The notes below the pieces were generated by a model that saw only the letters and a program-made list of their open reading frames with translations, did no database searches and was not told where the DNA came from. Source: Lachnospiraceae bacterium (GTDB taxonomy: Bacteria; Bacillota; Clostridia; Lachnospirales; Lachnospiraceae). From it: a stretch of 61,954 nt of DNA. The stretch spans positions 1 to 61,954 of the forward strand of contig JAFUZJ010000004.1 in assembly GCA_017476665.1 (NCBI GenBank). The letters run 5' to 3'. Below are positions 1 through 61,954 of this stretch, one piece after another. Position numbers and translations under genes: made by a program. The first letter of the stretch is position 1, and every line of letters starts with the position of its first letter.

Positions 1-163
1 CTACAGCGAGGGTACCATCCCTCTTCAGACCCTGAGAGCAGATATCGATTACGGTTTTGCAGAGGCAGATACCACTTATGGTAAAGTTGGCGTAAAGGTT
101 TGGATTTATAAAGGCGAGGTGCTTCCTACAAAAGGAAACCAAGAGGAAGGGAGTGATAAATAA
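1..163 (+). CDS. rpsC: 30S ribosomal protein S3, C-terminal end (partial)
   Basis: The window opens inside this gene. The readable frame begins at base 2 and gives 53 residues before a TAA stop, including [15 protein letters not shown], which is the typical end of the second KH-fold half of bacterial S3. S3 lies at the mRNA entry channel of the 30S subunit. The stop overlaps the rplP start by one base (TAATG), so the two are probably translationally coupled. Everything upstream lies outside the window. Confidence 0.95.
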
Positions 164-600
164 TGTTAATGCCGAAAAGAGTAAAGCGTCGTAAGCAGTT
201 CCGTGGCTCTATGACCGGTAAAGCATTAAGAGGAAATACTCTCACTTATGGTGAGTATGGTCTGGTGGCTGTTGAGCCCTGTTGGATCAAGTCAAATCAG
301 ATTGAGGCAGCACGTATTGCGCTTACCCGTTACACAAAGCGTACCGGTAAGGTTTGGATCAAGATTTTCCCTGACAAGCCTGTAACCGCAAAGCCTGCTG
401 AAACTCGTATGGGTTCCGGTAAGGGAACTTTGGAATATTGGGTAGCTGTTGTTAAGCCCGGACGTGTTATGTTTGAGATCGCTGGTGTTCCTGAGGAATC
501 CGCACGCGAGGCACTTCGTCTGGCTATGCATAAACTCCCTTGCAAATGTAAGATCGTTGCAAAGGCAGATTTGGAAGGCGGTGCAGTAAATGAAGACTAA
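163..600 (+). CDS. rplP: 50S ribosomal protein L16
   Basis: The 145-residue product starts [17 protein letters not shown], the standard L16 opening, and has the usual family length. L16 binds 23S rRNA near the peptidyl-transferase and A-site region. The start overlaps the rpsC stop by one base, with a purine-rich Shine-Dalgarno (GGAAGGGAG) about 7 bases upstream. Its 3' end overlaps rpmC by 11 bases, the normal L16-L29 arrangement. Identity is secure from sequence and gene order. Confidence 0.97.
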
Positions 601-793
601 GAATTACGTAAAAGAGTTAATGGCTAAGTCTGAGGCTGATCTTGCCGCAGAGTTGGTAGCTGCAAAGAAAGAACTTTTCAACTTGAGATTCCAGAACGCA
701 ACCAATCAGTTGGACAATACTGCAAGAATCAAAGAAGTAAGAAGAAACATTGCACGTATTCAGACCGCAATCACTGAGAAGGCAAGAGCGTAA
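590..793 (+). CDS. rpmC: 50S ribosomal protein L29
   Basis: This 67-residue protein has the two-helix L29 pattern, with [16 protein letters not shown] in the middle and an [14 protein letters not shown] helix near the end. L29 sits at the polypeptide exit site of the 50S subunit and contacts trigger factor and SRP in studied bacteria. It starts inside the end of rplP, so its ribosome-binding site is within that coding sequence and translation is probably coupled. Confidence 0.96.
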
Positions 794-823
794 CGTTTGA
801 GTAAACGAGAAAGGAGAATCATC

Positions 824-1078
824 GTGGAAAGAAATTTGAGAAAGACACGTACCGGCAAGGTAGTCAGCAATAAGATGGAAAAGACGATCGTTGTTGCGAT
901 TGAGGATCACGTAAAGCATCCCCTTTACAATAAGATCGTGAAGAGAACCTACAAGCTGAAGGCGCACGACGAGAACAACGAGTGCAACATCGGCGATACC
1001 GTTAAGGTAATGGAGACCAGACCTCTGTCCAAGGATAAGAGATGGAGACTGATCGAAGTTGTAGAGAGAGCAAAGTAG
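824..1078 (+). CDS. rpsQ: 30S ribosomal protein S17
   Basis: The product reads [20 protein letters not shown] from a GTG start, with the OB-fold core [19 protein letters not shown] following. S17 is a primary 16S rRNA binder. The frame stays open upstream to a TTG at 797, but the AAGGAG at 811-816 lies 7 bases before GTG 824. This start also gives the family length of 84 residues, so 824 was chosen. It sits between rpmC and rplN as expected. Confidence 0.95.
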
Positions 1079-1091
1079 GAGGTAGAATCAC

Positions 1092-1460
1092 ATGGTTCAG
1101 CAGGAGACAAGACTTAAAGTTGCTGATAACACCGGCGCAAAAGAGTTGCTTTGCATCCGTGTTATGGGCGGCTCCACAAGAAGATATGCACAGATCGGCG
1201 ATGTGATCGTTGCTTCTGTCAAAGATGCAACACCCGGCGGTGTTGTAAAGAAGGGTGATGTTGTGAAGGCTGTTGTGGTTCGTACCGTAAAGGGCGCGCG
1301 CCGCAAGGACGGTTCCTACATCAAGTTCGACGAGAACGCTGCAGTAATTATCAAAGATGACAAGACCCCCAGAGGAACCCGTATCTTTGGGCCGGTTGCA
1401 AGAGAGCTTCGTGAGAAACAGTTTATGAAGATCGTTTCTCTGGCTCCCGAAGTATTATAA
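1092..1460 (+). CDS. rplN: 50S ribosomal protein L14
   Basis: The 122-residue protein begins [18 protein letters not shown] and contains [15 protein letters not shown] and [10 protein letters not shown], all diagnostic of L14. L14 forms part of intersubunit bridge B8 and is the docking site of the silencing factor RsfS. An AGGAGG site precedes the start. It is 13 bases after rpsQ in the spc-operon order. Confidence 0.97.
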
Positions 1461-1471
1461 GGAGGTGCCAT

Positions 1472-1783
1472 ATGTCAATGATGAAGATTAAGAAAGGTGA
1501 TACCGTAAAGGTAATTGCCGGCAAAGACAATGGCGCAGAGGGCAAGGTTCTCTCTGTAGACGTTAAAAATCATAAGGTTCTGGTTGAGGGCATCAACAAG
1601 ATTACCAAGCACCAGAAGCCTTCTCAGGCTAACCCTAACGGCGGTATCGTTGAGAAGGAAGCTCCTATTGATATTTCAAACGTGATGCTTGTCGTAAAGG
1701 GCAAGACAACAAGAGTCGGTTTCAAGATGGACGGCGACAAGAAAGTCCGCTATGCCAAGGCTACCGGCGAAGTGATTGATTAA
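1472..1783 (+). CDS. rplX: 50S ribosomal protein L24
   Basis: The 103-residue product has an N-terminal KOW motif ([18 protein letters not shown]) and the L24 block [18 protein letters not shown]24 initiates 50S assembly by binding the 5' part of 23S rRNA. The ATG at 1472 is 6 bases behind a GGAGG. An in-frame ATG three codons later could give a slightly shorter protein. Position between L14 and L5 is canonical. Confidence 0.96.
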
Positions 1784-1806
1784 TCAATGGGAAGGAGGAA
1801 AAACAA

Positions 1807-2346
1807 GTGGCAAGACTGAAAGATTTATACAATGACGAAATCGTAGCTGCAATGACCAAGAAGTTCGGCTACAAGAATGTGATGGAAGTTCCCAAGCTTG
1901 ACAAGATCGTGATCAACATGGGTGTCGGCGAGGCAAAGGATAATGCAAAGGTTCTGGAGAATGCAGTTGCCGATATGGAAGCAATCGCAGGTCAGAAGGC
2001 TGTGCTCACCAAGGCGAAGAACTCCATTGCTAACTTCAAGATCCGTGAGGGTCTGGCAATCGGATGTAAGACCACACTGCGCGGCGACAAGATGTATGAG
2101 TTTCTGGATCGTCTCGTAAACCTGGCACTTCCCCGTGTCCGCGACTTCAGAGGAGTAAACCCCAACGCTTTTGACGGCAGAGGCAACTATGCACTTGGTA
2201 TCAAAGAGCAGTTCATCTTCCCTGAGATCGAGTACGATAAGATCGATAAGACCAGAGGTATGGATATCATCTTTGTTACCACAGCAAAGACTGACGAAGA
2301 GGCACGCGAGCTGTTGAGACTGTTCAACATGCCTTTCGCGAAATAA
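1807..2346 (+). CDS. rplE: 50S ribosomal protein L5
   Basis: The 179-residue protein starts at GTG and contains [33 protein letters not shown] and [17 protein letters not shown], all classic L5 blocks. L5 binds 5S rRNA and forms the central protuberance. GAAGGAGG lies 9 bases upstream of the GTG, which fixes the start. Length matches the family. Confidence 0.97.
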
Positions 2347-2363
2347 GAAGGAGGTAAATTCTG

Positions 2364-2549
2364 ATGGCAAAGACATCAATGAAAATTAAACAGCAGCGCA
2401 AGCCGAAATTTTCCACTCAGGCTTATACCCGTTGCAACATTTGTGGTCGTCCACACTCAGTTCTGAGAAAATACGGAATCTGCAGAGTTTGCTTCCGTGA
2501 ACTGGCATACAAGGGAGAGATCCCCGGCGTGAAGAAGGCTAGCTGGTAA
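2364..2549 (+). CDS. rpsZ: 30S ribosomal protein S14, zinc-binding type Z
   Basis: This 61-residue protein is the short zinc-ribbon form of S14. Two CxxC pairs are visible (CNICGRPH and CRVCFRE), followed by the [11 protein letters not shown] end. S14 joins the head of the 30S subunit late in assembly. The presence of both cysteine pairs marks it as the C+ paralogue. Many Bacillota also carry a longer zinc-free copy used in zinc starvation; none is in this window. Confidence 0.97.
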
Positions 2550-2565
2550 GAAGGAGGAAAGAGAA

Positions 2566-2967
2566 ATGACAATGAGCGATCCTATTGCAGATATGCTTAC
2601 AAGAATCCGTAATGCAAACACTGCAAAACATGACACAGTTGATGTTCCCTCTTCCAAGATGAAGCTCGCAATCGCAGAGATTCTTCTGGAGGAAGGTTAT
2701 ATTAAGAAATATGAACTGATCGATAACGGAAACTTCAAGACCATTCATATCACCCTGAAATACGGTGCTGACAAGAATGAGAAGATCATCTCCGGCATCA
2801 AGAGAATCTCCAAGCCCGGTCTTCGTGTGTATGCCGGTAAGGAGGATATGCCCAAGGTACTCGGCGGACTCGGCATTGCGATCGTTTCCACCAACCAGGG
2901 TGTGATCACCGACAAGAAGGCAAGAGAGCTCCAGGTCGGCGGCGAAGTACTCGCATTTGTATGGTAA
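2566..2967 (+). CDS. rpsH: 30S ribosomal protein S8
   Basis: The 133-residue product opens [18 protein letters not shown] and ends with [15 protein letters not shown] and GGEVLAFVW, the standard S8 blocks. S8 binds helix 21 of 16S rRNA and in Escherichia coli represses the spc operon at an mRNA site near rplE. No such site was identified here. GGAGG precedes the start by about 7 bases. Confidence 0.97.
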
Positions 2968-3002
2968 CAATGTTGTAAGCAAATTATATAGGAGGTACGG
3001 GC

Positions 3003-3542
3003 ATGTCACGTATAGGAAGAATGCCAATCGCGATTCCCGCAGGTGTAACTGTGGATATTGCAGAAAATAACAAAGTGACCGTCAAAGGTCCCAAGGGTAC
3101 TCTGGAGAGAGTACTGCCCGGTGAGATGGAGATCAAACTCGAGGGCGCTGAGGTTGTAGTAAGCAGACCCAATGATCTGAAGAAGATGAAGTCTCTGCAT
3201 GGTCTGACCAGAACACTGATCCACAACATGGTTGTAGGTGTTACGGAAGGCTACGCAAAGAAGCTTGAGGTAAACGGTGTTGGTTACAGAGCAGCAAAGG
3301 CCGGCAAGAAGCTGACCCTGAGCCTTGGTTATTCTCATCCCGTAGAGATGGAAGATCCCGAGGGCATTGAGACAGTTGTAGAAGGCAACGTAATTACCGT
3401 TAAGGGTATTGATAAAGAAAAAGTTGGTCAGTTTGCTGCCGAGATCAGAGACAAGAGAAGACCTGAGCCTTACAAGGGTAAGGGTATCAAGTATGCGGAT
3501 GAGACGATCAGACGTAAAGTCGGCAAGACCGGTAAGAAATAA
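3003..3542 (+). CDS. rplF: 50S ribosomal protein L6
   Basis: The 179-residue protein starts [15 protein letters not shown] and carries the duplicated L6 fold, ending [19 protein letters not shown], the highly conserved L6 tail. L6 lies near the factor-binding centre of the 50S subunit. The ribosome-binding site is an AGGAGG 8 bases before the ATG. The gap after rpsH is 35 bases. Confidence 0.97.
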
Positions 3543-3562
3543 TAGATAAGGAGAGTATGAAG

Positions 3563-3931
3563 ATGGTTAGTAAAGAATCAAGACAAGAAGTTCGTGTTAA
3601 AAAGCACATGAGAATTCGTAACCGCTTCAGTGGTACTGCTGAGAGACCTCGTCTTGCAGTATTCAGAAGCAATAATCATATGTATGCTCAAATTATCGAC
3701 GATACCGTTGGCAACACTCTGGTATCTGCTTCCACCACCGAGAAGGCGATCAAGGCAGAGCTGGAGAAGACCAATAACGTTGATGCGGCAGCATATTTGG
3801 GAACTGTGATCGGTAAGAGAGCAGTAGAAAAGGGTATCAAGGAAGTTGTTTTTGACAGAGGCGGCTTTATATACCAGGGTAAGATTGCAGCATTAGCTGA
3901 TGCAGCCAGAGAAGCTGGCTTGGAATTCTAG
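3563..3931 (+). CDS. rplR: 50S ribosomal protein L18
   Basis: The product reads [20 protein letters not shown] and continues with [20 protein letters not shown], the L18 core that binds 5S rRNA. Two ATG codons compete: 3557 is only 3 bases after AAGGAG, while 3563 has a 9-base spacing and gives a normal 122-residue L18, so 3563 was chosen. The protein ends [10 protein letters not shown], as expected. Confidence 0.94.
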
Positions 3932-3951
3932 GAAAGGAAGAGGAATACACC

Positions 3952-4461
3952 ATGAAACATACAATCATAGATGCAAGCCAGTTAGAGCTGACCGATAAGG
4001 TTGTTACCATCAAGCGTGTAACCAAGACCGTTAAGGGTGGTCGTAACATGCGTTTCACCGCTCTTGTTGTAGTAGGTGACGGAAACGGTCACGTAGGCGC
4101 AGGTCTTGGCAAGGCTGTAGAAATTCCCGAGGCGATCCGCAAGGGTAAAGAAGATGCAATGAAGCATATTGTAGAGATTGCTATGGACGAGAACAATTCC
4201 ATCACACATGATTTCATCGGCAAATACGGTTCTGCAAACGTATTGCTGAAGAAGGCTCCCGAAGGTACCGGTATCATCGCAGGCGGTCCTGCCCGTGTGG
4301 TATGTGAGCTTGCAGGTATCAAGAATATCCGTACCAAATCTCTTGGTTCCAACAATAAGCAGAACGTTGTTCTTGCAACAATCTCCGGTTTGAGTAAACT
4401 CAAGTCCCCCGAAGAGGTTGCAAAGAACCGTGGCAAATCTGTGGATGAGGTTACGGCATAA
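3952..4461 (+). CDS. rpsE: 30S ribosomal protein S5
   Basis: The 169-residue protein contains [20 protein letters not shown], the S5 double-stranded-RNA-binding motif, and [19 protein letters not shown] in the C-terminal domain. S5 lines the mRNA entry site and affects decoding fidelity. The start is placed at [10 protein letters not shown], after GGAAAGGAAGAGG. It is followed 15 bases later by rpmD. Confidence 0.96.
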
Positions 4462-4476
4462 GGAAGGAGAATTATC

Positions 4477-4662
4477 ATGGCAGATAAGAAGTTAAAGATT
4501 ACTTTGGCAAAGTCCACCATCGGTGCTGTGCCCAAGAACAAAGCAACTGTTGAGTCCATGGGGCTTCGCAAGATTGGCCAGTCCATTATCCTTCCCGATA
4601 ATGAATCTACCAGAGGACAGATCCGCAAGGTTGGCTATTTGTTAAAAGTTGAAGAAGTATAA
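4477..4662 (+). CDS. rpmD: 50S ribosomal protein L30
   Basis: This 61-residue protein has the L30 pattern KITLAKSTIGAVPKNKAT followed by ESMGLRKIGQSIILPDN and the RKVGYLLKVEEV end. L30 is a small beta-alpha-beta protein on the 50S solvent side. Its place between S5 and L15 is invariant in this supercluster. AAGGAG precedes the ATG. Confidence 0.96.
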   Translation: MADKKLKITLAKSTIGAVPKNKATVESMGLRKIGQSIILPDNESTRGQIRKVGYLLKVEEV

Positions 4663-4683
4663 TCAGATAAGGAGGTGTCAGGA

Positions 4684-5124
4684 ATGGAATTATCCAATTT
4701 AAGACCCGCTGAAGGTTCAAAGCAGAGTGATAATTTTAGAAGAGGCCGTGGACACGGTTCAGGCAACGGCAAGACCGCAGGTAAGGGACACAAGGGTCAG
4801 AAGGCTCGTTCCGGAGCACCCAGACCTGGTTTCGAAGGTGGTCAGATGCCTTTGTACAGACGTATCCCTAAGAGAGGCTTCACAAACAGAAATACAAAAG
4901 AAATTGTTGCTATCAATGTAAGCGCTCTGGAGCAGTTCGAGAACGGTGCTACCGTAGATGCAGCTGCTCTGATCGAAGCAGGCGTTATCAAGAAAGTTGT
5001 TGATGGCGTTAAGATCCTCGGAAACGGAGAACTTACCAAGAAGCTCAATGTAAAAGTGAATGCATACAGCGCATCCGCAAAGGAGAAGATTGAGGCAGTT
5101 GGTGGAAATGCTGAGGTGATCTAA
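4684..5124 (+). CDS. rplO: 50S ribosomal protein L15
   Basis: The product begins [20 protein letters not shown] and has the Gly-rich region [20 protein letters not shown] plus [19 protein letters not shown], diagnostic of L15. An in-frame GTG at 4675 lies within the Shine-Dalgarno AAGGAGGTG itself, so the ATG at 4684 is the start and gives 146 residues. The stop TAA overlaps the secY ATG by one base. Confidence 0.96.
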
Positions 5125-6437
5125 TGTTTGAAACACTCAAAAATGCATTTAAGATCAAAGAGATCCGGAAGAAACTGTTATATACGTTTGGTATGCTGGT
5201 AGTCATTCGTCTTGGCTCCCAGCTGCCGAGTCCCGGTATTAACGGAGAGTTTTTCAAGAACTGGTTTGCACAGCAGACAGGAGATGCATTTAGTTTCTTT
5301 GATGCGATCACAGGCGGTTCTTTCCTGAACATGTCCATTTTCGCATTAAACATAAGCCCTTACATTACTTCCTCCATTATCATGCAGCTGCTCACGATTG
5401 CAATCCCCAAACTGGAGGAGATGCAGCGGGACGGCGAAGATGGCAGAAAGAAAATGGTGGCGATCACCAGATATGTTACAGTGGCGTTGGCTTTGATTCA
5501 GGCGACTGCAATGGCAATCGGCTTCGGACGACAGGGTTACCTCACCGAGTACAATGCGATCAATGTGATCACGGCAGTTGCTGCTTTGACCGCAGGTAGT
5601 GCGTTCTTAATGTGGGTTGGTGAGAGAATTACCGAGAACGGTGTCGGAAACGGTATCTCCATTGTCCTGGTGATTAATATTATTTCCAGACTGCCGGAGG
5701 ATTTCAGCAATCTGTTTGACCAGTTCGTATTTGGCAAAGCACCCGCAACAGCAGTTCTGGCAGCGGTGATCATCTTTGCCATCGTGATCGGTATGGTTGT
5801 ACTTGTCATCATCTTGAATGACGGCGTCAGAAAGATTCCGGTACAGTATGCCAAGAAGGTGCAGGGACGCAAGATGGTAGGCGGACAGACTTCCAACATT
5901 CCGCTGAAGGTGAATACCGCAGGCGTGATCCCTATCATTTTTGCACAGTCCATTATGCAGATGCCGATCATGATTTGTTCCTTTATCGGATACACGGGAA
6001 CCGGAGTATGGAGTCATATTCTGAAAGGATTGAATTCCAGTTACTGGTGTAAGCCCAGTGAACTGATCTACTCCATCGGTTTGTTGGTGTACATTGTATT
6101 GATCATTTTCTTTGCATACTTTTATACATCAATCACCTTTAATCCGCTGATGATTGCGGACAACATGAAGAAGCAGGGCGGCTTTATCCCCGGTATCAGA
6201 CCCGGTAAGCCCACCAGCGATTATCTGGAGAAAGTTCTGGATTACATTATCTTCATCGGTGCGGTGGGACTTACGATCATTGCCATCATCCCGTATTTCT
6301 TCAACGGTGTGTTCGGCGCGAGCGTGTCTTTCGGCGGTACCAGCCTGATCATTATCGTCAGCGTGGTATTGGAGACCGTGAAACAGATCGAATCCCAGAT
6401 GTTGGTTCGCAACTATAAGGGATTTTTGGAGAGCTAA
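5124..6437 (+). CDS. secY: protein translocase channel subunit SecY
   Basis: The 437-residue polytopic protein has about ten hydrophobic helices and the SecY signatures RLGSQLPSPGI, NISPYITSSIIMQLLTIAIP near the plug helix, and NTAGVIPIIFAQSI. SecY forms the membrane pore for Sec-dependent export with SecE and SecG, driven by SecA. It overlaps rplO by one base. A rho-independent terminator follows 34 bases after the stop, so transcription of the spc segment probably ends partly here instead of running straight into adk as in many relatives. Confidence 0.97.
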   Translation: MFETLKNAFKIKEIRKKLLYTFGMLVVIRLGSQLPSPGINGEFFKNWFAQQTGDAFSFFDAITGGSFLNMSIFALNISPYITSSIIMQLLTIAIPKLEEMQRDGEDGRKKMVAITRYVTVALALIQATAMAIGFGRQGYLTEYNAINVITAVAALTAGSAFLMWVGERITENGVGNGISIVLVINIISRLPEDFSNLFDQFVFGKAPATAVLAAVIIFAIVIGMVVLVIILNDGVRKIPVQYAKKVQGRKMVGGQTSNIPLKVNTAGVIPIIFAQSIMQMPIMICSFIGYTGTGVWSHILKGLNSSYWCKPSELIYSIGLLVYIVLIIFFAYFYTSITFNPLMIADNMKKQGGFIPGIRPGKPTSDYLEKVLDYIIFIGAVGLTIIAIIPYFFNGVFGASVSFGGTSLIIIVSVVLETVKQIESQMLVRNYKGFLES

Positions 6438-6471
6438 TTTTATTGGAAATGAGTAAGAAAAGATGAATTTA

Positions 6472-6510
6472 CTGCACAGTCTTGAAAAGGGCTGTGCAGT
6501 TTTCATTTTA
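6472..6510 (+). terminator. rho-independent terminator after secY
   Basis: A perfect 8-bp stem, CTGCACAG (6472-6479) pairing with CTGTGCAG (6492-6499), is followed by TTTTCATTTT. It closes the ribosomal-secY segment just before the inserted J-protein/Hsp70 pair. Confidence 0.8.
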
Positions 6511-6533
6511 TGGTGCTTCTATATGAGACTTTG

Positions 6534-6562
6534 TTGTGTGAGCTTATTTTTTGTGATAAGAT
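6534..6562 (+). promoter_or_regulatory. extended -10 promoter for the J-protein/Hsp70 pair
   Basis: TTGTGT (6534-6539), a 17-base spacer and TAAGAT (6557-6562), with TG at 6554-6555 forming an extended -10. Transcription should begin near 6569. This lies downstream of the in-frame ATGs at 6510 and 6561, so it favours the ATG at 6609 as the start of the next gene. Confidence 0.55.
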
Positions 6563-6608
6563 GGCTGAAAAGGTACAGGCAGAGCGAAAGCACGAATATG
6601 AGGTAGAG

Positions 6609-7889
6609 ATGAATTTAAGGGATGCGTTTGAAATATTGCAAATTGAGAGTACGGATGACAAAAGAGTGATCAGGCGCGCTTATGCCGCATTGGTGCGGCA
6701 GTATCATCCGGAGGAACATCCTGAGGAATGGCAAAGGATACATGATGCTTATGAAATTGCGCTGAAAAATGCAGAGCGTAACGTATATTCAGAGGAAAGA
6801 ACTGCCGAAACAGAAGTCTATGATTATACAGCTCCGTCGACAGATAACGCCGGGGAAAAACCGGAGGAAGACGAAGAATGGTTTGACACGGAGTCTTTTT
6901 TTCAGGAGAGGCAGAAGGGGCAAAAAGAGGACGGGCAGATAGCCAGAGCGGAAGTTTATGCATTTTTTCATGACAGTGAGCCAAGGCAGTTCAACAGTTA
7001 TGCGCGATGGAAAAAGTTTATAGGGTCACCAGCCTGGCTGTCAGTGTGTACGGAAGAAGGGATGTTAAAGGAATTTGCAGATTTGTTGAACCGGGTAAAG
7101 CCTGTAACAAAGATATGTCGTTTGCTGGAGAATCATCTTGGTGAAATCCGGAGTGAAATTGACAATACGCCTTATACCGAATCAAAGCCAAAGAAACTCT
7201 TTTTGGTGCGGAAAATTGAAAATAAATTAGATACCATCGTGCAGCAAAGAAAAAGGCGGTGGAAAAAACTATGGAAGGCCATAGGTGTATGCTATATTGG
7301 GCTGATTGTTATCTTGCATATACCTGGCGATTCAGACAAATATGCAGAAAATATACCGAGAATTACATCGGACAAGGCGAAGAACAACACACAACATATT
7401 AGTTTGACGGCTGAGGAAAAACTGGATGGAGCGAGAATCGGAGACCCGGATGTGACATCTGAGAATATCATAGGACTCTATTATAACAAGTCTTACAATA
7501 TGATAGAAGGCGATAATTATACCCATCATATGGTGTCGGATGCCAATGGGTATATGCCCAAAAATCTGGAACTGCCGCAGACAAGGGAGCTGGTAGGATC
7601 CGTTTATGTCAGATCCCGGGACGAGGCGGCGGATGATGTGGTACTATGTATGCCCTTGCAGGAATTTGATCTGACGGATGGCGAGGTTGCCGTGTATGTA
7701 TATGACGAGGTAACGCAGAAATATGTTTCGCAGACGATATATCATTGTAAAAGCAAGTCGTTTATGACGGAATTCCCCTACATTTACAATAATGTACTTT
7801 ATATGCAGATGCGGGAATATGGAAAAAACGACAAAGAGGATACAGTAAACAACAGGAATGTGACGGTAATCCTGCGGACGAAGAAATGA
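6609..7889 (+). CDS. membrane-anchored J-domain protein (DjlB/DjlC-like)
   Basis: The protein opens MNLRDAFEILQIESTDDK and has an N-terminal J-domain (about residues 1-55) with helix II IRRAYAALVRQY, the loop HPE where canonical J-proteins have HPD, and helix III EWQRIHDAYEIAL. A basic stretch RKRRWKK precedes one membrane helix (about 220-240), predicting a cytoplasmic J-domain and a roughly 185-residue C-terminal part outside that I do not recognise. The frame is open from ATG 6510, but the promoter at 6534-6562 and AGGT at 6601 favour 6609. It is 15 bases before an HscC-like Hsp70 gene. In E. coli, membrane-anchored DjlB and DjlC are J-partners of HscC, so this is probably the co-chaperone of the next gene. 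Confidence 0.8.
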   Translation: MNLRDAFEILQIESTDDKRVIRRAYAALVRQYHPEEHPEEWQRIHDAYEIALKNAERNVYSEERTAETEVYDYTAPSTDNAGEKPEEDEEWFDTESFFQERQKGQKEDGQIARAEVYAFFHDSEPRQFNSYARWKKFIGSPAWLSVCTEEGMLKEFADLLNRVKPVTKICRLLENHLGEIRSEIDNTPYTESKPKKLFLVRKIENKLDTIVQQRKRRWKKLWKAIGVCYIGLIVILHIPGDSDKYAENIPRITSDKAKNNTQHISLTAEEKLDGARIGDPDVTSENIIGLYYNKSYNMIEGDNYTHHMVSDANGYMPKNLELPQTRELVGSVYVRSRDEAADDVVLCMPLQEFDLTDGEVAVYVYDEVTQKYVSQTIYHCKSKSFMTEFPYIYNNVLYMQMREYGKNDKEDTVNNRNVTVILRTKK

Positions 7890-7904
7890 CCGAGGAGGTT
7901 TGAA

Positions 7905-9686
7905 ATGGGCAAAATTATAGGTATTGATCTGGGAACAACCAACAGTCTGGCAGCAGTGTGGGAAAACGGGGAGAGCAAGCTGATCCCGAATTCCTACGGG
8001 GATTACCTGACACCCAGTGTGGTCAGTGTGGACGAAGACGGGACGGTCTATGTGGGAAAGATTGCGAAGGAGCGTCTGATCACTCATCCGGAGCTGACTG
8101 CAAGTGTATTCAAACGGAATATGGGTCTGAAGAAGATATATAAATTGGGAAAAAAAGAGTTTACCCCCGAAGAATTGTCTTCCATGGTACTGCGCAGATT
8201 AAAAGAGGATGCAGAGCGTTATTTGGGCGAGACGGTGGAGGAGGCCATCATCAGTGTGCCGGCCTATTTTAACGATATGGGCCGCAATGCTACGAAACGC
8301 GCGGGGCGTCTGGCTGGACTAAAAGTGGAGAGGATCATCAATGAGCCTTCGGCGGCAGCCCTGGCATGCAATTATAACGGCGACGATGCGGAGGCTACAG
8401 TGTTGGTGGTAGATTTTGGCGGAGGCACGCTGGATGTATCTCTGGTGGATTGCTTTGACAATCTGGTGGAGATCATGGCGGTAAGCGGTAACAATCACCT
8501 TGGAGGACATGATTTTGATGAGGCACTGGCGGAATATTTTCTGGAGAAAATGCAGACATCCCGCAGAAAAATTTCTGAGGAGACTTACGGACTACTGCTC
8601 AGAGAGGCGGAAAAGTGTAAGATAGAGCTTTCAGAGGAGAAAAGTGCCCATCTGAAACTGCAATGCGACGAACTTTCAGGAGATATGGAGATCGATCGAA
8701 AAGAGCTGGTTAACATATGCGGTGAAATTTTTGACAGGATTGCAGAACCGATCAATTCCGTACTGCGCGACGGACGGATGGGTGTCAGTGAACTTACGCA
8801 CATTGTGCTGGTAGGTGGATCCTGCAAGATGAAGGTGGTGCAGCAATACCTTCGATATGTCTTTCAGAGAAAGGATATGCTTGTGAGGGATCCGGATCAT
8901 ATGGTTGCGCTGGGAACAGGTGTGTGCGCAGGTATCAAGGAGCGGGCCGAAGATGTGAAAGATATGTTATTGACGGATATCTGTCCCTTCTCACTTGGGG
9001 TAAATGTGGTAAATCGGCTGGAACAGAATGGGGATAGCGTAATGTCGTTTTTGGTCGAACGCAACAGTCCGCTTCCTATCAGCAAAAAAGACTATTATGT
9101 TACGGTATATGACGGACAGACACAGATCGACATTGGTATATACCAGGGAGAAAATTATTATGCAAAAGACAATATCAAGCTTGGTGAACTGAATGTAAAG
9201 GTGCCGGCGAGAGCCAAGGGGCAGGCGGGCGTATGGGTGCGGTTTCCTTATGATCTGAACGGTGGGCTGGCAGTGGATACGGAAGTGCCCCTGTCGCATC
9301 AGAAACAACAGTTGGTGATCATCAATAAAGAGATCCGGATGTCCGAGGAGGAGATCAGAGATCGTCTGGCCGAACTGGAACAGTTGAAGCTGAATCCTTT
9401 GGAGGAGGAAGAAAATAAATTTGCGCTGGAATGGGGGATGCGTCTGTATGCACAGTGCAATGCAGGCATCAGGGAAGAACTTGAAAAAAGAATGCAATAT
9501 TTTGTTCAGACCGCCCAGAGAGATCCACGGCGCGCGGAGCGGGTGAGAAAACAGTATATGGTGTACCTTGCCTTTCTGGAAAAGGCTCTCAATGCAGGCG
9601 GAATTGAGCAGATGCTGGGCGCGGGCGCAGACTGGTATAACGATGACGATGAGGATGGAGACAATGATTGGAAAGGTGAGGACTAG
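7905..9686 (+). CDS. hscC: HscC-like Hsp70 chaperone
   Basis: The 593-residue protein is a complete Hsp70. The ATPase domain carries IGIDLGTTNSLAAVW, VVDFGGGTLDVSLVD and HIVLVGGSCKMKVVQ. The substrate-binding region starts near TDICPFSLGVNV and ends in a helical lid rich in charged residues, with an acidic tail DDDEDGDND. The short lid and the CPFSLG form resemble HscC more than DnaK. GAGGAGG precedes the ATG. It is paired with the membrane J-protein upstream, suggesting a dedicated membrane-proximal folding machine distinct from housekeeping DnaK/DnaJ. The substrate is unknown. Confidence 0.85.
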   Translation: MGKIIGIDLGTTNSLAAVWENGESKLIPNSYGDYLTPSVVSVDEDGTVYVGKIAKERLITHPELTASVFKRNMGLKKIYKLGKKEFTPEELSSMVLRRLKEDAERYLGETVEEAIISVPAYFNDMGRNATKRAGRLAGLKVERIINEPSAAALACNYNGDDAEATVLVVDFGGGTLDVSLVDCFDNLVEIMAVSGNNHLGGHDFDEALAEYFLEKMQTSRRKISEETYGLLLREAEKCKIELSEEKSAHLKLQCDELSGDMEIDRKELVNICGEIFDRIAEPINSVLRDGRMGVSELTHIVLVGGSCKMKVVQQYLRYVFQRKDMLVRDPDHMVALGTGVCAGIKERAEDVKDMLLTDICPFSLGVNVVNRLEQNGDSVMSFLVERNSPLPISKKDYYVTVYDGQTQIDIGIYQGENYYAKDNIKLGELNVKVPARAKGQAGVWVRFPYDLNGGLAVDTEVPLSHQKQQLVIINKEIRMSEEEIRDRLAELEQLKLNPLEEEENKFALEWGMRLYAQCNAGIREELEKRMQYFVQTAQRDPRRAERVRKQYMVYLAFLEKALNAGGIEQMLGAGADWYNDDDEDGDNDWKGED

Positions 9687-9722
9687 AGTTTTCGAATATT
9701 TTTACGATTTTTCTTTTAGATA

Positions 9723-9751
9723 TTGCAAACTGCGCACAAAAAGGCTAAAAT
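9723..9751 (+). promoter_or_regulatory. sigma-A promoter for adk
   Basis: TTGCAA (9723-9728), a 17-base spacer and TAAAAT (9746-9751), 41 bases before the adk start. It lets adk-map-infA be transcribed independently of the ribosomal genes and the inserted chaperone pair. Confidence 0.7.
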
Positions 9752-9792
9752 ACTTTTATGTATGCGCAAAAACATAGCGGAGGAAAAGCATT

Positions 9793-10434
9793 ATGAAGAT
9801 TATTATGTTAGGTGCACCCGGTGCCGGCAAAGGCACCCAGGCAAAGATGATCGCTGAGAAATACGGAATCCCCCATGTTTCCACAGGCGATATTTTCCGT
9901 GCGAATATCAAGAACGGCACGGAGCTTGGCAAGGAGGCAAAGAAGTATATGGATCAGGGACTTCTGGTTCCCGATGAGCTGACCGTGAAGATCCTGTTGG
10001 ATCGCGTGGCACAGCCGGATTGTAAAAACGGTTATGTGCTGGACGGTTTCCCCAGAACAATCCCTCAGGCAGAAGTGCTTGACAAGGCGCTCTCGGAGCT
10101 GGGCGATTCCATTGATTATGCAATCAACGTGGATGTGCCCGATGAGAATATCGTAAAGAGAATGTCAGGAAGACGCGCATGTGTAACCTGTGGCGCAACC
10201 TATCATATAGAGCATGTACCCCCCAAGAAGGAAGGCATCTGTGACAAGTGCGGCGCAGAGCTGATCCTGCGTGATGATGACAAGCCGGAGACAGTACTGA
10301 ACCGTCTGAAGGTTTATCATGACCAGACACAGCCGTTGATCGATTTCTACACGGCGAAGGGTGTGCTCAAGACGGTTGACGGCACGGTAGACATGAAGGA
10401 TGTATTTAACGCCATCGTTGACATTCTGGGATGA
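9793..10434 (+). CDS. adk: adenylate kinase
   Basis: The 213-residue enzyme interconverts ATP plus AMP with two ADP. The P-loop [20 protein letters not shown] is at the N-terminus, [11 protein letters not shown] lines the AMP site, and the LID carries two cysteine pairs (CVTCG and CDKCG) for a structural zinc, as usual in Bacillota. It follows secY in most relatives; here about 3.3 kb of chaperone genes intervene. An 8-bp hairpin (10430-10437 with 10441-10448) overlaps its stop and lacks a T-run. Confidence 0.97.
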
Positions 10435-10480
10435 CGCGGAGCGTCATCATGAAAGTGTGATGGAAAGGAAGTAAGGCAAA

Positions 10481-11239
10481 ATGGCTATTACAGTCAAATC
10501 TCAGAGAGAGATCGAACTCATGCGCGAGTCCTGCAAATTGCTCGGCGATGTGTTCCACAACATGGAGAAGGCGATCAGACCCGGAATCTCTACCAAGGAT
10601 ATTGATATTTTGGGAGAGAAGCTGATCCGGGCACATGGCTGCGTTCCGAATTTTCTGCACTATAACGGATACCCCGCATCAATCTGCGTATCCGTAAATG
10701 ATGAGGTTGTACATGGAATTCCACACAAGGATCATATTCTGCAGGAGGGCGATATCGTCAGCCTTGACGCGGGATTGATCTATAAAGGGTATCACTCGGA
10801 TATGGCGAGAACATTTCCGGTGGGTCAGGTCACTGAGGAGGCGAAACTCCTGATCGAGCGGACCAGGCAGAGCTTTTTTGACGGAATTAAAATGGCAAAA
10901 GCAGGGAATCATTTGTTTGATATCTCCAATGCGATTGACGCGTCCATCAGGCCTTACGGTTATGGAATTGTACGTGATCTGGTGGGACACGGCATCGGCA
11001 CAAAGCTGCATGAGGATCCCCAGATTCCGAACTTCGCGCAGAAGCGGAGAGGTCCGAAGATCTTAGCAGGAATGACTTTTGCAATTGAGCCCATGATCAA
11101 TATCGGCAGAGCGGATGTGGAGTGGCTGGATGATGACTGGACGGTCGTGACGGAGGACGGATCTCTGTCCGCCCACTACGAAAATACGATCCTGATCACG
11201 GAAGGGGAGCCGGAAATCCTTACTTTGTATGAGAAGTAA
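10481..11239 (+). CDS. map: methionine aminopeptidase, type I
   Basis: The 252-residue metalloprotease removes initiator methionine. All the pita-bread-fold ligands can be seen: SLDAG and HSDMARTF (Asp pair), LVGHGIG (His), FAIEPMIN (Glu) and ENTILITE (Glu), with substrate-pocket His in NDEVVHGIP. It lies 46 bases after adk, the usual secY-adk-map order. GGAAAGGAAG lies about 10 bases before the start. Confidence 0.97.
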   Translation: MAITVKSQREIELMRESCKLLGDVFHNMEKAIRPGISTKDIDILGEKLIRAHGCVPNFLHYNGYPASICVSVNDEVVHGIPHKDHILQEGDIVSLDAGLIYKGYHSDMARTFPVGQVTEEAKLLIERTRQSFFDGIKMAKAGNHLFDISNAIDASIRPYGYGIVRDLVGHGIGTKLHEDPQIPNFAQKRRGPKILAGMTFAIEPMINIGRADVEWLDDDWTVVTEDGSLSAHYENTILITEGEPEILTLYEK

Positions 11240-11303
11240 AAGCCTGCCGCACAGAATGGGGGCGCGGCCGGCGCATGAAATCTGAAAGGGCAGGAAAGAT
11301 GGC

Positions 11304-11561
11304 ATGATAGGACAATTTGTGACATCAAAGGCAGGTCATGATAAGGGAACACTTTATGTGGTGGTCGCGGAAGCGGGGGATTATGTCATGCTGAGCGACG
11401 GACTGTTGAAGCCGTTAGCTGCTCCCAAGAAAAAACGCAGAAAACACATACAGCCGATCCGGCAGATGATCAGTCAGGAAACGCTGGATGCACTGCAAAA
11501 CGGGACAGCCAAAGATGAGCAGATCCGATATGCAATCAGACACTATCAACCCGGTATATAA
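11304..11561 (+). CDS. KOW-domain RNA-binding protein (L14e/L6e/L27e-like)
   Basis: This 85-residue protein begins [20 protein letters not shown], a KOW-type SH3-like RNA-binding fold similar to eukaryotic/archaeal L14e. A basic patch [10 protein letters not shown] lies in the middle. Small KOW proteins of this kind commonly sit between map and infA in Clostridia, and a ribosome-linked role is inferred from that position. It is not a standard bacterial ribosomal protein, and the exact function is not known to me. It is followed 17 bases later by infA. Confidence 0.8.
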
Positions 11562-11578
11562 AAAGTTGGAGGAAATGT

Positions 11579-11797
11579 ATGTCAAAGAGTGATGTAATCG
11601 AAATTGAAGGAACCGTAGTGGAGAAGCTTCCCAATACCATGTTCCGTGTTGAACTGGAAAACGGGCACAGAGTGCTGGCAACGATCAGCGGTAAACTCCG
11701 TCAGAACTTTATCCGTATTCTGCCCGGAGATAAGGTGACATTAGAGTTGTCTCCCTATGATCTGACAAAGGGACGTATTATCTGGCGAGATAAATAG
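11579..11797 (+). CDS. infA: translation initiation factor IF-1
   Basis: The 72-residue protein is the whole IF-1 OB fold, with [40 protein letters not shown] and [18 protein letters not shown]. It binds the 30S A site and assists IF-2 and IF-3. TTGGAGG precedes the ATG. Length and sequence are canonical. Confidence 0.97.
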
Positions 11798-11823
11798 AAC
11801 TTATGGGGCAAAAGGAATTTCTT

Positions 11824-13608
11824 ATGAAGCGCATTGCTGTAAAGTATTTATTTCCTGTTGCGCTTCTGTTTTATGCGCTTCGGAATGTGGCGAGGGGAGT
11901 CGATCTGTGGGACGGCGGTTATAATTATGCCAATTTTACCTACGGCGGGTTGAAATATATGGATGCTATGTGGTATTTTGCCACCTGGTTATCAAATGTG
12001 ACAGGCAGTCTTATCATAAGACTGCCTTTTGGACATACCATGATCGGAATGAATGTCTATACCGGATTGCTCCAGGGTGGGATCGCGGTGCTGGCGTATT
12101 GGTTTTGTCTGAAGCACCTGCATCTTCCGTTCTGGGCGGCTGCGGTGGGAGAATTCCTGGCGTTGAGCCTTTGCTGGGCGCCTTACGCGGTATTGTATAA
12201 CTATCTGACCTACGGAATCATGCTTCTGGGCGTTATCTTACTTTACCGGGGACTGACGACGGGCAGGGCAGGGTATCTGGTTCTGGCAGGGGTGGTCCTG
12301 GGACTGAATGTTGGAGTCCGGTTTCCCAATCTGGTGCAGGCTGGATTTATCCTGGCACTGTGGTATCATTCTCTTGTGCTTCGAAAAGAAAAGCCCGCCA
12401 AAACATTGAGCAGGACCGGCTGGTGTGTGCTGGGGTATATGGGAGCGCTAATATTTTTGGTGCTGCTCATCGCTGCCATATACGGACTGGATTCCTATTT
12501 TGGAGGAATCCGGGATCTCTTCGGAATCTCTGACACGGCGCCGGACTACTCTGCCGGTTTTCTCCTGTTCAGCATTGTTGAGACTTATATAGACAGTGTT
12601 TCCACATACTGGCTGAAGCGGTTTGCTTTGCTGCTTGCGGCGGAAACCGCGGTTTGGCTGGTATTTCCAAGGCATTTTTATCGGTGCAAACAGATACTTA
12701 CTGTGATCCTTACAACAGGTTTCTTTTGGTATATCGTGCAAAAAGGGTATTGTACACCGGATTATGCCTCCTACCATGCTGTTTTTTATCCGGCGATCTT
12801 CTGGATTCTGGCAGGGATACTGCTCTGCCTCGGACTGCTTTTCAAAAAGGAAGCGGCACCGGAGGAGAAACTGCAGGCAGTGATCATGCTCCTCATTATT
12901 TATATTACGCCGCTGGGCAGCAACAATGCGATGTATGCGTGTATCAATAATCTGTTCCTGACAGCGCCCTGGATACTGGATCAGTCCTGGAAGTTTATGC
13001 GGGAAAAAGTGCATCCTGCCTGCTTTCCGCTTCGGGTCATGGCGGTGGCATGCAGCGTTCTGCTGTGCGTTCAGGGAGCCGGCTTTGGCAGCCGCTTTGT
13101 ATGCGAGCGCGCGGCGGGGGCAAGGGATCTGGCTTATGAGATCACTGAGATTCCGGTATTGAAGGGAATGCACACAGGGCAGGAGAGCGGGCAGGAACTG
13201 GAAACATTATATCGGTATCTGCAGACGAACGGTTTGCTGGACAAAACCTGCATCCTCTATGGCGACATACCGGGGCTTTCCTATTATATGCAGCTGGCGC
13301 CGGCTATGAACATTTGGGGGGATCTGCTTTCCTACAGCCCGGACAGAATGCGGGCGGATCTGAAAGAGATCGAAGCGGGGACGGCTGCGGGAATGATTCC
13401 GGATGGGCAGATAGCGGCAGAGCAGCTGCCGGTCGTGATCGTACACACAAAATATGCCGAAGCCAAAGAGGATCCGACGGAAACACAGGATGATCTGAAT
13501 CCCACGGTGAAAGAAAAGCTTGACGAATTATATATTTTCATGCATAATAATGGCTACAGGCGTGCGGAAGATCTGGCATGCAGGACTTATGCAGTATATT
13601 TGCGGTAA
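11824..13608 (+). CDS. polytopic membrane protein, possible glycosyltransferase
   Basis: About ten hydrophobic segments span the first 430 residues of this 594-residue protein, followed by a C-terminal soluble part. An early RGVDLWDGGYNYANF carries an acidic residue in the first loop, as in GT-C-type dolichyl/undecaprenyl-phosphate-dependent glycosyltransferases, but I cannot fix the family. An ATG at 11803 lacks a good ribosome-binding site, while AAAGGAA precedes ATG 11824, so the latter was chosen. It sits between infA and rpmJ, which are adjacent in most relatives, so it is an insertion into the alpha-operon region. Confidence 0.6.
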   Translation: MKRIAVKYLFPVALLFYALRNVARGVDLWDGGYNYANFTYGGLKYMDAMWYFATWLSNVTGSLIIRLPFGHTMIGMNVYTGLLQGGIAVLAYWFCLKHLHLPFWAAAVGEFLALSLCWAPYAVLYNYLTYGIMLLGVILLYRGLTTGRAGYLVLAGVVLGLNVGVRFPNLVQAGFILALWYHSLVLRKEKPAKTLSRTGWCVLGYMGALIFLVLLIAAIYGLDSYFGGIRDLFGISDTAPDYSAGFLLFSIVETYIDSVSTYWLKRFALLLAAETAVWLVFPRHFYRCKQILTVILTTGFFWYIVQKGYCTPDYASYHAVFYPAIFWILAGILLCLGLLFKKEAAPEEKLQAVIMLLIIYITPLGSNNAMYACINNLFLTAPWILDQSWKFMREKVHPACFPLRVMAVACSVLLCVQGAGFGSRFVCERAAGARDLAYEITEIPVLKGMHTGQESGQELETLYRYLQTNGLLDKTCILYGDIPGLSYYMQLAPAMNIWGDLLSYSPDRMRADLKEIEAGTAAGMIPDGQIAAEQLPVVIVHTKYAEAKEDPTETQDDLNPTVKEKLDELYIFMHNNGYRRAEDLACRTYAVYLR

Positions 13609-13630
13609 AAATAATATGAAAATCACGAAA

Positions 13631-13666
13631 TAGCCTCTTGCAATTTGCAAGGGGCTATGTTATAAT
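13631..13666 (+). promoter_or_regulatory. rpmJ promoter with -35 inside a palindrome
   Basis: TTGCAA (13638-13643), a 17-base spacer and TATAAT (13661-13666) form a strong sigma-A promoter. The -35 lies in the left arm of a 27-base palindrome (13631-13643 with 13645-13657, 13 pairs including one G-T, one-base loop). The palindrome may be an operator or the stem of a terminator for the gene upstream; no T-run follows. Confidence 0.7.
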
Positions 13667-13699
13667 CGAAAATGGTCTTTTTTGAAAGGAGGGTTTAAC

Positions 13700-13813
13700 G
13701 TGAAGGTTAGATCATCAGTAAAACCGATCTGCGAGAAATGCAAGATCATCAAGAGAAAAGGACGCATCAGAGTAATCTGTGAGAATCCGAAACACAAACA
13801 GAGACAGGGATAA
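13700..13813 (+). CDS. rpmJ: 50S ribosomal protein L36
   Basis: This 37-residue gene starts at GTG behind GAAAGGAGG. It reads [20 protein letters not shown] and ends [11 protein letters not shown], the zinc-binding CxxC...C...H form of L36. L36 stabilises 23S rRNA near the peptidyl-transferase centre. The standard order infA-rpmJ-rpsM is kept except for the membrane-protein insertion upstream. Confidence 0.95.
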
Positions 13814-14257
13814 TCACCGCTGAAGCAGATCTTCCCACCGTCATGCGGGGAGATGAGGTTCGGTATGTGAGTTCTTGTCCTGTTGTTATGAGCGGCTGAA
13901 CCAATCCTTCTATTCTATTTTAAGATAGGTAGGAGAGATTGATTTTCATATACAATGTGGGATAGAGCTTACGGGAGATTACTTGTTGATACCAAAACGA
14001 AAATAATTTCTAAATTTGCAAAATACGCAAATTAAGAAATTATATGTTTCGTTTTAGAAATGCGCAAGCGCATTTCTCTGCGAACAAAGTTTTGGAAAGA
14101 TCGGATGTGTGTCCGGTTGGGTGGAAGCCCCAATCAACTTAGTAACAAAACACGCGCACAAAAAACAGACCAATCCGTGCGCAAGCGTTTTTCGGGAGAC
14201 GGAGAACGCAAATGTTCCCAAGAAATCGGGAACACATAAGAAATGGAGGAAACGTAA
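13814..14257 (+). promoter_or_regulatory. hairpin-rich untranslated region before rpsM
   Basis: These 444 bases hold no convincing gene. They contain: a long AT-rich stem (13994-14019 with 14027-14055); directly after it a perfect 10-bp stem (14056-14065 with 14068-14077); a GCGCAC/GTGCGC pair (14154-14159 with 14177-14182); and TGTTCCC/GGGAACA (14213-14219 with 14228-14234), which ends 10 bases before the rpsM ribosome-binding site. The alpha operon of E. coli is controlled by S4 at a structured leader before rpsM; whether this does the same is inference. Confidence 0.45.
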
Positions 14258-14629
14258 ATGGCTCGTATCGCAGGTGTTGACTTACCCAGAGAAAAACGAA
14301 TTGAGATCGGCTTGACTTATGTCTATGGCATCGGAAGACCTACTGCCAACAAGCTTTTGGCTGAGGCAGGTGTGAATCCTGATACCAGAGTCAGAGACAT
14401 TACCGATGATGAGGTGAAGAAGATCACAGAAGCAATCGACAAGCTGAACATCATGGTGGAAGGTGACTTGAGAAGAGAAGTTGCCCTGAACATCAAGAGA
14501 CTTCAGGAGATCGGGTGCTATCGTGGTATCCGTCATCGTAAGGGTCTGCCCGTTCGTGGACAGAACACCAAGAACAATGCTAGAACCCGTAAGGGTCCGA
14601 AGCGCACCGTTGCTAACAAGAAGAAGTAA
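14258..14629 (+). CDS. rpsM: 30S ribosomal protein S13
   Basis: The 123-residue protein begins [20 protein letters not shown], has the helix-two-turn-helix core [15 protein letters not shown], and ends with the basic tail [19 protein letters not shown], all typical of S13. S13 lies in the 30S head and contacts the P-site tRNA and 50S bridges. ATGGAGG precedes the ATG; a hairpin lies just upstream of it. Confidence 0.97.
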
Positions 14630-14675
14630 TGCACGGCGTAACCGTAAACAAGAAAGGAAAGTAGGTTAGTTTAAA

Positions 14676-15077
14676 ATGGCAAAGAAAGTTGCAACAGCTA
14701 AAAAAGTTACAAAAAAACGTGTCAAGAAAAACGTTGAACGCGGACAGGCACATATCCAGTCTTCTTTTAACAATACCATTGTTACATTGACAGACGCTGA
14801 GGGTAATGCTCTCAGCTGGGCAAGTGCCGGTGGTCTGGGCTTTAGAGGTTCAAGGAAATCTACTCCCTATGCCGCACAGATGGCTGCTGAGACAGCTGCA
14901 AAGGCTGCACAGGTTCATGGTCTGAAGACTGTTGACGTATTCGTTAAGGGTCCCGGTTCAGGTCGTGAGGCTGCGATCAGAGCACTCTCTGCTTGTGGTT
15001 TGGAGGTAGTTAGTATTTGTGATGTAACTCCGGTTCCTCACAACGGATGCAGACCTCCTAAGCGTCGTCGCGTATAG
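14676..15077 (+). CDS. rpsK: 30S ribosomal protein S11
   Basis: The 133-residue product has an Ala/Lys-rich start and the S11 core [38 protein letters not shown] and the C-terminal [18 protein letters not shown]11 lines the mRNA exit channel near the anti-Shine-Dalgarno site. It follows rpsM by 46 bases. A hairpin-rich gap of 188 bases separates it from rpsD. Confidence 0.97.
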
Positions 15078-15089
15078 TCGAGGAGGTGT

Positions 15090-15195
15090 GAAAACAATCG
15101 GCTGCGAAGCAGACATTTGTTTTCGCCCGACGAAGTCACGAGAAAATCCAGGAGCGCGAAAGCGCGGATGTTGCGAAGCAGCATGATTTTCGAGT
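15090..15195 (+). repeat. two nested hairpin elements between rpsK and rpsD
   Basis: Element one has outer arms GAAAACAA/TTGTTTTC (15090-15097 with 15117-15124) around CTGC-GAA-GCAG (15102-15112). Element two has arms GAAAATC/GATTTTC (15142-15148 with 15185-15191), flanked on both sides by CGAG, around a perfect GCGC-GAAA-GCGC stem-loop (15154-15165) and TGC-GAA-GCA. The CGAG-flanked design recurs at 23246-23270. There is no protein-coding signal here. Confidence 0.5.
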
Positions 15196-15265
15196 TATGA
15201 TAGGTTGGAAGAAGGCGCAGGCCGCAGGCTTGCGTTGTAAACAGACAAGAAAGGAAAATATTAAA

Positions 15266-15859
15266 ATGGCAATCAATCGTACACCCGTATTAAAGAGATG
15301 CAGATCTTTGGGTCTTGAGCCCGTATACCTGGGCTATGACAAGAAGTCCAACAGAACCAATGCCAGAGCCGGCAAGAAGGTAAGTGAGTATGGACTTCAG
15401 CTTCGTGAGAAGCAGAAAGCAAAATTCATTTACGGCGTTCTGGAGAAGCCTTTCAGAAACTACTATGAGAAGGCCGACAGAATGAAGGGAATGACCGGTG
15501 AAAACCTGATGGTTATGCTGGAGTCCAGACTGGACAGCGTAGTGTTCAGAATGGGATTTGCAAGAACCAGAAGAGAAGCAAGACAGATCGTTGGTCATAA
15601 GCATGTGCTGGTAAACGGTAAGCAGGTAAATATTCCTTCTTATCTGATCAAAGCAGGTGATGTGATCGAGATCAGAGAGAAATCCAAATCTCTGCAGAGA
15701 TATAAGGATATTATCGAAGTTACCGGCGGCAGACTGGTACCTGAGTGGATGGATGTAGATATTGAGAACTTCAAGGGAACCATCAAGAATCTTCCTACCA
15801 GAGAGATGATTGATGTTCCGGTTGACGAGATGCTGATCGTCGAGTTGTACTCCAAGTAA
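15266..15859 (+). CDS. rpsD: 30S ribosomal protein S4
   Basis: The 197-residue protein starts [19 protein letters not shown] and carries the S4 RNA-binding domain ([20 protein letters not shown], then [20 protein letters not shown]). S4 nucleates 30S assembly and is a known autogenous regulator in several bacteria. The frame is open upstream to 15197, but AGAAAGGAAAA before ATG 15266 and family length fix the start. It is located in the alpha operon just before rpoA. Confidence 0.95.
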
Positions 15860-15909
15860 TCAGTTATAAAGGATCCGCAAAATCCACATAAAAAAGGAGG
15901 GTATACGCA

Positions 15910-16869
15910 GTGTTTGATTTTGAGAGACCTAATATTGAGGTTGTTGAGATTTCAGAAGACAAAAAGTACGGCAAATTCGTGGTAGAGCCTCTTGAGAGAG
16001 GTTATGGAATTACGCTTGGTAATTCCCTCAGAAGAATTATGCTGTCCTCTTTGCCCGGAGCTGCTGTCAGTCAGGTAAAGATTGAGGGTGTGTTGCATGA
16101 GTTCAGTTCGATTCCCGGCGTGAAGGAAGATGTGACAGAGATCATCATGAACATCAAGAGTCTTGCGATCAAGAATAACAGCGAGACCAATGAAGCCAAG
16201 ACCGCATACATTGAGTATAACGGAGAAGGCGTTGTACATGCTTCCGACATTCAGTGCGATCAGGATATTGAGATCCTGAATCCCGATCTGGTGATCGCTA
16301 CTTTGAGCGGCAAGGACACCAAACTCTATATGGAGATGACCATCACAAAGGGTCGTGGTTATGTAAGTGCTGATAAGAATAAGCATGACGACCTGCCGAT
16401 CGGTGTGATCGCAGTTGACTCCATCTATACACCTGTAGAAAGAGTAAACGTTACCGTAGAAAATACCCGTGTAGGTCAGATCACTGACTACGACAAGCTG
16501 ACCTTGGATGTATTCACTAACGGAACTTTGGTTCCTGATGAGGCTGTCAGCCTTGCTGCAAAGGTACTCAGCGAGCATCTGAGCCTCTTCATCGATCTTT
16601 CCGAGAACGCTAAGACTGCAGAAGTCATGGTGGAGAAGGAAGATGACGAGAAGGAGAAGGTGCTTGAGATGAGCATTGACGAACTGGAGCTTTCCGTTCG
16701 TTCTTACAATTGCTTGAAGCGTGCCGGTATCAACACAGTTGAGGAGCTGACCAACAAGACTTCCGAAGATATGATGAAAGTTCGTAATCTGGGACGCAAG
16801 TCTTTGGAGGAAGTCCTTGCAAAGCTGAAGGAACTGGGCTTACAGCTCAATCCCAGCGATGATAACTAA
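15910..16869 (+). CDS. rpoA: RNA polymerase alpha subunit
   Basis: The 319-residue protein has the alpha N-terminal assembly domain ([40 protein letters not shown]) and the C-terminal DNA- and activator-binding domain ([40 protein letters not shown]). It dimerises to start polymerase assembly. It begins at GTG with AAAAGGAGGG about 8 bases upstream. Length is normal for Bacillota. Confidence 0.97.
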
Positions 16870-16995
16870 ACAAACCAAATGACAGATACTCCCGGCGTGG
16901 TAAAACCGATGGGTACACGCAGGGTTATCTCCATCCGGTAAATAAGTCCAAAGAGCGTGGCCGGATGCACCATGAATGGAGAAAGGAAAAGAATC

Positions 16996-17532
16996 ATGGC
17001 AAAGTATAGAAAATTGGGAAGAACCTCTTCTCAGAGAAAAGCATTACTGAAGAACCAGGTAACTGCACTGATCAACAACGGCAGAATCATTACGACTGAG
17101 GCAAGAGCTAAGGAAGTAAGAAAGATCGCGGAAGGTCTGATCGCCCTTGCTGTAAAGGAAAAGGACAACTACGAGACCGTTACCGTAAGCGCTAAGGTTC
17201 CGGTAAAGGACAAGGACGGCAAGAGAGTAAAAGAGGTTGTTGACGGCAAGAAGGTTACCAAGTATGACACCGTTGAGAAGCAGATCAAGAAGGATCTTCC
17301 TTCCAGACTGCATGCAAGACGTCAGATGCTGAAGGTTCTGAACACTGTAACTGTAGTTCCTGCAGAGGCAGCTGGTAAGAAGCGCGGCACCAAGAAGCTT
17401 GATCTGGTTGCAAAGCTCTTTGACGAGTACGCACCGAAGTATGCAGACCGCAAGGGTGGTTACACCAGAATCGTAAAGATTGGTCCCCGTAAGGGTGATG
17501 CAGCGATGGAAGTTGTTCTTGAGCTGGTTTAA
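16996..17532 (+). CDS. rplQ: 50S ribosomal protein L17 with internal insertion
   Basis: The start is MAKYRKLGRTSSQRKALLKN, and the end RKGGYTRIVKIGPRKGDAAM is the L17 signature. At 178 residues it is about 50 longer than E. coli L17; the extra segment lies mid-protein (about residues 60-125) and is rich in Lys/Val (DKDGKRVKEVVDGKKVTKYD). The ATG at 16996 follows GGAAAAGAATC and GAAAGGA. L17 lines the exit-tunnel side of the 50S subunit. A strong terminator follows, closing the alpha operon. Confidence 0.95.
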   Translation: MAKYRKLGRTSSQRKALLKNQVTALINNGRIITTEARAKEVRKIAEGLIALAVKEKDNYETVTVSAKVPVKDKDGKRVKEVVDGKKVTKYDTVEKQIKKDLPSRLHARRQMLKVLNTVTVVPAEAAGKKRGTKKLDLVAKLFDEYAPKYADRKGGYTRIVKIGPRKGDAAMEVVLELV

Positions 17533-17558
17533 TTAATCTTCAAAGTACAAAAGATAAG

Positions 17559-17599
17559 AACTCCGGACAGATGGGATACGCTGTCCGGAGTTTTGTTTT
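17559..17599 (+). terminator. terminator after rplQ, shared with the convergent peptidase gene
   Basis: A perfect 12-bp stem (17559-17570 with 17581-17592, arms AACTCCGGACAG/CTGTCCGGAGTT) with a 10-base loop and TTTGTTTT behind it. It lies between the convergent stops of rplQ and the M15 peptidase gene and could serve both. Confidence 0.85.
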
Positions 17600-17613
17600 C
17601 CCGTGAAATCATA

Positions 17614-18549
17614 TTAATTTGTCTTCTGAAAATGCTGATAATCTTTCACGGAGTTCCAATTCCCGCCCCAAGTAAATCCGTGTTTTACAAACAATTTATA
17701 GCACAGATCGTTTTCATCGATCTTGTAAGGAAAATCAACACTCCTGTCGGCGTAGAGAGCAGCGGATTCGGGGGAAACATGCATCCCGCCCTGTTTATCG
17801 TAGGTGATATAGGGGTTGTAATACGGGTTGATGTCGATGGCCAATCCCAGCGCGTGTTTGGACAAACTGGTGGAGCCTTCTACAACCCGATAGTTAAAGC
17901 AGGAAGTATTGTTGTCCTCCATGGAAGCGGTATCGTCCCCGCCATATTCATCGATCAGGAGTACTTTTTCAATCTGATATTCATTGCGGTACAGTTCATA
18001 AAAAATATCCACCAGATCGGCGGCAATCGCCTGATTGCAGATCAGTTCTCCTTCCGCGACTTCCCCTTCAAAATCATAGTGTAAAATATGCAGATATCTC
18101 AATTCGTCCGGGGTGATTTCTGGGGCGGTGTTCGCTTCCACAGCAGGGTAAGACACCCCTGTAATATAGCGCTGCAGTGCGGCGGAAAGAGGCTCGATAT
18201 AAAAGTCCGGGGCAAGCTCCCCGGAGGCGTTCTGGTAGGTGAGCCGTTCGGCTATCATGGCCTGTCCGTCGCTGCCGCCGTTTAACAGGGCGCCGGTCAG
18301 AACGGAAACTGCAGCGGAAGCGGCCTGGGAGTCGGAGGACTCTGTGGCATCCTCTGTTTTTGCAGATCCTGACGGCACGGAATCTGCCTCTATGCTTGCA
18401 ATCCGATAGTCCTGTCCCTGCTGCCTGGCGTATTCATCCAGTGTCACAATGCTTTTCCGGCGAAAATAGGAAGCCACACCTACAATCCCGATGATGGCCA
18501 TAAGGATCAGCACCATTTTGATGATCTGATTTTTATCTATTTGATTCAT
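17614..18549 (-). CDS. M15-family D-Ala-D-Ala carboxypeptidase, membrane-anchored (VanY-like)
   Basis: The 311-residue protein has a short cytoplasmic N-terminus, one membrane helix (IIKMVLILMAIIGIVGVASY), a Ser/Ala-rich linker and a C-terminal peptidase domain. Zinc ligands are visible as SKHALGLAIDINP (His, Asp) and DYQHF (His), close to the M15C/VanY pattern. It probably trims D-Ala from peptidoglycan peptides outside the cell. The frame opens at a TTG (18561), but GAGG precedes ATG 18549, which was chosen. It is monocistronic and divergent from the ECF genes. Confidence 0.85.
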   Translation of the reverse strand: MNQIDKNQIIKMVLILMAIIGIVGVASYFRRKSIVTLDEYARQQGQDYRIASIEADSVPSGSAKTEDATESSDSQAASAAVSVLTGALLNGGSDGQAMIAERLTYQNASGELAPDFYIEPLSAALQRYITGVSYPAVEANTAPEITPDELRYLHILHYDFEGEVAEGELICNQAIAADLVDIFYELYRNEYQIEKVLLIDEYGGDDTASMEDNNTSCFNYRVVEGSTSLSKHALGLAIDINPYYNPYITYDKQGGMHVSPESAALYADRSVDFPYKIDENDLCYKLFVKHGFTWGGNWNSVKDYQHFQKTN

Positions 18550-18594
18550 AGGAAACCTCAATAATTGAAATTATGTTCCAAAACTACACTACAG

Positions 18595-18623
18595 ATTATA
18601 AACAAATTTGCCTCAAAATACAA
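18595..18623 (-). promoter_or_regulatory. promoter for the M15 peptidase gene
   Basis: On the minus strand, TTGTAT (18623-18618), a 17-base spacer and TATAAT (18600-18595). The peptidase start codon lies 45 bases further on. Confidence 0.6.
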
Positions 18624-18652
18624 TCTGCAAACGGCAAAGACAGATATTTCTA

Positions 18653-18681
18653 TTGTAATTCGCGCATGAATTTAGTAAAAT
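18653..18681 (+). promoter_or_regulatory. promoter for ecfA1-ecfA2-ecfT-truA
   Basis: TTGTAA (18653-18658), a 17-base spacer and TAAAAT (18676-18681), 44 bases before the ecfA1 start. It is back to back with the peptidase promoter. Confidence 0.6.
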
Positions 18682-18725
18682 AGAACGCAAAAGCATGAAA
18701 AGACAGCTTTCAAAGGATACGATAC

Positions 18726-19580
18726 ATGGGCATTATCAAGACCAAAAATTTAGTATATGAATATATCAGGCGGGATGAGGAAGGCAATGTGGAGGGAATC
18801 ACCACTGCGGTGGACAAGGTTTCCCTGAATGTCAAGGCCGGAGAGTTTATCGCTGTCTTAGGACATAATGGCTCCGGTAAATCCACGCTGGCCAAGCACA
18901 TCAATGCCATTTTGAGCCCTACGGAAGGGACGGTATGGGTGGATGGCAAGGATACTGCGAAAGAGGAGAACCTCTGGGAGATCCGGCAGACTGCTGGTAT
19001 GGTGTTCCAAAATCCTGACAATCAGATCATCGGGCAGGTTGTGGAGGAAGATGTGGGGTTTGGCCCCGAGAATTTGGGCGTCCCCACCAAAGAAATCTGG
19101 GAGCGGGTGGAGGAGAGCCTGAAGGCGGTGGGTATGTATGCATATCGCAAGCATTCGCCCAATAAACTGTCCGGCGGACAGAAGCAGAGGGTGTCGATCG
19201 CAGGCGTCATGGCCATGCATCCCAAGTGTATCATTCTGGACGAGCCCACGGCGATGTTGGATCCCAACGGCCGCAAGGATGTGATCCGGGCAGCGCGGGC
19301 GTTAAATGATGTGGAAAAGATTACGATCGTGCTGATCACCCATTACATGGAGGAGACTATTTATGCGGATCGTATTTTTGTGATGGATCAGGGCAGGATT
19401 GCCATGGAGGGAACGCCCAGGGAGGTGTTTTCCCAGGTGGAGCGCCTGAAGGAACTGCGTCTGGATGTGCCGCAGGTGACACTGTTAGCGCATGAATTAC
19501 AGAAGCGGGGACTGCGTCTGCCCAAAGGGATACTGACAACAGAGGAACTGGTGGAGGCATTGAAATGTCTATCATATTAG
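18726..19580 (+). CDS. ecfA1: ECF transporter ATPase EcfA1
   Basis: The 284-residue ABC ATPase has Walker [20 protein letters not shown]-loop [20 protein letters not shown], signature [17 protein letters not shown] and Walker [14 protein letters not shown]. The VFQNPDNQ form is typical of the first ECF ATPase. With EcfA2 and EcfT it forms the energy-coupling module shared by several vitamin-specific S components in group II ECF systems; no S component is encoded nearby. Its end overlaps ecfA2 by 16 bases. Confidence 0.95.
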
Positions 19581-20410
19581 ACCATGTCAATTATATATAC
19601 GGAGAGGACACGCCACAGGCGGTGCACGCGTTAAAGGATATCTGCCTGCAGATCCCGGACGGTCAGTTTGTGGGAGTGATCGGACACACAGGCTCCGGCA
19701 AGTCCACGCTGATGCAGCACATGAACGGTCTGGTGCGCGCCACCAGCGGGCATATCTATTACAACGGGCAGGATATTTATGATGCGGACTATGACCTGAA
19801 GGCTCTGCGGGGCAAGGTGGGACTGGTGTTTCAGTATCCTGAGCATCAACTGTTTGAGGTGGATGTGTTTTCGGATGTGTGTTACGGACCGAAGAATCTG
19901 GGACTGGACAAAAAGGAAGTCGAGCTGCGGGCGTTTGACGCGCTGCGCAAGGTGGGATTTCCCCAGGAGCTGTTTTACCAGTCGCCGTTTGAACTCTCCG
20001 GTGGGCAGAAAAGACGTGCGGCGATCGCCGGTGTGCTGGCTATGAAGCCGGAGGTGCTGATCCTGGATGAGCCCACTGCGGGGCTGGACCCCAAGGGACG
20101 GGATGAAATCCTGGATCAGATCAAGGAGCTGCAGACGCAGACCGGCATGACGGTGCTGCTGGTGTCCCACAGTATGGAAGATGTGGCGGAATACGTGGAC
20201 AGGATCATCGTCATGAATCAGGGCAGTGTGTTGTTTGACGATACGCCGCATCAGGTGTTTGCCCATTACAAAGAACTGGAGGAGGTCGGACTTGCGGCGC
20301 CTCAGGTGACCTATATTATGAATGCTCTGAAGGAAAACGGGTTTTGCGTGGATACCTCCGTCACAACGATCAAAGAAGCGGCGGACGAGATCATGAGGGC
20401 ATTTCAATGA
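19565..20410 (+). CDS. ecfA2: ECF transporter ATPase EcfA2
   Basis: The 281-residue ATPase has Walker [20 protein letters not shown]-loop [20 protein letters not shown], signature [17 protein letters not shown] and Walker [14 protein letters not shown]. The YPEHQLFE form marks the second ECF ATPase that pairs with EcfA1. The start overlaps the ecfA1 end, implying translational coupling and equal production. Regulation is not visible beyond the shared promoter at 18653-18681. Confidence 0.95.
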
Positions 20411-20451
20411 GAGTATTTCAATGAAAGTATTTGCATTCGTTTGGGAGAATC

Positions 20452-21252
20452 ATGTTACGAGATATTACGTTAGGACAATATTATGCAACTGAATCAGTGA
20501 TCCACAGGCTGGACCCGCGGGTAAAACTTGTGGGAACGATTTTTTATATCATATCCCTGTTCTGCTTTCGCAACGCCTGGGGATATGGTGCGGCAATTGT
20601 GTTTCTGGCGCTGGTGATCCGATTGTCGAAGGTGCCGTTCCGGTTCATGGTGAAGGGAATGAAGTCCATTCTTTTCCTTCTGCTCATTACGGTGGTGTTC
20701 AATCTGTTTCTGACGCCGGGAGAGGTTCTGGTGGCGTTTTGGAAGCTGAAGATTACCAAAGAAGGTCTGGTACTGGCGGTCACGATGGCGGTGCGTCTGA
20801 CCTTACTGATCATCGGTTCGTCCATCATGACGCTGACGACCACCCCCAACAATCTGACAGACGGAATGGAAAGGCTGCTGCGGCCGTTGAAACTGTTCAG
20901 GGTGCCGGTGCACGAAGTGGCGATGATGATGTCCATTGCACTGCGATTCATTCCGATCCTGCTGGAGGAGACGGACAAGATCATGAAGGCGCAGCTCGCC
21001 AGGGGTGCGGATTTTGAGAGCGGTAATCTGCTCAAACGCGCCAAGGCCATGGTGCCGCTCCTGGTGCCGCTGTTTATCTCCGCCTTCCGCAGAGCCAATG
21101 ATCTGGCTATGGCGATGGAGGCCAGGTGCTACCGCGGCGGTGAGGGCAGGACGAAGATGAAGCCCCTGATCTATCGGAAGCGGGATTATATCGCATATCT
21201 GGTGCTGGTGATCTATCTTGTAGGCAGCATTGCCGCCGGGAGGATGCTATGA
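20452..21252 (+). CDS. ecfT: ECF transporter transmembrane subunit EcfT
   Basis: The 266-residue protein begins MLRDITLGQYYATESVIHRL, followed by DPRVKLVGTIFYIISLF, then several membrane helices and a cytosolic region with ARGADFESGNLLKRA and EARCYRGGEGRTKM. The two Ala-Arg-Gly/Ala-Arg-Cys motifs are the conserved coupling helices that contact EcfA1/A2. The open frame extends to TTG 20431, but TGGGAGAATC precedes ATG 20452. The stop overlaps truA by four bases (ATGA). Confidence 0.95.
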   Translation: MLRDITLGQYYATESVIHRLDPRVKLVGTIFYIISLFCFRNAWGYGAAIVFLALVIRLSKVPFRFMVKGMKSILFLLLITVVFNLFLTPGEVLVAFWKLKITKEGLVLAVTMAVRLTLLIIGSSIMTLTTTPNNLTDGMERLLRPLKLFRVPVHEVAMMMSIALRFIPILLEETDKIMKAQLARGADFESGNLLKRAKAMVPLLVPLFISAFRRANDLAMAMEARCYRGGEGRTKMKPLIYRKRDYIAYLVLVIYLVGSIAAGRML

Positions 21253-22031
21253 GTCGCGAAACGTCAACACAGCCTGAGACTTTGCCGCGCCTCAAACGGG
21301 TGCGCCTGACGGTGGCCTATGACGGCACGGCTTACCACGGCTGGCAGATCCAGAAAAATGGTGTTACCATCGAGAGCGAGTTAAACCGCTGCTTGTCGGA
21401 CCTGTTGCAGGAGGACATTCAGGTGATCGGCGCCAGCAGGACGGATGCGGGAGTGCACGCGCTAGGTAATATCGCAGTGTTTGACACCCATGCCCGTATG
21501 CCTGCGGAGAAGATTTCCTATGCGTTGAATCAGCGCCTGCCGGAGGACATCCGGATCCAGAAGTCGGAGGAGGTTGCCTTAGACTGGCATCCCAGGCACG
21601 CAGAGAGCCGTAAGACATATGAATACCGTATTTACCGGGGAGAATTTCCCATGCCGGTAAAGCGGTTATACAGCTATTTCACTTACCGGCCGCTGCATGT
21701 GGAGCAGATGCGGCTGGCAGCGGCCTATCTGGTGGGGGAGCATGATTTTAAGAGCTTCTGTCAGACGGGAGCCCAGGTGGAAAGTACCGTGCGGACCATT
21801 TATTCGCTGGAGGTGGAGGAACAGGGCACGGATCTGGTGATCCGGGTTTGCGGAAACGGCTTCCTCTACAATATGGTCCGCATCATTGCAGGAACGCTGA
21901 TGGAAGTGGGCGAGGGAAAAAGAAGCCCGGAGGATATGAAACGTGTCTTACAGGCTTGTGACAGGGCGGCAGCAGGTCCTACCGCGCCGGCGCAGGGATT
22001 GACTCTGATACGGTATGAATTTACGGAATAG
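21249..22031 (+). CDS. truA: tRNA pseudouridine(38-40) synthase
   Basis: The 260-residue protein modifies uridines 38-40 of the tRNA anticodon arm. The core has VAYDGTAYHGWQIQKNGVTI, the catalytic block GASRTDAGVHALGNIAVFDT (Asp nucleophile), and FLYNMVRIIAGTLMEVGEGK near the end. It overlaps ecfT by four bases, and the order ecfA1-A2-T-truA-rplM-rpsI is widely kept in Bacillota. Confidence 0.96.
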   Translation: MSRETSTQPETLPRLKRVRLTVAYDGTAYHGWQIQKNGVTIESELNRCLSDLLQEDIQVIGASRTDAGVHALGNIAVFDTHARMPAEKISYALNQRLPEDIRIQKSEEVALDWHPRHAESRKTYEYRIYRGEFPMPVKRLYSYFTYRPLHVEQMRLAAAYLVGEHDFKSFCQTGAQVESTVRTIYSLEVEEQGTDLVIRVCGNGFLYNMVRIIAGTLMEVGEGKRSPEDMKRVLQACDRAAAGPTAPAQGLTLIRYEFTE

Positions 22032-22084
22032 CGGAAGCGGTGGACTGCTGAAATAAATTACATGTGTTATTAAAATAATAGCAC

Positions 22085-22113
22085 TTGACACGTCCGATAA
22101 GGTATCATATAAT
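22085..22113 (+). promoter_or_regulatory. consensus sigma-A promoter for rplM-rpsI
   Basis: TTGACA (22085-22090), a 17-base spacer and TATAAT (22108-22113): a perfect consensus promoter. Transcription should start near 22120, about 170 bases before rplM. Confidence 0.9.
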
Positions 22114-22119
22114 ATACAA

Positions 22120-22288
22120 CTGTGACAGTGTTTAGAAAGGTGGAGCCAAAGCCCCGGCAAAGCCTTTTCGATACAAGAACTACATTGCATAAAACAAAGT
22201 TTTGCGAGCGCCTGCCAAGGTGGCCGGACATCCGCCGAGGCATCTGCAGACAGAACACAAACTGCAAAAGTAATACGGAGGAAACATC
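22120..22288 (+). promoter_or_regulatory. long leader of rplM-rpsI
   Basis: About 170 untranslated bases separate the promoter from rplM. They contain AAAAC-AAA-GTTTT (22191-22203), GCC-AAGGT-GGC (22214-22224) and a Gly/Cys-rich-looking GC segment that could fold further. An L13 autoregulatory leader is known before rplM in Bacillota; position and length fit, but I could not match its consensus structure by eye. Confidence 0.4.
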
Positions 22289-22717
22289 ATGAAAACATTT
22301 ATGGCTAGTCCGGCTACAATCGATAGAAAATGGTATGTAGTAGACGCAACCGGCATGACCCTCGGCCGTCTGGCTTCCGAGGTTGCCAAAGTACTGAGAG
22401 GTAAGAATAAGCCTATTTTCACCCCTCACATTGACACGGGTGATTATGTGATCGTGATCAACGCCGAGAAGGTAGTTGTGACCGGTAAGAAGTTGGATCA
22501 GAAGATTTATCATCATCATTCCGACTATGTTGGAGGCATGAAGGAGACCACTCTGAGAGAGAAGCTTGCAAAGAAGCCTGAAGAGGTTGTTGAGCTTGCT
22601 GTCAAGGGTATGCTTCCCAAGGGACCTTTAGGAAGACAGATGTACACCAAGCTGCACGTATATGCAGGTCCTGAGCACAATCACGCTGCACAGAAGCCTG
22701 AAGTGCTGACATTCTAA
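22289..22717 (+). CDS. rplM: 50S ribosomal protein L13
   Basis: The 142-residue product has [40 protein letters not shown] and the late block [20 protein letters not shown], all diagnostic of L13. L13 is an early 50S assembly protein. ACGGAGG precedes the ATG, behind a long leader. It is followed 25 bases later by rpsI. Confidence 0.97.
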
Positions 22718-22742
22718 AGGATCGGAAGGAGGAGAATAAAAC

Positions 22743-23138
22743 ATGGCTAAGACAGAGAGATACTACGGTACAGGTAGAAGAAAGAAAGCAATCGCCAGAG
22801 TATATCTGGTTCCCGGCAAGGGCAATGTTACTATCAACAAGAAGAGCATGGACGAGTATTTTGGTCTGGAGACTCTGAAGGTTATCGTTCGTCAGCCTTT
22901 GGTTGCTACCGATAACACTGAGAAGTTTGATGTGATCGTAAATGTAAAGGGCGGCGGATACACCGGCCAGGCAGGTGCTGTAAGACACGGCATTGCAAGA
23001 GCTCTGCTTCAGGTAGACGGCGATTACAGACCCGTTCTGAAGAAGGCAGGTTTCCTCACCAGAGACCCTCGTATGAAGGAGAGAAAGAAGTACGGCTTGA
23101 AAGCTGCAAGACGTGCTCCTCAGTTCAGCAAGAGATAA
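22743..23138 (+). CDS. rpsI: 30S ribosomal protein S9
   Basis: The 131-residue protein begins [20 protein letters not shown] and ends [16 protein letters not shown]. The C-terminal Lys-Arg tail reaches the P-site tRNA anticodon. GGAAGGAGG precedes the start. A long bidirectional terminator follows. Confidence 0.97.
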
Positions 23139-23162
23139 GGTGCGCGTAGCTACGAGCAGCGC

Positions 23163-23225
23163 GATAACAAAAAGGGATTACATCTGCAAGTTTACTTGCG
23201 GGGATGTAATCCCTTTTTAGTTATC
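23163..23225 (+). terminator. long bidirectional terminator after rpsI
   Basis: Arms at 23163-23184 and 23203-23225 pair over about 22 bases, including AAAAAGGGATTACATC against GATGTAATCCCTTTTT, and an inner GCAAG/CTTGC stem caps it. T-runs are present on both strands. It separates rpsI from the convergent membrane-protein gene. Confidence 0.9.
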
Positions 23226-23245
23226 ATGCGGCGACAGCTGCGACA

Positions 23246-23270
23246 ACGAGAAACGCGCAGCGTTTCGAGT
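23246..23270 (+). repeat. CGAG-flanked palindromic element
   Basis: GAAACGC (23250-23256) pairs with GCGTTTC (23260-23266), and both arms carry an outer CGAG in the same orientation (ACGAG before, CGAGT after). This is the same design as the second hairpin between rpsK and rpsD. It lies between the rpsI terminator and the end of the minus-strand gene. Confidence 0.45.
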
Positions 23271-23303
23271 GGCGCAGCGCGATGAAACATTTTATGCGCA
23301 GCT

Positions 23304-24752
23304 TCATTCCCACTCCACGCACACACTCTCTTTATCAAAATAGGCAGCAATCCGTTGGTTGGTGGGATGTTCCGGATCGCCGGTGAAATCCCCCACATAC
23401 AGCAGATCTGCCTGGATTGTGTACGGGTGAAAGACCACCACTTTTACTGAAGGATCTGCGAGAAGGTCCATTCGCTCCCGGTACTCTGCTTCATAAGCAG
23501 CAGCATCACCGGAGGAGAGACACCGGATCGCACGCGTCGTCGTGCAATCCTTCCATGCCCCCGAGATACCCCAAATTGCCAGCAACAGTAAAACTGCCAC
23601 ATAAAATCCAATCCGGATCCTGCCGCCGGGCTGTTTTTTTTCTTCTGCTCTTTCACGCCATACTCTCTGCACATACCCCAGTCCATAGGCATAACAGAAT
23701 ACGACGAACAACACATAAATATAATACATCGCCGCCACAGCCCGCGCCGGACCGGTGGAATTCATCGTGTAAAAGGTAGGGCAGAAGGAGGAACACATCA
23801 CCCCGTAGGCAAAGCCCATCACAAGCAGCGGATAGCGGAAGCGAAAAGCGTTCTGCCGGAAGGTGTACCATAACAATGGGGTGATCAAAAGCAGCGCGAT
23901 CACAAACCACAGATCCGTCATATACAGCAGAAAATCAATCCCCTTTTGCAGGGATTTCGCAATTGCAAGGATGGGAGAAATCTGCCACATACCGTCCTGA
24001 CGCACTTTATTTCCGGGTGCCAGCGCATTGATCGCGAAACCGCCGAACCAAAATAGATATACCGGCAGAAGGGGGATTAGCCGCTTGGCTTCCCGACGCC
24101 ACAGCAGCATCCCGGCCAGAGCTATGAACAGGATTGTGGCAGGCAGAAACGTCACATAATTCCCGCCGGCCAGCCAAAAAGCAAGCAGGCTCAGCAGCAG
24201 AATCCGCCAGAGACCGCCTTTTTGAAGCCATGTGATCAGAAGCCCGAAAAAACATAAAGTAATTGCCAGAAATCCTGTATAATACACGGAGCCGTTATAC
24301 CAGAAAAAAGATTCTGACTGAAAATCCACTGTCTGTATGCAAAGCATGGCGGTCAAGGAAGCGATTGCGATCCAGACAGAAGTCGATGCCTTCAGCCATC
24401 CGCACAGGATCTTGCGCAGCAGATAAAAGATACTTCCGCACAGAAGCAGCAGAATAACCGGCGTAACCAGGTGATAGGATCGCTCGCTGAACACATTGGG
24501 CGGAAGATACATGAGAAACATGGCTGAATACGTGCCCTGCCAGATCTGATACTGTTCGGATACACCTTCGCAGGCTGCACCGATCACTTGCGTGATATCA
24601 TGCGTGGATTCCCAGATATGATGTGTCTCCACACCATAGTCATAGTCGTCGCCGGTGGGATGATTATACCGTCCCAGGATAACGATAGGGATAATTCCCA
24701 GGATCAATAAGAGCAGACAGAGACAGGATAAGATTTTAGAATAATATTTCAA
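23304..24752 (-). CDS. polytopic membrane protein (DUF6056-like)
   Basis: The 482-residue protein has about ten to twelve membrane helices and ends in a short soluble tail. After the first helix comes NHPTGDDYDYGVETHHIW, an acidic GDDY motif in the first external loop, as in DUF6056-type proteins and GT-C-like glycosyltransferases. A role in cell-wall polymer or surface-glycan assembly is possible but unproven. The start is TTG, 8 bases after AAGGGG, with no better ATG nearby. It has its own promoter at 24823-24852. Confidence 0.65.
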   Translation of the reverse strand: MKYYSKILSCLCLLLLILGIIPIVILGRYNHPTGDDYDYGVETHHIWESTHDITQVIGAACEGVSEQYQIWQGTYSAMFLMYLPPNVFSERSYHLVTPVILLLLCGSIFYLLRKILCGWLKASTSVWIAIASLTAMLCIQTVDFQSESFFWYNGSVYYTGFLAITLCFFGLLITWLQKGGLWRILLLSLLAFWLAGGNYVTFLPATILFIALAGMLLWRREAKRLIPLLPVYLFWFGGFAINALAPGNKVRQDGMWQISPILAIAKSLQKGIDFLLYMTDLWFVIALLLITPLLWYTFRQNAFRFRYPLLVMGFAYGVMCSSFCPTFYTMNSTGPARAVAAMYYIYVLFVVFCYAYGLGYVQRVWRERAEEKKQPGGRIRIGFYVAVLLLLAIWGISGAWKDCTTTRAIRCLSSGDAAAYEAEYRERMDLLADPSVKVVVFHPYTIQADLLYVGDFTGDPEHPTNQRIAAYFDKESVCVEWE

Positions 24753-24822
24753 ATCGGTTTCCCCTTACGCTTTCAAATAAAGTTATGCATAAGGACGGAA
24801 GAAATCCTGTATGCATGATCTT

Positions 24823-24852
24823 ATTATATGTGATAGGGATTTGCTGCGTCAA
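24823..24852 (-). promoter_or_regulatory. promoter for the DUF6056-like gene
   Basis: On the minus strand, TTGACG (24852-24847), an 18-base spacer and TATAAT (24828-24823). The TTG start codon lies about 70 bases further on. Confidence 0.6.
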
Positions 24853-24871
24853 TCTTTACTTTAGAATCATC

Positions 24872-24900
24872 TTGCTTTTCCCCGTAGAATGTTGTATAGT
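24872..24900 (+). promoter_or_regulatory. promoter for argG and probably the atp genes
   Basis: TTGCTT (24872-24877), a 17-base spacer and TATAGT (24895-24900), 50 bases before the argG start. No clear arginine-repressor box overlaps it. The gap from argG to atpB shows no terminator, so the same transcript may continue. Confidence 0.6.
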
Positions 24901-24950
24901 AAAATCTAGGTTTTTGGGAAAAATTACAATATACAATGGAGGCATATAAC

Positions 24951-26174
24951 ATGAAAGAGAAAGTGATCCTTGCTTACTCCGGTGGTCTGGATACCACTGC
25001 GATCATTCCCTGGTTGAAGGAGAATTTTGATTATGAAGTGATCTGCGTCTGCATCGACTGCGGACAGGCAGAGGAGCTGGACGGTCTGGAAGAGAGAGCG
25101 AAGTTCTGCGGCGCTTCCAAGCTTTATATTGAGAATGTGATCGATGAATTCTGCGATGAGTACATTGTACCCTGCGTACAGGCCAATGCCATCTATGAGA
25201 ACAAGTACCTGCTGGGTACTTCCATGGCACGTCCGCTGATTGCGAAGAAGCTGGTGGAGATCGCCAGAAAGGAAGGCGCTACCGCAATCTGCCACGGCGC
25301 AACCGGAAAGGGCAACGACCAGATCCGTTTCGAGCTGGGCATCAAGGCGCTGGCACCCGATATCAAGATCATCGCTGCATGGAGAAATGACAAGTGGACC
25401 ATGGATTCCCGTGAGTCCGAGATTGAGTACTGCAAGGCACATGGTATTAACCTGCCTTTCTCTGCGGATTCTTCCTATAGCCGTGACCGCAACATCTGGC
25501 ACATCAGCCATGAGGGTCTGGAGCTGGAGGATCCCGCCAACGAGCCCAACTATGATCATCTGCTGGTACTGGGCACCACGCCGGAGAAGGCTCCCGATGA
25601 GGGCGAGTATGTGACCATGACCTTTGAGAAGGGTGTTCCCACTTCCGTAAACGGCAAGCAGATGAAGGTTTCCGATATTATCCGTACCCTGAATGAGCTG
25701 GGCGGCAAGCACGGTATCGGCATCATCGACATCGTGGAGAACCGTGTGGTCGGCATGAAGTCCCGCGGTGTGTATGAGACCCCCGGAGGAACCATCCTGA
25801 TGGAGGCACATCAGCAGCTGGAGGAGTTGATCCTTGACCGTGATACCTATGCAATGAAGAAGGAGATGGGCAGCCGTTTTGCCAGCCTGGTTTACGAAGG
25901 AAAGTGGTTCACACCGCTTCGTCAGGCAGAGCAGGCATTTATCGAGGAGACACAGAAGTATGTGACCGGCGAGGTGAAGTTCAAGCTCTACAAGGGCAAT
26001 ATCATCAAGGCTGGCACCACTTCTCCTTATACCCTTTACAACGAGAGCATTGCTTCCTTTACCACCGGTGATCTCTATGATCATCATGATGCAGAGGGCT
26101 TCATCAATCTGTTCGGCCTCTCCTGCAAGGTGAGAGCAATGAAGATGCAGGAGCAGGGCATTGATCTGCTGTAA
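24951..26174 (+). CDS. argG: argininosuccinate synthase
   Basis: The 407-residue enzyme joins citrulline and aspartate using ATP in arginine synthesis. The PP-loop is AYSGGLDTTAIIPWL; ATGKGNDQIRFELG and KSRGVYETPGGTIL are further family blocks. The frame opens at ATG 24936, but GGAGG at 24938-24942 lies 8 bases before ATG 24951, so that start was chosen. argH, its usual partner, is not here; instead the ATP synthase operon follows and other arg genes come after it. Confidence 0.96.
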   Translation: MKEKVILAYSGGLDTTAIIPWLKENFDYEVICVCIDCGQAEELDGLEERAKFCGASKLYIENVIDEFCDEYIVPCVQANAIYENKYLLGTSMARPLIAKKLVEIARKEGATAICHGATGKGNDQIRFELGIKALAPDIKIIAAWRNDKWTMDSRESEIEYCKAHGINLPFSADSSYSRDRNIWHISHEGLELEDPANEPNYDHLLVLGTTPEKAPDEGEYVTMTFEKGVPTSVNGKQMKVSDIIRTLNELGGKHGIGIIDIVENRVVGMKSRGVYETPGGTILMEAHQQLEELILDRDTYAMKKEMGSRFASLVYEGKWFTPLRQAEQAFIEETQKYVTGEVKFKLYKGNIIKAGTTSPYTLYNESIASFTTGDLYDHHDAEGFINLFGLSCKVRAMKMQEQGIDLL

Positions 26175-26295
26175 AGGAGGCTTTCGCAGATCATAATTGA
26201 ACATTGGGACTCTGGTGCTGACCCCTGGTAATCCCGGGATCGGTGCCGGAGTTCTTAGACTTTTTAGGATATTCAAAAAAGAAGGAGATGATCGT

Positions 26296-27018
26296 TTGGG
26301 TAATCTGGCAGAATATCTGATGGAAGAGCTGGAATGTGAGACTGTGTTCAAGATCCCGATCCGTATCCCGCAGATTGCAGCATATGCGGACGGAATTCCC
26401 GTACATGAGTCCATTGTGGTGACATGGATCATTATGGCAGTTTTGATCCTGGTTTCCATTATTCTCACCCGAAACCTGAAGGTGGATCACATCAGTAAGC
26501 GGCAGGCGGTGGCGGAACTGATTGTGACGAAGCTCACCGGCATGGTGGAGGGAATGATCGGAGAAAACGGCAAGGCATATGTGCCCTGGCTGACCACGGT
26601 GCTTTTATATATCGGCGTGGCAAACGCGATCGGGTTGTTTGGAATGAAAGCGCCCACGAAGGACCTGAATGTGACGGTGGCATTGGCGGCCATGAGCATC
26701 ATTCTGGTGGAGGCGGCAGGCATCTATCAGCTGGGTGTGAAGCGATGGCTGCATAAGTTTCTGGAACCGGTGGCAGTGGTGCTGCCCATCAACATTCTGG
26801 AGCTTGTGACCAGACCGCTTTCCCTGTGCATGCGACTGTTTGGTAATGTATTGGGCGCGTTCGTCATCATGGAGCTGATCAAATTTGTGGTGCCGGTGAT
26901 CCTGCCGGCAGTGCTGTGCTGTTATTTTGATATTTTTGACGGACTGCTGCAGGCGTATGTGTTCGTGTTCCTGACCTCTATGTACATCAGTGAGATGTTA
27001 GAGGTGGAGGAAGCGTGA
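26296..27018 (+). CDS. atpB: ATP synthase F0 subunit a
   Basis: The 240-residue membrane protein forms the ion half-channels with the c ring. It has about five to six helices, and the key late helix carries ELVTRPLSLCMRLFGNVLGA, with the essential Arg of the stator (in SLCMRLFGN). GAAGGAG lies about 9 bases before TTG 26296, giving a normal length. The open frame extends to 26197 without a good start, so 26175-26295 looks like a leader. The start codon is not certain. Confidence 0.9.
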   Translation: MGNLAEYLMEELECETVFKIPIRIPQIAAYADGIPVHESIVVTWIIMAVLILVSIILTRNLKVDHISKRQAVAELIVTKLTGMVEGMIGENGKAYVPWLTTVLLYIGVANAIGLFGMKAPTKDLNVTVALAAMSIILVEAAGIYQLGVKRWLHKFLEPVAVVLPINILELVTRPLSLCMRLFGNVLGAFVIMELIKFVVPVILPAVLCCYFDIFDGLLQAYVFVFLTSMYISEMLEVEEA

Positions 27019-27078
27019 CGGGCAGACCGGGTGAAATGTGAAAGGAAACGATATTAAAACAAATAAAGGAGAAGAGAA

Positions 27079-27306
27079 ATGAATACGAGTTTAATCGCAA
27101 TCGGAGCAGCTATCGCAGTTTTCGGCGCCATCGGCGCAGGTATCGGTATCGGAATGGCTACCAGTAAGGCAGTGGAGGCCATCGCAAGACAGCCGGAAGC
27201 TTCCGGCAAGATCAATACAGCGTTGATCCTGGGATGTGCGCTGGCGGAGGCAACGGCAATCTACTGCTTTGTCATCGCGCTGATGATCATTGTTATGTTG
27301 AAATAA
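27079..27306 (+). CDS. atpE: ATP synthase F0 subunit c
   Basis: The 75-residue hairpin protein forms the rotor ring. The first helix has GAIGAGIGIGMATSKAVEAI, the polar loop is ARQPEASGK, and the second helix carries the ion-binding Glu57 in ALAEATAIY. The sodium-type signature (Gln at position 24 here, and Glu-Ser in helix 2) is absent: the sequence has Ile24 and Glu-Ala. Proton coupling is therefore expected. Confidence 0.96.
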   Translation: MNTSLIAIGAAIAVFGAIGAGIGIGMATSKAVEAIARQPEASGKINTALILGCALAEATAIYCFVIALMIIVMLK

Positions 27307-27335
27307 AAAGCAGACGGAAAGGAAAGGGAAGCGAT

Positions 27336-27824
27336 ATGCTGAGTGTTGATCCGTTTAATTTAATCTGTACGGTTGTGAACCTTTTGATCCTGTTTGTGGC
27401 GCTTAGGATATTTCTTTTCAAGCCTGTGCAGAAGATCATTGCCGAAAGACAGGCCCAGGCGGATGCGCAGTTGAACGAGGCGGCTGCCAGGCAGAAAGAG
27501 GCGGAGAGCCTGAAGGCGCAGTACAGTTCTTCCATGGCAAAGGCTGAGGAGGAAAAGAAGCAGCTCTTAAATACCGCGAGAAAAGATGCAGACGAGCAGT
27601 ATCAGAAGATCGTGGAGGAAGCAAAAGCACAGGCGAAGCAGATCGAGGAGCGCGCGGTGGCAGATGCCCAGAATCAGAAAAACCGCATTCTCAAGAACAC
27701 GGAGAAGGAAATTGCAGACATGGTGGTGGCTGCGGCGGAGAAGATGGTGGGAACCCAGAGCGGCGCAAAGATCGACAGGTCTCTTTATGATGAGTTTTTA
27801 GGGAAAGCAGGAGAAGAACAGTGA
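27336..27824 (+). CDS. atpF: ATP synthase F0 subunit b
   Basis: The 162-residue protein has one N-terminal membrane helix (FNLICTVVNLLILFVALRIF) and a long charged coiled coil rich in Ala, Glu, Lys and Gln, forming the peripheral stalk dimer. AAGGGAAGCGAT precedes ATG 27336; the open frame upstream overlaps atpE and is not used. It ends at normal length without a delta-like extension, and its stop overlaps the next start by one base (TGATG). Confidence 0.94.
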   Translation: MLSVDPFNLICTVVNLLILFVALRIFLFKPVQKIIAERQAQADAQLNEAAARQKEAESLKAQYSSSMAKAEEEKKQLLNTARKDADEQYQKIVEEAKAQAKQIEERAVADAQNQKNRILKNTEKEIADMVVAAAEKMVGTQSGAKIDRSLYDEFLGKAGEEQ

Positions 27825-29572
27825 TGCGGGCAGAACTGATTTATGTGACTGCGCCCAGTGAGGAACAGCTCGCGGGAATCCGCAGCTTTCTTGCCAAGGA
27901 ACTGGGCAGCGAGGAGATAGAGCTGCAGCTTGTGGAGGATGCTTCGCTTGAGAGCGGTTTTATCCTTCGGACAGACAGCAGGGAGTACGACTGGAGCGCA
28001 AAGGGCCGTGTGGCGCAGCTGCAGGGCGTTTTGGGCAAAGCGTTTGCGGGCAGCAGTATTCCGCTGGATGAAAAAAAGATAGAGGACAATATCATTTCAA
28101 TCCTGCGCGCCAATCTGGAAGCGTTTGAATTGGAGGCAAAGGATCAGGAGATCGGTATTGTCAATTGGGTGGGAGACGGCATCGTAAATGCAGATGGCAT
28201 CGACCATGCCTACTATGGCGAGATTGTGCTTTTTGACTGCGGCGTCAAGGGAATGGTGCAGGATGTGCGCCGGGACGAGATCGGCATTATCCTGTTCGGC
28301 CGCGACACGGAGATCCATGAGGGCAGCCGGGTAGTGCGTACCGGTAAGATGGCGGGCATTCCCGTGGGTGACGGCTTTAAAGGCAGAGTAGTGGACGCGT
28401 TGGGCGCTCCTCTGGACGGATTGGGCGAGATTGAGGCGGAAGGATACCGTCCCATTGAGAATCCGGCCCCCGGTATCGTAGACCGGAAATCTGTGGCAGT
28501 CCCCATGGAAACCGGACTTTTGTCCATTGATTCCATGTTCCCCATCGGCAGAGGACAGCGTGAGCTGATCATCGGGGACAGGCAGACGGGTAAGACATCC
28601 ATCGCCATGGATACCATTATGAACCAGAAAGGAAAAGGTGTGATCTGCGTCTATGTGGCCATCGGACAGAAGGCGTCCACCATTGCCAAGCTGGTGAATA
28701 CGTTGAAACAAAGCGGAGCTATGGATTATACCGTTGTGGTGTCCGCAACGGCATCCGATCCGGCGCCGTTACAATATATTGCGCCCTATTCCGGCACGGC
28801 GCTGGCGGAATATTTTATGTATCAGGGCAAGGATGTGCTGATCGTTTACGACGATCTCTCCAAACATGCGGTGGCCTATCGCGCCATATCGCTGCTGTTG
28901 GAGCGGTCCCCGGGGCGTGAGGCATATCCCGGAGATGTGTTTTATCTGCACTCCAGACTGCTGGAGAGGTCTTCCAGACTGACCCCGGAGAAGGGCGGCG
29001 GTTCCATTACGGCGCTGCCCATCATAGAGACCCAGGCGGGGGATGTATCGGCTTATATTCCCACCAATGTGATCTCCATCACGGACGGTCAGATTTATCT
29101 GGAGAGTGAACTGTTTAATGCGGGTCAGAGGCCGGCCGTCAATGTAGGTCTGTCCGTATCCCGTGTGGGCGGCGCGGCGCAGACCAAGGCGATGAAGAAG
29201 GCTGCCGGAAGTGTGCGTATCGACCTGGCACAGTATCGGGAGATGGAGGTGTTTACCCAGTTTTCCTCCGATCTGGATGACAATACCAAGAAGCAGCTGG
29301 CGCATGGGCGTGCCTTGATGGAACTGCTGAAGCAGCCTATGGGAGAGCCGTTTACCATGGCCGAGCAGGTGATCACGCTGGTCTGTGCCAATGCGCATAT
29401 CTTCAGCGATATAGAAGCCGGCAGAATCAAGGAATTCAGACGGGGGCTTCTACAGTATTTTCATGCTGATCACAAAGATGTGATCAGCCAGCTGGAGACC
29501 ACAAGAGATCTGGCGGATGACGTGAAGGCAGCGATCGTGGAGGCGGCTGTGGAATATAAGAACAGGCTCTAG
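27824..29572 (+). CDS. atpA: ATP synthase alpha subunit fused to a delta-type C-terminal domain
   Basis: The 582-residue protein is about 75 longer than ordinary alpha. Residues 1-75 (start MRAELIYVTAPSEEQLAGIR) match the C-terminal domain of delta/AtpH: AELIYVTAPSEEQLAGI aligns with the AEVDVISAAALSEQQLAKI segment of E. coli delta, and EDASLESGFILR and AKGRVAQLQGVL fit its later strands and helix. A complete alpha follows from about residue 85 (DNIISILRANLEAF), with Walker A GDRQTGKTS and the arginine finger in SVSRVGG. No separate atpH lies between atpF and this gene, and the delta N-terminal domain is absent. The ATG overlaps the atpF stop; GTG 27821 is an alternative. Confidence 0.88.
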   Translation: MRAELIYVTAPSEEQLAGIRSFLAKELGSEEIELQLVEDASLESGFILRTDSREYDWSAKGRVAQLQGVLGKAFAGSSIPLDEKKIEDNIISILRANLEAFELEAKDQEIGIVNWVGDGIVNADGIDHAYYGEIVLFDCGVKGMVQDVRRDEIGIILFGRDTEIHEGSRVVRTGKMAGIPVGDGFKGRVVDALGAPLDGLGEIEAEGYRPIENPAPGIVDRKSVAVPMETGLLSIDSMFPIGRGQRELIIGDRQTGKTSIAMDTIMNQKGKGVICVYVAIGQKASTIAKLVNTLKQSGAMDYTVVVSATASDPAPLQYIAPYSGTALAEYFMYQGKDVLIVYDDLSKHAVAYRAISLLLERSPGREAYPGDVFYLHSRLLERSSRLTPEKGGGSITALPIIETQAGDVSAYIPTNVISITDGQIYLESELFNAGQRPAVNVGLSVSRVGGAAQTKAMKKAAGSVRIDLAQYREMEVFTQFSSDLDDNTKKQLAHGRALMELLKQPMGEPFTMAEQVITLVCANAHIFSDIEAGRIKEFRRGLLQYFHADHKDVISQLETTRDLADDVKAAIVEAAVEYKNRL

Positions 29573-29580
29573 GAGGCTTT

Positions 29581-31937
<2,357 letters not shown>

Positions 31938-31973
31938 CTGACGTTCTGTTTACAGGGCGGATCGTGAGGCGTT

Positions 31974-32387
31974 ATGAATACATTTTCATTGAAAATTACA
32001 GCCTGTGACAGGGTGTTTTATGAGGGCGAGTGCGAGATCCTGATCTTTCCCGTGGAGGACGGGGAGATGGCGATCATGGCGCACCATGAGCAGATGACGA
32101 CGACGGTGGAGATCGGAGAACTGCGGTTTCGCACGCCGGACGGGGCAGAGCACGTGGCGATCGTCTCCGACGGCATGCTGCAGGTGGCGCACAATCAGGT
32201 GAAAGTTATCGTCTATTCTGCGGAGACCCCGGAGGAGATCGATGCCTTCCGCGCCCGGGCAGCCGAGGAGCGGGCCAGGGAGCAGCTGCGTCAGAAGCAG
32301 AGCATCATGGAGTACCATATTTCCAGGGCTTCCCTTGCCAGAGCCATGGCACGGCTGCGGGGCAAGGATAAACACATGCCGGAGTAA
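31974..32387 (+). CDS. atpC: ATP synthase epsilon subunit
   Basis: The 137-residue protein has the N-terminal beta sandwich (FSLKITACDRVFYEGECEIL, FPVEDGEMAIMAHHEQM) and a C-terminal helical hairpin with RAREQLRQKQS. Epsilon couples the rotor to the c ring and can inhibit hydrolysis through the C-terminal helices. It is the last gene of the atp operon. No clear T-run terminator follows. Confidence 0.94.
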   Translation: MNTFSLKITACDRVFYEGECEILIFPVEDGEMAIMAHHEQMTTTVEIGELRFRTPDGAEHVAIVSDGMLQVAHNQVKVIVYSAETPEEIDAFRARAAEERAREQLRQKQSIMEYHISRASLARAMARLRGKDKHMPE

Positions 32388-32426
32388 GCGGGCAATGTGG
32401 TTTCGATATGCAGTGAAATCTGTATA

Positions 32427-32464
32427 AATGAATAAAAATGCATGAATATAAAAATATTTTGCAT
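32427..32464 (+). promoter_or_regulatory. tandem arginine-repressor (ArgR/AhrC) boxes before argC
   Basis: 32427-32444 reads AATGAATAAAAATGCATG and matches 16 of 18 positions of the known Bacillus AhrC box CATGAATAAAAATKCAAK. A second, looser copy begins CATGAATA at 32441 and runs to TTTTGCAT at 32464. They lie about 17 bases upstream of the argC -35. Repression of argC by arginine is inferred. Confidence 0.65.
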
Positions 32465-32480
32465 AAAAAGTAAAAAGTTA

Positions 32481-32508
32481 TGGACAAATATGCAAAAAGT
32501 GCTATGAT
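32481..32508 (+). promoter_or_regulatory. promoter for argC
   Basis: TGGACA (32481-32486), a 16-base spacer and TATGAT (32503-32508), 47 bases before the argC start and just downstream of the putative ArgR boxes. Confidence 0.55.
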
Positions 32509-32555
32509 AAGGGTATTGACGCAATAAACGGAGCATTTTCAGAAGGAGAACAGAA

Positions 32556-33614
32556 ATGATCAAAGTAGGTATTATCGGTGCGACCGGTTATGCAGGTGCG
32601 GAGCTGGTGCGGATCCTGGCAAATCACAAAGAGGCGCAGATCGTATGGTACGGTTCCCGCAGCTATATTGATAAAAAGTATTACGAAGTGTATCAGAACA
32701 TGTTCCAGATCGTGGAGGATGTCTGCAAGGATGATAATCTGACGGAGCTGGCGGAGCAGGTGGACGTGATTTTCACCGCCACCCCTCAGGGTTTCCTGGC
32801 GGGGCTGCTCACAGAGGAGATCCTGCAGAAGGTAAAGATCGTGGATCTTTCCGCGGACTACCGCATCAAGGATGTGGCGGTTTATGAGAAGTGGTACGGC
32901 ATCGAGCACAAGTCTCCCCAGTTTATCGAGGAGGCGGTTTACGGGCTCTGCGAGATCAACCGGGACAAGATCACGGACAAGACCCGCTTGGTGGCGAATC
33001 CCGGCTGCTACACGACCTGCTCCATTCTGACCGCATATCCCCTGGTGAAAGAGGGGCTGATCGATGTGGACACCCTGATCGTGGATGCCAAGTCCGGTAC
33101 CTCCGGCGCGGGCAGAGGCGCAAAGCTGCCCAACCTGTTCTGCGAGGTAAACGAGAATATCAAGGCCTACGGTGTGGCAACCCACCGGCATACGCCTGAA
33201 ATCGAGGAGCAGCTGGGCTATGCGGGCAACTGTGAGGTGACCATCAATTTCACTCCCCATCTGGTGCCCATGAACCGCGGCATTCTGGCAACGGAGTATG
33301 CGAAATTAAAGAGAAAGCCTGACGGCAGCCTGCCGACCTACGAGGAGATCAAGGCGGTCTACGACAAATACTATGCCAAGGAGAAGTTTGTCCGCGTGCT
33401 GGACAAGGGCGTGTGCCCTGAGACCAAATGGGTGGAAGGCAGCAACTATGTGGACATCAATTTTGTGATCGACGAGCGGACCGGCCGCGTGATCATGATG
33501 GGTGCATTGGACAATCTGGTGAAAGGCGCAGCGGGGCAGGCGGTGCAGAATATGAACCTGTTGTTTGGGCTGAAGGAGAGCGAAGGCTTGGAGCTGGTGC
33601 CCTGCTTCCCGTAA
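32556..33614 (+). CDS. argC: N-acetyl-gamma-glutamyl-phosphate reductase
   Basis: The 352-residue NADPH-dependent enzyme makes N-acetylglutamate semialdehyde. The dinucleotide fold begins MIKVGIIGATGYAGAELVRI, and the catalytic Cys is in VANPGCYTT. GTSGAGRGAKLPNLFCEVNE and THRHTPEIEEQL are further family blocks. GAAGGAGA precedes the ATG. It starts the second arg segment, with ArgR-like boxes upstream. Confidence 0.97.
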   Translation: MIKVGIIGATGYAGAELVRILANHKEAQIVWYGSRSYIDKKYYEVYQNMFQIVEDVCKDDNLTELAEQVDVIFTATPQGFLAGLLTEEILQKVKIVDLSADYRIKDVAVYEKWYGIEHKSPQFIEEAVYGLCEINRDKITDKTRLVANPGCYTTCSILTAYPLVKEGLIDVDTLIVDAKSGTSGAGRGAKLPNLFCEVNENIKAYGVATHRHTPEIEEQLGYAGNCEVTINFTPHLVPMNRGILATEYAKLKRKPDGSLPTYEEIKAVYDKYYAKEKFVRVLDKGVCPETKWVEGSNYVDINFVIDERTGRVIMMGALDNLVKGAAGQAVQNMNLLFGLKESEGLELVPCFP

Positions 33615-33635
33615 GAGATAGATTTGGAGAAATAC

Positions 33636-34100
33636 ATGAGCGACAAGACATATACCATCAAGAAAATGACAAAGGAAGACTACGACGGTCTTCGCGCGCT
33701 GTGGATGACCATCAAGGGCTTCGGGATCCGCAGCATTGACGATTCCCGCGAGGGCGTGGAGCGCTTCCTGAAGCGTAATCCCGAGACCAGCGTAGTGGCG
33801 GTGGCGGAGGACGGCTCCATCGTGGGCGGCATTCTCTGCGGCCATGACGGCAGACGCGGCTGCCTGTACCATGTGTGCGTGCGGGAGGACTACCGCAGAC
33901 TCGGCATCGGCAAGGCCATGGTGGTCTATTGCATGAATGCCCTGAAGGCGGAGCAGATCAACAAGGTGAGCCTCATCGCGTTTACGGTCAACGATATCGG
34001 TAACGCGTTCTGGAACTGCATCGGCTGGACGAAGAGAGAGGACCTGAACTACTATGATTTCACCCTGAACGAGGCGAATATCACGGCGTTTAATAAGTGA
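33636..34100 (+). CDS. GNAT-family acetyltransferase (YpeA-like)
   Basis: The 154-residue protein has the GNAT fold, with acetyl-CoA-binding motif REDYRRLGIGKAMVV and the preceding strand CGHDGRRGCLYHVCV, similar to E. coli YpeA. TTGGAGA precedes ATG 33636; the upstream in-frame codons lie within that site. It lies 21 bases after argC, so it is probably co-transcribed. The substrate is unknown. N-acetylglutamate synthesis is conceivable, but argJ in this window can already recycle the acetyl group. Confidence 0.8.
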   Translation: MSDKTYTIKKMTKEDYDGLRALWMTIKGFGIRSIDDSREGVERFLKRNPETSVVAVAEDGSIVGGILCGHDGRRGCLYHVCVREDYRRLGIGKAMVVYCMNALKAEQINKVSLIAFTVNDIGNAFWNCIGWTKREDLNYYDFTLNEANITAFNK

Positions 34101-34152
34101 TGATTCTTGTCTGCGTTTTGTTTTGGGGACGGAATAAAAGAGAGGGCTTTCC

Positions 34153-35298
34153 ATGAGAGTGTTTGATACCTATACCTTTAATATAGCGGACAAGGTAAAA
34201 TTCAAGGACACCAAGAATTACCTGGATCAGATGCTGGCGGAACTGGAACTTCATTTCAAGGAAGTTTCGTTCACTTTTCAGAGCTTTATGGCAAGTATCG
34301 ATCAGCTTGTGGCGAAGTATCCGAACCTGGAAAAATATCGTTATCCCTATTTCCAATTCAATGGGGAAGAGATTCTCACCAGCCTCACGCCAAAGTGGCT
34401 TGAGGGGGAATTGTATGCTGATAAGGAGGACTGGAAGACGATTTTTGAGATCGCCGCTAAGGTTCCGCGGGGATATAATGTACAGCCGACCATTAAAATG
34501 GATCAGATTGACTGGTATGGGGAAGGCGTAAAGGAGCCTGCCATTACGCCGCAGCAATTTTATGTGGGGAATGCGCTGCTGTGTTCCCATAGCCCTGTGG
34601 ATAACAGTGGGATCGAGATGATCAGGGAGTTTGATCACGGCAACAAATATAATATGGTACGCGTCACGGTTGAAGCGACGAAAGGGGATGGATCAACTGC
34701 CGAGGAGCCGAGAAATACGGCGGATATTCTGGCAAAGCTGACCCCCTATCTGGGGATGCCAACCTATACAGCAAGAGCCTGCAGATTCAAGCCGGAGGAA
34801 TACAGACTGTATGAAACGTATCAGAAGGAATGTGGGCAGCTATTGGTAGATAGACTGCAGGAAGCCTACCAGAAAGAGGAGGAGGCACGTCGCGGCGAAG
34901 ATTGGCGGGACGCTTTCAATAAACCTTTTGTGCCGAATCTGGCAGACAAGAAGAAAGTAAAGGCTGCATTTAAAGGCACAGATTTTGTCATGGGAGACAG
35001 AAAAGGGCTGCTGCCCGGCATGAACCGCGTAGTCTGTATTGACAAACACAATTTCCGGTTTGAGGTGATGACCGACAGGACACAGACGTCGCCGGATTAT
35101 TTCTATTTTTATTACGATATTTCCGGATATAACTTTCACCTGTGCAGCCTGCAGAATACCGTTTGTGCGTCTTCAGAGGAGGAAGCGGTGAAAAAGCTCG
35201 CTGAGTTGGCAGAGTTCTGTGTGAAGGTCAAGGATGACTTTGGGGAGCTGTTAGCGGAGAAATTCGGGAACACGCCGAGCTGGTATCGGTATGAATGA
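34153..35298 (+). CDS. hypothetical protein
   Basis: I do not recognise this 381-residue protein. It has no signal peptide or membrane helix, and is rich in Tyr, Phe and charged residues. A region around residues 220-260 (YQKECGQLLVDRLQEAYQKE) is helical and charged. A possible core is KGLLPGMNRVVCIDKHNFRF. GAGAGGG precedes the ATG by 7 bases. It is 52 bases after the GNAT gene and 12 bases before a SUKH-domain gene, so the two may act together. Confidence 0.6.
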   Translation: MRVFDTYTFNIADKVKFKDTKNYLDQMLAELELHFKEVSFTFQSFMASIDQLVAKYPNLEKYRYPYFQFNGEEILTSLTPKWLEGELYADKEDWKTIFEIAAKVPRGYNVQPTIKMDQIDWYGEGVKEPAITPQQFYVGNALLCSHSPVDNSGIEMIREFDHGNKYNMVRVTVEATKGDGSTAEEPRNTADILAKLTPYLGMPTYTARACRFKPEEYRLYETYQKECGQLLVDRLQEAYQKEEEARRGEDWRDAFNKPFVPNLADKKKVKAAFKGTDFVMGDRKGLLPGMNRVVCIDKHNFRFEVMTDRTQTSPDYFYFYYDISGYNFHLCSLQNTVCASSEEEAVKKLAELAEFCVKVKDDFGELLAEKFGNTPSWYRYE

Positions 35299-35310
35299 GG
35301 CAAATATATT

Positions 35311-36066
35311 ATGGGATTCCTGCTTTTTGTGATTGCGATTATAGTGATCGGCGTTGCGACCATCAAACAAAAACGGAAAAACAGAGAAAAATTTCATCTG
35401 GCATGGCAGGAGCTGTTAAACGCTCAGAACGACAGCGAGGAAAGCACGGGAACAGTGGACGATACTGTAATCTTCCCAAAAGCGGAAATGGAAGATACGG
35501 CGAAAACCGCAGCAACACGTTCCTGCGTCATGCGGGAGCCCCGAAATGCGGACGAGATCATCGTTCCGCTGGATTTTCTGTTAAGAGAAGAAATGGAGAC
35601 GCTTTTGTATCTGGCTAAGCAATATCCGGATGAGGTGACGGTTGATGTCTATCCGCCGGCAGACAGAACTGAGATTGCAGCGTTTGAGGAAAGAACAGGA
35701 ATCCGGCTGACACAGGAACTGAAGACGTTCTATCAATTTGCCAACGGTCTGACGGTATGTAACGGAACACTGGAGCTTGAAAGTCTGGAAGTGATAGAGA
35801 ACCTATATAAAACGGGTTACTGTGACTGGAAAGAGGAAGGGGATGCCGATGATTACGTCATGATTGGCTCTGTGATTGGAGACGGCGAGTATCTCATCAT
35901 GGAAAAGAAGACGGGGCATATTTTCTGGCATGATGAGGGTGAAATGACGGATTATGAGACAGTGAGAAATCTGCTTGACTGGGTGATTGATTTTGAATAT
36001 GATGGGTATTGCCGACATGAAGCGGAAGATGAGCGAATAAAGGCATATCTTGACAGAAGGATATAA
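35311..36066 (+). CDS. membrane-anchored SMI1/KNR4 (SUKH) domain protein
   Basis: The 251-residue protein has an N-terminal membrane helix (GFLLFVIAIIVIGVATI), a charged linker and a C-terminal SUKH-type domain (about residues 115-240), with ADRTEIAAFEERTGIRLTQE, FYQFANGLTV and YLIMEKKTGHIFWHDEGEMT. SUKH domains are common immunity proteins against nuclease toxins in contact-dependent and polymorphic toxin systems, and also occur in housekeeping roles. A nuclease-like gene lies 1.3 kb downstream, past argJ, so an immunity role is possible but unproven. Confidence 0.7.
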   Translation: MGFLLFVIAIIVIGVATIKQKRKNREKFHLAWQELLNAQNDSEESTGTVDDTVIFPKAEMEDTAKTAATRSCVMREPRNADEIIVPLDFLLREEMETLLYLAKQYPDEVTVDVYPPADRTEIAAFEERTGIRLTQELKTFYQFANGLTVCNGTLELESLEVIENLYKTGYCDWKEEGDADDYVMIGSVIGDGEYLIMEKKTGHIFWHDEGEMTDYETVRNLLDWVIDFEYDGYCRHEAEDERIKAYLDRRI

Positions 36067-36127
36067 GGGCTAGGCAAAAAAGGGTATGGAAACTTAGCAG
36101 AATGATATAGAAATCGAGGGAAAAACA

Positions 36128-37381
36128 ATGAGCACAGAGACAAATGCAAACAGCAAGATCAAACAGATCGAGGGCGGCGTCACCGCCGCAAAGGGCTTTC
36201 AGGCGGCATGCTGCGAGGCCAATATCAAATACAAAGACCGCACCGACATGGCAATGGTTTATTCTGAAATCCCCTGCGAGTGCGCGGGAACCTTTACCAG
36301 CAATGTGGTGAAGGCAGCCTGTGTCCAGTGGGATCAGAAACAAGTCTCTTCCGGCGCCAAGATGCAGGCGGTTGTAGTCAACTCCGGCATCGCCAATGCC
36401 TGCACCGGACAGGAGGGCTGGGATGCCTGTGAAGCTACTGCCAAAGCGGTGGAAAAAAGCTTAAATGTACCCGCGGAGAGCGTGGCGGTTGCCTCCACCG
36501 GCGTCATTGGCATGCAGCTTCCCGTGGAAAAGCTGGTAAACGGCGTGGAGAAGATGAGCAAGACACTGGCGCACACAATCGAGGCGGGAACGGCGGCCTC
36601 CAAGGCCATTATGACCACCGACACCATCAACAAAGAAATTGCGGTTACCTTTGAGATAGAGGGCAAGACCGTGACCTTAGGCGGCATGAGCAAGGGCTCC
36701 GGCATGATCCACCCTAACATGTGTACCATGCTGGGATTCCTCACCACAGACCTTTCCATTGAGAAATCGCTGCTCCAGGAAGCCCTCAGCAATGTGATCA
36801 AGGATACCTTCAATATGATCACCGTGGACGGTGATACCTCCACCAACGATACCCTGTTGATCATGGCAAACGGGTTGGCAGAGAACAAGACCATTGCAGA
36901 CAAGGGAGAGGCATATCATACGTTCTACGAAGCGCTGTTCACTGTGTGCAGATACCTGGCCCGCAGAATGGCGGGAGACGGCGAAGGCGCCAGCAAGCTT
37001 TTCGAGGCGAAGGTGGTCAATGCCAAGTCCAAGGATGACGCCAGAACCTTATCCCGCGCCATCGTGGGTTCCAACCTCTCTAAGGCTGCCATCTACGGTT
37101 GCGACGCCAACTTCGGACGGTTCCTCTGCGCTATGGGTTACTCCGGCGCGCAGTTTGACCAAAATGATGTAGAGCTTTTCTTCGAGAGCAAATTCGGCAG
37201 ACTGCAGGTGTTCGACAGAGGCACGCCGATCGTGTTTGACGAGGAGCTTGCCAAGAAGATCATGGAAGCCGACGAAGTGACCGTCTTTGTGGACATGCAC
37301 GAGGGCGAAGAGGAAGCCACCGCATGGGGCTGCGACCTCACTTACGATTACGTGAAGATCAACGCGGACTACCGCTCATAA
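36128..37381 (+). CDS. argJ: bifunctional glutamate N-acetyltransferase / ornithine acetyltransferase
   Basis: The 417-residue enzyme transfers acetyl from N-acetylornithine to glutamate (and may also use acetyl-CoA). It is a self-cleaving Thr enzyme; the cleavage block is GGMSKGSGMIHPNMCTMLGF, with the nucleophile Thr after Cys where Ala-Thr is commoner. EECRGEGR-type regions are replaced by GDGEGASKLFEAKVV near the active site. GAGGG precedes the ATG. It is separated from argC by three accessory genes. Confidence 0.95.
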   Translation: MSTETNANSKIKQIEGGVTAAKGFQAACCEANIKYKDRTDMAMVYSEIPCECAGTFTSNVVKAACVQWDQKQVSSGAKMQAVVVNSGIANACTGQEGWDACEATAKAVEKSLNVPAESVAVASTGVIGMQLPVEKLVNGVEKMSKTLAHTIEAGTAASKAIMTTDTINKEIAVTFEIEGKTVTLGGMSKGSGMIHPNMCTMLGFLTTDLSIEKSLLQEALSNVIKDTFNMITVDGDTSTNDTLLIMANGLAENKTIADKGEAYHTFYEALFTVCRYLARRMAGDGEGASKLFEAKVVNAKSKDDARTLSRAIVGSNLSKAAIYGCDANFGRFLCAMGYSGAQFDQNDVELFFESKFGRLQVFDRGTPIVFDEELAKKIMEADEVTVFVDMHEGEEEATAWGCDLTYDYVKINADYRS

Positions 37382-37396
37382 AAAGGAGGATTTTAT

Positions 37397-37927
37397 ATAG
37401 ACAATAATAGAAATGTTTCAATCATAAAGGATATTAATGGTAATGATATTGTTTTGATAAATGATGCGGAATTCAAAGGAAGAAGAGGAATAGATTGGGA
37501 CAATGTAAAAGATTATCTGAAAAGGTTTGTAGGTGATACCTATCAGATTACAGCAACAGGTGATGTGCTCCATATTGGAGCAGATTTTCCGAATGAATAT
37601 ACGGGATCGGTCTATACATACAGATTGAAGGGGGCTGTTTCCAAAGCAAAAGCAAATGCTGCCCAGGGAATTCCTGAAATGATTGAAATTGCATCAGGTG
37701 GAAATTTTAGAGAGAATCAAGAACAGAAGCATTATAGGAATGCAAAATATGGATGGTATCGATTTGATTCCCGTTTTGCTATGCCTGTATATAGTGATAA
37801 AGGGGAGGTTGAAAGATATAACGTTTTTCATGTATCATTAATTGTAAGGCATGCAGAAGATGATAAAATGTATCTGTATGACATCATTGACATAAAAAAA
37901 GAAACAGGCAACCCGCTTGAGCCATAA
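37397..37927 (+). CDS. PBECR-like nuclease, start codon apparently ATA
   Basis: The frame encodes about 176 residues ending YDIIDIKKETGNPLEP, with FKGRRGIDWDNVKDYLKRFV near the start and HYRNAKYGWYRFDSRFAMPV in the middle. This fits the PBECR group (phage Barnase-EndoU-ColicinE5/D-RelE-like RNases) seen in phage and polymorphic toxins. Coding sequence continues upstream of the first usual start (TTG 37454) to an ATA at 37397, which lies 7 bases after a perfect AGGAGG (37384-37389). So an ATG seems to have become ATA, or a rare start is used. It is AT-richer than its arg neighbours, suggesting transfer. It is in frame with argJ after one stop. Confidence 0.6.
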   Translation: MDNNRNVSIIKDINGNDIVLINDAEFKGRRGIDWDNVKDYLKRFVGDTYQITATGDVLHIGADFPNEYTGSVYTYRLKGAVSKAKANAAQGIPEMIEIASGGNFRENQEQKHYRNAKYGWYRFDSRFAMPVYSDKGEVERYNVFHVSLIVRHAEDDKMYLYDIIDIKKETGNPLEP

Positions 37928-37984
37928 GGCTGTACACGACACAAAACCCATTTCTTGATTTTATGATAGATTAGAAAAAAGATT

Positions 37985-38014
37985 TTGTCAAGCAAATTTA
38001 GAATTTAAAATAAT
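37985..38014 (+). promoter_or_regulatory. possible promoter for argB
   Basis: TTGTCA (37985-37990), an 18-base spacer and AATAAT (38009-38014), 33 bases before the argB start, in an AT-rich gap after the nuclease gene. The -10 is a weak match. Confidence 0.35.
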
Positions 38015-38047
38015 AATCAGCATATGTGGAGTATAAGTAGAATCATC

Positions 38048-38944
38048 ATGGAAAAAGATATGCAGCAGGTATTGCAGAAAGCCGAAGTGCTCATTGAGGC
38101 GCTTCCCTACATTCAGAAATTCAACCGCAAGATCATTGTGGTCAAATACGGCGGCAGCGCCATGAGCAATGAAGAATTGCAGAAAAACGTCATCAAGGAT
38201 GTGACCCTGTTAAAGCTGGTGGGCTTCAAGCCCATCATTGTACACGGCGGCGGCAAGGAGATCAGCCGCTGGGTGGGTAAGGTCGGTAAAGAGGCGAAGT
38301 TTGTAAATGGTCTGCGTGTGACCGACGACGAAACCATGGAGATTGCCGAGATGGTGCTGGGCAAGGTGAACAAGCAGCTGGTATCCATGGTGCAGGAGCT
38401 GGGCGTGAAAGCCGTGGGCCTGAGCGGCAAGGACGGCGGTCTGCTCAAGGTGCAGAAGAAATATTCCGACGGACAGGACATCGGTTTTGTGGGTGACATC
38501 ACCGACGTGGATCCCAAGGTATTATATGACCTTCTGGAGAAAGACTTCCTGCCCATCGTGTCCCCCATCGGCCTGGACGACAAGTTCAAGACCTACAACA
38601 TCAACGCTGACGATGCGGCCTGCGCGGTGGCAAAGGCTGTGGGTGCGGACAAACTGGTATTCCTGACCGATATTGAGGGCCTTTACAAAGACATCAACGA
38701 CAAGTCCTCCTTTATCTCCCGACTGACGGCAGACCAGGCGGATGAGCTCATTAACGGCGGTTTCATCGGGGGCGGCATGCTGCCCAAACTGTCCAACTGT
38801 ACCTCGGCTATCCGCAACGGCGTAAACCGCGTCCATATCCTGGATGGACGTATCCCTCACTGCCTGCTTCTGGAAATCTTTACCGACAAAGGTGTGGGAA
38901 CAGCCATCGTTGCCGACGAGGACGGCGAGAGCCAGCACGCATGA
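38048..38944 (+). CDS. argB: acetylglutamate kinase
   Basis: The 298-residue kinase phosphorylates N-acetylglutamate, the committed step before argC. It has [40 protein letters not shown] and [20 protein letters not shown], all amino-acid-kinase motifs. The frame is open to ATG 38024, and there is a third ATG at 38060; none has a strong ribosome-binding site. ATG 38048 was chosen as the usual family length. Feedback inhibition by arginine is common for long forms. Confidence 0.95.
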
Positions 38945-38976
38945 TTTATTGCGCGATGCAAACAATATCAATGTTG

Positions 38977-39010
38977 GAGTAGTGCTGAAATGGCACTACT
39001 CTATTATATT
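38977..39010 (+). terminator. possible terminator after argB
   Basis: GAGTAGTGC (38977-38985) pairs perfectly with GCACTACTC (38993-39001) with a 7-base loop, followed by TATTATATTT. The T-tract is interrupted, so it may be a weak terminator. Confidence 0.5.
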
Positions 39011-39052
39011 TGGAGGAAAAATGCAAAAACCATAAAAAATCTCCAAATATAA
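39004..39052 (+). repeat. 12-bp inverted repeat upstream of the first ATPase gene
   Basis: TTATATTTGGAG (39004-39015) pairs perfectly with CTCCAAATATAA (39041-39052) around a 25-base A-rich spacer. It ends 8 bases before the -35 of the next gene. The TTTGG/CCAAA core resembles the 33-bp elements near 42555 and 44065, but its arms are in the opposite order. Confidence 0.6.
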
Positions 39053-39060
39053 AACAAATA

Positions 39061-39089
39061 TTGATTTTAATTGGAAATAATGATACAAT
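39061..39089 (+). promoter_or_regulatory. promoter for the first ATPase gene
   Basis: TTGATT (39061-39066), a 17-base spacer and TACAAT (39084-39089) with TGA directly before it as an extended -10. The start codon lies 47 bases on. Confidence 0.65.
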
Positions 39090-39136
39090 GCATATGATGA
39101 GGTCGAGTGACAGATCGGTGAGAAAGGATGTTTTAC

Positions 39137-40555
39137 ATGGCAATCATAGGAAGAAATGAAGAAATCCGGGAGCTTGAAAGATGTGAAAAATCAAAGAAAT
39201 CCGAGTTGATATGCGTTTATGGAAGAAGACGTGTGGGGAAGACTTATCTTGTTGAACAGACATTTGCAAACTATTTTGCTTTTCGCGCGACTGGTGTAGA
39301 AAGTGGCAACACGCGTACACAGTTAAAATCATTTCATCAAAGGCTGATAGAAGCGGGAGACAAGACAAGGCATGTTCCGAGGAACTGGTTTGAGGCGTTT
39401 TCAAGGCTGGAAAAGGTGTTGGAGTGGGAGGATATCAGACAGTCTATTCATGGAAAAAAAATTATATTTTTTGATGAGTTTCCATGGTTTGCAACTGCTC
39501 GCTCAGATTTTTTGGAGGCATTTGGAGAATTCTGGAACAGGTGCGGAACTGCCCATGGAAATTATCTGTTCATCATATGCGGCAGTGCCACTTCTTGGAT
39601 CATCAAAAATGTATTAGAGGATGCGGGAAGCCTGTATGACAGGGTTACAAGCCAGATATTCCTGCGTCCGTTTTCGCTAAAGGAAACAGAATTGTTCATG
39701 GAGGATAGGAGGTTCGGATGGTCACGTAGACAAATAGCGGAATGCCAGATGGTATTTGGTGGGCTGCCATACTTTTTTGAGCTTCTAAATCCGAACGAGA
39801 GCCTGACATGGAACATTGATGTGCTCATATTCCAACCTCATGCACTGCTCCGTCACGAATCCAAAAAACTATTGGAGGCAACACTAAAGAAGTCTCCGGC
39901 GTACAATGCCATAATGGAATGTCTCTCATGCCATTATTACGGAATGCTCAAGTCTGAATGTTTTGAAAAGTTGGACATTTCGCAGGGAACCTTTTCAAGA
40001 GCTGTGGATGATCTGGTGAAATGCGGATATGTGCATGAGAGTGTGGATAGGTATACAAAAGGACATCCCCTCAGACTTCAGTTGATAGATCCCTTCTTGC
40101 TCTTTCATTATCATTTTCTATCAAACGACATGACTGAAACCAAAAGATTCGGAGATTTCAGGAGCGATGCAGGGAACTATGCAAATTGGCGCGGACACGC
40201 TTTTGAGATATTGTGTATGTATCATATTGATCACATTAAGAAAGCATTGGGAATATCCGGAGTTCGGACAAACGAATATTCATGGATAAGCGAAAAGAGA
40301 GAGGCACAGATAGACCTTGTTATAGAGCGCGACGATGGCATTATCAACATCTGCGAGGAGAAATACACAGACATGGCATTTGCCATCAATGCGGAATATG
40401 AGGGAAAACTTTTGAAAAAAATGGATGTATATCGGGCTGAAACGAAAACTAAAATGGCACTAAAGCTGATCATGATCTGCACCGAAGGAATTGCAGGAAC
40501 GGCCAATACCGAACATGTAACGAGGGTTCTGACGCTGGATGACCTGTTCAACTGA
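39137..40555 (+). CDS. archaeal-type ATPase with DUF234 nuclease-like C-terminus (copy 1)
   Basis: The 472-residue protein begins with MAIIGRNEEIRELERCEKSK and Walker A VYGRRRVGKTYLVEQTF, with Walker B IIFFDEFPWF and sensor FIICGSATSWI. A winged-helix-like middle is followed by a DUF234-type C-terminal domain carrying AQIDLVIERDDG and INICEEKYTD, which fits a PD-(D/E)xK nuclease core (Asp, then Glu-x-Lys). The family is widespread in Archaea and Clostridia; its job is not established. AGAAAGGA precedes ATG 39137. It is convergent with the response-regulator gene. Confidence 0.85.
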   Translation: MAIIGRNEEIRELERCEKSKKSELICVYGRRRVGKTYLVEQTFANYFAFRATGVESGNTRTQLKSFHQRLIEAGDKTRHVPRNWFEAFSRLEKVLEWEDIRQSIHGKKIIFFDEFPWFATARSDFLEAFGEFWNRCGTAHGNYLFIICGSATSWIIKNVLEDAGSLYDRVTSQIFLRPFSLKETELFMEDRRFGWSRRQIAECQMVFGGLPYFFELLNPNESLTWNIDVLIFQPHALLRHESKKLLEATLKKSPAYNAIMECLSCHYYGMLKSECFEKLDISQGTFSRAVDDLVKCGYVHESVDRYTKGHPLRLQLIDPFLLFHYHFLSNDMTETKRFGDFRSDAGNYANWRGHAFEILCMYHIDHIKKALGISGVRTNEYSWISEKREAQIDLVIERDDGIINICEEKYTDMAFAINAEYEGKLLKKMDVYRAETKTKMALKLIMICTEGIAGTANTEHVTRVLTLDDLFN

Positions 40556-40572
40556 TATTTGGTGTATAGTCA

Positions 40573-41175
40573 TCATGTCTCGTCCCCTATCAACTCATCC
40601 AGCTTTACGCCAAATATGCTGGCAAGCTTTAGGATCGTTGCGAGGTCTGGCATCCTTACCCCGCTTTCCCAGCGGTGAACCGTGGGAAGCGTGACATTCA
40701 AAAGCTCCGCGACCTCGTTTCGGGTCAGACCGCGCTCCTCCCTGTATTTCTGGATCCGCCGGCCAATGTATCCCTCCCCCGAATATTCTGCCTTGATCAT
40801 CTCATCTGTAATGTCTGAAACCGGAAAACGCAGATGATCGAGCGCCTTTTGAATGGCTTTTTTCGTGATCGGCTTTGATAAAAAAGTGCTGGCATTTGTC
40901 TCATAGCTTTCCATTGCGTATTTCTCATAACCGGTAATATAGATGATATTGGTTCGGGGGTATTTTTCCAGTACCTCCTTTGCAAGCTGAATTCCGTTGG
41001 CTGAGGGCAGATCGATATCCATAAAGATAATATCAAACTTCGTATCATTGCATAATCCCACGATTTCACTTGTCTTGGAAGCGCCGATGATGTCGGCGTT
41101 CGGCAGGAGCTCCTCCAGGTCTAATATGATTCCGTCAACGATCGTCTTATGGTCGTCTGCTACCAGTATCTTCAT
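40573..41175 (-). CDS. response regulator with receiver and XRE helix-turn-helix output
   Basis: The 200-residue protein has an N-terminal receiver (MKILVADDHKTIVDGIILDL, phosphoacceptor Asp in IIFMDIDLPSANG, Thr in YITGYE, Lys in LSKPITKKA) and a C-terminal Cro/C1-type helix-turn-helix (about residues 138-195: YREERGLTRNEVAELLNVTL, then VHRWESGVRMPDLATILKLA). Receivers coupled to XRE domains are uncommon compared with OmpR or LytTR outputs. It follows the sensor-kinase gene by 38 bases on the same strand. GAGGT precedes the ATG. Confidence 0.85.
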   Translation of the reverse strand: MKILVADDHKTIVDGIILDLEELLPNADIIGASKTSEIVGLCNDTKFDIIFMDIDLPSANGIQLAKEVLEKYPRTNIIYITGYEKYAMESYETNASTFLSKPITKKAIQKALDHLRFPVSDITDEMIKAEYSGEGYIGRRIQKYREERGLTRNEVAELLNVTLPTVHRWESGVRMPDLATILKLASIFGVKLDELIGDET

Positions 41176-41213
41176 AAACTTCTACCTCTAATATCACTTC
41201 TTTTATAATGCTT

Positions 41214-42530
41214 CTATATTGCTTCACGATTCGCAGCAGGGATTATGATATCCGCCGTGGTGCCGTCCGGTGTAATATGGATCTCGAGACTTCCGTTACA
41301 CAAGAGTTCCAGGCGTTTCCGCGTGTTCGCAATGCCCACTGCCAGACGGTCGGACTCTCTCCCGGCAGACGCAGGTGTGCCGCTTCCGATAACCTCCGGT
41401 GCGCCGCTTCCGGTATCCATGGTGCGAATGATCACGCTGTCGCCTTCCCGAAAGGACGCTATGGTGATCGTTCCGCCATCTTCGCCGATTCCGTGCCGGA
41501 CTGCATTTTCCACAATCGGCTCAAGACTGAGCTGGGGGAGGCGGAAGTTCGTTTCCCGAAGGTCATATACAACCCGGATCTCTCTGGTGTGATCAGCATC
41601 TGCCAACGCCAGGAACGCCTTGACGTTAGCAATCTCTGCCTCAAAGGATATCATATCGTCCGATTCAATGGAACGGAAATGTGCTCTCAGGTAATCGGAA
41701 AAATCATCCATGGTTTCCAGTGCCCGTTCCTTATCCGTTCGGATCAGTGTTCTGATGATATTGATCGAATTGTAGATAAAATGGGGCTGAATCTGACTGC
41801 GCAGCAGTTCCATTTTTTCATTTGCAAGCTGTTTCTCTTTCTCTATGTTTTCCTGGTAAAGCTGTTGCTTATACACAGATGTCAGATAAAGGTAATAAGT
41901 AAGAACGCACAGGGCAGTCACAGACGTAACATATCCCGTCAGCAGATTCTTGTATTCCAGAAACGCAATCGTAAAGGCCAGGATGACAATCGTGCATAAG
42001 ATGATGCTCAGGTTATAATTATGTCTCTTAAAATGTATCATGGAAAAGATGAACAATGCTGATACATACAACAACTGGACCAGATAAACCGTATTTTTGA
42101 GAGGAGTTGCCTGCCATCTATTATTTCCGTCAATCCAAAAGACAAATCTTGCGCCGAAAACAGACGGAAGGAAAAGCAGCGCATTCAGCACGGCAGGTAT
42201 TGTGAGTAAGATGCGGTTTTTCCTGCCCGGGACAAGGACGATCAGCTCTAACAGGATGATAAAAGGACGGAGAACATACAGGGCCGTGCCGGTGATCAAT
42301 CTTATGCGTATTCGGTCATTTAGGCTTAAGGCTTGGGGGATATACCCCGTTTCCCCCGAACACATGGCATTTAAATACTCCAAAACAGTCAGAATAAAGA
42401 TCAGCAACATTGCCAGATTAAATAAACGGGCAGAGGGGATTTTTAAACCTCTGTCGGTAAATATGGTGACACACAGTACCAGCAATAGGATCAAAGTGGT
42501 GAAGTTTGTAATCAGATAATCTGCGATCAT
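41214..42530 (-). CDS. LytS/YehU-type sensor histidine kinase
   Basis: The 438-residue protein has about seven membrane helices in the first 220 residues, then a cytoplasmic kinase of the His_kinase (PF06580) type. The phospho-acceptor His lies in RSQIQPHFIYNSINIIRT, and the ATP-binding part shows SLEPIVENAVRHGIG and GIANTRKRLELL. The usual partners have LytTR regulators; this one has an XRE-type partner. The open frame extends to TTG 42560 inside a palindrome, but AAGGAGG lies 8 bases before ATG 42530, which was chosen. Confidence 0.88.
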   Translation of the reverse strand: MIADYLITNFTTLILLLVLCVTIFTDRGLKIPSARLFNLAMLLIFILTVLEYLNAMCSGETGYIPQALSLNDRIRIRLITGTALYVLRPFIILLELIVLVPGRKNRILLTIPAVLNALLFLPSVFGARFVFWIDGNNRWQATPLKNTVYLVQLLYVSALFIFSMIHFKRHNYNLSIILCTIVILAFTIAFLEYKNLLTGYVTSVTALCVLTYYLYLTSVYKQQLYQENIEKEKQLANEKMELLRSQIQPHFIYNSINIIRTLIRTDKERALETMDDFSDYLRAHFRSIESDDMISFEAEIANVKAFLALADADHTREIRVVYDLRETNFRLPQLSLEPIVENAVRHGIGEDGGTITIASFREGDSVIIRTMDTGSGAPEVIGSGTPASAGRESDRLAVGIANTRKRLELLCNGSLEIHITPDGTTADIIIPAANREAI

Positions 42531-42554
42531 CAGGGGCGCCTCCTTTTTATTGTA

Positions 42555-42587
42555 CGCCAAATTCTATAAATATTGATGCTTTTGGCG
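42555..42587 (-). promoter_or_regulatory. 33-bp palindromic element before the histidine-kinase gene
   Basis: Read on the minus strand, CGCCAAAAG, 16 bases, then ATTTGGCG. Arms CGCCAAA and TTTGGCG are perfect 7-bp inverted repeats with 26 bases between centres. It lies between the -10 at 42591-42596 and the kinase ribosome-binding site. The same element, with identical arm bases and spacing, precedes the ATPase gene at 44065-44097. Confidence 0.75.
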
Positions 42588-42590
42588 ATG

Positions 42591-42618
42591 ATTATACGGA
42601 GCGGAACAGGTCATCCAA
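42591..42618 (-). promoter_or_regulatory. promoter for the histidine-kinase/regulator pair
   Basis: On the minus strand, TTGGAT (42618-42613), a 16-base spacer and TATAAT (42596-42591), overlapping the last codons of the ATPase gene. Transcription should start about 42584, so the palindrome lies at and just after +1. Confidence 0.5.
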
Positions 42619-44040
42619 CATAACCTCTGCATTAACCAGACTATTATATTTGCCGGACTTTAACCCGTATGTAGTAACCATAACCAACTGAATAGTCTTT
42701 TTACAATCTGTTGCTTTCACAAAAGAATCAATCTTGTTCCTTAAATCTTCATCGTAGCTTTTATCAATCCCGAATTTGTTAACAGAGTACTTCATCTCGC
42801 ATACACTCACCACATGATCCCTTCTGTCGATCAGCAGATCGATCTGTGCACCTGTTATTCCCTTTTCTTCATCGGCAGAAGCAGACCATGCGTATTCTTC
42901 CGACAGAACACCCCCGATTTGCAGTTTATACTTTATCTGAGATATATGATCCATACACACCTGTTCAAAAGCATATCCACTCCACACCCTTCTTGTTGGA
43001 TTTTCTGTTGCATTCACCCAATAATGCTCATCTTTCCCGTAATTATTCCTGATATATTTAAAATAAAACAGAGTGTAATAATCAGCCAGTTGATAAACGG
43101 TTTCCTTCTTCTTTTTCTCATAAAAACCTGTTGCCCTGACAAATCCGGACATGATCAGATTATTTAAGATACTGCTTAGATCACCGCCGGAACATATTCC
43201 GGTTTTATTGATAATCTCGTCTCGTGTCATACCATATTTTTTGGTGCTGAGTGCTTCAACCACAGCTTCGTACTTTTCACTGTTTGAAAACAATGTTTTA
43301 TACAGATGCTCAAATTCATCCCAAAGCTCGCCTTTGTTTTTAAAGAACAAGTAATCAATGTTCTGTTTCATCGTAAGAGTTTCGTCAAGGAGACTCAGAT
43401 AATATGGTATTCCCCCCATAACCATATAACACTCCACAATGTCGTATCGGGACCATCTGATATTCCTTTTCAGGAGATATTCTTCAACCGTAGCAAGACC
43501 AAATGGTTCAAGATACAGTTTGCAGGTCTGCCTGTGGAACAGCCCGCCTTTGTTTTTTACTATTTTATTATCCATCCATGCGGTTGCGGAACCACATACG
43601 ATAAACACAACATTGTTCATTGCCTGGGCATAATCATTCCAAAACCATTCAAACGCCGAAAGAAATCCTGATTTATGTGTGTCCAGCCATGGCATTTCAT
43701 CAAAGAAAAACACCTGCTTATTCTTTTTTGACAGTTTTCCGATATATTCGCGCAGGAGTTCAAATGCTTCATACCAATCTTTTGGGGGATCATATTTCTT
43801 TCGGGAGTTCCTATTTAGTGCTGTGACGAAATTCTTCAGCTGTATAGCCCGGCTTTCTCCATAGATTCCTGTTATCTTAAATGCAAATCTGTTTTCAAAA
43901 AACTGATTGATCAGGAAAGTCTTGCCCACACGTCTTCTGCCATACACGATGACAAGTTGTGCGTTATCTGCAGCCATGCAACGTTCAAGCCTTCTGCATT
44001 CTTCTTCCCTGCCGAGTATCTTTTTATTTGTCTTTGCCAT
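42592..44040 (-). CDS. archaeal-type ATPase with DUF234 nuclease-like C-terminus (copy 2)
   Basis: The 482-residue protein begins MAKTNKKILGREEECRRLER and has Walker A VYGRRRVGKTFLINQFF, Walker B VFFFDEMPWLD and sensor FIVCGSATAWM. A winged-helix middle precedes a DUF234-type C-terminus with AQIDLLIDRRDHV and VCEMKYSVNKF (Asp, then Glu-x-Lys). It is related to copy 1 but clearly diverged. The frame opens at TTG 44070, but AAGGAG 6 bases before ATG 44040 fixes the start. It lies directly upstream of the kinase gene on the same strand. Confidence 0.85.
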   Translation of the reverse strand: MAKTNKKILGREEECRRLERCMAADNAQLVIVYGRRRVGKTFLINQFFENRFAFKITGIYGESRAIQLKNFVTALNRNSRKKYDPPKDWYEAFELLREYIGKLSKKNKQVFFFDEMPWLDTHKSGFLSAFEWFWNDYAQAMNNVVFIVCGSATAWMDNKIVKNKGGLFHRQTCKLYLEPFGLATVEEYLLKRNIRWSRYDIVECYMVMGGIPYYLSLLDETLTMKQNIDYLFFKNKGELWDEFEHLYKTLFSNSEKYEAVVEALSTKKYGMTRDEIINKTGICSGGDLSSILNNLIMSGFVRATGFYEKKKKETVYQLADYYTLFYFKYIRNNYGKDEHYWVNATENPTRRVWSGYAFEQVCMDHISQIKYKLQIGGVLSEEYAWSASADEEKGITGAQIDLLIDRRDHVVSVCEMKYSVNKFGIDKSYDEDLRNKIDSFVKATDCKKTIQLVMVTTYGLKSGKYNSLVNAEVMLDDLFRSV

Positions 44041-44064
44041 AAGTGTCTCCTTAATCTTATTAGA

Positions 44065-44097
44065 CGCCAAATCTTGTTGATTTTATAACTTTTGGCG
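44065..44097 (-). promoter_or_regulatory. 33-bp palindromic element before the second ATPase gene
   Basis: On the minus strand it reads CGCCAAAAG, 16 bases, ATTTGGCG, followed by T: identical arms and spacing to 42555-42587. The spacer sequence differs. It sits between the promoter at 44115-44143 and the AAGGAG of the ATPase gene, so in the 5' untranslated part. Confidence 0.75.
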
Positions 44098-44114
44098 TTC
44101 AATCGATTACCTTC

Positions 44115-44143
44115 ATACTAACATAGAAATACGATAATATCAA
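44115..44143 (-). promoter_or_regulatory. promoter for the second ATPase gene
   Basis: On the minus strand, TTGATA (44143-44138), a 17-base spacer and TAGTAT (44120-44115). Transcription should start near 44108, just upstream of the 33-bp palindrome. Confidence 0.55.
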
Positions 44144-44197
44144 GGACTGTGGGAAAATTGGTTCCTTCCGTTTTCATTTCCAGAATGGAAATAGATA

Positions 44198-44225
44198 TTG
44201 AGGGGGCAGGGGAGTAAAATAATAT
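44198..44225 (+). promoter_or_regulatory. possible promoter for the giant surface-protein gene
   Basis: TTGAGG (44198-44203), a 16-base spacer and TAATAT (44220-44225), 59 bases before the start codon. An ATTTCCA-GAA-TGGAAAT hairpin (44175-44191) lies just upstream. The -35 is a fair match only. Confidence 0.4.
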
Positions 44226-44284
44226 ATGGTGTAGTGGATTTGTGTGCTTTTCGTTTTTTCAATTATACATAGGAGAGAAATGAT

Positions 44285-47200
44285 ATGAGGCTTAAAGTAA
44301 AAAAGGCAGTAGCAATCATGATGGCTTGGTTGATGGTCTTCAACATGACCCCGCTTCAGGCTTTGGCGGCGGAGGATTCCGTGCCGGATACTGAGGAGGA
44401 AGCTATAGAGACCGTTGATGAAGAATTGTCGGAAGCGGTTTCTGAAGCGGTTGAATCGGCCGTGGCGGAGACGACGGAAATTTCCATGCCGGCATTTGAG
44501 CCGGATACCGTTACCATAGATGGCGTTGCCATAACGGTGTCTGCTCCCGAGGGCGTGTTCCCCGAAGGCGCAGCTCTTTCCGTAAAAAAAGTCGCGGTAT
44601 GGGAGCAGGGAAGAGTAGAAGAAGCTGTGGAAGCAGAGCGTGACACAAACGTCAATGTTGCAGTTTCCTACACCTTTGACATTACGGTCTTGGATGCGGA
44701 TGGGAATGAGATCCAACCCATGGACGGCAGTAAGGTCAAGGTTTCTTTTGCGTTGGCGGAAGTGGCGGATGAGAACCTGAATACCAATGTGTATCATGTC
44801 AGCGAGAACGAACAGACCGGCGAGCTGGAAGCGGAAGCGTTGAATGTAACGCAGGAGATTACGGAAGAAACCGGGGAAGCCACTACCGCTACGGTTGAAA
44901 CTGACGGATTCTCGTTTTATACTGTGGAGTTCACCTACGAGCAGAAGCAGTATGTCATGAACGGCGACAGCACCGTGGCATTGGCAGATATTTTGGATTA
45001 TGTAGGTCTCACCGGCACCGCGACTGCTGTTGAAGTCAGTGACAGCACGCTCTTTTCCGCGTCCGATGAAAGCGGGGAGTGGATAGTGACGGCCCATCAG
45101 GCGTTTACGAGCACGGAGTGGATGAAGGTCACCATTGATGGGGTGGAGTATGAGATTGTGGTGACAGATGCGGTAAATGTTAATTATCAGGAGGCATCTT
45201 GGAACGGCGAGAAGGTTGTGTACTCCACTAAGAGTGCAAGTGCCACACCGGTTACAACGTCTACTACTACACTTGGAAGCTCCGGCAGTACGACTTGGTA
45301 TGTAGTTAATAGTGATGTGGATTTTGGGTCAACCAGAATTGTTGTTAATGGCACTGTGCATTTGATTTTGTGTGACGGAAAAACAATGACAGCGGGTGGT
45401 GGTATTTCTCTGTTCCAGGGGAATTCCCTATATATATATGGACAAACCGCTAACACAGGAACTCTCATAGCAAATCATTCTGATAATAGAAATGCCGGAA
45501 TTGGTGCCGAATATTCTGAGACGGCAGGAGATTTTGTTATGCATGGCGGAACCGTAACTGCTGAGGGTGGCTCGGCCGGTACCGGTATTGGAGGAGGTGG
45601 CGCCAACCCCGGATCTTCTGGTGGAAACGTGACCATATATGGAGGCAATTTACGCGCTGTCGGAAGTACTTCAGGTGCAGGAATTGGAGGCAATACTTCT
45701 TACGGGCAGGGCGGATACGTAAAAATCTATGGTGGTACCGTATATGCTGAAGGGAAAGGTAAGTCAGAAACTTGGGGTATCCAAACAGCCTCTGGTATTG
45801 GCGGTGGTTCTGGTGGCACTGGTGGTACAGTTGAGATATATGGTGGATCTGTTACGGCAATAGGCGGTGGAACATTTTCGCGATATACCACTTGGGGTAA
45901 TGAAAAAAAGACTGCTTATGGAATAGGCTCGGGTGGGGGGGCAGATGATAATGGTACGCTTACTATTGCGGAAGGTGCAACCATAACAACCGGAACTAAC
46001 AGTGGAAGTGCTACTGTAAAGTATCAATCTTTTGCCGGAGGCAATCTTTCTGATGGAGATAGGGATGTATACATGAAGATTGAGTTTCTCCATTCCCATT
46101 CTTGGTCTTATAGTGCAAGTGGTGATACAATCACTGCAACGTGTGTTGGAGAAGGGGAATGTTCTGTAGGAACGCAAACCCTCAAATTGGGTGTTTCGGC
46201 AACCAGCAAAACTTATGATGGCAGCACTATTACGGCAAGCATAAGCAAGTCCGCAGGATGGACTACTGCAAACGGGTTTGGTGCAGACCCCACCATAACA
46301 TATTCGCCAGACAACTCTGCCAATGTTGGTACGTATACGGCAAGTGTGAAAGTTGGTACTGCGACGGCAACGAAGCAGTTTACCATTAATCCTGCGACTA
46401 TGTCCGTGACTGCAAATGGTTACAGCGGAACCTATGACAGAACGGCACACGGAATTACGGTAACGGCACCAAGCGGAGCAGACGTGAAGTATGGAACTAC
46501 AAATGGTAGTTATACTTTGAATGCAAGCCCGACATATATAGATGCTGGAACCTATACTGTTTATTATCAGGTGACAAAAGCGAACTATACGACTGTCACC
46601 GGATCAAAAACGATTACCATTTCACCAAAGGAAGTCGGCCTGAATTGGGGAACGACAACCTTCCCTTATGATGGCAGCTCCCACGTACCTACGGCGACGG
46701 CTACGGGATTGATCAGCGGGGATGCCTGCACTGTGACGGTTACGGGCGGGCAGACGAATGTTGGAAGTTATACGGCAACGGCAAGCGGTTTATCTAACGG
46801 GAACTATGAGCTGCCGAGCGCTAAGACCACTACTTTTCAGATTACCCCCAAGAGCGTCACGATTACGGCAAAAGCCCAGACAATTACTTATGGCGGTTCC
46901 ATCGCGACTGGCACTGGTCAGGTGACAGTGTCAACGGGGGGACTTATCAGCGGGGATTCATTGACTGCCATTAATTTGACACCGAGTACCGACAATGCTA
47001 CCACCAGTGGAACCATCACGCCGAGTGCTGCGGAGATCAAAAAGGGCAACACGGATATAACGAGCAATTATAACATTACCTATACTGCCGGCGATCTCAC
47101 CATCAATAAGGCTTCCATCAGTCCTGTGGTATCCATCACGGGCTGGACTTATGGTGCGGCGGCTAATGTGCCGAGCATTACTTCCGGTAATCCGGGAAGC

Positions 47201-50200
47201 GGTACCGTGACGTATCGGTACACGGGAACTACATATGGGGCAGTGGACTACGATTCCGCGACGGTGCCTACGCAGGCAGGAAATTATACGGTGACGGCTA
47301 CTGTTGCTGAAACGGATAATTACCTTGGCAATACGGCTGCTGCTGACTTTACCATCGAAAGAGCGCCAATCACGCCTTCCATTACCATCACGGGCTGGAC
47401 GTATGGCGATACGGCTAATGCGCCTGTTGTTACCGGTAACATAGGTAATGGCGAAGAATCGATCCGCTACACAAACCTCACAGGAACGGCTGTCTATGAC
47501 AGTTCGATCGCTCCGACGGATGCGGGTGACTATAGGGTGACTTACACAGTAGCGCAAACTAATAATTATTTGGGGAATGCTGCTTCCGCTGATTTCACTA
47601 TTGCTCGCCAGGACGTTGATCCGGTCTTTGATCCTGACAATACTAATAGCAATAACGTAATTTTCAACCCTGCCACGGTTCCAAATGGCGTGACGCCTAC
47701 GGTGACGTTGCTGGATGCCCAGAGGAACACGATTCCGACAACGGAATATAAGGTGGCCACGAATGGAGTCGACCATGAAGTGATCATTCAGGATAAACTG
47801 GATGGTGCAGGCACGACTGGTTATGGAAATTATAACATTGCAACGAGCACCATTGTCTATCCTTTCGAGCCCGGTACCGCGACGGTGACCACCGTTCCGC
47901 GCGCTGCCACTTTGACCTATAATGGCGCAAACCAGTCGCTGCTTGCCACCGGCGGTGCCGCAGCGAACGGTTCCATGGCATATGCCATCGGCACGGATGA
48001 TACCACGGAACCTTCTGCTTCGGATTATGTCACAGATTATGATGCTTTGACCGGAAAAGATGCAGGCGATTATTATGTTTGGTATAAGGCAGTAGGAGAT
48101 GGCGAAAATTATCATGACAGCACCCCTGTTTGTTTGCGTGTGACCATTTCCAAGGCGGTATTGACGGTTACGGCAAATGAAAAAGACATTACCTATGGTG
48201 ATGCGCCGGCAAATGCGGGCGTGACTTATGCAGGTTTTCAGGGAAATGAGACCGCGACAGATTTGGACGGTACGTTGACCTATTCTTATACTTACTCCAA
48301 GGGCGGCGACGTGAATGCAGTTGGTAGCGCGACCTACAATGATTTTGCGATCATTCCTTCAGGATACACGAGCAACAACTATAAGATCAATTATGTGAAC
48401 GGTACCCTGCGCGTCAATAAGAAGCCGGTTGACATTACGATCACTACGGCGGATAAGGTTTATGACGGGACGACCAGTGCAGCAGCCAATGCCACGTTTA
48501 CGGCTGCGGATACAGTCTATACAGGCGATGACCTTCGGATCCAGAACGGTACCGCTGCGTTTAGCGATGCCAACGTAGGAACCGGTAAAACAGTGACGTT
48601 TTCAGGGTTTGCCCTTGCCGGGGACTCCGTTGGAAATTACCTGTTGAATAGTTGTACGGCTACCGCAACGGCAGACATTACGGCGAAAGACGTAACGGTA
48701 ACAGGCATTCGTGCATCTGACAAGGTTTATGACGGTACGGCTGTTGCTGAGATGAATTATGGCAGTGTGAGCTTTACAGGCTTGGTTGACGGTGAAGATC
48801 TGACTATAACGGTTACCGGAACGTTTTCCGATGCTAACGCGGGAGAAGGAAAGACGGTATCAATCACAGATGCTGCATTGGTGAACGGCACGAATGGTCG
48901 GGCAGATAACTATCATCTGACCTCCTTCAACACGACAACTACTGCTGATATTACGGCTCGCCCCATCACCATCACGGCGGGCAGTGACGCGAAAACCTAC
49001 GATGGGACGGCATTGACCAGGAATACTTATGACGCGGTTTATACCGGCGATGCGACGAAGACTGCTCTGGCGGCAGGGGATGTTTTGGAAGTGACTGTTT
49101 CCGGCAGCCGGACGGCGGCAGGCAGCAGTGATAATACGGCCAGCGGCGCAGTGATCAGGAATAATAACGTAGATGTGACTGCAAACTACCAGATCACTTA
49201 TGCGAAGGGAACGCTGACGGTCAACAGAAAAGCGGTGACCATCACCGCCAGTGATGCAAGCAAGACCTATGACGGAACCGCGTTGACTGAAAGCGGGTTT
49301 ACCGCGACGGCTTTGGAGGCAGGAGACAATCATACCTTTACTGTGGTGATGACGGAAGAAAGTACCATCACCAAGGTGGGAACGCAGCCCAATGTGATCG
49401 CGACCGTTGATGGCGTAGCGGTATCGACTGAAAGTGCAACCGAAGTCGGCAACTATTTTGTGACCATTGAAAACGGAGCGCTTACCATAACTGCGAAAGC
49501 GCTGACCGTTACGGCAGATGCACAGTCCAAGCCCTATGGCAAGGCTGACCCGGCCCTCACCTATACGACAGATGGCCTGGTGGCAGGTGACAGCGTGACA
49601 GGAGCACTCACCAGGGCAGAGGGTGAGAATGTCGGGACTTATGAGATTGGCCAGGGGACACTGACGGCAGGCGCCAACTATGTGATCAGTTATACAGCGG
49701 CGCTCCTGACCATCAACAAGGCAAATGCCGACACCACGGCACCCACAGCCAACGCGCTGACCTATGACGGAACGGCACAGGCTCTGGTAACGGCAGGAAC
49801 GCCCACAGGCGGAGCGCTTGTTTACAGCACGGACGGTGTGACCTACAGCGAGACGATTCCCACGGCAAAGAATGCCGGACAGCATACGGTTTATTATAAA
49901 GTGACCGGTGACAGCAACCACAATGATAAAGAAGCACAGACTGTGACCGTGACCATACTCGCGAAGACACTTACTGTCACAGCGGATGCAAAGAGCAAAG
50001 TGTATGGCGGGGAGGATCCGGCGTTCACTTACACAAGTGCAGGTCTGGTGGAGGGAGACAGCATTACGGGAGCCCTTTCCAGGACGGCAGGTGAGAATGT
50101 GGGAGCTTATCCGATCACGCAGGGGACTCTTACGGCAGGAGATAATTACAGCATCACATACAATGGTGCGAATCTGACGATCACAAAGGCAGATGCTTCC

Positions 50201-53200
50201 GTGACGACAGCGCCGACGGCTAAGACATTGACCTACACCGGTGCCGCGCAGGCACTTGTAAACGAAGGGACTGCAAATGGCGGCACGATGATGTATGCGC
50301 TGGCAGCAGACGGGGAAACTGCACCGGCGGAGGCATACAGTGTATCCGTTCCGACTGCGGTCAATGCCGGTACTTATACGGTGTACTATAAGGCTGCGGG
50401 TGACAGTAACCATACGGATGCGGAAGCGGCACAGGCAGTGGTCACCATTCAGCGCAAGGAATTGGCGGTCGTTGCGGATGCACAATCCAAGATTTATGGG
50501 ACATCTGATCCGGAACTGACATTTACCTATGAAGGATTGGCAGAGGGCGATGCGTTCTCGGGACAATTGTCTCGCGAGAGCGGCGAAAATATCGGTCAAT
50601 ATGAGATTGCACAGGGTACCTTGAGCGCGGGGACCAATTACAGCATCACATACACCGCAGCATTCCTGACGATCGGTAAGGCGGATTCGGTCATTACTGC
50701 CGTACCGACTGCAAAGACACTGATGTATACAGGTGCTGCGCAGGAGCTTGTGAATGCCGGCAATACAGCGAACGGTACCATGTATTATGCGTTGGGCGAG
50801 GCTGATGCGGTAGCAGACTTTGACGGCACCTCGGAATCAGCGAATAAGAAGTGGAGCACGGCGATACCTGCGGTTAAGACGAGCGGGACTTACCATGTGT
50901 GGTATATGGTTGTCGGCGATAGCAATCATAACAATACCATGCCGGTGCATATAACGGTTTCCGTTGGAAAGAAAGAGATCGGGATCGATTGGTCTGATCA
51001 GAATTTGACTTATAACCAGGCGGCACAGAAGCCGAGCGCTGCGACCGAGACAGGAAGTCTGACCGAGGGTGATGACGTAACTGTGATCGTAAGCGGAGAG
51101 CAGACGAATGCAAATACGACGGAGACTCCTTCTTATACTGCAACGGCTGTACTTGCGGGAGCAGATGCCGGAAATTATCAGATCAAAGCAGATCAACAGA
51201 CTGCAACATTTACCATCAGCCCTAAGGCGCTCACGGATGGGATGCTCATGTTGGCGGACCCCTCCTATGTGCATGACGGGGAGATAAAGACGCCTGTGAT
51301 TACGGTAAAGGATGGCGGGATCACTCTGACGGCAGAGCAGGATTATGCGGTAGACACAACTTCCACTCTGAGCAGTGCGGATTACGGAACTTACGAGATC
51401 CTCGTGACCGGCAAGGGTAATTATACAGGCAGCGCCAAGCAGGCGTGGGAGATCACGGACGACAAAGCACCTGACATAGAAATCAAAGTAGAGACAAGTA
51501 CCTTTAAGAGTTTTCTGAACACAATCTCCTTTGGATTGTTCTTTAACCGGACCGAAAACGTTACGATCACTGCAGCGGATGCGGGGAGCGGCGTGGATAA
51601 AGTGTACTACATTACCTCCGGCACCTCAGTTTCTACGGTGGAGGAGCTGGTAACCCTTGCAGGAGATAATTGGACGGAGATTGAAAACGGCGGAAGCTTC
51701 GGCAAAAATCCGGAAGCCAAGTACATTGTCTATGCAAAGGCAGTGGACAATGCCGGAAATGTAAATTATGCATCATCCGAAGGGATTGTGCTGGATGCGG
51801 TGAAGCCTGTAGTTGAGGTGGCAGGCAGTTCTGCGAAACAGGAGTATAATAAGGCGGTTACATGGACCGCATCTGATGATTACTTGAAGAACGTGGTAAT
51901 TACGTTCACAGCAGAAGGTGAGACTGCCGAAAATGAAATCTATCACAAGGATACAGCGGTGGAGCAGACTCTGCTTGCCGGAGAGAGTGCATTATCAGAC
52001 CTTGGAAGTTATACGATCAAGGCAGTGGATAAGGCAGGAAACGAAACGGTGGAGACATTTACCATCACCGGAAGAGAGGCAGAGATTTCAGGCAGCGAAA
52101 AGAGCGCAGTCTTTGAGGCTGGCAAGACTTATGACCTGTCACAGCTCTTTAGCGTGGAGGAAGGTGTGGATATAAGCACCTATGAGATCGTAGCGAATGC
52201 CGATGAGAGCATTGCGGCAGGCGCAGGAACCATTGCGGGCGATCAGCTCACCATCACGAAGGCCGGTTTGTTCACTATCCGGGCGACCATTGCAGAGGGG
52301 GTAACAGACACAGAAGCAAAGGAATATGTCAAAGAGACAACTGCGCAAGCAAAATTGACTGTAGGCAGGGCAGACGGAACTGCCGGTATCACGGTGGCAG
52401 ATGTAGTGTATGGAAGAGGTCTGACGGTTGTCACAAGCAGCAGTACCAACGCAGGAGCTGCCCCCAAGGTTATTTATACTATGATCGCAGATGCTGCAGG
52501 CGCGGAGATTGCCGAAGCAGACCGTACTACAAGTGAAACAAAGCCTGTACTTGTCGGTACATACAAGGCGGTTGTATCCTATGCTGCAACGGGGCTTTAC
52601 AATGCGGTAAGCGCAGAAACGACCTTTAAGATTACGCCTGCTGTGCTGACCGTGACAGCAGATGCAAAGGAAAAACCTTACGGCAGCAGTGATCCCGTAT
52701 TGACATACACCGTAACGGGACTGGCATATGAAGATGTGGCAGAGACAGTCATAACCGGCGCGTTGGACAGAGCAGAAGGCGAGAATACCGGAGTTTACAA
52801 AATCGGACAGGGTACCCTTAGGTCGAACAGTAATTATACCATCAGCTACACAGGGGCAGACCTGACGATCTCAAAGGCAGCGGTGGAGGTTAAGACGATA
52901 GCTGTACCGGTTGAGGTTTCCAGCGCGGGTGTACAGAATAAGATCATTAATTTAAAAGATTATCTGGTACCCGATGCGGCTTTGGCACAGACAGAAGCAG
53001 CGGATGGTACGCCTGGGGGTGCAAAGATTGAGCTGGCTGGGGAGCTTGCCGACTATATCACTGCCGGAGAAATGAGCGGAACGGAGTTCAGTTTCAATGT
53101 GGCGGAAAGTGAGAGTGGATTGACCGGACAGATAATCCTCACCATCACAAGTCCCAATTATGCGGATTATAAGCTTATGATCAATCTTGTATCCGCAAGG

Positions 53201-54142
53201 AAGGTGACTCAGGTAGTGGTGGAGAGCGAAGATGTGGAAGAAACCGCAGTGGAAACTGTGGAGGTACCTGCCCTTGAAGAATTCACTGAGGCACAGCCCG
53301 AAGCCACCGTGGAAGTGAAGATGGAAATAAAGTTGGAGAGCGAAGAAACGGTCGAGAAAGAGCTGGGTACGGCTGCCCTGGCCAAGATCAAGAATGCCAT
53401 CACCAAGGCATTCGGCGGCGTGGCAGGCACGGAGCTCTCCCAGGAGTATCTGGACATCACCGTGACCAAGAGTGTGAACGGCGGTACGCCGCAGGAGATC
53501 GCAGATGTGAACCGTGTGCTGGAGATCGCGGTGGGCTATGACCTGACCGGTAAGTACAATCCGATCATAATTCGCGAGCATGGCGGTGCGGTGAGTCAGT
53601 TCACGAAGCTAAGCAGCAGGCCGACGGCAGGCAGCTACAGGGACGGCACCTTCTATGTGTCAGGCAGCGGCAAGAGCGGTGTGATCTATATTTACGCAAG
53701 ATACTTTTCTACCTACACTGTAGCATACACCACCGCGGCATCTTATCAGGTGACCTTTGACGATGCCACCGGTGATGAAAAGGCAGGCAGCCAGAACAAT
53801 ATCGAGCAGGTGATCGTGGAGACCGGCGCAAAAGCTGCGAAGCCCGCAGATCCGGAGCGGGACGGCTATGATTTTGTCGGCTGGTACATCGAGGGAACAA
53901 ATACAAAGTGGAACTTCGATACCGCAGTGACCGGTGACATCACTCTCGTAGCGCATTGGGACGAAGAGGATGACGATGAGGAGGAGATCGTGCCCGTACC
54001 TGCACCTGTGGTCACGGAAGTACCCAGATCACCCAAGACGGGCGATGTACTTCCTGACTATGTACTCTGGATGATGATCGTTGCGGCAGGGCTCTCTGTG
54101 GGCGGCTCTGTGGTTTGGGGACGCAGGAAAGAGCAGGAATAA
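44285..54142 (+). CDS. giant repeat-rich cell-wall-anchored surface protein
   Basis: A 3285-residue secreted protein. A signal peptide (MRLKVKKAVAIMMAWLMVFN, cleavage near LQALAA) is followed by an acidic stretch, a beta-rich domain (about 60-215), a Gly-rich beta-helix-like region (about 430-570, GGTVYAEG/GGSVTAIGGG repeats), and then YDG and MBG-type repeats (about 630-2390). After an Ig-like block (about 2390-2600), a further MBG unit and a Glu-rich linker come an InlB-type beta-grasp repeat (about 3150-3225, RDGYDFVGWY) and the anchor: RSPKTGD (Ser3249), a hydrophobic helix and RRKEQE. SPKTG is a variant of LPxTG, so sortase anchoring is expected; no sortase gene is in the window. AGGAGAG precedes the ATG. 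Adhesion is likely but not shown. Confidence 0.9.
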   Translation: MRLKVKKAVAIMMAWLMVFNMTPLQALAAEDSVPDTEEEAIETVDEELSEAVSEAVESAVAETTEISMPAFEPDTVTIDGVAITVSAPEGVFPEGAALSVKKVAVWEQGRVEEAVEAERDTNVNVAVSYTFDITVLDADGNEIQPMDGSKVKVSFALAEVADENLNTNVYHVSENEQTGELEAEALNVTQEITEETGEATTATVETDGFSFYTVEFTYEQKQYVMNGDSTVALADILDYVGLTGTATAVEVSDSTLFSASDESGEWIVTAHQAFTSTEWMKVTIDGVEYEIVVTDAVNVNYQEASWNGEKVVYSTKSASATPVTTSTTTLGSSGSTTWYVVNSDVDFGSTRIVVNGTVHLILCDGKTMTAGGGISLFQGNSLYIYGQTANTGTLIANHSDNRNAGIGAEYSETAGDFVMHGGTVTAEGGSAGTGIGGGGANPGSSGGNVTIYGGNLRAVGSTSGAGIGGNTSYGQGGYVKIYGGTVYAEGKGKSETWGIQTASGIGGGSGGTGGTVEIYGGSVTAIGGGTFSRYTTWGNEKKTAYGIGSGGGADDNGTLTIAEGATITTGTNSGSATVKYQSFAGGNLSDGDRDVYMKIEFLHSHSWSYSASGDTITATCVGEGECSVGTQTLKLGVSATSKTYDGSTITASISKSAGWTTANGFGADPTITYSPDNSANVGTYTASVKVGTATATKQFTINPATMSVTANGYSGTYDRTAHGITVTAPSGADVKYGTTNGSYTLNASPTYIDAGTYTVYYQVTKANYTTVTGSKTITISPKEVGLNWGTTTFPYDGSSHVPTATATGLISGDACTVTVTGGQTNVGSYTATASGLSNGNYELPSAKTTTFQITPKSVTITAKAQTITYGGSIATGTGQVTVSTGGLISGDSLTAINLTPSTDNATTSGTITPSAAEIKKGNTDITSNYNITYTAGDLTINKASISPVVSITGWTYGAAANVPSITSGNPGSGTVTYRYTGTTYGAVDYDSATVPTQAGNYTVTATVAETDNYLGNTAAADFTIERAPITPSITITGWTYGDTANAPVVTGNIGNGEESIRYTNLTGTAVYDSSIAPTDAGDYRVTYTVAQTNNYLGNAASADFTIARQDVDPVFDPDNTNSNNVIFNPATVPNGVTPTVTLLDAQRNTIPTTEYKVATNGVDHEVIIQDKLDGAGTTGYGNYNIATSTIVYPFEPGTATVTTVPRAATLTYNGANQSLLATGGAAANGSMAYAIGTDDTTEPSASDYVTDYDALTGKDAGDYYVWYKAVGDGENYHDSTPVCLRVTISKAVLTVTANEKDITYGDAPANAGVTYAGFQGNETATDLDGTLTYSYTYSKGGDVNAVGSATYNDFAIIPSGYTSNNYKINYVNGTLRVNKKPVDITITTADKVYDGTTSAAANATFTAADTVYTGDDLRIQNGTAAFSDANVGTGKTVTFSGFALAGDSVGNYLLNSCTATATADITAKDVTVTGIRASDKVYDGTAVAEMNYGSVSFTGLVDGEDLTITVTGTFSDANAGEGKTVSITDAALVNGTNGRADNYHLTSFNTTTTADITARPITITAGSDAKTYDGTALTRNTYDAVYTGDATKTALAAGDVLEVTVSGSRTAAGSSDNTASGAVIRNNNVDVTANYQITYAKGTLTVNRKAVTITASDASKTYDGTALTESGFTATALEAGDNHTFTVVMTEESTITKVGTQPNVIATVDGVAVSTESATEVGNYFVTIENGALTITAKALTVTADAQSKPYGKADPALTYTTDGLVAGDSVTGALTRAEGENVGTYEIGQGTLTAGANYVISYTAALLTINKANADTTAPTANALTYDGTAQALVTAGTPTGGALVYSTDGVTYSETIPTAKNAGQHTVYYKVTGDSNHNDKEAQTVTVTILAKTLTVTADAKSKVYGGEDPAFTYTSAGLVEGDSITGALSRTAGENVGAYPITQGTLTAGDNYSITYNGANLTITKADASVTTAPTAKTLTYTGAAQALVNEGTANGGTMMYALAADGETAPAEAYSVSVPTAVNAGTYTVYYKAAGDSNHTDAEAAQAVVTIQRKELAVVADAQSKIYGTSDPELTFTYEGLAEGDAFSGQLSRESGENIGQYEIAQGTLSAGTNYSITYTAAFLTIGKADSVITAVPTAKTLMYTGAAQELVNAGNTANGTMYYALGEADAVADFDGTSESANKKWSTAIPAVKTSGTYHVWYMVVGDSNHNNTMPVHITVSVGKKEIGIDWSDQNLTYNQAAQKPSAATETGSLTEGDDVTVIVSGEQTNANTTETPSYTATAVLAGADAGNYQIKADQQTATFTISPKALTDGMLMLADPSYVHDGEIKTPVITVKDGGITLTAEQDYAVDTTSTLSSADYGTYEILVTGKGNYTGSAKQAWEITDDKAPDIEIKVETSTFKSFLNTISFGLFFNRTENVTITAADAGSGVDKVYYITSGTSVSTVEELVTLAGDNWTEIENGGSFGKNPEAKYIVYAKAVDNAGNVNYASSEGIVLDAVKPVVEVAGSSAKQEYNKAVTWTASDDYLKNVVITFTAEGETAENEIYHKDTAVEQTLLAGESALSDLGSYTIKAVDKAGNETVETFTITGREAEISGSEKSAVFEAGKTYDLSQLFSVEEGVDISTYEIVANADESIAAGAGTIAGDQLTITKAGLFTIRATIAEGVTDTEAKEYVKETTAQAKLTVGRADGTAGITVADVVYGRGLTVVTSSSTNAGAAPKVIYTMIADAAGAEIAEADRTTSETKPVLVGTYKAVVSYAATGLYNAVSAETTFKITPAVLTVTADAKEKPYGSSDPVLTYTVTGLAYEDVAETVITGALDRAEGENTGVYKIGQGTLRSNSNYTISYTGADLTISKAAVEVKTIAVPVEVSSAGVQNKIINLKDYLVPDAALAQTEAADGTPGGAKIELAGELADYITAGEMSGTEFSFNVAESESGLTGQIILTITSPNYADYKLMINLVSARKVTQVVVESEDVEETAVETVEVPALEEFTEAQPEATVEVKMEIKLESEETVEKELGTAALAKIKNAITKAFGGVAGTELSQEYLDITVTKSVNGGTPQEIADVNRVLEIAVGYDLTGKYNPIIIREHGGAVSQFTKLSSRPTAGSYRDGTFYVSGSGKSGVIYIYARYFSTYTVAYTTAASYQVTFDDATGDEKAGSQNNIEQVIVETGAKAAKPADPERDGYDFVGWYIEGTNTKWNFDTAVTGDITLVAHWDEEDDDEEEIVPVPAPVVTEVPRSPKTGDVLPDYVLWMMIVAAGLSVGGSVVWGRRKEQE
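49495..50950 (+). repeat. tandem MBG modules in the surface protein gene
   Basis: Three consecutive units start with LTVTADAQSKPYG (49498), LTVTADAKSKVYG (about 49969) and LAVVADAQSKIYG (about 50461), with a period of 465-495 bases. Each has an MBG part with GENxGxYxIxQGTL and then a second module with TAP-type YTGAAQ/YDGTAQ and VTGDSNHND. A fourth MBG part lies near 52640. The similarity suggests internal duplication. Confidence 0.8.
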
Positions 54143-54155
54143 TATTCAAAGCAGC

Positions 54156-54195
54156 AGACCGGGGACTTCATATATGAGCCCCGGTCTTTCCTTTG
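54156..54195 (+). terminator. terminator after the giant surface-protein gene
   Basis: AGACCGGGG (54156-54164) pairs perfectly with CCCCGGTCT (54179-54187), with a 14-base loop and TTCCTTTG behind it. Strong stem, weak T-tract. Confidence 0.7.
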
Positions 54196-54211
54196 CAACA
54201 AAATAAAAATG

Positions 54212-54240
54212 TGGAAGAAATGAGCGTATCGTGTTATAAT
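54212..54240 (+). promoter_or_regulatory. promoter for the Rpn-type gene
   Basis: TGGAAG (54212-54217), a 17-base spacer and TATAAT (54235-54240), with TGT in front giving an extended -10 (TG at 54232-54233). The start codon lies 38 bases on. Confidence 0.55.
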
Positions 54241-54278
54241 ATAAGTGCGAGGAGAGGGTGCGGAAAGGAGCATATCAT

Positions 54279-55247
54279 TTGACTGAAAAAAACTCAAAAA
54301 TGACTTTAGACGCGGCGCTGAAGGAGATCGAAAGACTTCAGGCGCAGAATGCCGCTCTTCGTGGAGCAGGGAAGGCAAACCGGGAGGCAAAGAATTCTGT
54401 ATTCCTTGACCTGTTCAAGCGCAAGGAGTATCTGTTGCAGTTGTACCAGAGCCTGCATCCCGATGACAAGGATACATCGGAAGATGATCTGACGATTGTA
54501 ACGATTGAGAATGTCCTCACATTCAAGCATCATAACGACCTTGGTTTCCTGCGGGGGAAAAAGAACCAAAAGCTATTGATCATGGCGGAGGCACAAAGCA
54601 GCTGGTCTATCAATATACTGTTCAGGCTATGGGAATACGTGATCGACACCCTTATGAATTATTATATTAATAATGGATATGACTTGTATAGTACACCAAA
54701 GCTGGAGATTCCGGACGTGGAAACCTATGTCATCTATACCGGAAAAGCAACACCGAAGATTTTGCTGTCGAAGGATTTGGAAACGGATGAACAGGGAAGA
54801 TATATCCTGTCACTCAACAGGGAGTTCTTTGGTGGAGTTGCGGGCAAGCCGGAGCTTACAGCAAAAGTGATCTATCTGAAGAATGGGACAGGGATATTAG
54901 GAGAATATATCCGTTTTTCACAGATTTTTGATGAACAGTTGGGAAAGTATAAAGAAGATCAGAGCAGGGCAATGCAGGAGATTATCAGGATATGCCAGGA
55001 TGAGGGAATTTTGGTAAATTATCTTGCAAAACACAGAACGGAGGTGGAGAAGATTATGTTGACAATGGTGAGCCCGGAGTATATTGAGAAAGCAGCTCAG
55101 AAGACTGCAAAAATCCAATCGGCTATTGAGGCTATGAGATCAGTTGGGATTTCAGAGGAGGAAATTAAAAGTTATCTTGTCCAAAAATTCGAGATTACCC
55201 CCGGCTATGCCCAGAATTGCCTTGATGCGGACTGGGAGGATGAGTAA
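54279..55247 (+). CDS. Rpn-family PD-(D/E)xK nuclease
   Basis: The 322-residue protein has an N-terminal coiled coil (LDAALKEIERLQAQNAALR), then the Rpn/YhgA-type nuclease core with FLDLFKRKEYLLQLYQSLHP, VLTFKHHNDLGFLRG and LLIMAEAQSSWSINILFRLW (the Glu-x-Gln of the family), and a helical C-terminus. Rpn proteins promote RecA-independent recombination in E. coli and are often numerous in Lachnospiraceae, where they are called putative transposases. The frame opens at GTG 54258, but AAAGGAG before TTG 54279 fixes that start. It is flanked by its own promoter and terminator. Confidence 0.8.
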   Translation: MTEKNSKMTLDAALKEIERLQAQNAALRGAGKANREAKNSVFLDLFKRKEYLLQLYQSLHPDDKDTSEDDLTIVTIENVLTFKHHNDLGFLRGKKNQKLLIMAEAQSSWSINILFRLWEYVIDTLMNYYINNGYDLYSTPKLEIPDVETYVIYTGKATPKILLSKDLETDEQGRYILSLNREFFGGVAGKPELTAKVIYLKNGTGILGEYIRFSQIFDEQLGKYKEDQSRAMQEIIRICQDEGILVNYLAKHRTEVEKIMLTMVSPEYIEKAAQKTAKIQSAIEAMRSVGISEEEIKSYLVQKFEITPGYAQNCLDADWEDE

Positions 55248-55290
55248 TCGGTAGTATGCTTCCAAAATTGGCATTTGGCGAAAAGGTTGG

Positions 55291-55328
55291 AAGGGTAGAG
55301 TGTTCCGGCATTCTACCCTTTTGTTTTA
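55291..55328 (+). terminator. terminator after the Rpn-type gene
   Basis: AAGGGTAGA (55291-55299) pairs perfectly with TCTACCCTT (55312-55320), followed by TTGTTTTA. It ends the accessory island before argD. Confidence 0.8.
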
Positions 55329-55380
55329 TAGCCACCTGCCATAATCTCGTGACAAAAGTTATAAAATGAAGATACATGAC

Positions 55381-55410
55381 TTGTGATTGTGCCACTGTTT
55401 GTGATACAAT
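55381..55410 (+). promoter_or_regulatory. promoter for argD
   Basis: TTGTGA (55381-55386), an 18-base spacer and TACAAT (55405-55410), with TGA in front giving an extended -10. The start codon lies 58 bases on. No clear ArgR box is seen. Confidence 0.6.
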
Positions 55411-55468
55411 ATCTGCGAAGAAGAGAAAGCGGTTTGATCAATTTATTTTAGAAAGAAGGATAAGGAAC

Positions 55469-56686
55469 ATGAGTGACGCACAAAATAAAACAGATATGAA
55501 AACCTATATTGACGAGGCGGAGGCTGCCCTGCTTCACACCTACAACCGTTACCAGATCGTGCTGGATCGTGGCGAGGGCACATACCTCTACGATATGGAG
55601 GGTAAGAAATATCTGGATTTTGTGGCAGGAATCGCTGTGTTTGCGTTGGGCTATCACTATCCCGGCTATGACGATGCGCTGAAGGCGCAGATCGACAAGC
55701 TGATCCACACGTCCAACTATTATTATAATGTGCCGGCCATCGAGGCGGCTAAGAAGATTAAAAAGGTTTCCGGGATGGACCGGGTGTTCTTCACCAACTC
55801 CGGCGCGGAGGCGCTGGAAGGCGCGCTGAAAGCGGCCAAGAAATACGCCTGGCTGAAGGACGGAAAGCAGGATCATGAGATCATTGCCATGAATCATTCC
55901 TTTCACGGAAGAACCGCAGGAGCCCTTGCTGTGACCGGCAACCCCAAGTACAGAGAGCCTTTTGAGCCGCTGTTTGGAACCGTGAATTTCGCGGAACTCA
56001 ATGATTTTGAGAGTGTGAAAAATCTGGTCACGGACAGGACCTGTGCCATTATTTTGGAGCCCGTACAGGGCGAGGGTGGACTGACGCCCACCACCGAAGA
56101 ATTCTTAAAGAGTGTGCGCGCACTCTGCGATGAAAAGGATATTCTGCTGATTTTCGATGAGGTGCAGTGCGGCATGGGCAGAACCGGCTATATGTATGCA
56201 TGGCAGCGCTATGGGATCAAGCCGGACATTATGACCAGCGCCAAGGCTCTGGGCTGCGGCGTGCCCGTGGGTGCTTTCATGATGACAGAGCGCGTGGCGC
56301 AGCATTCCCTGAAAAACGGCGACCACGGTACCACCTACGGCGGAAATCCCCTTGCCTGTGCAGCCATCAATAAGGTGCTTGACATTTACGAGCAGGACCG
56401 GATCGTGGAGCACGTGAATCAGGTGGCGCCTTATCTGGAGAAGCGCCTGTGCGAGCTGAAGGACAAGTATGACTGCATCACCGAGCACAGAGGCATCGGG
56501 CTCATGCAGGGGCTTAAGTTTGACCGCCCGGTAGGACCGATCATCAACAGGGCCGTGGAGAAAGGCCTGCTGCTCATTAATGCGGGTGCGGACATTATCC
56601 GTTTTGTGCCGTCTCTGATCATCACGGAGCAGAATGTAGATGATATGATCGCAATTCTGGATACTTGTATCGCGGAGTTGCTGTAG
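55469..56686 (+). CDS. argD: acetylornithine aminotransferase
   Basis: The 405-residue PLP enzyme converts N-acetylglutamate semialdehyde to N-acetylornithine. Class III aminotransferase features are FTNSGAEALEGALKAAKKYA, the PLP-binding IFDEVQCGMGRTGYMYAWQR and the Schiff-base Lys in MTSAKALGCGVPVGAFM. The frame is open upstream to 55376, but GGATAAGGAAC and family length favour ATG 55469. About 16 kb of accessory genes separate it from argB. Confidence 0.95.
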   Translation: MSDAQNKTDMKTYIDEAEAALLHTYNRYQIVLDRGEGTYLYDMEGKKYLDFVAGIAVFALGYHYPGYDDALKAQIDKLIHTSNYYYNVPAIEAAKKIKKVSGMDRVFFTNSGAEALEGALKAAKKYAWLKDGKQDHEIIAMNHSFHGRTAGALAVTGNPKYREPFEPLFGTVNFAELNDFESVKNLVTDRTCAIILEPVQGEGGLTPTTEEFLKSVRALCDEKDILLIFDEVQCGMGRTGYMYAWQRYGIKPDIMTSAKALGCGVPVGAFMMTERVAQHSLKNGDHGTTYGGNPLACAAINKVLDIYEQDRIVEHVNQVAPYLEKRLCELKDKYDCITEHRGIGLMQGLKFDRPVGPIINRAVEKGLLLINAGADIIRFVPSLIITEQNVDDMIAILDTCIAELL

Positions 56687-56729
56687 GCAGGCGGAGCGGT
56701 TTACAGTCTGACAGGAGATTTGAATTTTT

Positions 56730-58073
56730 ATGAATATGAAAAAAAGAATTTTATCAGTCGTTGCCGTAGTGCTGTGCACTGCGGCGGCTGTTGTTTACGG
56801 AACAGGGAGTGTGCAGTCAGCCGGACAGACCCAGTCGGCACAAGACGCGGAACGTATCTTTACCCCCAAAAAGGAGACAATCTATTTCTGGTACACGGAT
56901 GAGAATCTGACCAGCTTCCTGAACGGTGCGGCGGTTTCTTTCGGGGAACAGAGAGGGGTACGCGTGATCCCGGTGCTGACTTCGGACGAAGAATACTTGG
57001 AGGCAATCAACCGTGCGTCCCTGCACACAGAGCAGATACCGGATGTATATCTGCTTGACAGCAGTAATCTGGAAAAGGCGTATCTGGCGGGGCTGGCCAG
57101 CGAAACAAAGGATGCGGGCAGTATCTGCAATGCCTGGAATTTTCCGGATTCTGCCATACATGCAGTGACTTATCAAGGGAAAAATATAGCGTACCCGTTT
57201 TATTTTGATACCAGCGTTTTGCTCTATAACAAAAGCTATCTGGATCAATGGGGAGAGCAGCAGGACGCAAAGCGGGAAGCGCAGCCGGAGGAGGAACTGA
57301 TGTCTCCCGAGGAACAGGAGCGCCTGCAAAATGCGGAGTATGCAACGCTGGACGAGCTGCTGTATGTCGCCAATACCTTTGATGTGCCGGAAAATGTGGA
57401 AGGCGTCATGAAATGGGATGTGGCGGATATTTTTTACAATTATTGGTTTGCCGGCCGCTATCTGATTGTCGGCGGTGAGGACGGAGATAACAGAGAGCAG
57501 ATCGATATCAACAATCCGGAGGCGGTGCAATGCCTCAAGACTTATCAGCTTTTGAATCAGTTTTTTTCCATGGAGACCGATACGATCAAGTACGAGTCCG
57601 TCATGCAGGATTTTATAGAGGGAAAGATCATGTTTACCGTGGTTACCTCGGACGCGGCGAAACGCATGGAGAAAGCCCTGGAGGAAGGTGCTTTTGCATA
57701 TGAATATGATTTTGCGGTGATGCCGGAGATCAGTGAGGAACTGGACAGCGCGTCTCTTGCTGTGACAAACTGCGTTGTGGTCAACGGTTATTCCGGTGAG
57801 AAGGAACTGGCGAATGAATTTGCCGCCTATCTGGTGGGAGATTATGCCGAAGGCTTATATGACCGGACCGGGAAGATGCCGGCAAAGCTTGGGACGAACG
57901 CGGAGCAAAAAGCGGTACAGGTATTCAGACAGGAGTATGCAGACAGCGTCGCGCTGCCGAAAATGATGGAAACCGGAAATTTTTGGATGCAGATGGAAGT
58001 GTTGTTTGCCAAAGTCTGGAACGGGGAAGATGTGGAGAGTCTGCTCGGCGCGTTGGCGGAGCAGATGGAATAG
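56730..58073 (+). CDS. extracellular solute-binding protein, family 1
   Basis: The 447-residue protein has an N-terminal export or anchor helix (ILSVVAVVLCTAAAVVYGTG) and a substrate-binding fold of the maltose-binding type, with TIYFWYTDENLTSFLN, PDVYLLDSSNLEKAYLAGL and YPFYFDTSVLLYNKSY. The only Cys near the helix has Leu before it, so there is no proper lipobox. No ABC permease or ATPase gene is nearby, so it may serve sensing or an unlinked transporter. It follows argD by 43 bases, with AGGAG 12 bases before the ATG. Confidence 0.75.
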   Translation: MNMKKRILSVVAVVLCTAAAVVYGTGSVQSAGQTQSAQDAERIFTPKKETIYFWYTDENLTSFLNGAAVSFGEQRGVRVIPVLTSDEEYLEAINRASLHTEQIPDVYLLDSSNLEKAYLAGLASETKDAGSICNAWNFPDSAIHAVTYQGKNIAYPFYFDTSVLLYNKSYLDQWGEQQDAKREAQPEEELMSPEEQERLQNAEYATLDELLYVANTFDVPENVEGVMKWDVADIFYNYWFAGRYLIVGGEDGDNREQIDINNPEAVQCLKTYQLLNQFFSMETDTIKYESVMQDFIEGKIMFTVVTSDAAKRMEKALEEGAFAYEYDFAVMPEISEELDSASLAVTNCVVVNGYSGEKELANEFAAYLVGDYAEGLYDRTGKMPAKLGTNAEQKAVQVFRQEYADSVALPKMMETGNFWMQMEVLFAKVWNGEDVESLLGALAEQME

Positions 58074-58132
58074 GAAGACCGATCATAGGGCATGCTATGA
58101 ATGATATTTTTCAGGAAAGGAGCATGTAGACT

Positions 58133-58561
58133 ATGATCGGTTTTTTGATTGCGATTCTCTCGGGAGCCCTGATGAGTGTGCAGGGCGTTTTTAACACGCA
58201 GGTTACCAAAAGTTCAGGCATATGGAGCGCCAGCTCGTTTGTGCAGTTCACGGCGCTGATGGTCTGCCTGGGAGCGTGGATGTGTGTGGAGAGAAGTCCT
58301 TTTTCCAAAGTGTTTTCCGTGGAGCCCAAATATATGTTGTTAGGTGGCGCAATCGGTGCGCTGATCACCTACACGGTCATTCAGAGCATGAATATGCTGG
58401 GGCCTGCGAAGGCGGTCATGTTTATTGTGATCTCGCAGCTGATCATCGCGTATGTGATCGAACTTTTCGGGTGGTTCGGCGTGGAAAAGCAGCCGTTAGA
58501 CTGGCGCAAGATAGTTGGCATGGCGGTTGCCATCGCGGGCGTGATCCTGTTCAAATGGTGA
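58133..58561 (+). CDS. YdcZ/DUF606-type small membrane protein (DMT superfamily)
   Basis: The 142-residue protein has about five membrane helices, starting MIGFLIAILSGALMSVQGVF and including GGAIGALITYTVIQSMNMLG and KIVGMAVAIAGVILF. Its length and the early GxxMSxQGxxN pattern fit the DUF606/YdcZ branch of the drug/metabolite transporter superfamily, whose substrates are largely unknown. AAAGGAG precedes the ATG. It may be co-transcribed with the solute-binding gene 59 bases upstream. Confidence 0.8.
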   Translation: MIGFLIAILSGALMSVQGVFNTQVTKSSGIWSASSFVQFTALMVCLGAWMCVERSPFSKVFSVEPKYMLLGGAIGALITYTVIQSMNMLGPAKAVMFIVISQLIIAYVIELFGWFGVEKQPLDWRKIVGMAVAIAGVILFKW

Positions 58562-58603
58562 GAAAAGGATATCTTAAGAATTTTGAAATTTTTGGATTAC
58601 GTC

Positions 58604-58632
58604 TTGTAAAACCCAAGGGATTATCTTAAAAT
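58604..58632 (+). promoter_or_regulatory. promoter for the ComEA-like gene cluster
   Basis: TTGTAA (58604-58609), a 17-base spacer and TAAAAT (58627-58632), 95 bases before the start codon. Confidence 0.65.
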
Positions 58633-58727
58633 AAACCATGTCAGCAATTTTCTATTTAGGAAAGTTATCAAAAGGCAATTTCTTCTGACAGACCGGAGAG
58701 GCAGGATTTTCGGGAAGGAGAGGAAAG

Positions 58728-59363
58728 ATGCGATATCGAAAAGATCGATCATACAGGTGGCAGCGGATTGGTATGTTGCTGCTTGCGCTTTATTGGCTTT
58801 CAGGATGCGGTAAGGCAGATAAGGCACTGCCGGTGCCTGCTTTATCGGTGCCTGCACTGTCGGAGGCCACGCAACCGACATCCGCACGGTCGGCGCAATC
58901 GGTGCCCGCAGTGACGGATGAGACTGTTTCTTCAACGGAGCAGTCGATGATCTATGTGTATGTGTGCGGTGCGGTTCGGGCGCCCCAGGTAGTGGAGCTT
59001 CCGGCGGAGAGCCGGGTGTGGGACGCGTTGGAGGCAGCGGGAGGATTTGCGGCGGAGGCTGACCGGAATGCGGTCAATCTGGCGGAGCCGCTCACCGATG
59101 GGCAGAAGCTCTATTTTCCCACGGAAGGGGAGCGGGAGCTGACCGGATCGGATCAGGCGTCGTCCGACGGGCGAATCAATATCAACACTGCGGATGCGGC
59201 CCAATTGTGTACCCTTCCGGGAATCGGTACTTCCAGGGCGGAAGCAATCATTGCCTATAGAAAGCAGAACGGCGCGTTTGCCGCGGTGGAAGATATCATG
59301 AAGGTGTCCGGGATCAAGGAAGGGGCTTTTGAGAAAATCAAAGACCGGATCACGGTGAAATGA
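58728..59363 (+). CDS. ComEA-like DNA-binding lipoprotein
   Basis: The 211-residue protein has a lipoprotein signal with lipobox LSGC (Cys at about residue 27), a Ser/Ala/Pro-rich linker, an SLBB-like domain (about 70-135: YVYVCGAVRAPQVVELPAES, RVWDALEAAGGF) and a C-terminal helix-hairpin-helix pair (ININTADAAQLCTLPGIGTS, RAEAIIAYRKQNG). This is the ComEA layout, binding double-stranded DNA outside the membrane for uptake. ComEC and other uptake genes are not in the window. It is followed 9 bases later by the response regulator. Confidence 0.85.
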   Translation: MRYRKDRSYRWQRIGMLLLALYWLSGCGKADKALPVPALSVPALSEATQPTSARSAQSVPAVTDETVSSTEQSMIYVYVCGAVRAPQVVELPAESRVWDALEAAGGFAAEADRNAVNLAEPLTDGQKLYFPTEGERELTGSDQASSDGRININTADAAQLCTLPGIGTSRAEAIIAYRKQNGAFAAVEDIMKVSGIKEGAFEKIKDRITVK

Positions 59364-59372
59364 GGAGAGAAT

Positions 59373-60068
59373 ATGGCAGAAAAAAGGGTTTTGGTAGTAG
59401 ACGATGAGAAGCTGATCGTGAAAGGAATCCGGTTTAGTCTGGAGCAGGACAGCTTCCATGTGGATTGTGCATATGACGGTGAGGAAGCGGTGGAGTACGC
59501 CAGGAACAATGCGTATGATATCATTCTTCTGGATGTGATGCTGCCGAAACTCACCGGGTTTGAAGTGTGTCAGCAGATCCGGGAATTTTCCAGTGTGCCG
59601 ATCATCATGCTTACGGCAAAAGGGGAAGATATGGATAAGATCCTGGGTCTGGAATACGGCGCGGATGATTATATCACAAAGCCCTTTAATATTCTGGAAG
59701 TCAAGGCCCGCATTAAGGCGATCATGCGCCGTGTGGAATCAAAGGCGGCGCCCAAGGAGAACTCGCGGTATCTGGAGAGCGGTGATATGCGTCTGGATTG
59801 TGAAGGCAGACGGGTGTACATAAAGGACAGAGAGATCAGCCTGACCGCCAAGGAATTTGAAGTTCTTGAGCTTCTGATGAACAATCCCAACAAGGTATAC
59901 GGCAGGGAGAATCTGCTGAATCTGGTATGGGGCGCGGATTATCCCGGAGATGTGCGTACGGTGGATGTCCATATCAGAAGACTGCGGGAGAAGATCGAGA
60001 GCAACCCCAGTGAGCCGAAATATGTGCACACCAAATGGGGTGTCGGATACTATTTTCAGAATGAGTAA
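59373..60068 (+). CDS. OmpR-family response regulator
   Basis: The 231-residue regulator has a receiver (KRVLVVDDEKLIVKGIRFSL, phospho-acceptor Asp in IILLDVMLPKLTG, Thr in IMLTAKGEDMD, Lys in YITKPFN) and a winged-helix output (LTAKEFEVLELLMNNPNKVY, then RTVDVHIRRLREKIE). It is probably activated by the kinase 11 bases downstream. A WalR-like role is possible from sequence and from the linked kinase, but WalR-associated genes such as walH/walI are not here. Confidence 0.92.
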   Translation: MAEKRVLVVDDEKLIVKGIRFSLEQDSFHVDCAYDGEEAVEYARNNAYDIILLDVMLPKLTGFEVCQQIREFSSVPIIMLTAKGEDMDKILGLEYGADDYITKPFNILEVKARIKAIMRRVESKAAPKENSRYLESGDMRLDCEGRRVYIKDREISLTAKEFEVLELLMNNPNKVYGRENLLNLVWGADYPGDVRTVDVHIRRLREKIESNPSEPKYVHTKWGVGYYFQNE

Positions 60069-60079
60069 CAGGATGAATT

Positions 60080-61582
60080 ATGAAAGCAATACATAAACTA
60101 ATCGAAACCTTGCGGCAGAAGATGCCTGTAAAAAGTCTTCGTCTGCAGATCTTTCTTTTGTTGCTGGTGATGGGGATCGTTCCCGGTTTTATCGTGGGAG
60201 CGGGGATCGTCCGGAACTACGAGGCCCGTGCGGTGGAGAATCGGATCACTACCGTGCAGGGGCAGTTGAAGATTGTGGCGAATCACCTCCTCAGCAATGA
60301 CTATCTTACAAATTATCGCCCTGACGAGCAGGCTTTCCGGACCAATGCGGAAGTGATCAACGCGGAACTGGAGATGCTGGCAAACCTGTACGAAGGGCGG
60401 GTCATGATCATCGACAGCAATTTCAAAGTCATACTGGATACCTACGAGATCAGTGAAGGCAAGATCATGATCTCGGAGGAAGTTGTCAAATGCTTCAAAG
60501 GCGAAAATATTTCCCACTATGATTCGGAACACGGATATATCGAGATGACCATACCGATCACTGATACCACGGCAAACGCCGTCGGTAACGGCAGCATCAA
60601 AGGTGTCATGCTCACCAGTATCTCCAACAGCAGTATTGTGACGATGATGGAGGTGCTGAACCGTCGTGTGATCCTGATTGAGACCCTGTTAGCGCTGGTG
60701 GTGGTTACACTGGCAATCATTGTGTCCGTTATGATGACCAGGCCGTTTAACCGGATTACGGAGGCCATCAAGGACGTGACGGCAGGCTACAGTGATGAGA
60801 GTATTTCTGTGCCGGATTATGTGGAGACCATCCATATTGTGGATGCGTTTAATCAGCTGCTTCGGCGAATGCGCACTTTGGATGCGTCCAGACAGGAATT
60901 TGTGGCAAACGTGTCCCATGAACTAAAGACGCCCATGACTTCTATGAAAGTGTTGGCGGATTCCCTTTTGACACAGAAGGACGCGCCGGCGGAACTGTAC
61001 CGCGAATTCATGGAGGACATTGTCTCGGAGATCGATCGGGAGAACCGTATCATTACGGATCTGCTGGCGTTGGTAAAGCAGGACAAGAAATCGAAAGATA
61101 TGACGATCGTTTCGCTCAATATCAATGAGCTGGTCGAACTGATCCTGAAGCGTTTGCGCCCTATTGCCCGCAAGAAGGACGTGGAGGTTGTATTTGAAAG
61201 CATGCGTTCCGTGGTGGCAGAGGTAGATGAGGTGAAACTGACCCTGATCATCACCAATCTGGTGGAGAATGCCATCAAATACAACAAGGATCACGGCTGG
61301 GTGAAAGTGGAGCTGGATGCAGACCATCAGTTTTTTACCTGCAAGGTCAGCGATTCCGGAATCGGGATACCGGAAGATGCGCTGGAGCATATTACGGAAA
61401 GATTTTACCGTGTGGACAAATCCCACTCCCGCGAGATCGGCGGTACCGGTCTGGGACTGGCAATCGCCAAGGGAGCCGTGCTGCAGCATAAGGGAACGTT
61501 GACAGTGGAGAGTGTGGAGGGAGAAGGCTCCACCTTTACCGTGAAGATCCCGCTGAACTATATTGCAGGGCAGCAGGGCTGA
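60080..61582 (+). CDS. sensor histidine kinase with HAMP domain
   Basis: The 500-residue kinase has two membrane helices (LQIFLLLLVMGIVPGFIVGA and ETLLALVVVTLAIIVSVMMT) bracketing an extracellular sensor of about 150 residues. HAMP, a HisKA box (FVANVSHELKTPMTSMKVLA) and the ATP-binding motifs NLVENAIKYN, DSGIGIPEDALE and GGTGLGLAIAKG follow. It overlaps no gene and is 11 bases after its regulator. A GerMN lipoprotein gene follows 38 bases later. Confidence 0.93.
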   Translation: MKAIHKLIETLRQKMPVKSLRLQIFLLLLVMGIVPGFIVGAGIVRNYEARAVENRITTVQGQLKIVANHLLSNDYLTNYRPDEQAFRTNAEVINAELEMLANLYEGRVMIIDSNFKVILDTYEISEGKIMISEEVVKCFKGENISHYDSEHGYIEMTIPITDTTANAVGNGSIKGVMLTSISNSSIVTMMEVLNRRVILIETLLALVVVTLAIIVSVMMTRPFNRITEAIKDVTAGYSDESISVPDYVETIHIVDAFNQLLRRMRTLDASRQEFVANVSHELKTPMTSMKVLADSLLTQKDAPAELYREFMEDIVSEIDRENRIITDLLALVKQDKKSKDMTIVSLNINELVELILKRLRPIARKKDVEVVFESMRSVVAEVDEVKLTLIITNLVENAIKYNKDHGWVKVELDADHQFFTCKVSDSGIGIPEDALEHITERFYRVDKSHSREIGGTGLGLAIAKGAVLQHKGTLTVESVEGEGSTFTVKIPLNYIAGQQG

Positions 61583-61620
61583 GCATAGGACAGGGTTTTA
61601 AAATCGGGAGATAAGACAGA

Positions 61621-61954
61621 ATGAGACGAATATGGATATTGCTCCTGTCAATTCTGTGTGTCGGCATATTTTCAGGCTGTGATGCGCAGGAGGTGCCGGG
61701 AGAGAATCATTTTCAGGTTTATATGCTGAATCATGAGGAGACGAAGGTGGAAGCGCACCCCTACTCTGTGGCTGCTACAGAGAAGGAGGAGATGCTGGAG
61801 GACCTGCTGAACGCGCTTGCTGCACAGCCGGAAAGGCTCGAGTACAAACCGCCGCTTTCTCTGGGATTCCAGGTGCTTTCTGCCAGCATGGTGGACAACA
61901 AGATCTATCTGGATCTGGATGAAGCCTATCGGAATCTTTCGCCGACTACGGAAC
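61621..61954 (+). CDS. GerMN-domain lipoprotein (partial)
   Basis: The first 111 residues are visible before the window ends. A lipoprotein signal (MRRIWILLLSILCVGIFSGC) precedes a domain with QVYMLNHEETKVEAHPYS, EMLEDLLNALAAQPE and DNKIYLDLDEAYRNLSPT, the GerMN pattern found in spore protein GerM and in actinobacterial LpqB. The order regulator-kinase-GerMN lipoprotein resembles mtrA-mtrB-lpqB. The C-terminal part is not seen. Confidence 0.8.
   Translation, partial: MRRIWILLLSILCVGIFSGCDAQEVPGENHFQVYMLNHEETKVEAHPYSVAATEKEEMLEDLLNALAAQPERLEYKPPLSLGFQVLSASMVDNKIYLDLDEAYRNLSPTTE

Follow-up and report, generated by a model that had tools for sequence, protein, structure and literature searches.

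How many peripheral stalks can an F-type ATP synthase carry when the domain that docks the stalk has become a part of alpha? The question is raised by an operon in a 61,954 nucleotide stretch of a Lachnospiraceae genome (the window, meaning the whole of that stretch), in which the gene for alpha begins with the C-terminal domain (CTD) of delta. According to the accessible portion of Ueno et al. 2025 (PMC12229609), every ATP synthase so far is held to contain just one a subunit, and so the H+/ATP ratio is set by the size of the c-ring. In that account the N-terminal domain (NTD) of the Bacillus PS3 delta sits on the three-fold axis and holds the stalk number to one, and deletion of this NTD with fusion of the CTD to alpha gave an enzyme with up to three b2 stalks, each with one a subunit, the particles with 0, 1, 2 and 3 stalks making up 15, 51, 26 and 8%, and with an H+/ATP ratio doubled to 5.8. 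The same portion states that Acidaminococcus fermentans has an NTD-less delta-alpha fusion and predicts a multi-stalk enzyme for it; this organism belongs to the Negativicutes (Bacillota).

The fused gene and its operon

The window operon has the order a-c-b-(delta)alpha-gamma-beta-epsilon, with the following parts (window positions).

26296..27018, + strand: atpB, subunit a, TTG start, 240 aa (PF00119; NF004486 above cut-off)
27079..27306, + strand: atpE, subunit c, with ALAEAT (PF00137)
27336..27824, + strand: atpF, subunit b, of ordinary length, 162 aa (PF00430; TIGR01144 above cut-off)
27822..27826, + strand: TGATG, stop of atpF and start of the fusion gene, one-base overlap
27824..29572, + strand: atpA fusion gene, delta CTD and complete F1 alpha, 582 aa
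27827..28027, + strand: delta CTD (aa 2-68), the b2-docking domain, with the motif YDWSAKGR
28028..28084, + strand: linker, then the first part of the alpha N-terminal helix (aa 69-87)
28085..29569, + strand: complete alpha subunit (aa 88-582; TIGR00962 at 735.9 bits over aa 88-579, cut-off 484.45; PF02874, PF00006, PF00306)
29581..30534, + strand: atpG, gamma, 317 aa (PF00231, TIGR01146)
30543..31937, + strand: atpD, beta (TIGR01039, 799 bits)
31974..32387, + strand: atpC, epsilon with its C-terminal domain (PF02823, PF00401)

The preliminary description had aligned the alpha N-terminus by eye with the delta CTD and had found neither a delta NTD nor an atpH in the operon, and all of this is borne out. 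Domain content and fold both identify the b-binding Delta/OSCP CTD in the window AtpA, a delta/OSCP profile run on the N-terminus matching there with the CTD part of the profile. The helical, alpha-clamping NTD is absent, the profile match beginning only at position 99 or 104, and because the fusion gene overlaps atpF by one base there is no space for an NTD; the gene order likewise leaves the operon without atpH. Nor does the window atpF carry a delta domain, PF00430 (ATP-synt_B) being its sole Pfam match above cut-off. It is practically certain that the fusion is real, and the fused domain is very probably a working dock for b. Most likely the operon encodes an H+-type F1Fo ATP synthase whose delta is reduced to the b-binding CTD, covalently joined to the N-terminus of alpha. 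A full-length AlphaFold model of the fusion protein had a mean pLDDT of 58 and was set aside.

The window gamma is of 317 aa, against 292 aa for the canonical gamma of the same genome. Genes named by eye as argG-like (24936-26174) and argC/argJ/argB-like (32556-38944) flank the atp operon, which looks as if inserted into an arginine cluster; in the DNA around the 80 named loci described below an argG match was found at two (L106, L117) and an argC match at none.

Relation to engineered and natural systems

As a layout the alpha-side fusion, which the preliminary description did not know to have been characterised, had already been engineered and had been noticed in A. fermentans (PMC12229609, in the portion available). 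The window protein (582 aa) aligns end to end with chain I of PDB 9JC1 (580 aa), residues 12-571 of one on 15-569 of the other, and among the 60 distinct PDB sequences listed (68 matched) this chain is the only one with a best match starting before residue 77. Both the PS3 deltaDeltaN-alpha FoF1 of that entry and the window protein lack the delta NTD and have the CTD joined in frame upstream of alpha by a short linker; the PS3 enzyme is engineered, with a truncated epsilon and a determined stalk number, whereas that of the window is natural, with the epsilon CTD present. The A. fermentans fusion (UniProt G4Q3K6 and A0A1I2C5T3, as named in the available part of PMC12229609) is, like the window protein, a delta-alpha fusion without the NTD. 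The window fusion belongs to the type that Ueno et al. named and is not the first natural case. In the literature searched, with bioRxiv and most subscription papers outside it and some sources available in part, Ueno et al. 2025 was the only report of a delta-alpha fusion found, and no natural enzyme of the NTD-less kind was found described as characterised. As far as that search goes, what is new is the breadth of the fusion in Lachnospirales, the full-delta fusion as a sister state, the repeated NTD loss, the absence of a signal for starting inside the gene, and an open reading frame (ORF) that joins b, delta and alpha.

In the mycobacterial b-delta fusion too delta has been relocated by gene fusion, and the CTD folds match; there delta lies on b, whereas here the CTD alone lies on alpha and atpF is a separate, ordinary 162-aa ORF, as the preliminary description had it. 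An operon in PMC5709465 has the gene set and order of the window's, sits beside a complete F1Fo operon and is probably of the same kind; the accessible part of that paper describes a unit without delta and makes no mention of a delta domain on alpha, whereas the window alpha carries one. The N-ATPases (alternate F1Fo), for which the available text of PMC11738941 gives delta as absent or fused with b and the order as beta-epsilon-X-X-a-c-b(delta)-alpha-gamma, are a further comparison. The window resembles them as a second F-type operon without atpH, and the N-ATPase b model matches its delta domain weakly (13.5 bits), but it differs in gene order, in the delta domain on alpha and in an H+-type c. 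It is not an N-ATPase by any of the seven alternate-F1F0 models that matched, all scoring below cut-off (bits/cut-off: TIGR03324 603.7/750.5, TIGR03305 602.9/752, TIGR03306 130.7/302.1, TIGR03321 84.7/224.7, TIGR03322 52.8/130.85, TIGR03323 84.6/282.35, TIGR03166 28.3/100.1).

A second F-ATPase in the same genome

The genome of the window also carries a full-length delta (154.6 bits, C23:80630-81145, minus strand), within a canonical operon (L005, G000:C23:74000-90000) in which genes for a, c, b, delta, alpha, gamma and beta are in view. The two operons share their core subunits, that on C23 differing by its separate full delta and by the c subunit, which reads GQ...AVAETTG where the window c reads ALAEAT and lacks the Gln. 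By the ligand residues we take the former to be a Na+-type and the latter an H+-type pattern. The window c, with its ALAEAT and without the canonical Gln, is thus predicted to be of the H+ type; it lacks the Na+ ligand set of the canonical c and does not group with Na+-coupled F-ATPases. Across window-type operons with c in view the pattern is E-A-T at 159 loci and ALAETT at one, with 12 loci giving no pattern match. The genome is predicted to encode one Na+ and one H+ F-ATPase.

The preliminary description had held that a separate full-length atpH elsewhere in the genome would refute the fusion. Such a gene is present, but it concerns a different enzyme, and the fusion stands all the same, since 10 of 20 other fused genomes gave no delta above the Pfam cut-off apart from the fused one (G043, G050, G062, G068, G079, G082, G109, G130, G137, which is 81% complete, and G142). 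A separate full delta accompanies the fusion in nine, and G075 has two partial delta matches on other contigs; these 20 genomes were hand-picked, several for a single alpha in an earlier scan.

Distribution of the fusion

A survey across Lachnospiraceae and beyond, as had been proposed, drew loci from 150 family genomes, region fetches, 392 order genomes and a scan of named genomes (the best 80 of 148). Four classes were used: full delta-alpha fusions (F), NTD-less fusions (C), separate deltas (S) and a b-delta-alpha ORF (T). The 185 loci comprise 92 F, 48 C, 39 S (6 of them canonical-type), 1 T, 1 undecided (L070, cut by the contig end with no delta in view) and 4 not scored (L001-L004, excluded from classification); some represent the same place twice and most were found via a fusion search, so these counts are not frequencies. 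The delta-alpha fusion is found in 140 of the 185, in isolates and MAGs alike. Pseudobutyrivibrio ruminis, P. xylanivorans, Eubacterium uniforme and Agathobacter ruminis are named carriers of the full fusion, and Lachnospiraceae bacterium NK4A144 (L184) and KH1P17 (L183) of the NTD-less one. A search of 398 phylum genomes found further fusions, and the 20 further fused loci (19 places) from the order and phylum scans are all NTD-less; fused matches in other families (G179, G251, G288, G361) were left out of the locus set. No plasmid-borne copy was matched in 72,556 plasmid records. Within the window's own genus 2 of the 10 other genomes listed have the fused N-terminus (G022, NTD-less; G359, full fusion), with a weak match in G344; G022 and G359 group with each other and apart from the window on the alpha-core tree, which suggests transfer or loss.

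A single ORF at L045:2056-4389 (G068:C33) encodes b, a charged linker, the delta CTD and alpha, 778 aa from the first Met; that genome gave no other alpha match (E 1e-30 or better) and no other delta match. As read from the gene, every alpha would come linked to a b of its own. No second such ORF was seen among the matches listed for 397 family genomes, and for that reason it could be an artefact; nor was one among the matches listed for G068 and 60 relatives. At L044 (G062) and L062 (G044) a single stop codon divides atpF from the delta-alpha gene, which shares its frame, leaving these loci one step short of the state of L045.

Some loci depart from these layouts. In three with a separate delta (L025, L030, L032) the delta ORF ends in RR and overlaps the start of the alpha ORF by four bases as listed, so that fusion needs only a small change. 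L143 (Eubacterium uniforme) and L082 combine a full fusion with a charged, probably helical C-terminal extension of alpha (a 758-aa ORF in L143; L082 is cut by the locus end). The separate delta-like ORFs of L248 (240 aa) and L249 (349 aa), measured from stop to stop, exceed a normal delta in length and are possibly other delta fusions.

Probable repeated loss of the delta N-terminal domain

A quick tree was made from alpha cores stripped of the delta part, with 110 of 159 distinct cores (88% clustering within class; L070 excluded). In it 72 fused sequences (36 F, 35 C, 1 T) fall into one clade with SH-aLRT 99, which takes in 72 of the 104 non-redundant non-canonical alphas; two F sequences fall outside, and fused versus separate requires three changes. 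A second tree, of 126 sequences (without L237, too short, and L232 and L238, copies, and with the earlier set thinned), has five such changes, at least three of them forced by starred branches. The delta-alpha fusion is, on these phylogenies, old and widespread.

Full and NTD-less fusions are interleaved within the fused clade, requiring 17 NTD losses if loss is irreversible, 15 when only branches of at least 80 are used and 9 with branches of at least 95. On a more careful tree of 42 sequences, forcing the NTD-less ones into one clade costs 234 log-likelihood units (p-AU 3.9e-5), and a single origin of the NTD-less state is rejected; the 42 were chosen after the first tree to take in sister pairs, and so the p-value is not one for a group named beforehand. 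In that subset the F and C labels are hardly more clustered than when shuffled (162 and 202 of 500 shuffles were as low). NTD-less fusions exist outside the window's clade too, as in family f55 (L230-L232, L237), where the delta CTDs look canonical and the two placed on the tree lie outside that clade. In one sister pair, L107 (F) and L108 (C), the difference is a single in-frame gap, 219 nt long, which takes out most of the NTD but spares its first part. With b in view at 47 of the 48 NTD-less loci, the delta CTD match lies within 98 nt of the b stop in 47 of 47, and so no NTD gene fits between. Repeated loss of the NTD seems the best reading of this interleaving, although a recombination breakpoint lying between N-terminus and alpha core could produce the same pattern.

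The fused delta domain is under strong purifying selection, and mostly retains the YDWS..GR motif, with selection acting in a single frame to either side of the junction. The NTD is conserved in full-delta fusions. A relaxed constraint on the NTD before its loss found no support, the median ratio of NTD to alpha-core divergence being 3.78 in full fusions and 5.08 in separate deltas, from distances near saturation.

Stalk number

The preliminary description had three delta-like domains facing a single b dimer. This may not follow, the engineered equivalent having its own b2 and a for each fused domain (Ueno et al. 2025, PMC12229609, available portion). The covalent fusion would take over from the non-covalent clamp between delta NTD and alpha, three alphas would provide three docking domains per enzyme, and the delta NTD, which in PS3 limits the stalks to one, would be gone; with three docks and no NTD the complex could therefore accommodate two or more b2 stalks, each paired with an a subunit of its own. 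With several stalks the enzyme would move more protons per ATP and work at low proton-motive force. Since the window protein fits the same description as the engineered and A. fermentans fusions, three docks and one to three stalks are thought most likely for it, and what speaks for several stalks is the layout together with the recurrent loss of an NTD that is conserved while present. That a sizeable share of the complexes would have more than one stalk we regard as evenly balanced. The fuller proposal, to which we give a little under an even chance, is that Lachnospirales, along with several further Bacillota lineages, have natural multi-stalk ATP synthases whose alpha3beta3 heads each bear two or three b2/a units on one c-ring, with H+/ATP = Nc x Na, reached by an old fusion and then repeated NTD deletion; full-delta fusions would be single-stalk intermediates that still live, and in G068 the b-delta-alpha ORF would mark an end point with a covalently fixed stalk number.

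A plainer account, which we hold to be a serious contender if well short of an even chance, is that the fusion replaces the clamp only, one delta CTD binding b2 while the others stay free and two docks are idle. Full-delta fusions keep a conserved NTD, and fusion alone therefore does not imply several stalks; they carry three deltas where the axis has room for one NTD, yet account for 38 of the 74 non-redundant fused genes, so that idle delta copies seem to be tolerated. Fused deltas with their NTD are evidently viable, presumably in an enzyme that has a single stalk and leaves two of its deltas spare. In keeping with a single stalk, 51% of the engineered particles had one, but all three docks were usable in that same enzyme (PMC12229609, in the available text), and idle docks would leave the recurrent post-fusion loss of a conserved NTD unexplained. 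Ribosome-site strength gives no sign of raised b synthesis, that of atpF not differing between NTD-less, full-fusion and separate-delta operons. For atpB it is higher in full fusions than with separate deltas (p 0.0005, uncorrected and with relatedness ignored), and in NTD-less operons it is not above that of full fusions (p 0.06, in the opposite direction); raised synthesis in NTD-less operons is in sum unsupported for b and mixed for a.

A normal stoichiometry might also be restored if an internal start or proteolysis left the delta domain on one alpha and removed it from two. The window gene does have an in-frame GTG at aa 63, its best internal start near the linker, with a weak 4-nt Shine-Dalgarno (SD) match, and an in-frame ATG occurs in the linker region of 33 of the 74 non-redundant fused genes; 25 of these, however, have no in-frame ATG, GTG or TTG there, and a start with an SD match of at least 5 nt is found in 3 of the 74, where about 7 are expected from synonymous reshuffling, unlike the separate alpha genes, 30 of 30 of which have such a match (8 nt in 25). 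With no internal start signal detectable across the 74, all three alphas should, from the gene sequences, carry the domain unless proteolysis trims it, and we consider a stoichiometry restored by either route improbable. Still less probable is that the extension is a vestige and that the fused enzyme borrows the free delta of a second operon: the full-length delta on C23 could in principle bind it, and nine of the 20 other fused genomes have a separate one too, but the ten with no other delta found and the selection on the fused domain, motif included, argue against this. An assembly or frameshift artefact we find barely credible; nothing at the window points to one, the L045 ORF alone being open to it, and the recurrence in isolates and MAGs and the one-frame selection across the junction speak against it. 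Among these accounts an F-ATPase freed from the limit of one stalk is the likeliest.

Physiological setting

The fused operons would offer a natural counterpart of the engineered experiment, run many times over, with related species having or lacking the NTD on otherwise similar operons. Two questions, whether multi-stalk ATP synthases exist and whether fermenters living on small ion gradients use them, become testable in named rumen isolates. The use may be in making ATP, or in pumping more protons for each ATP where the force is low; a low-force H+ ATP synthase working alongside the Na+ one would be in keeping with the setting, and an ATP-driven H+ pump is equally so. Hackmann and Firkins describe, in the accessible part of PMC4478896, an F0F1-ATP synthase in butyrivibrios that is driven by Rnf and often also by Ech. 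A protein matching PF00346, as in Ech-type hydrogenases, occurs in 4 of 10 fused genomes tested and not in that of the window (G000), so a matched H+ pump is not established; RnfC lies above cut-off in all 10, the window's genome included.
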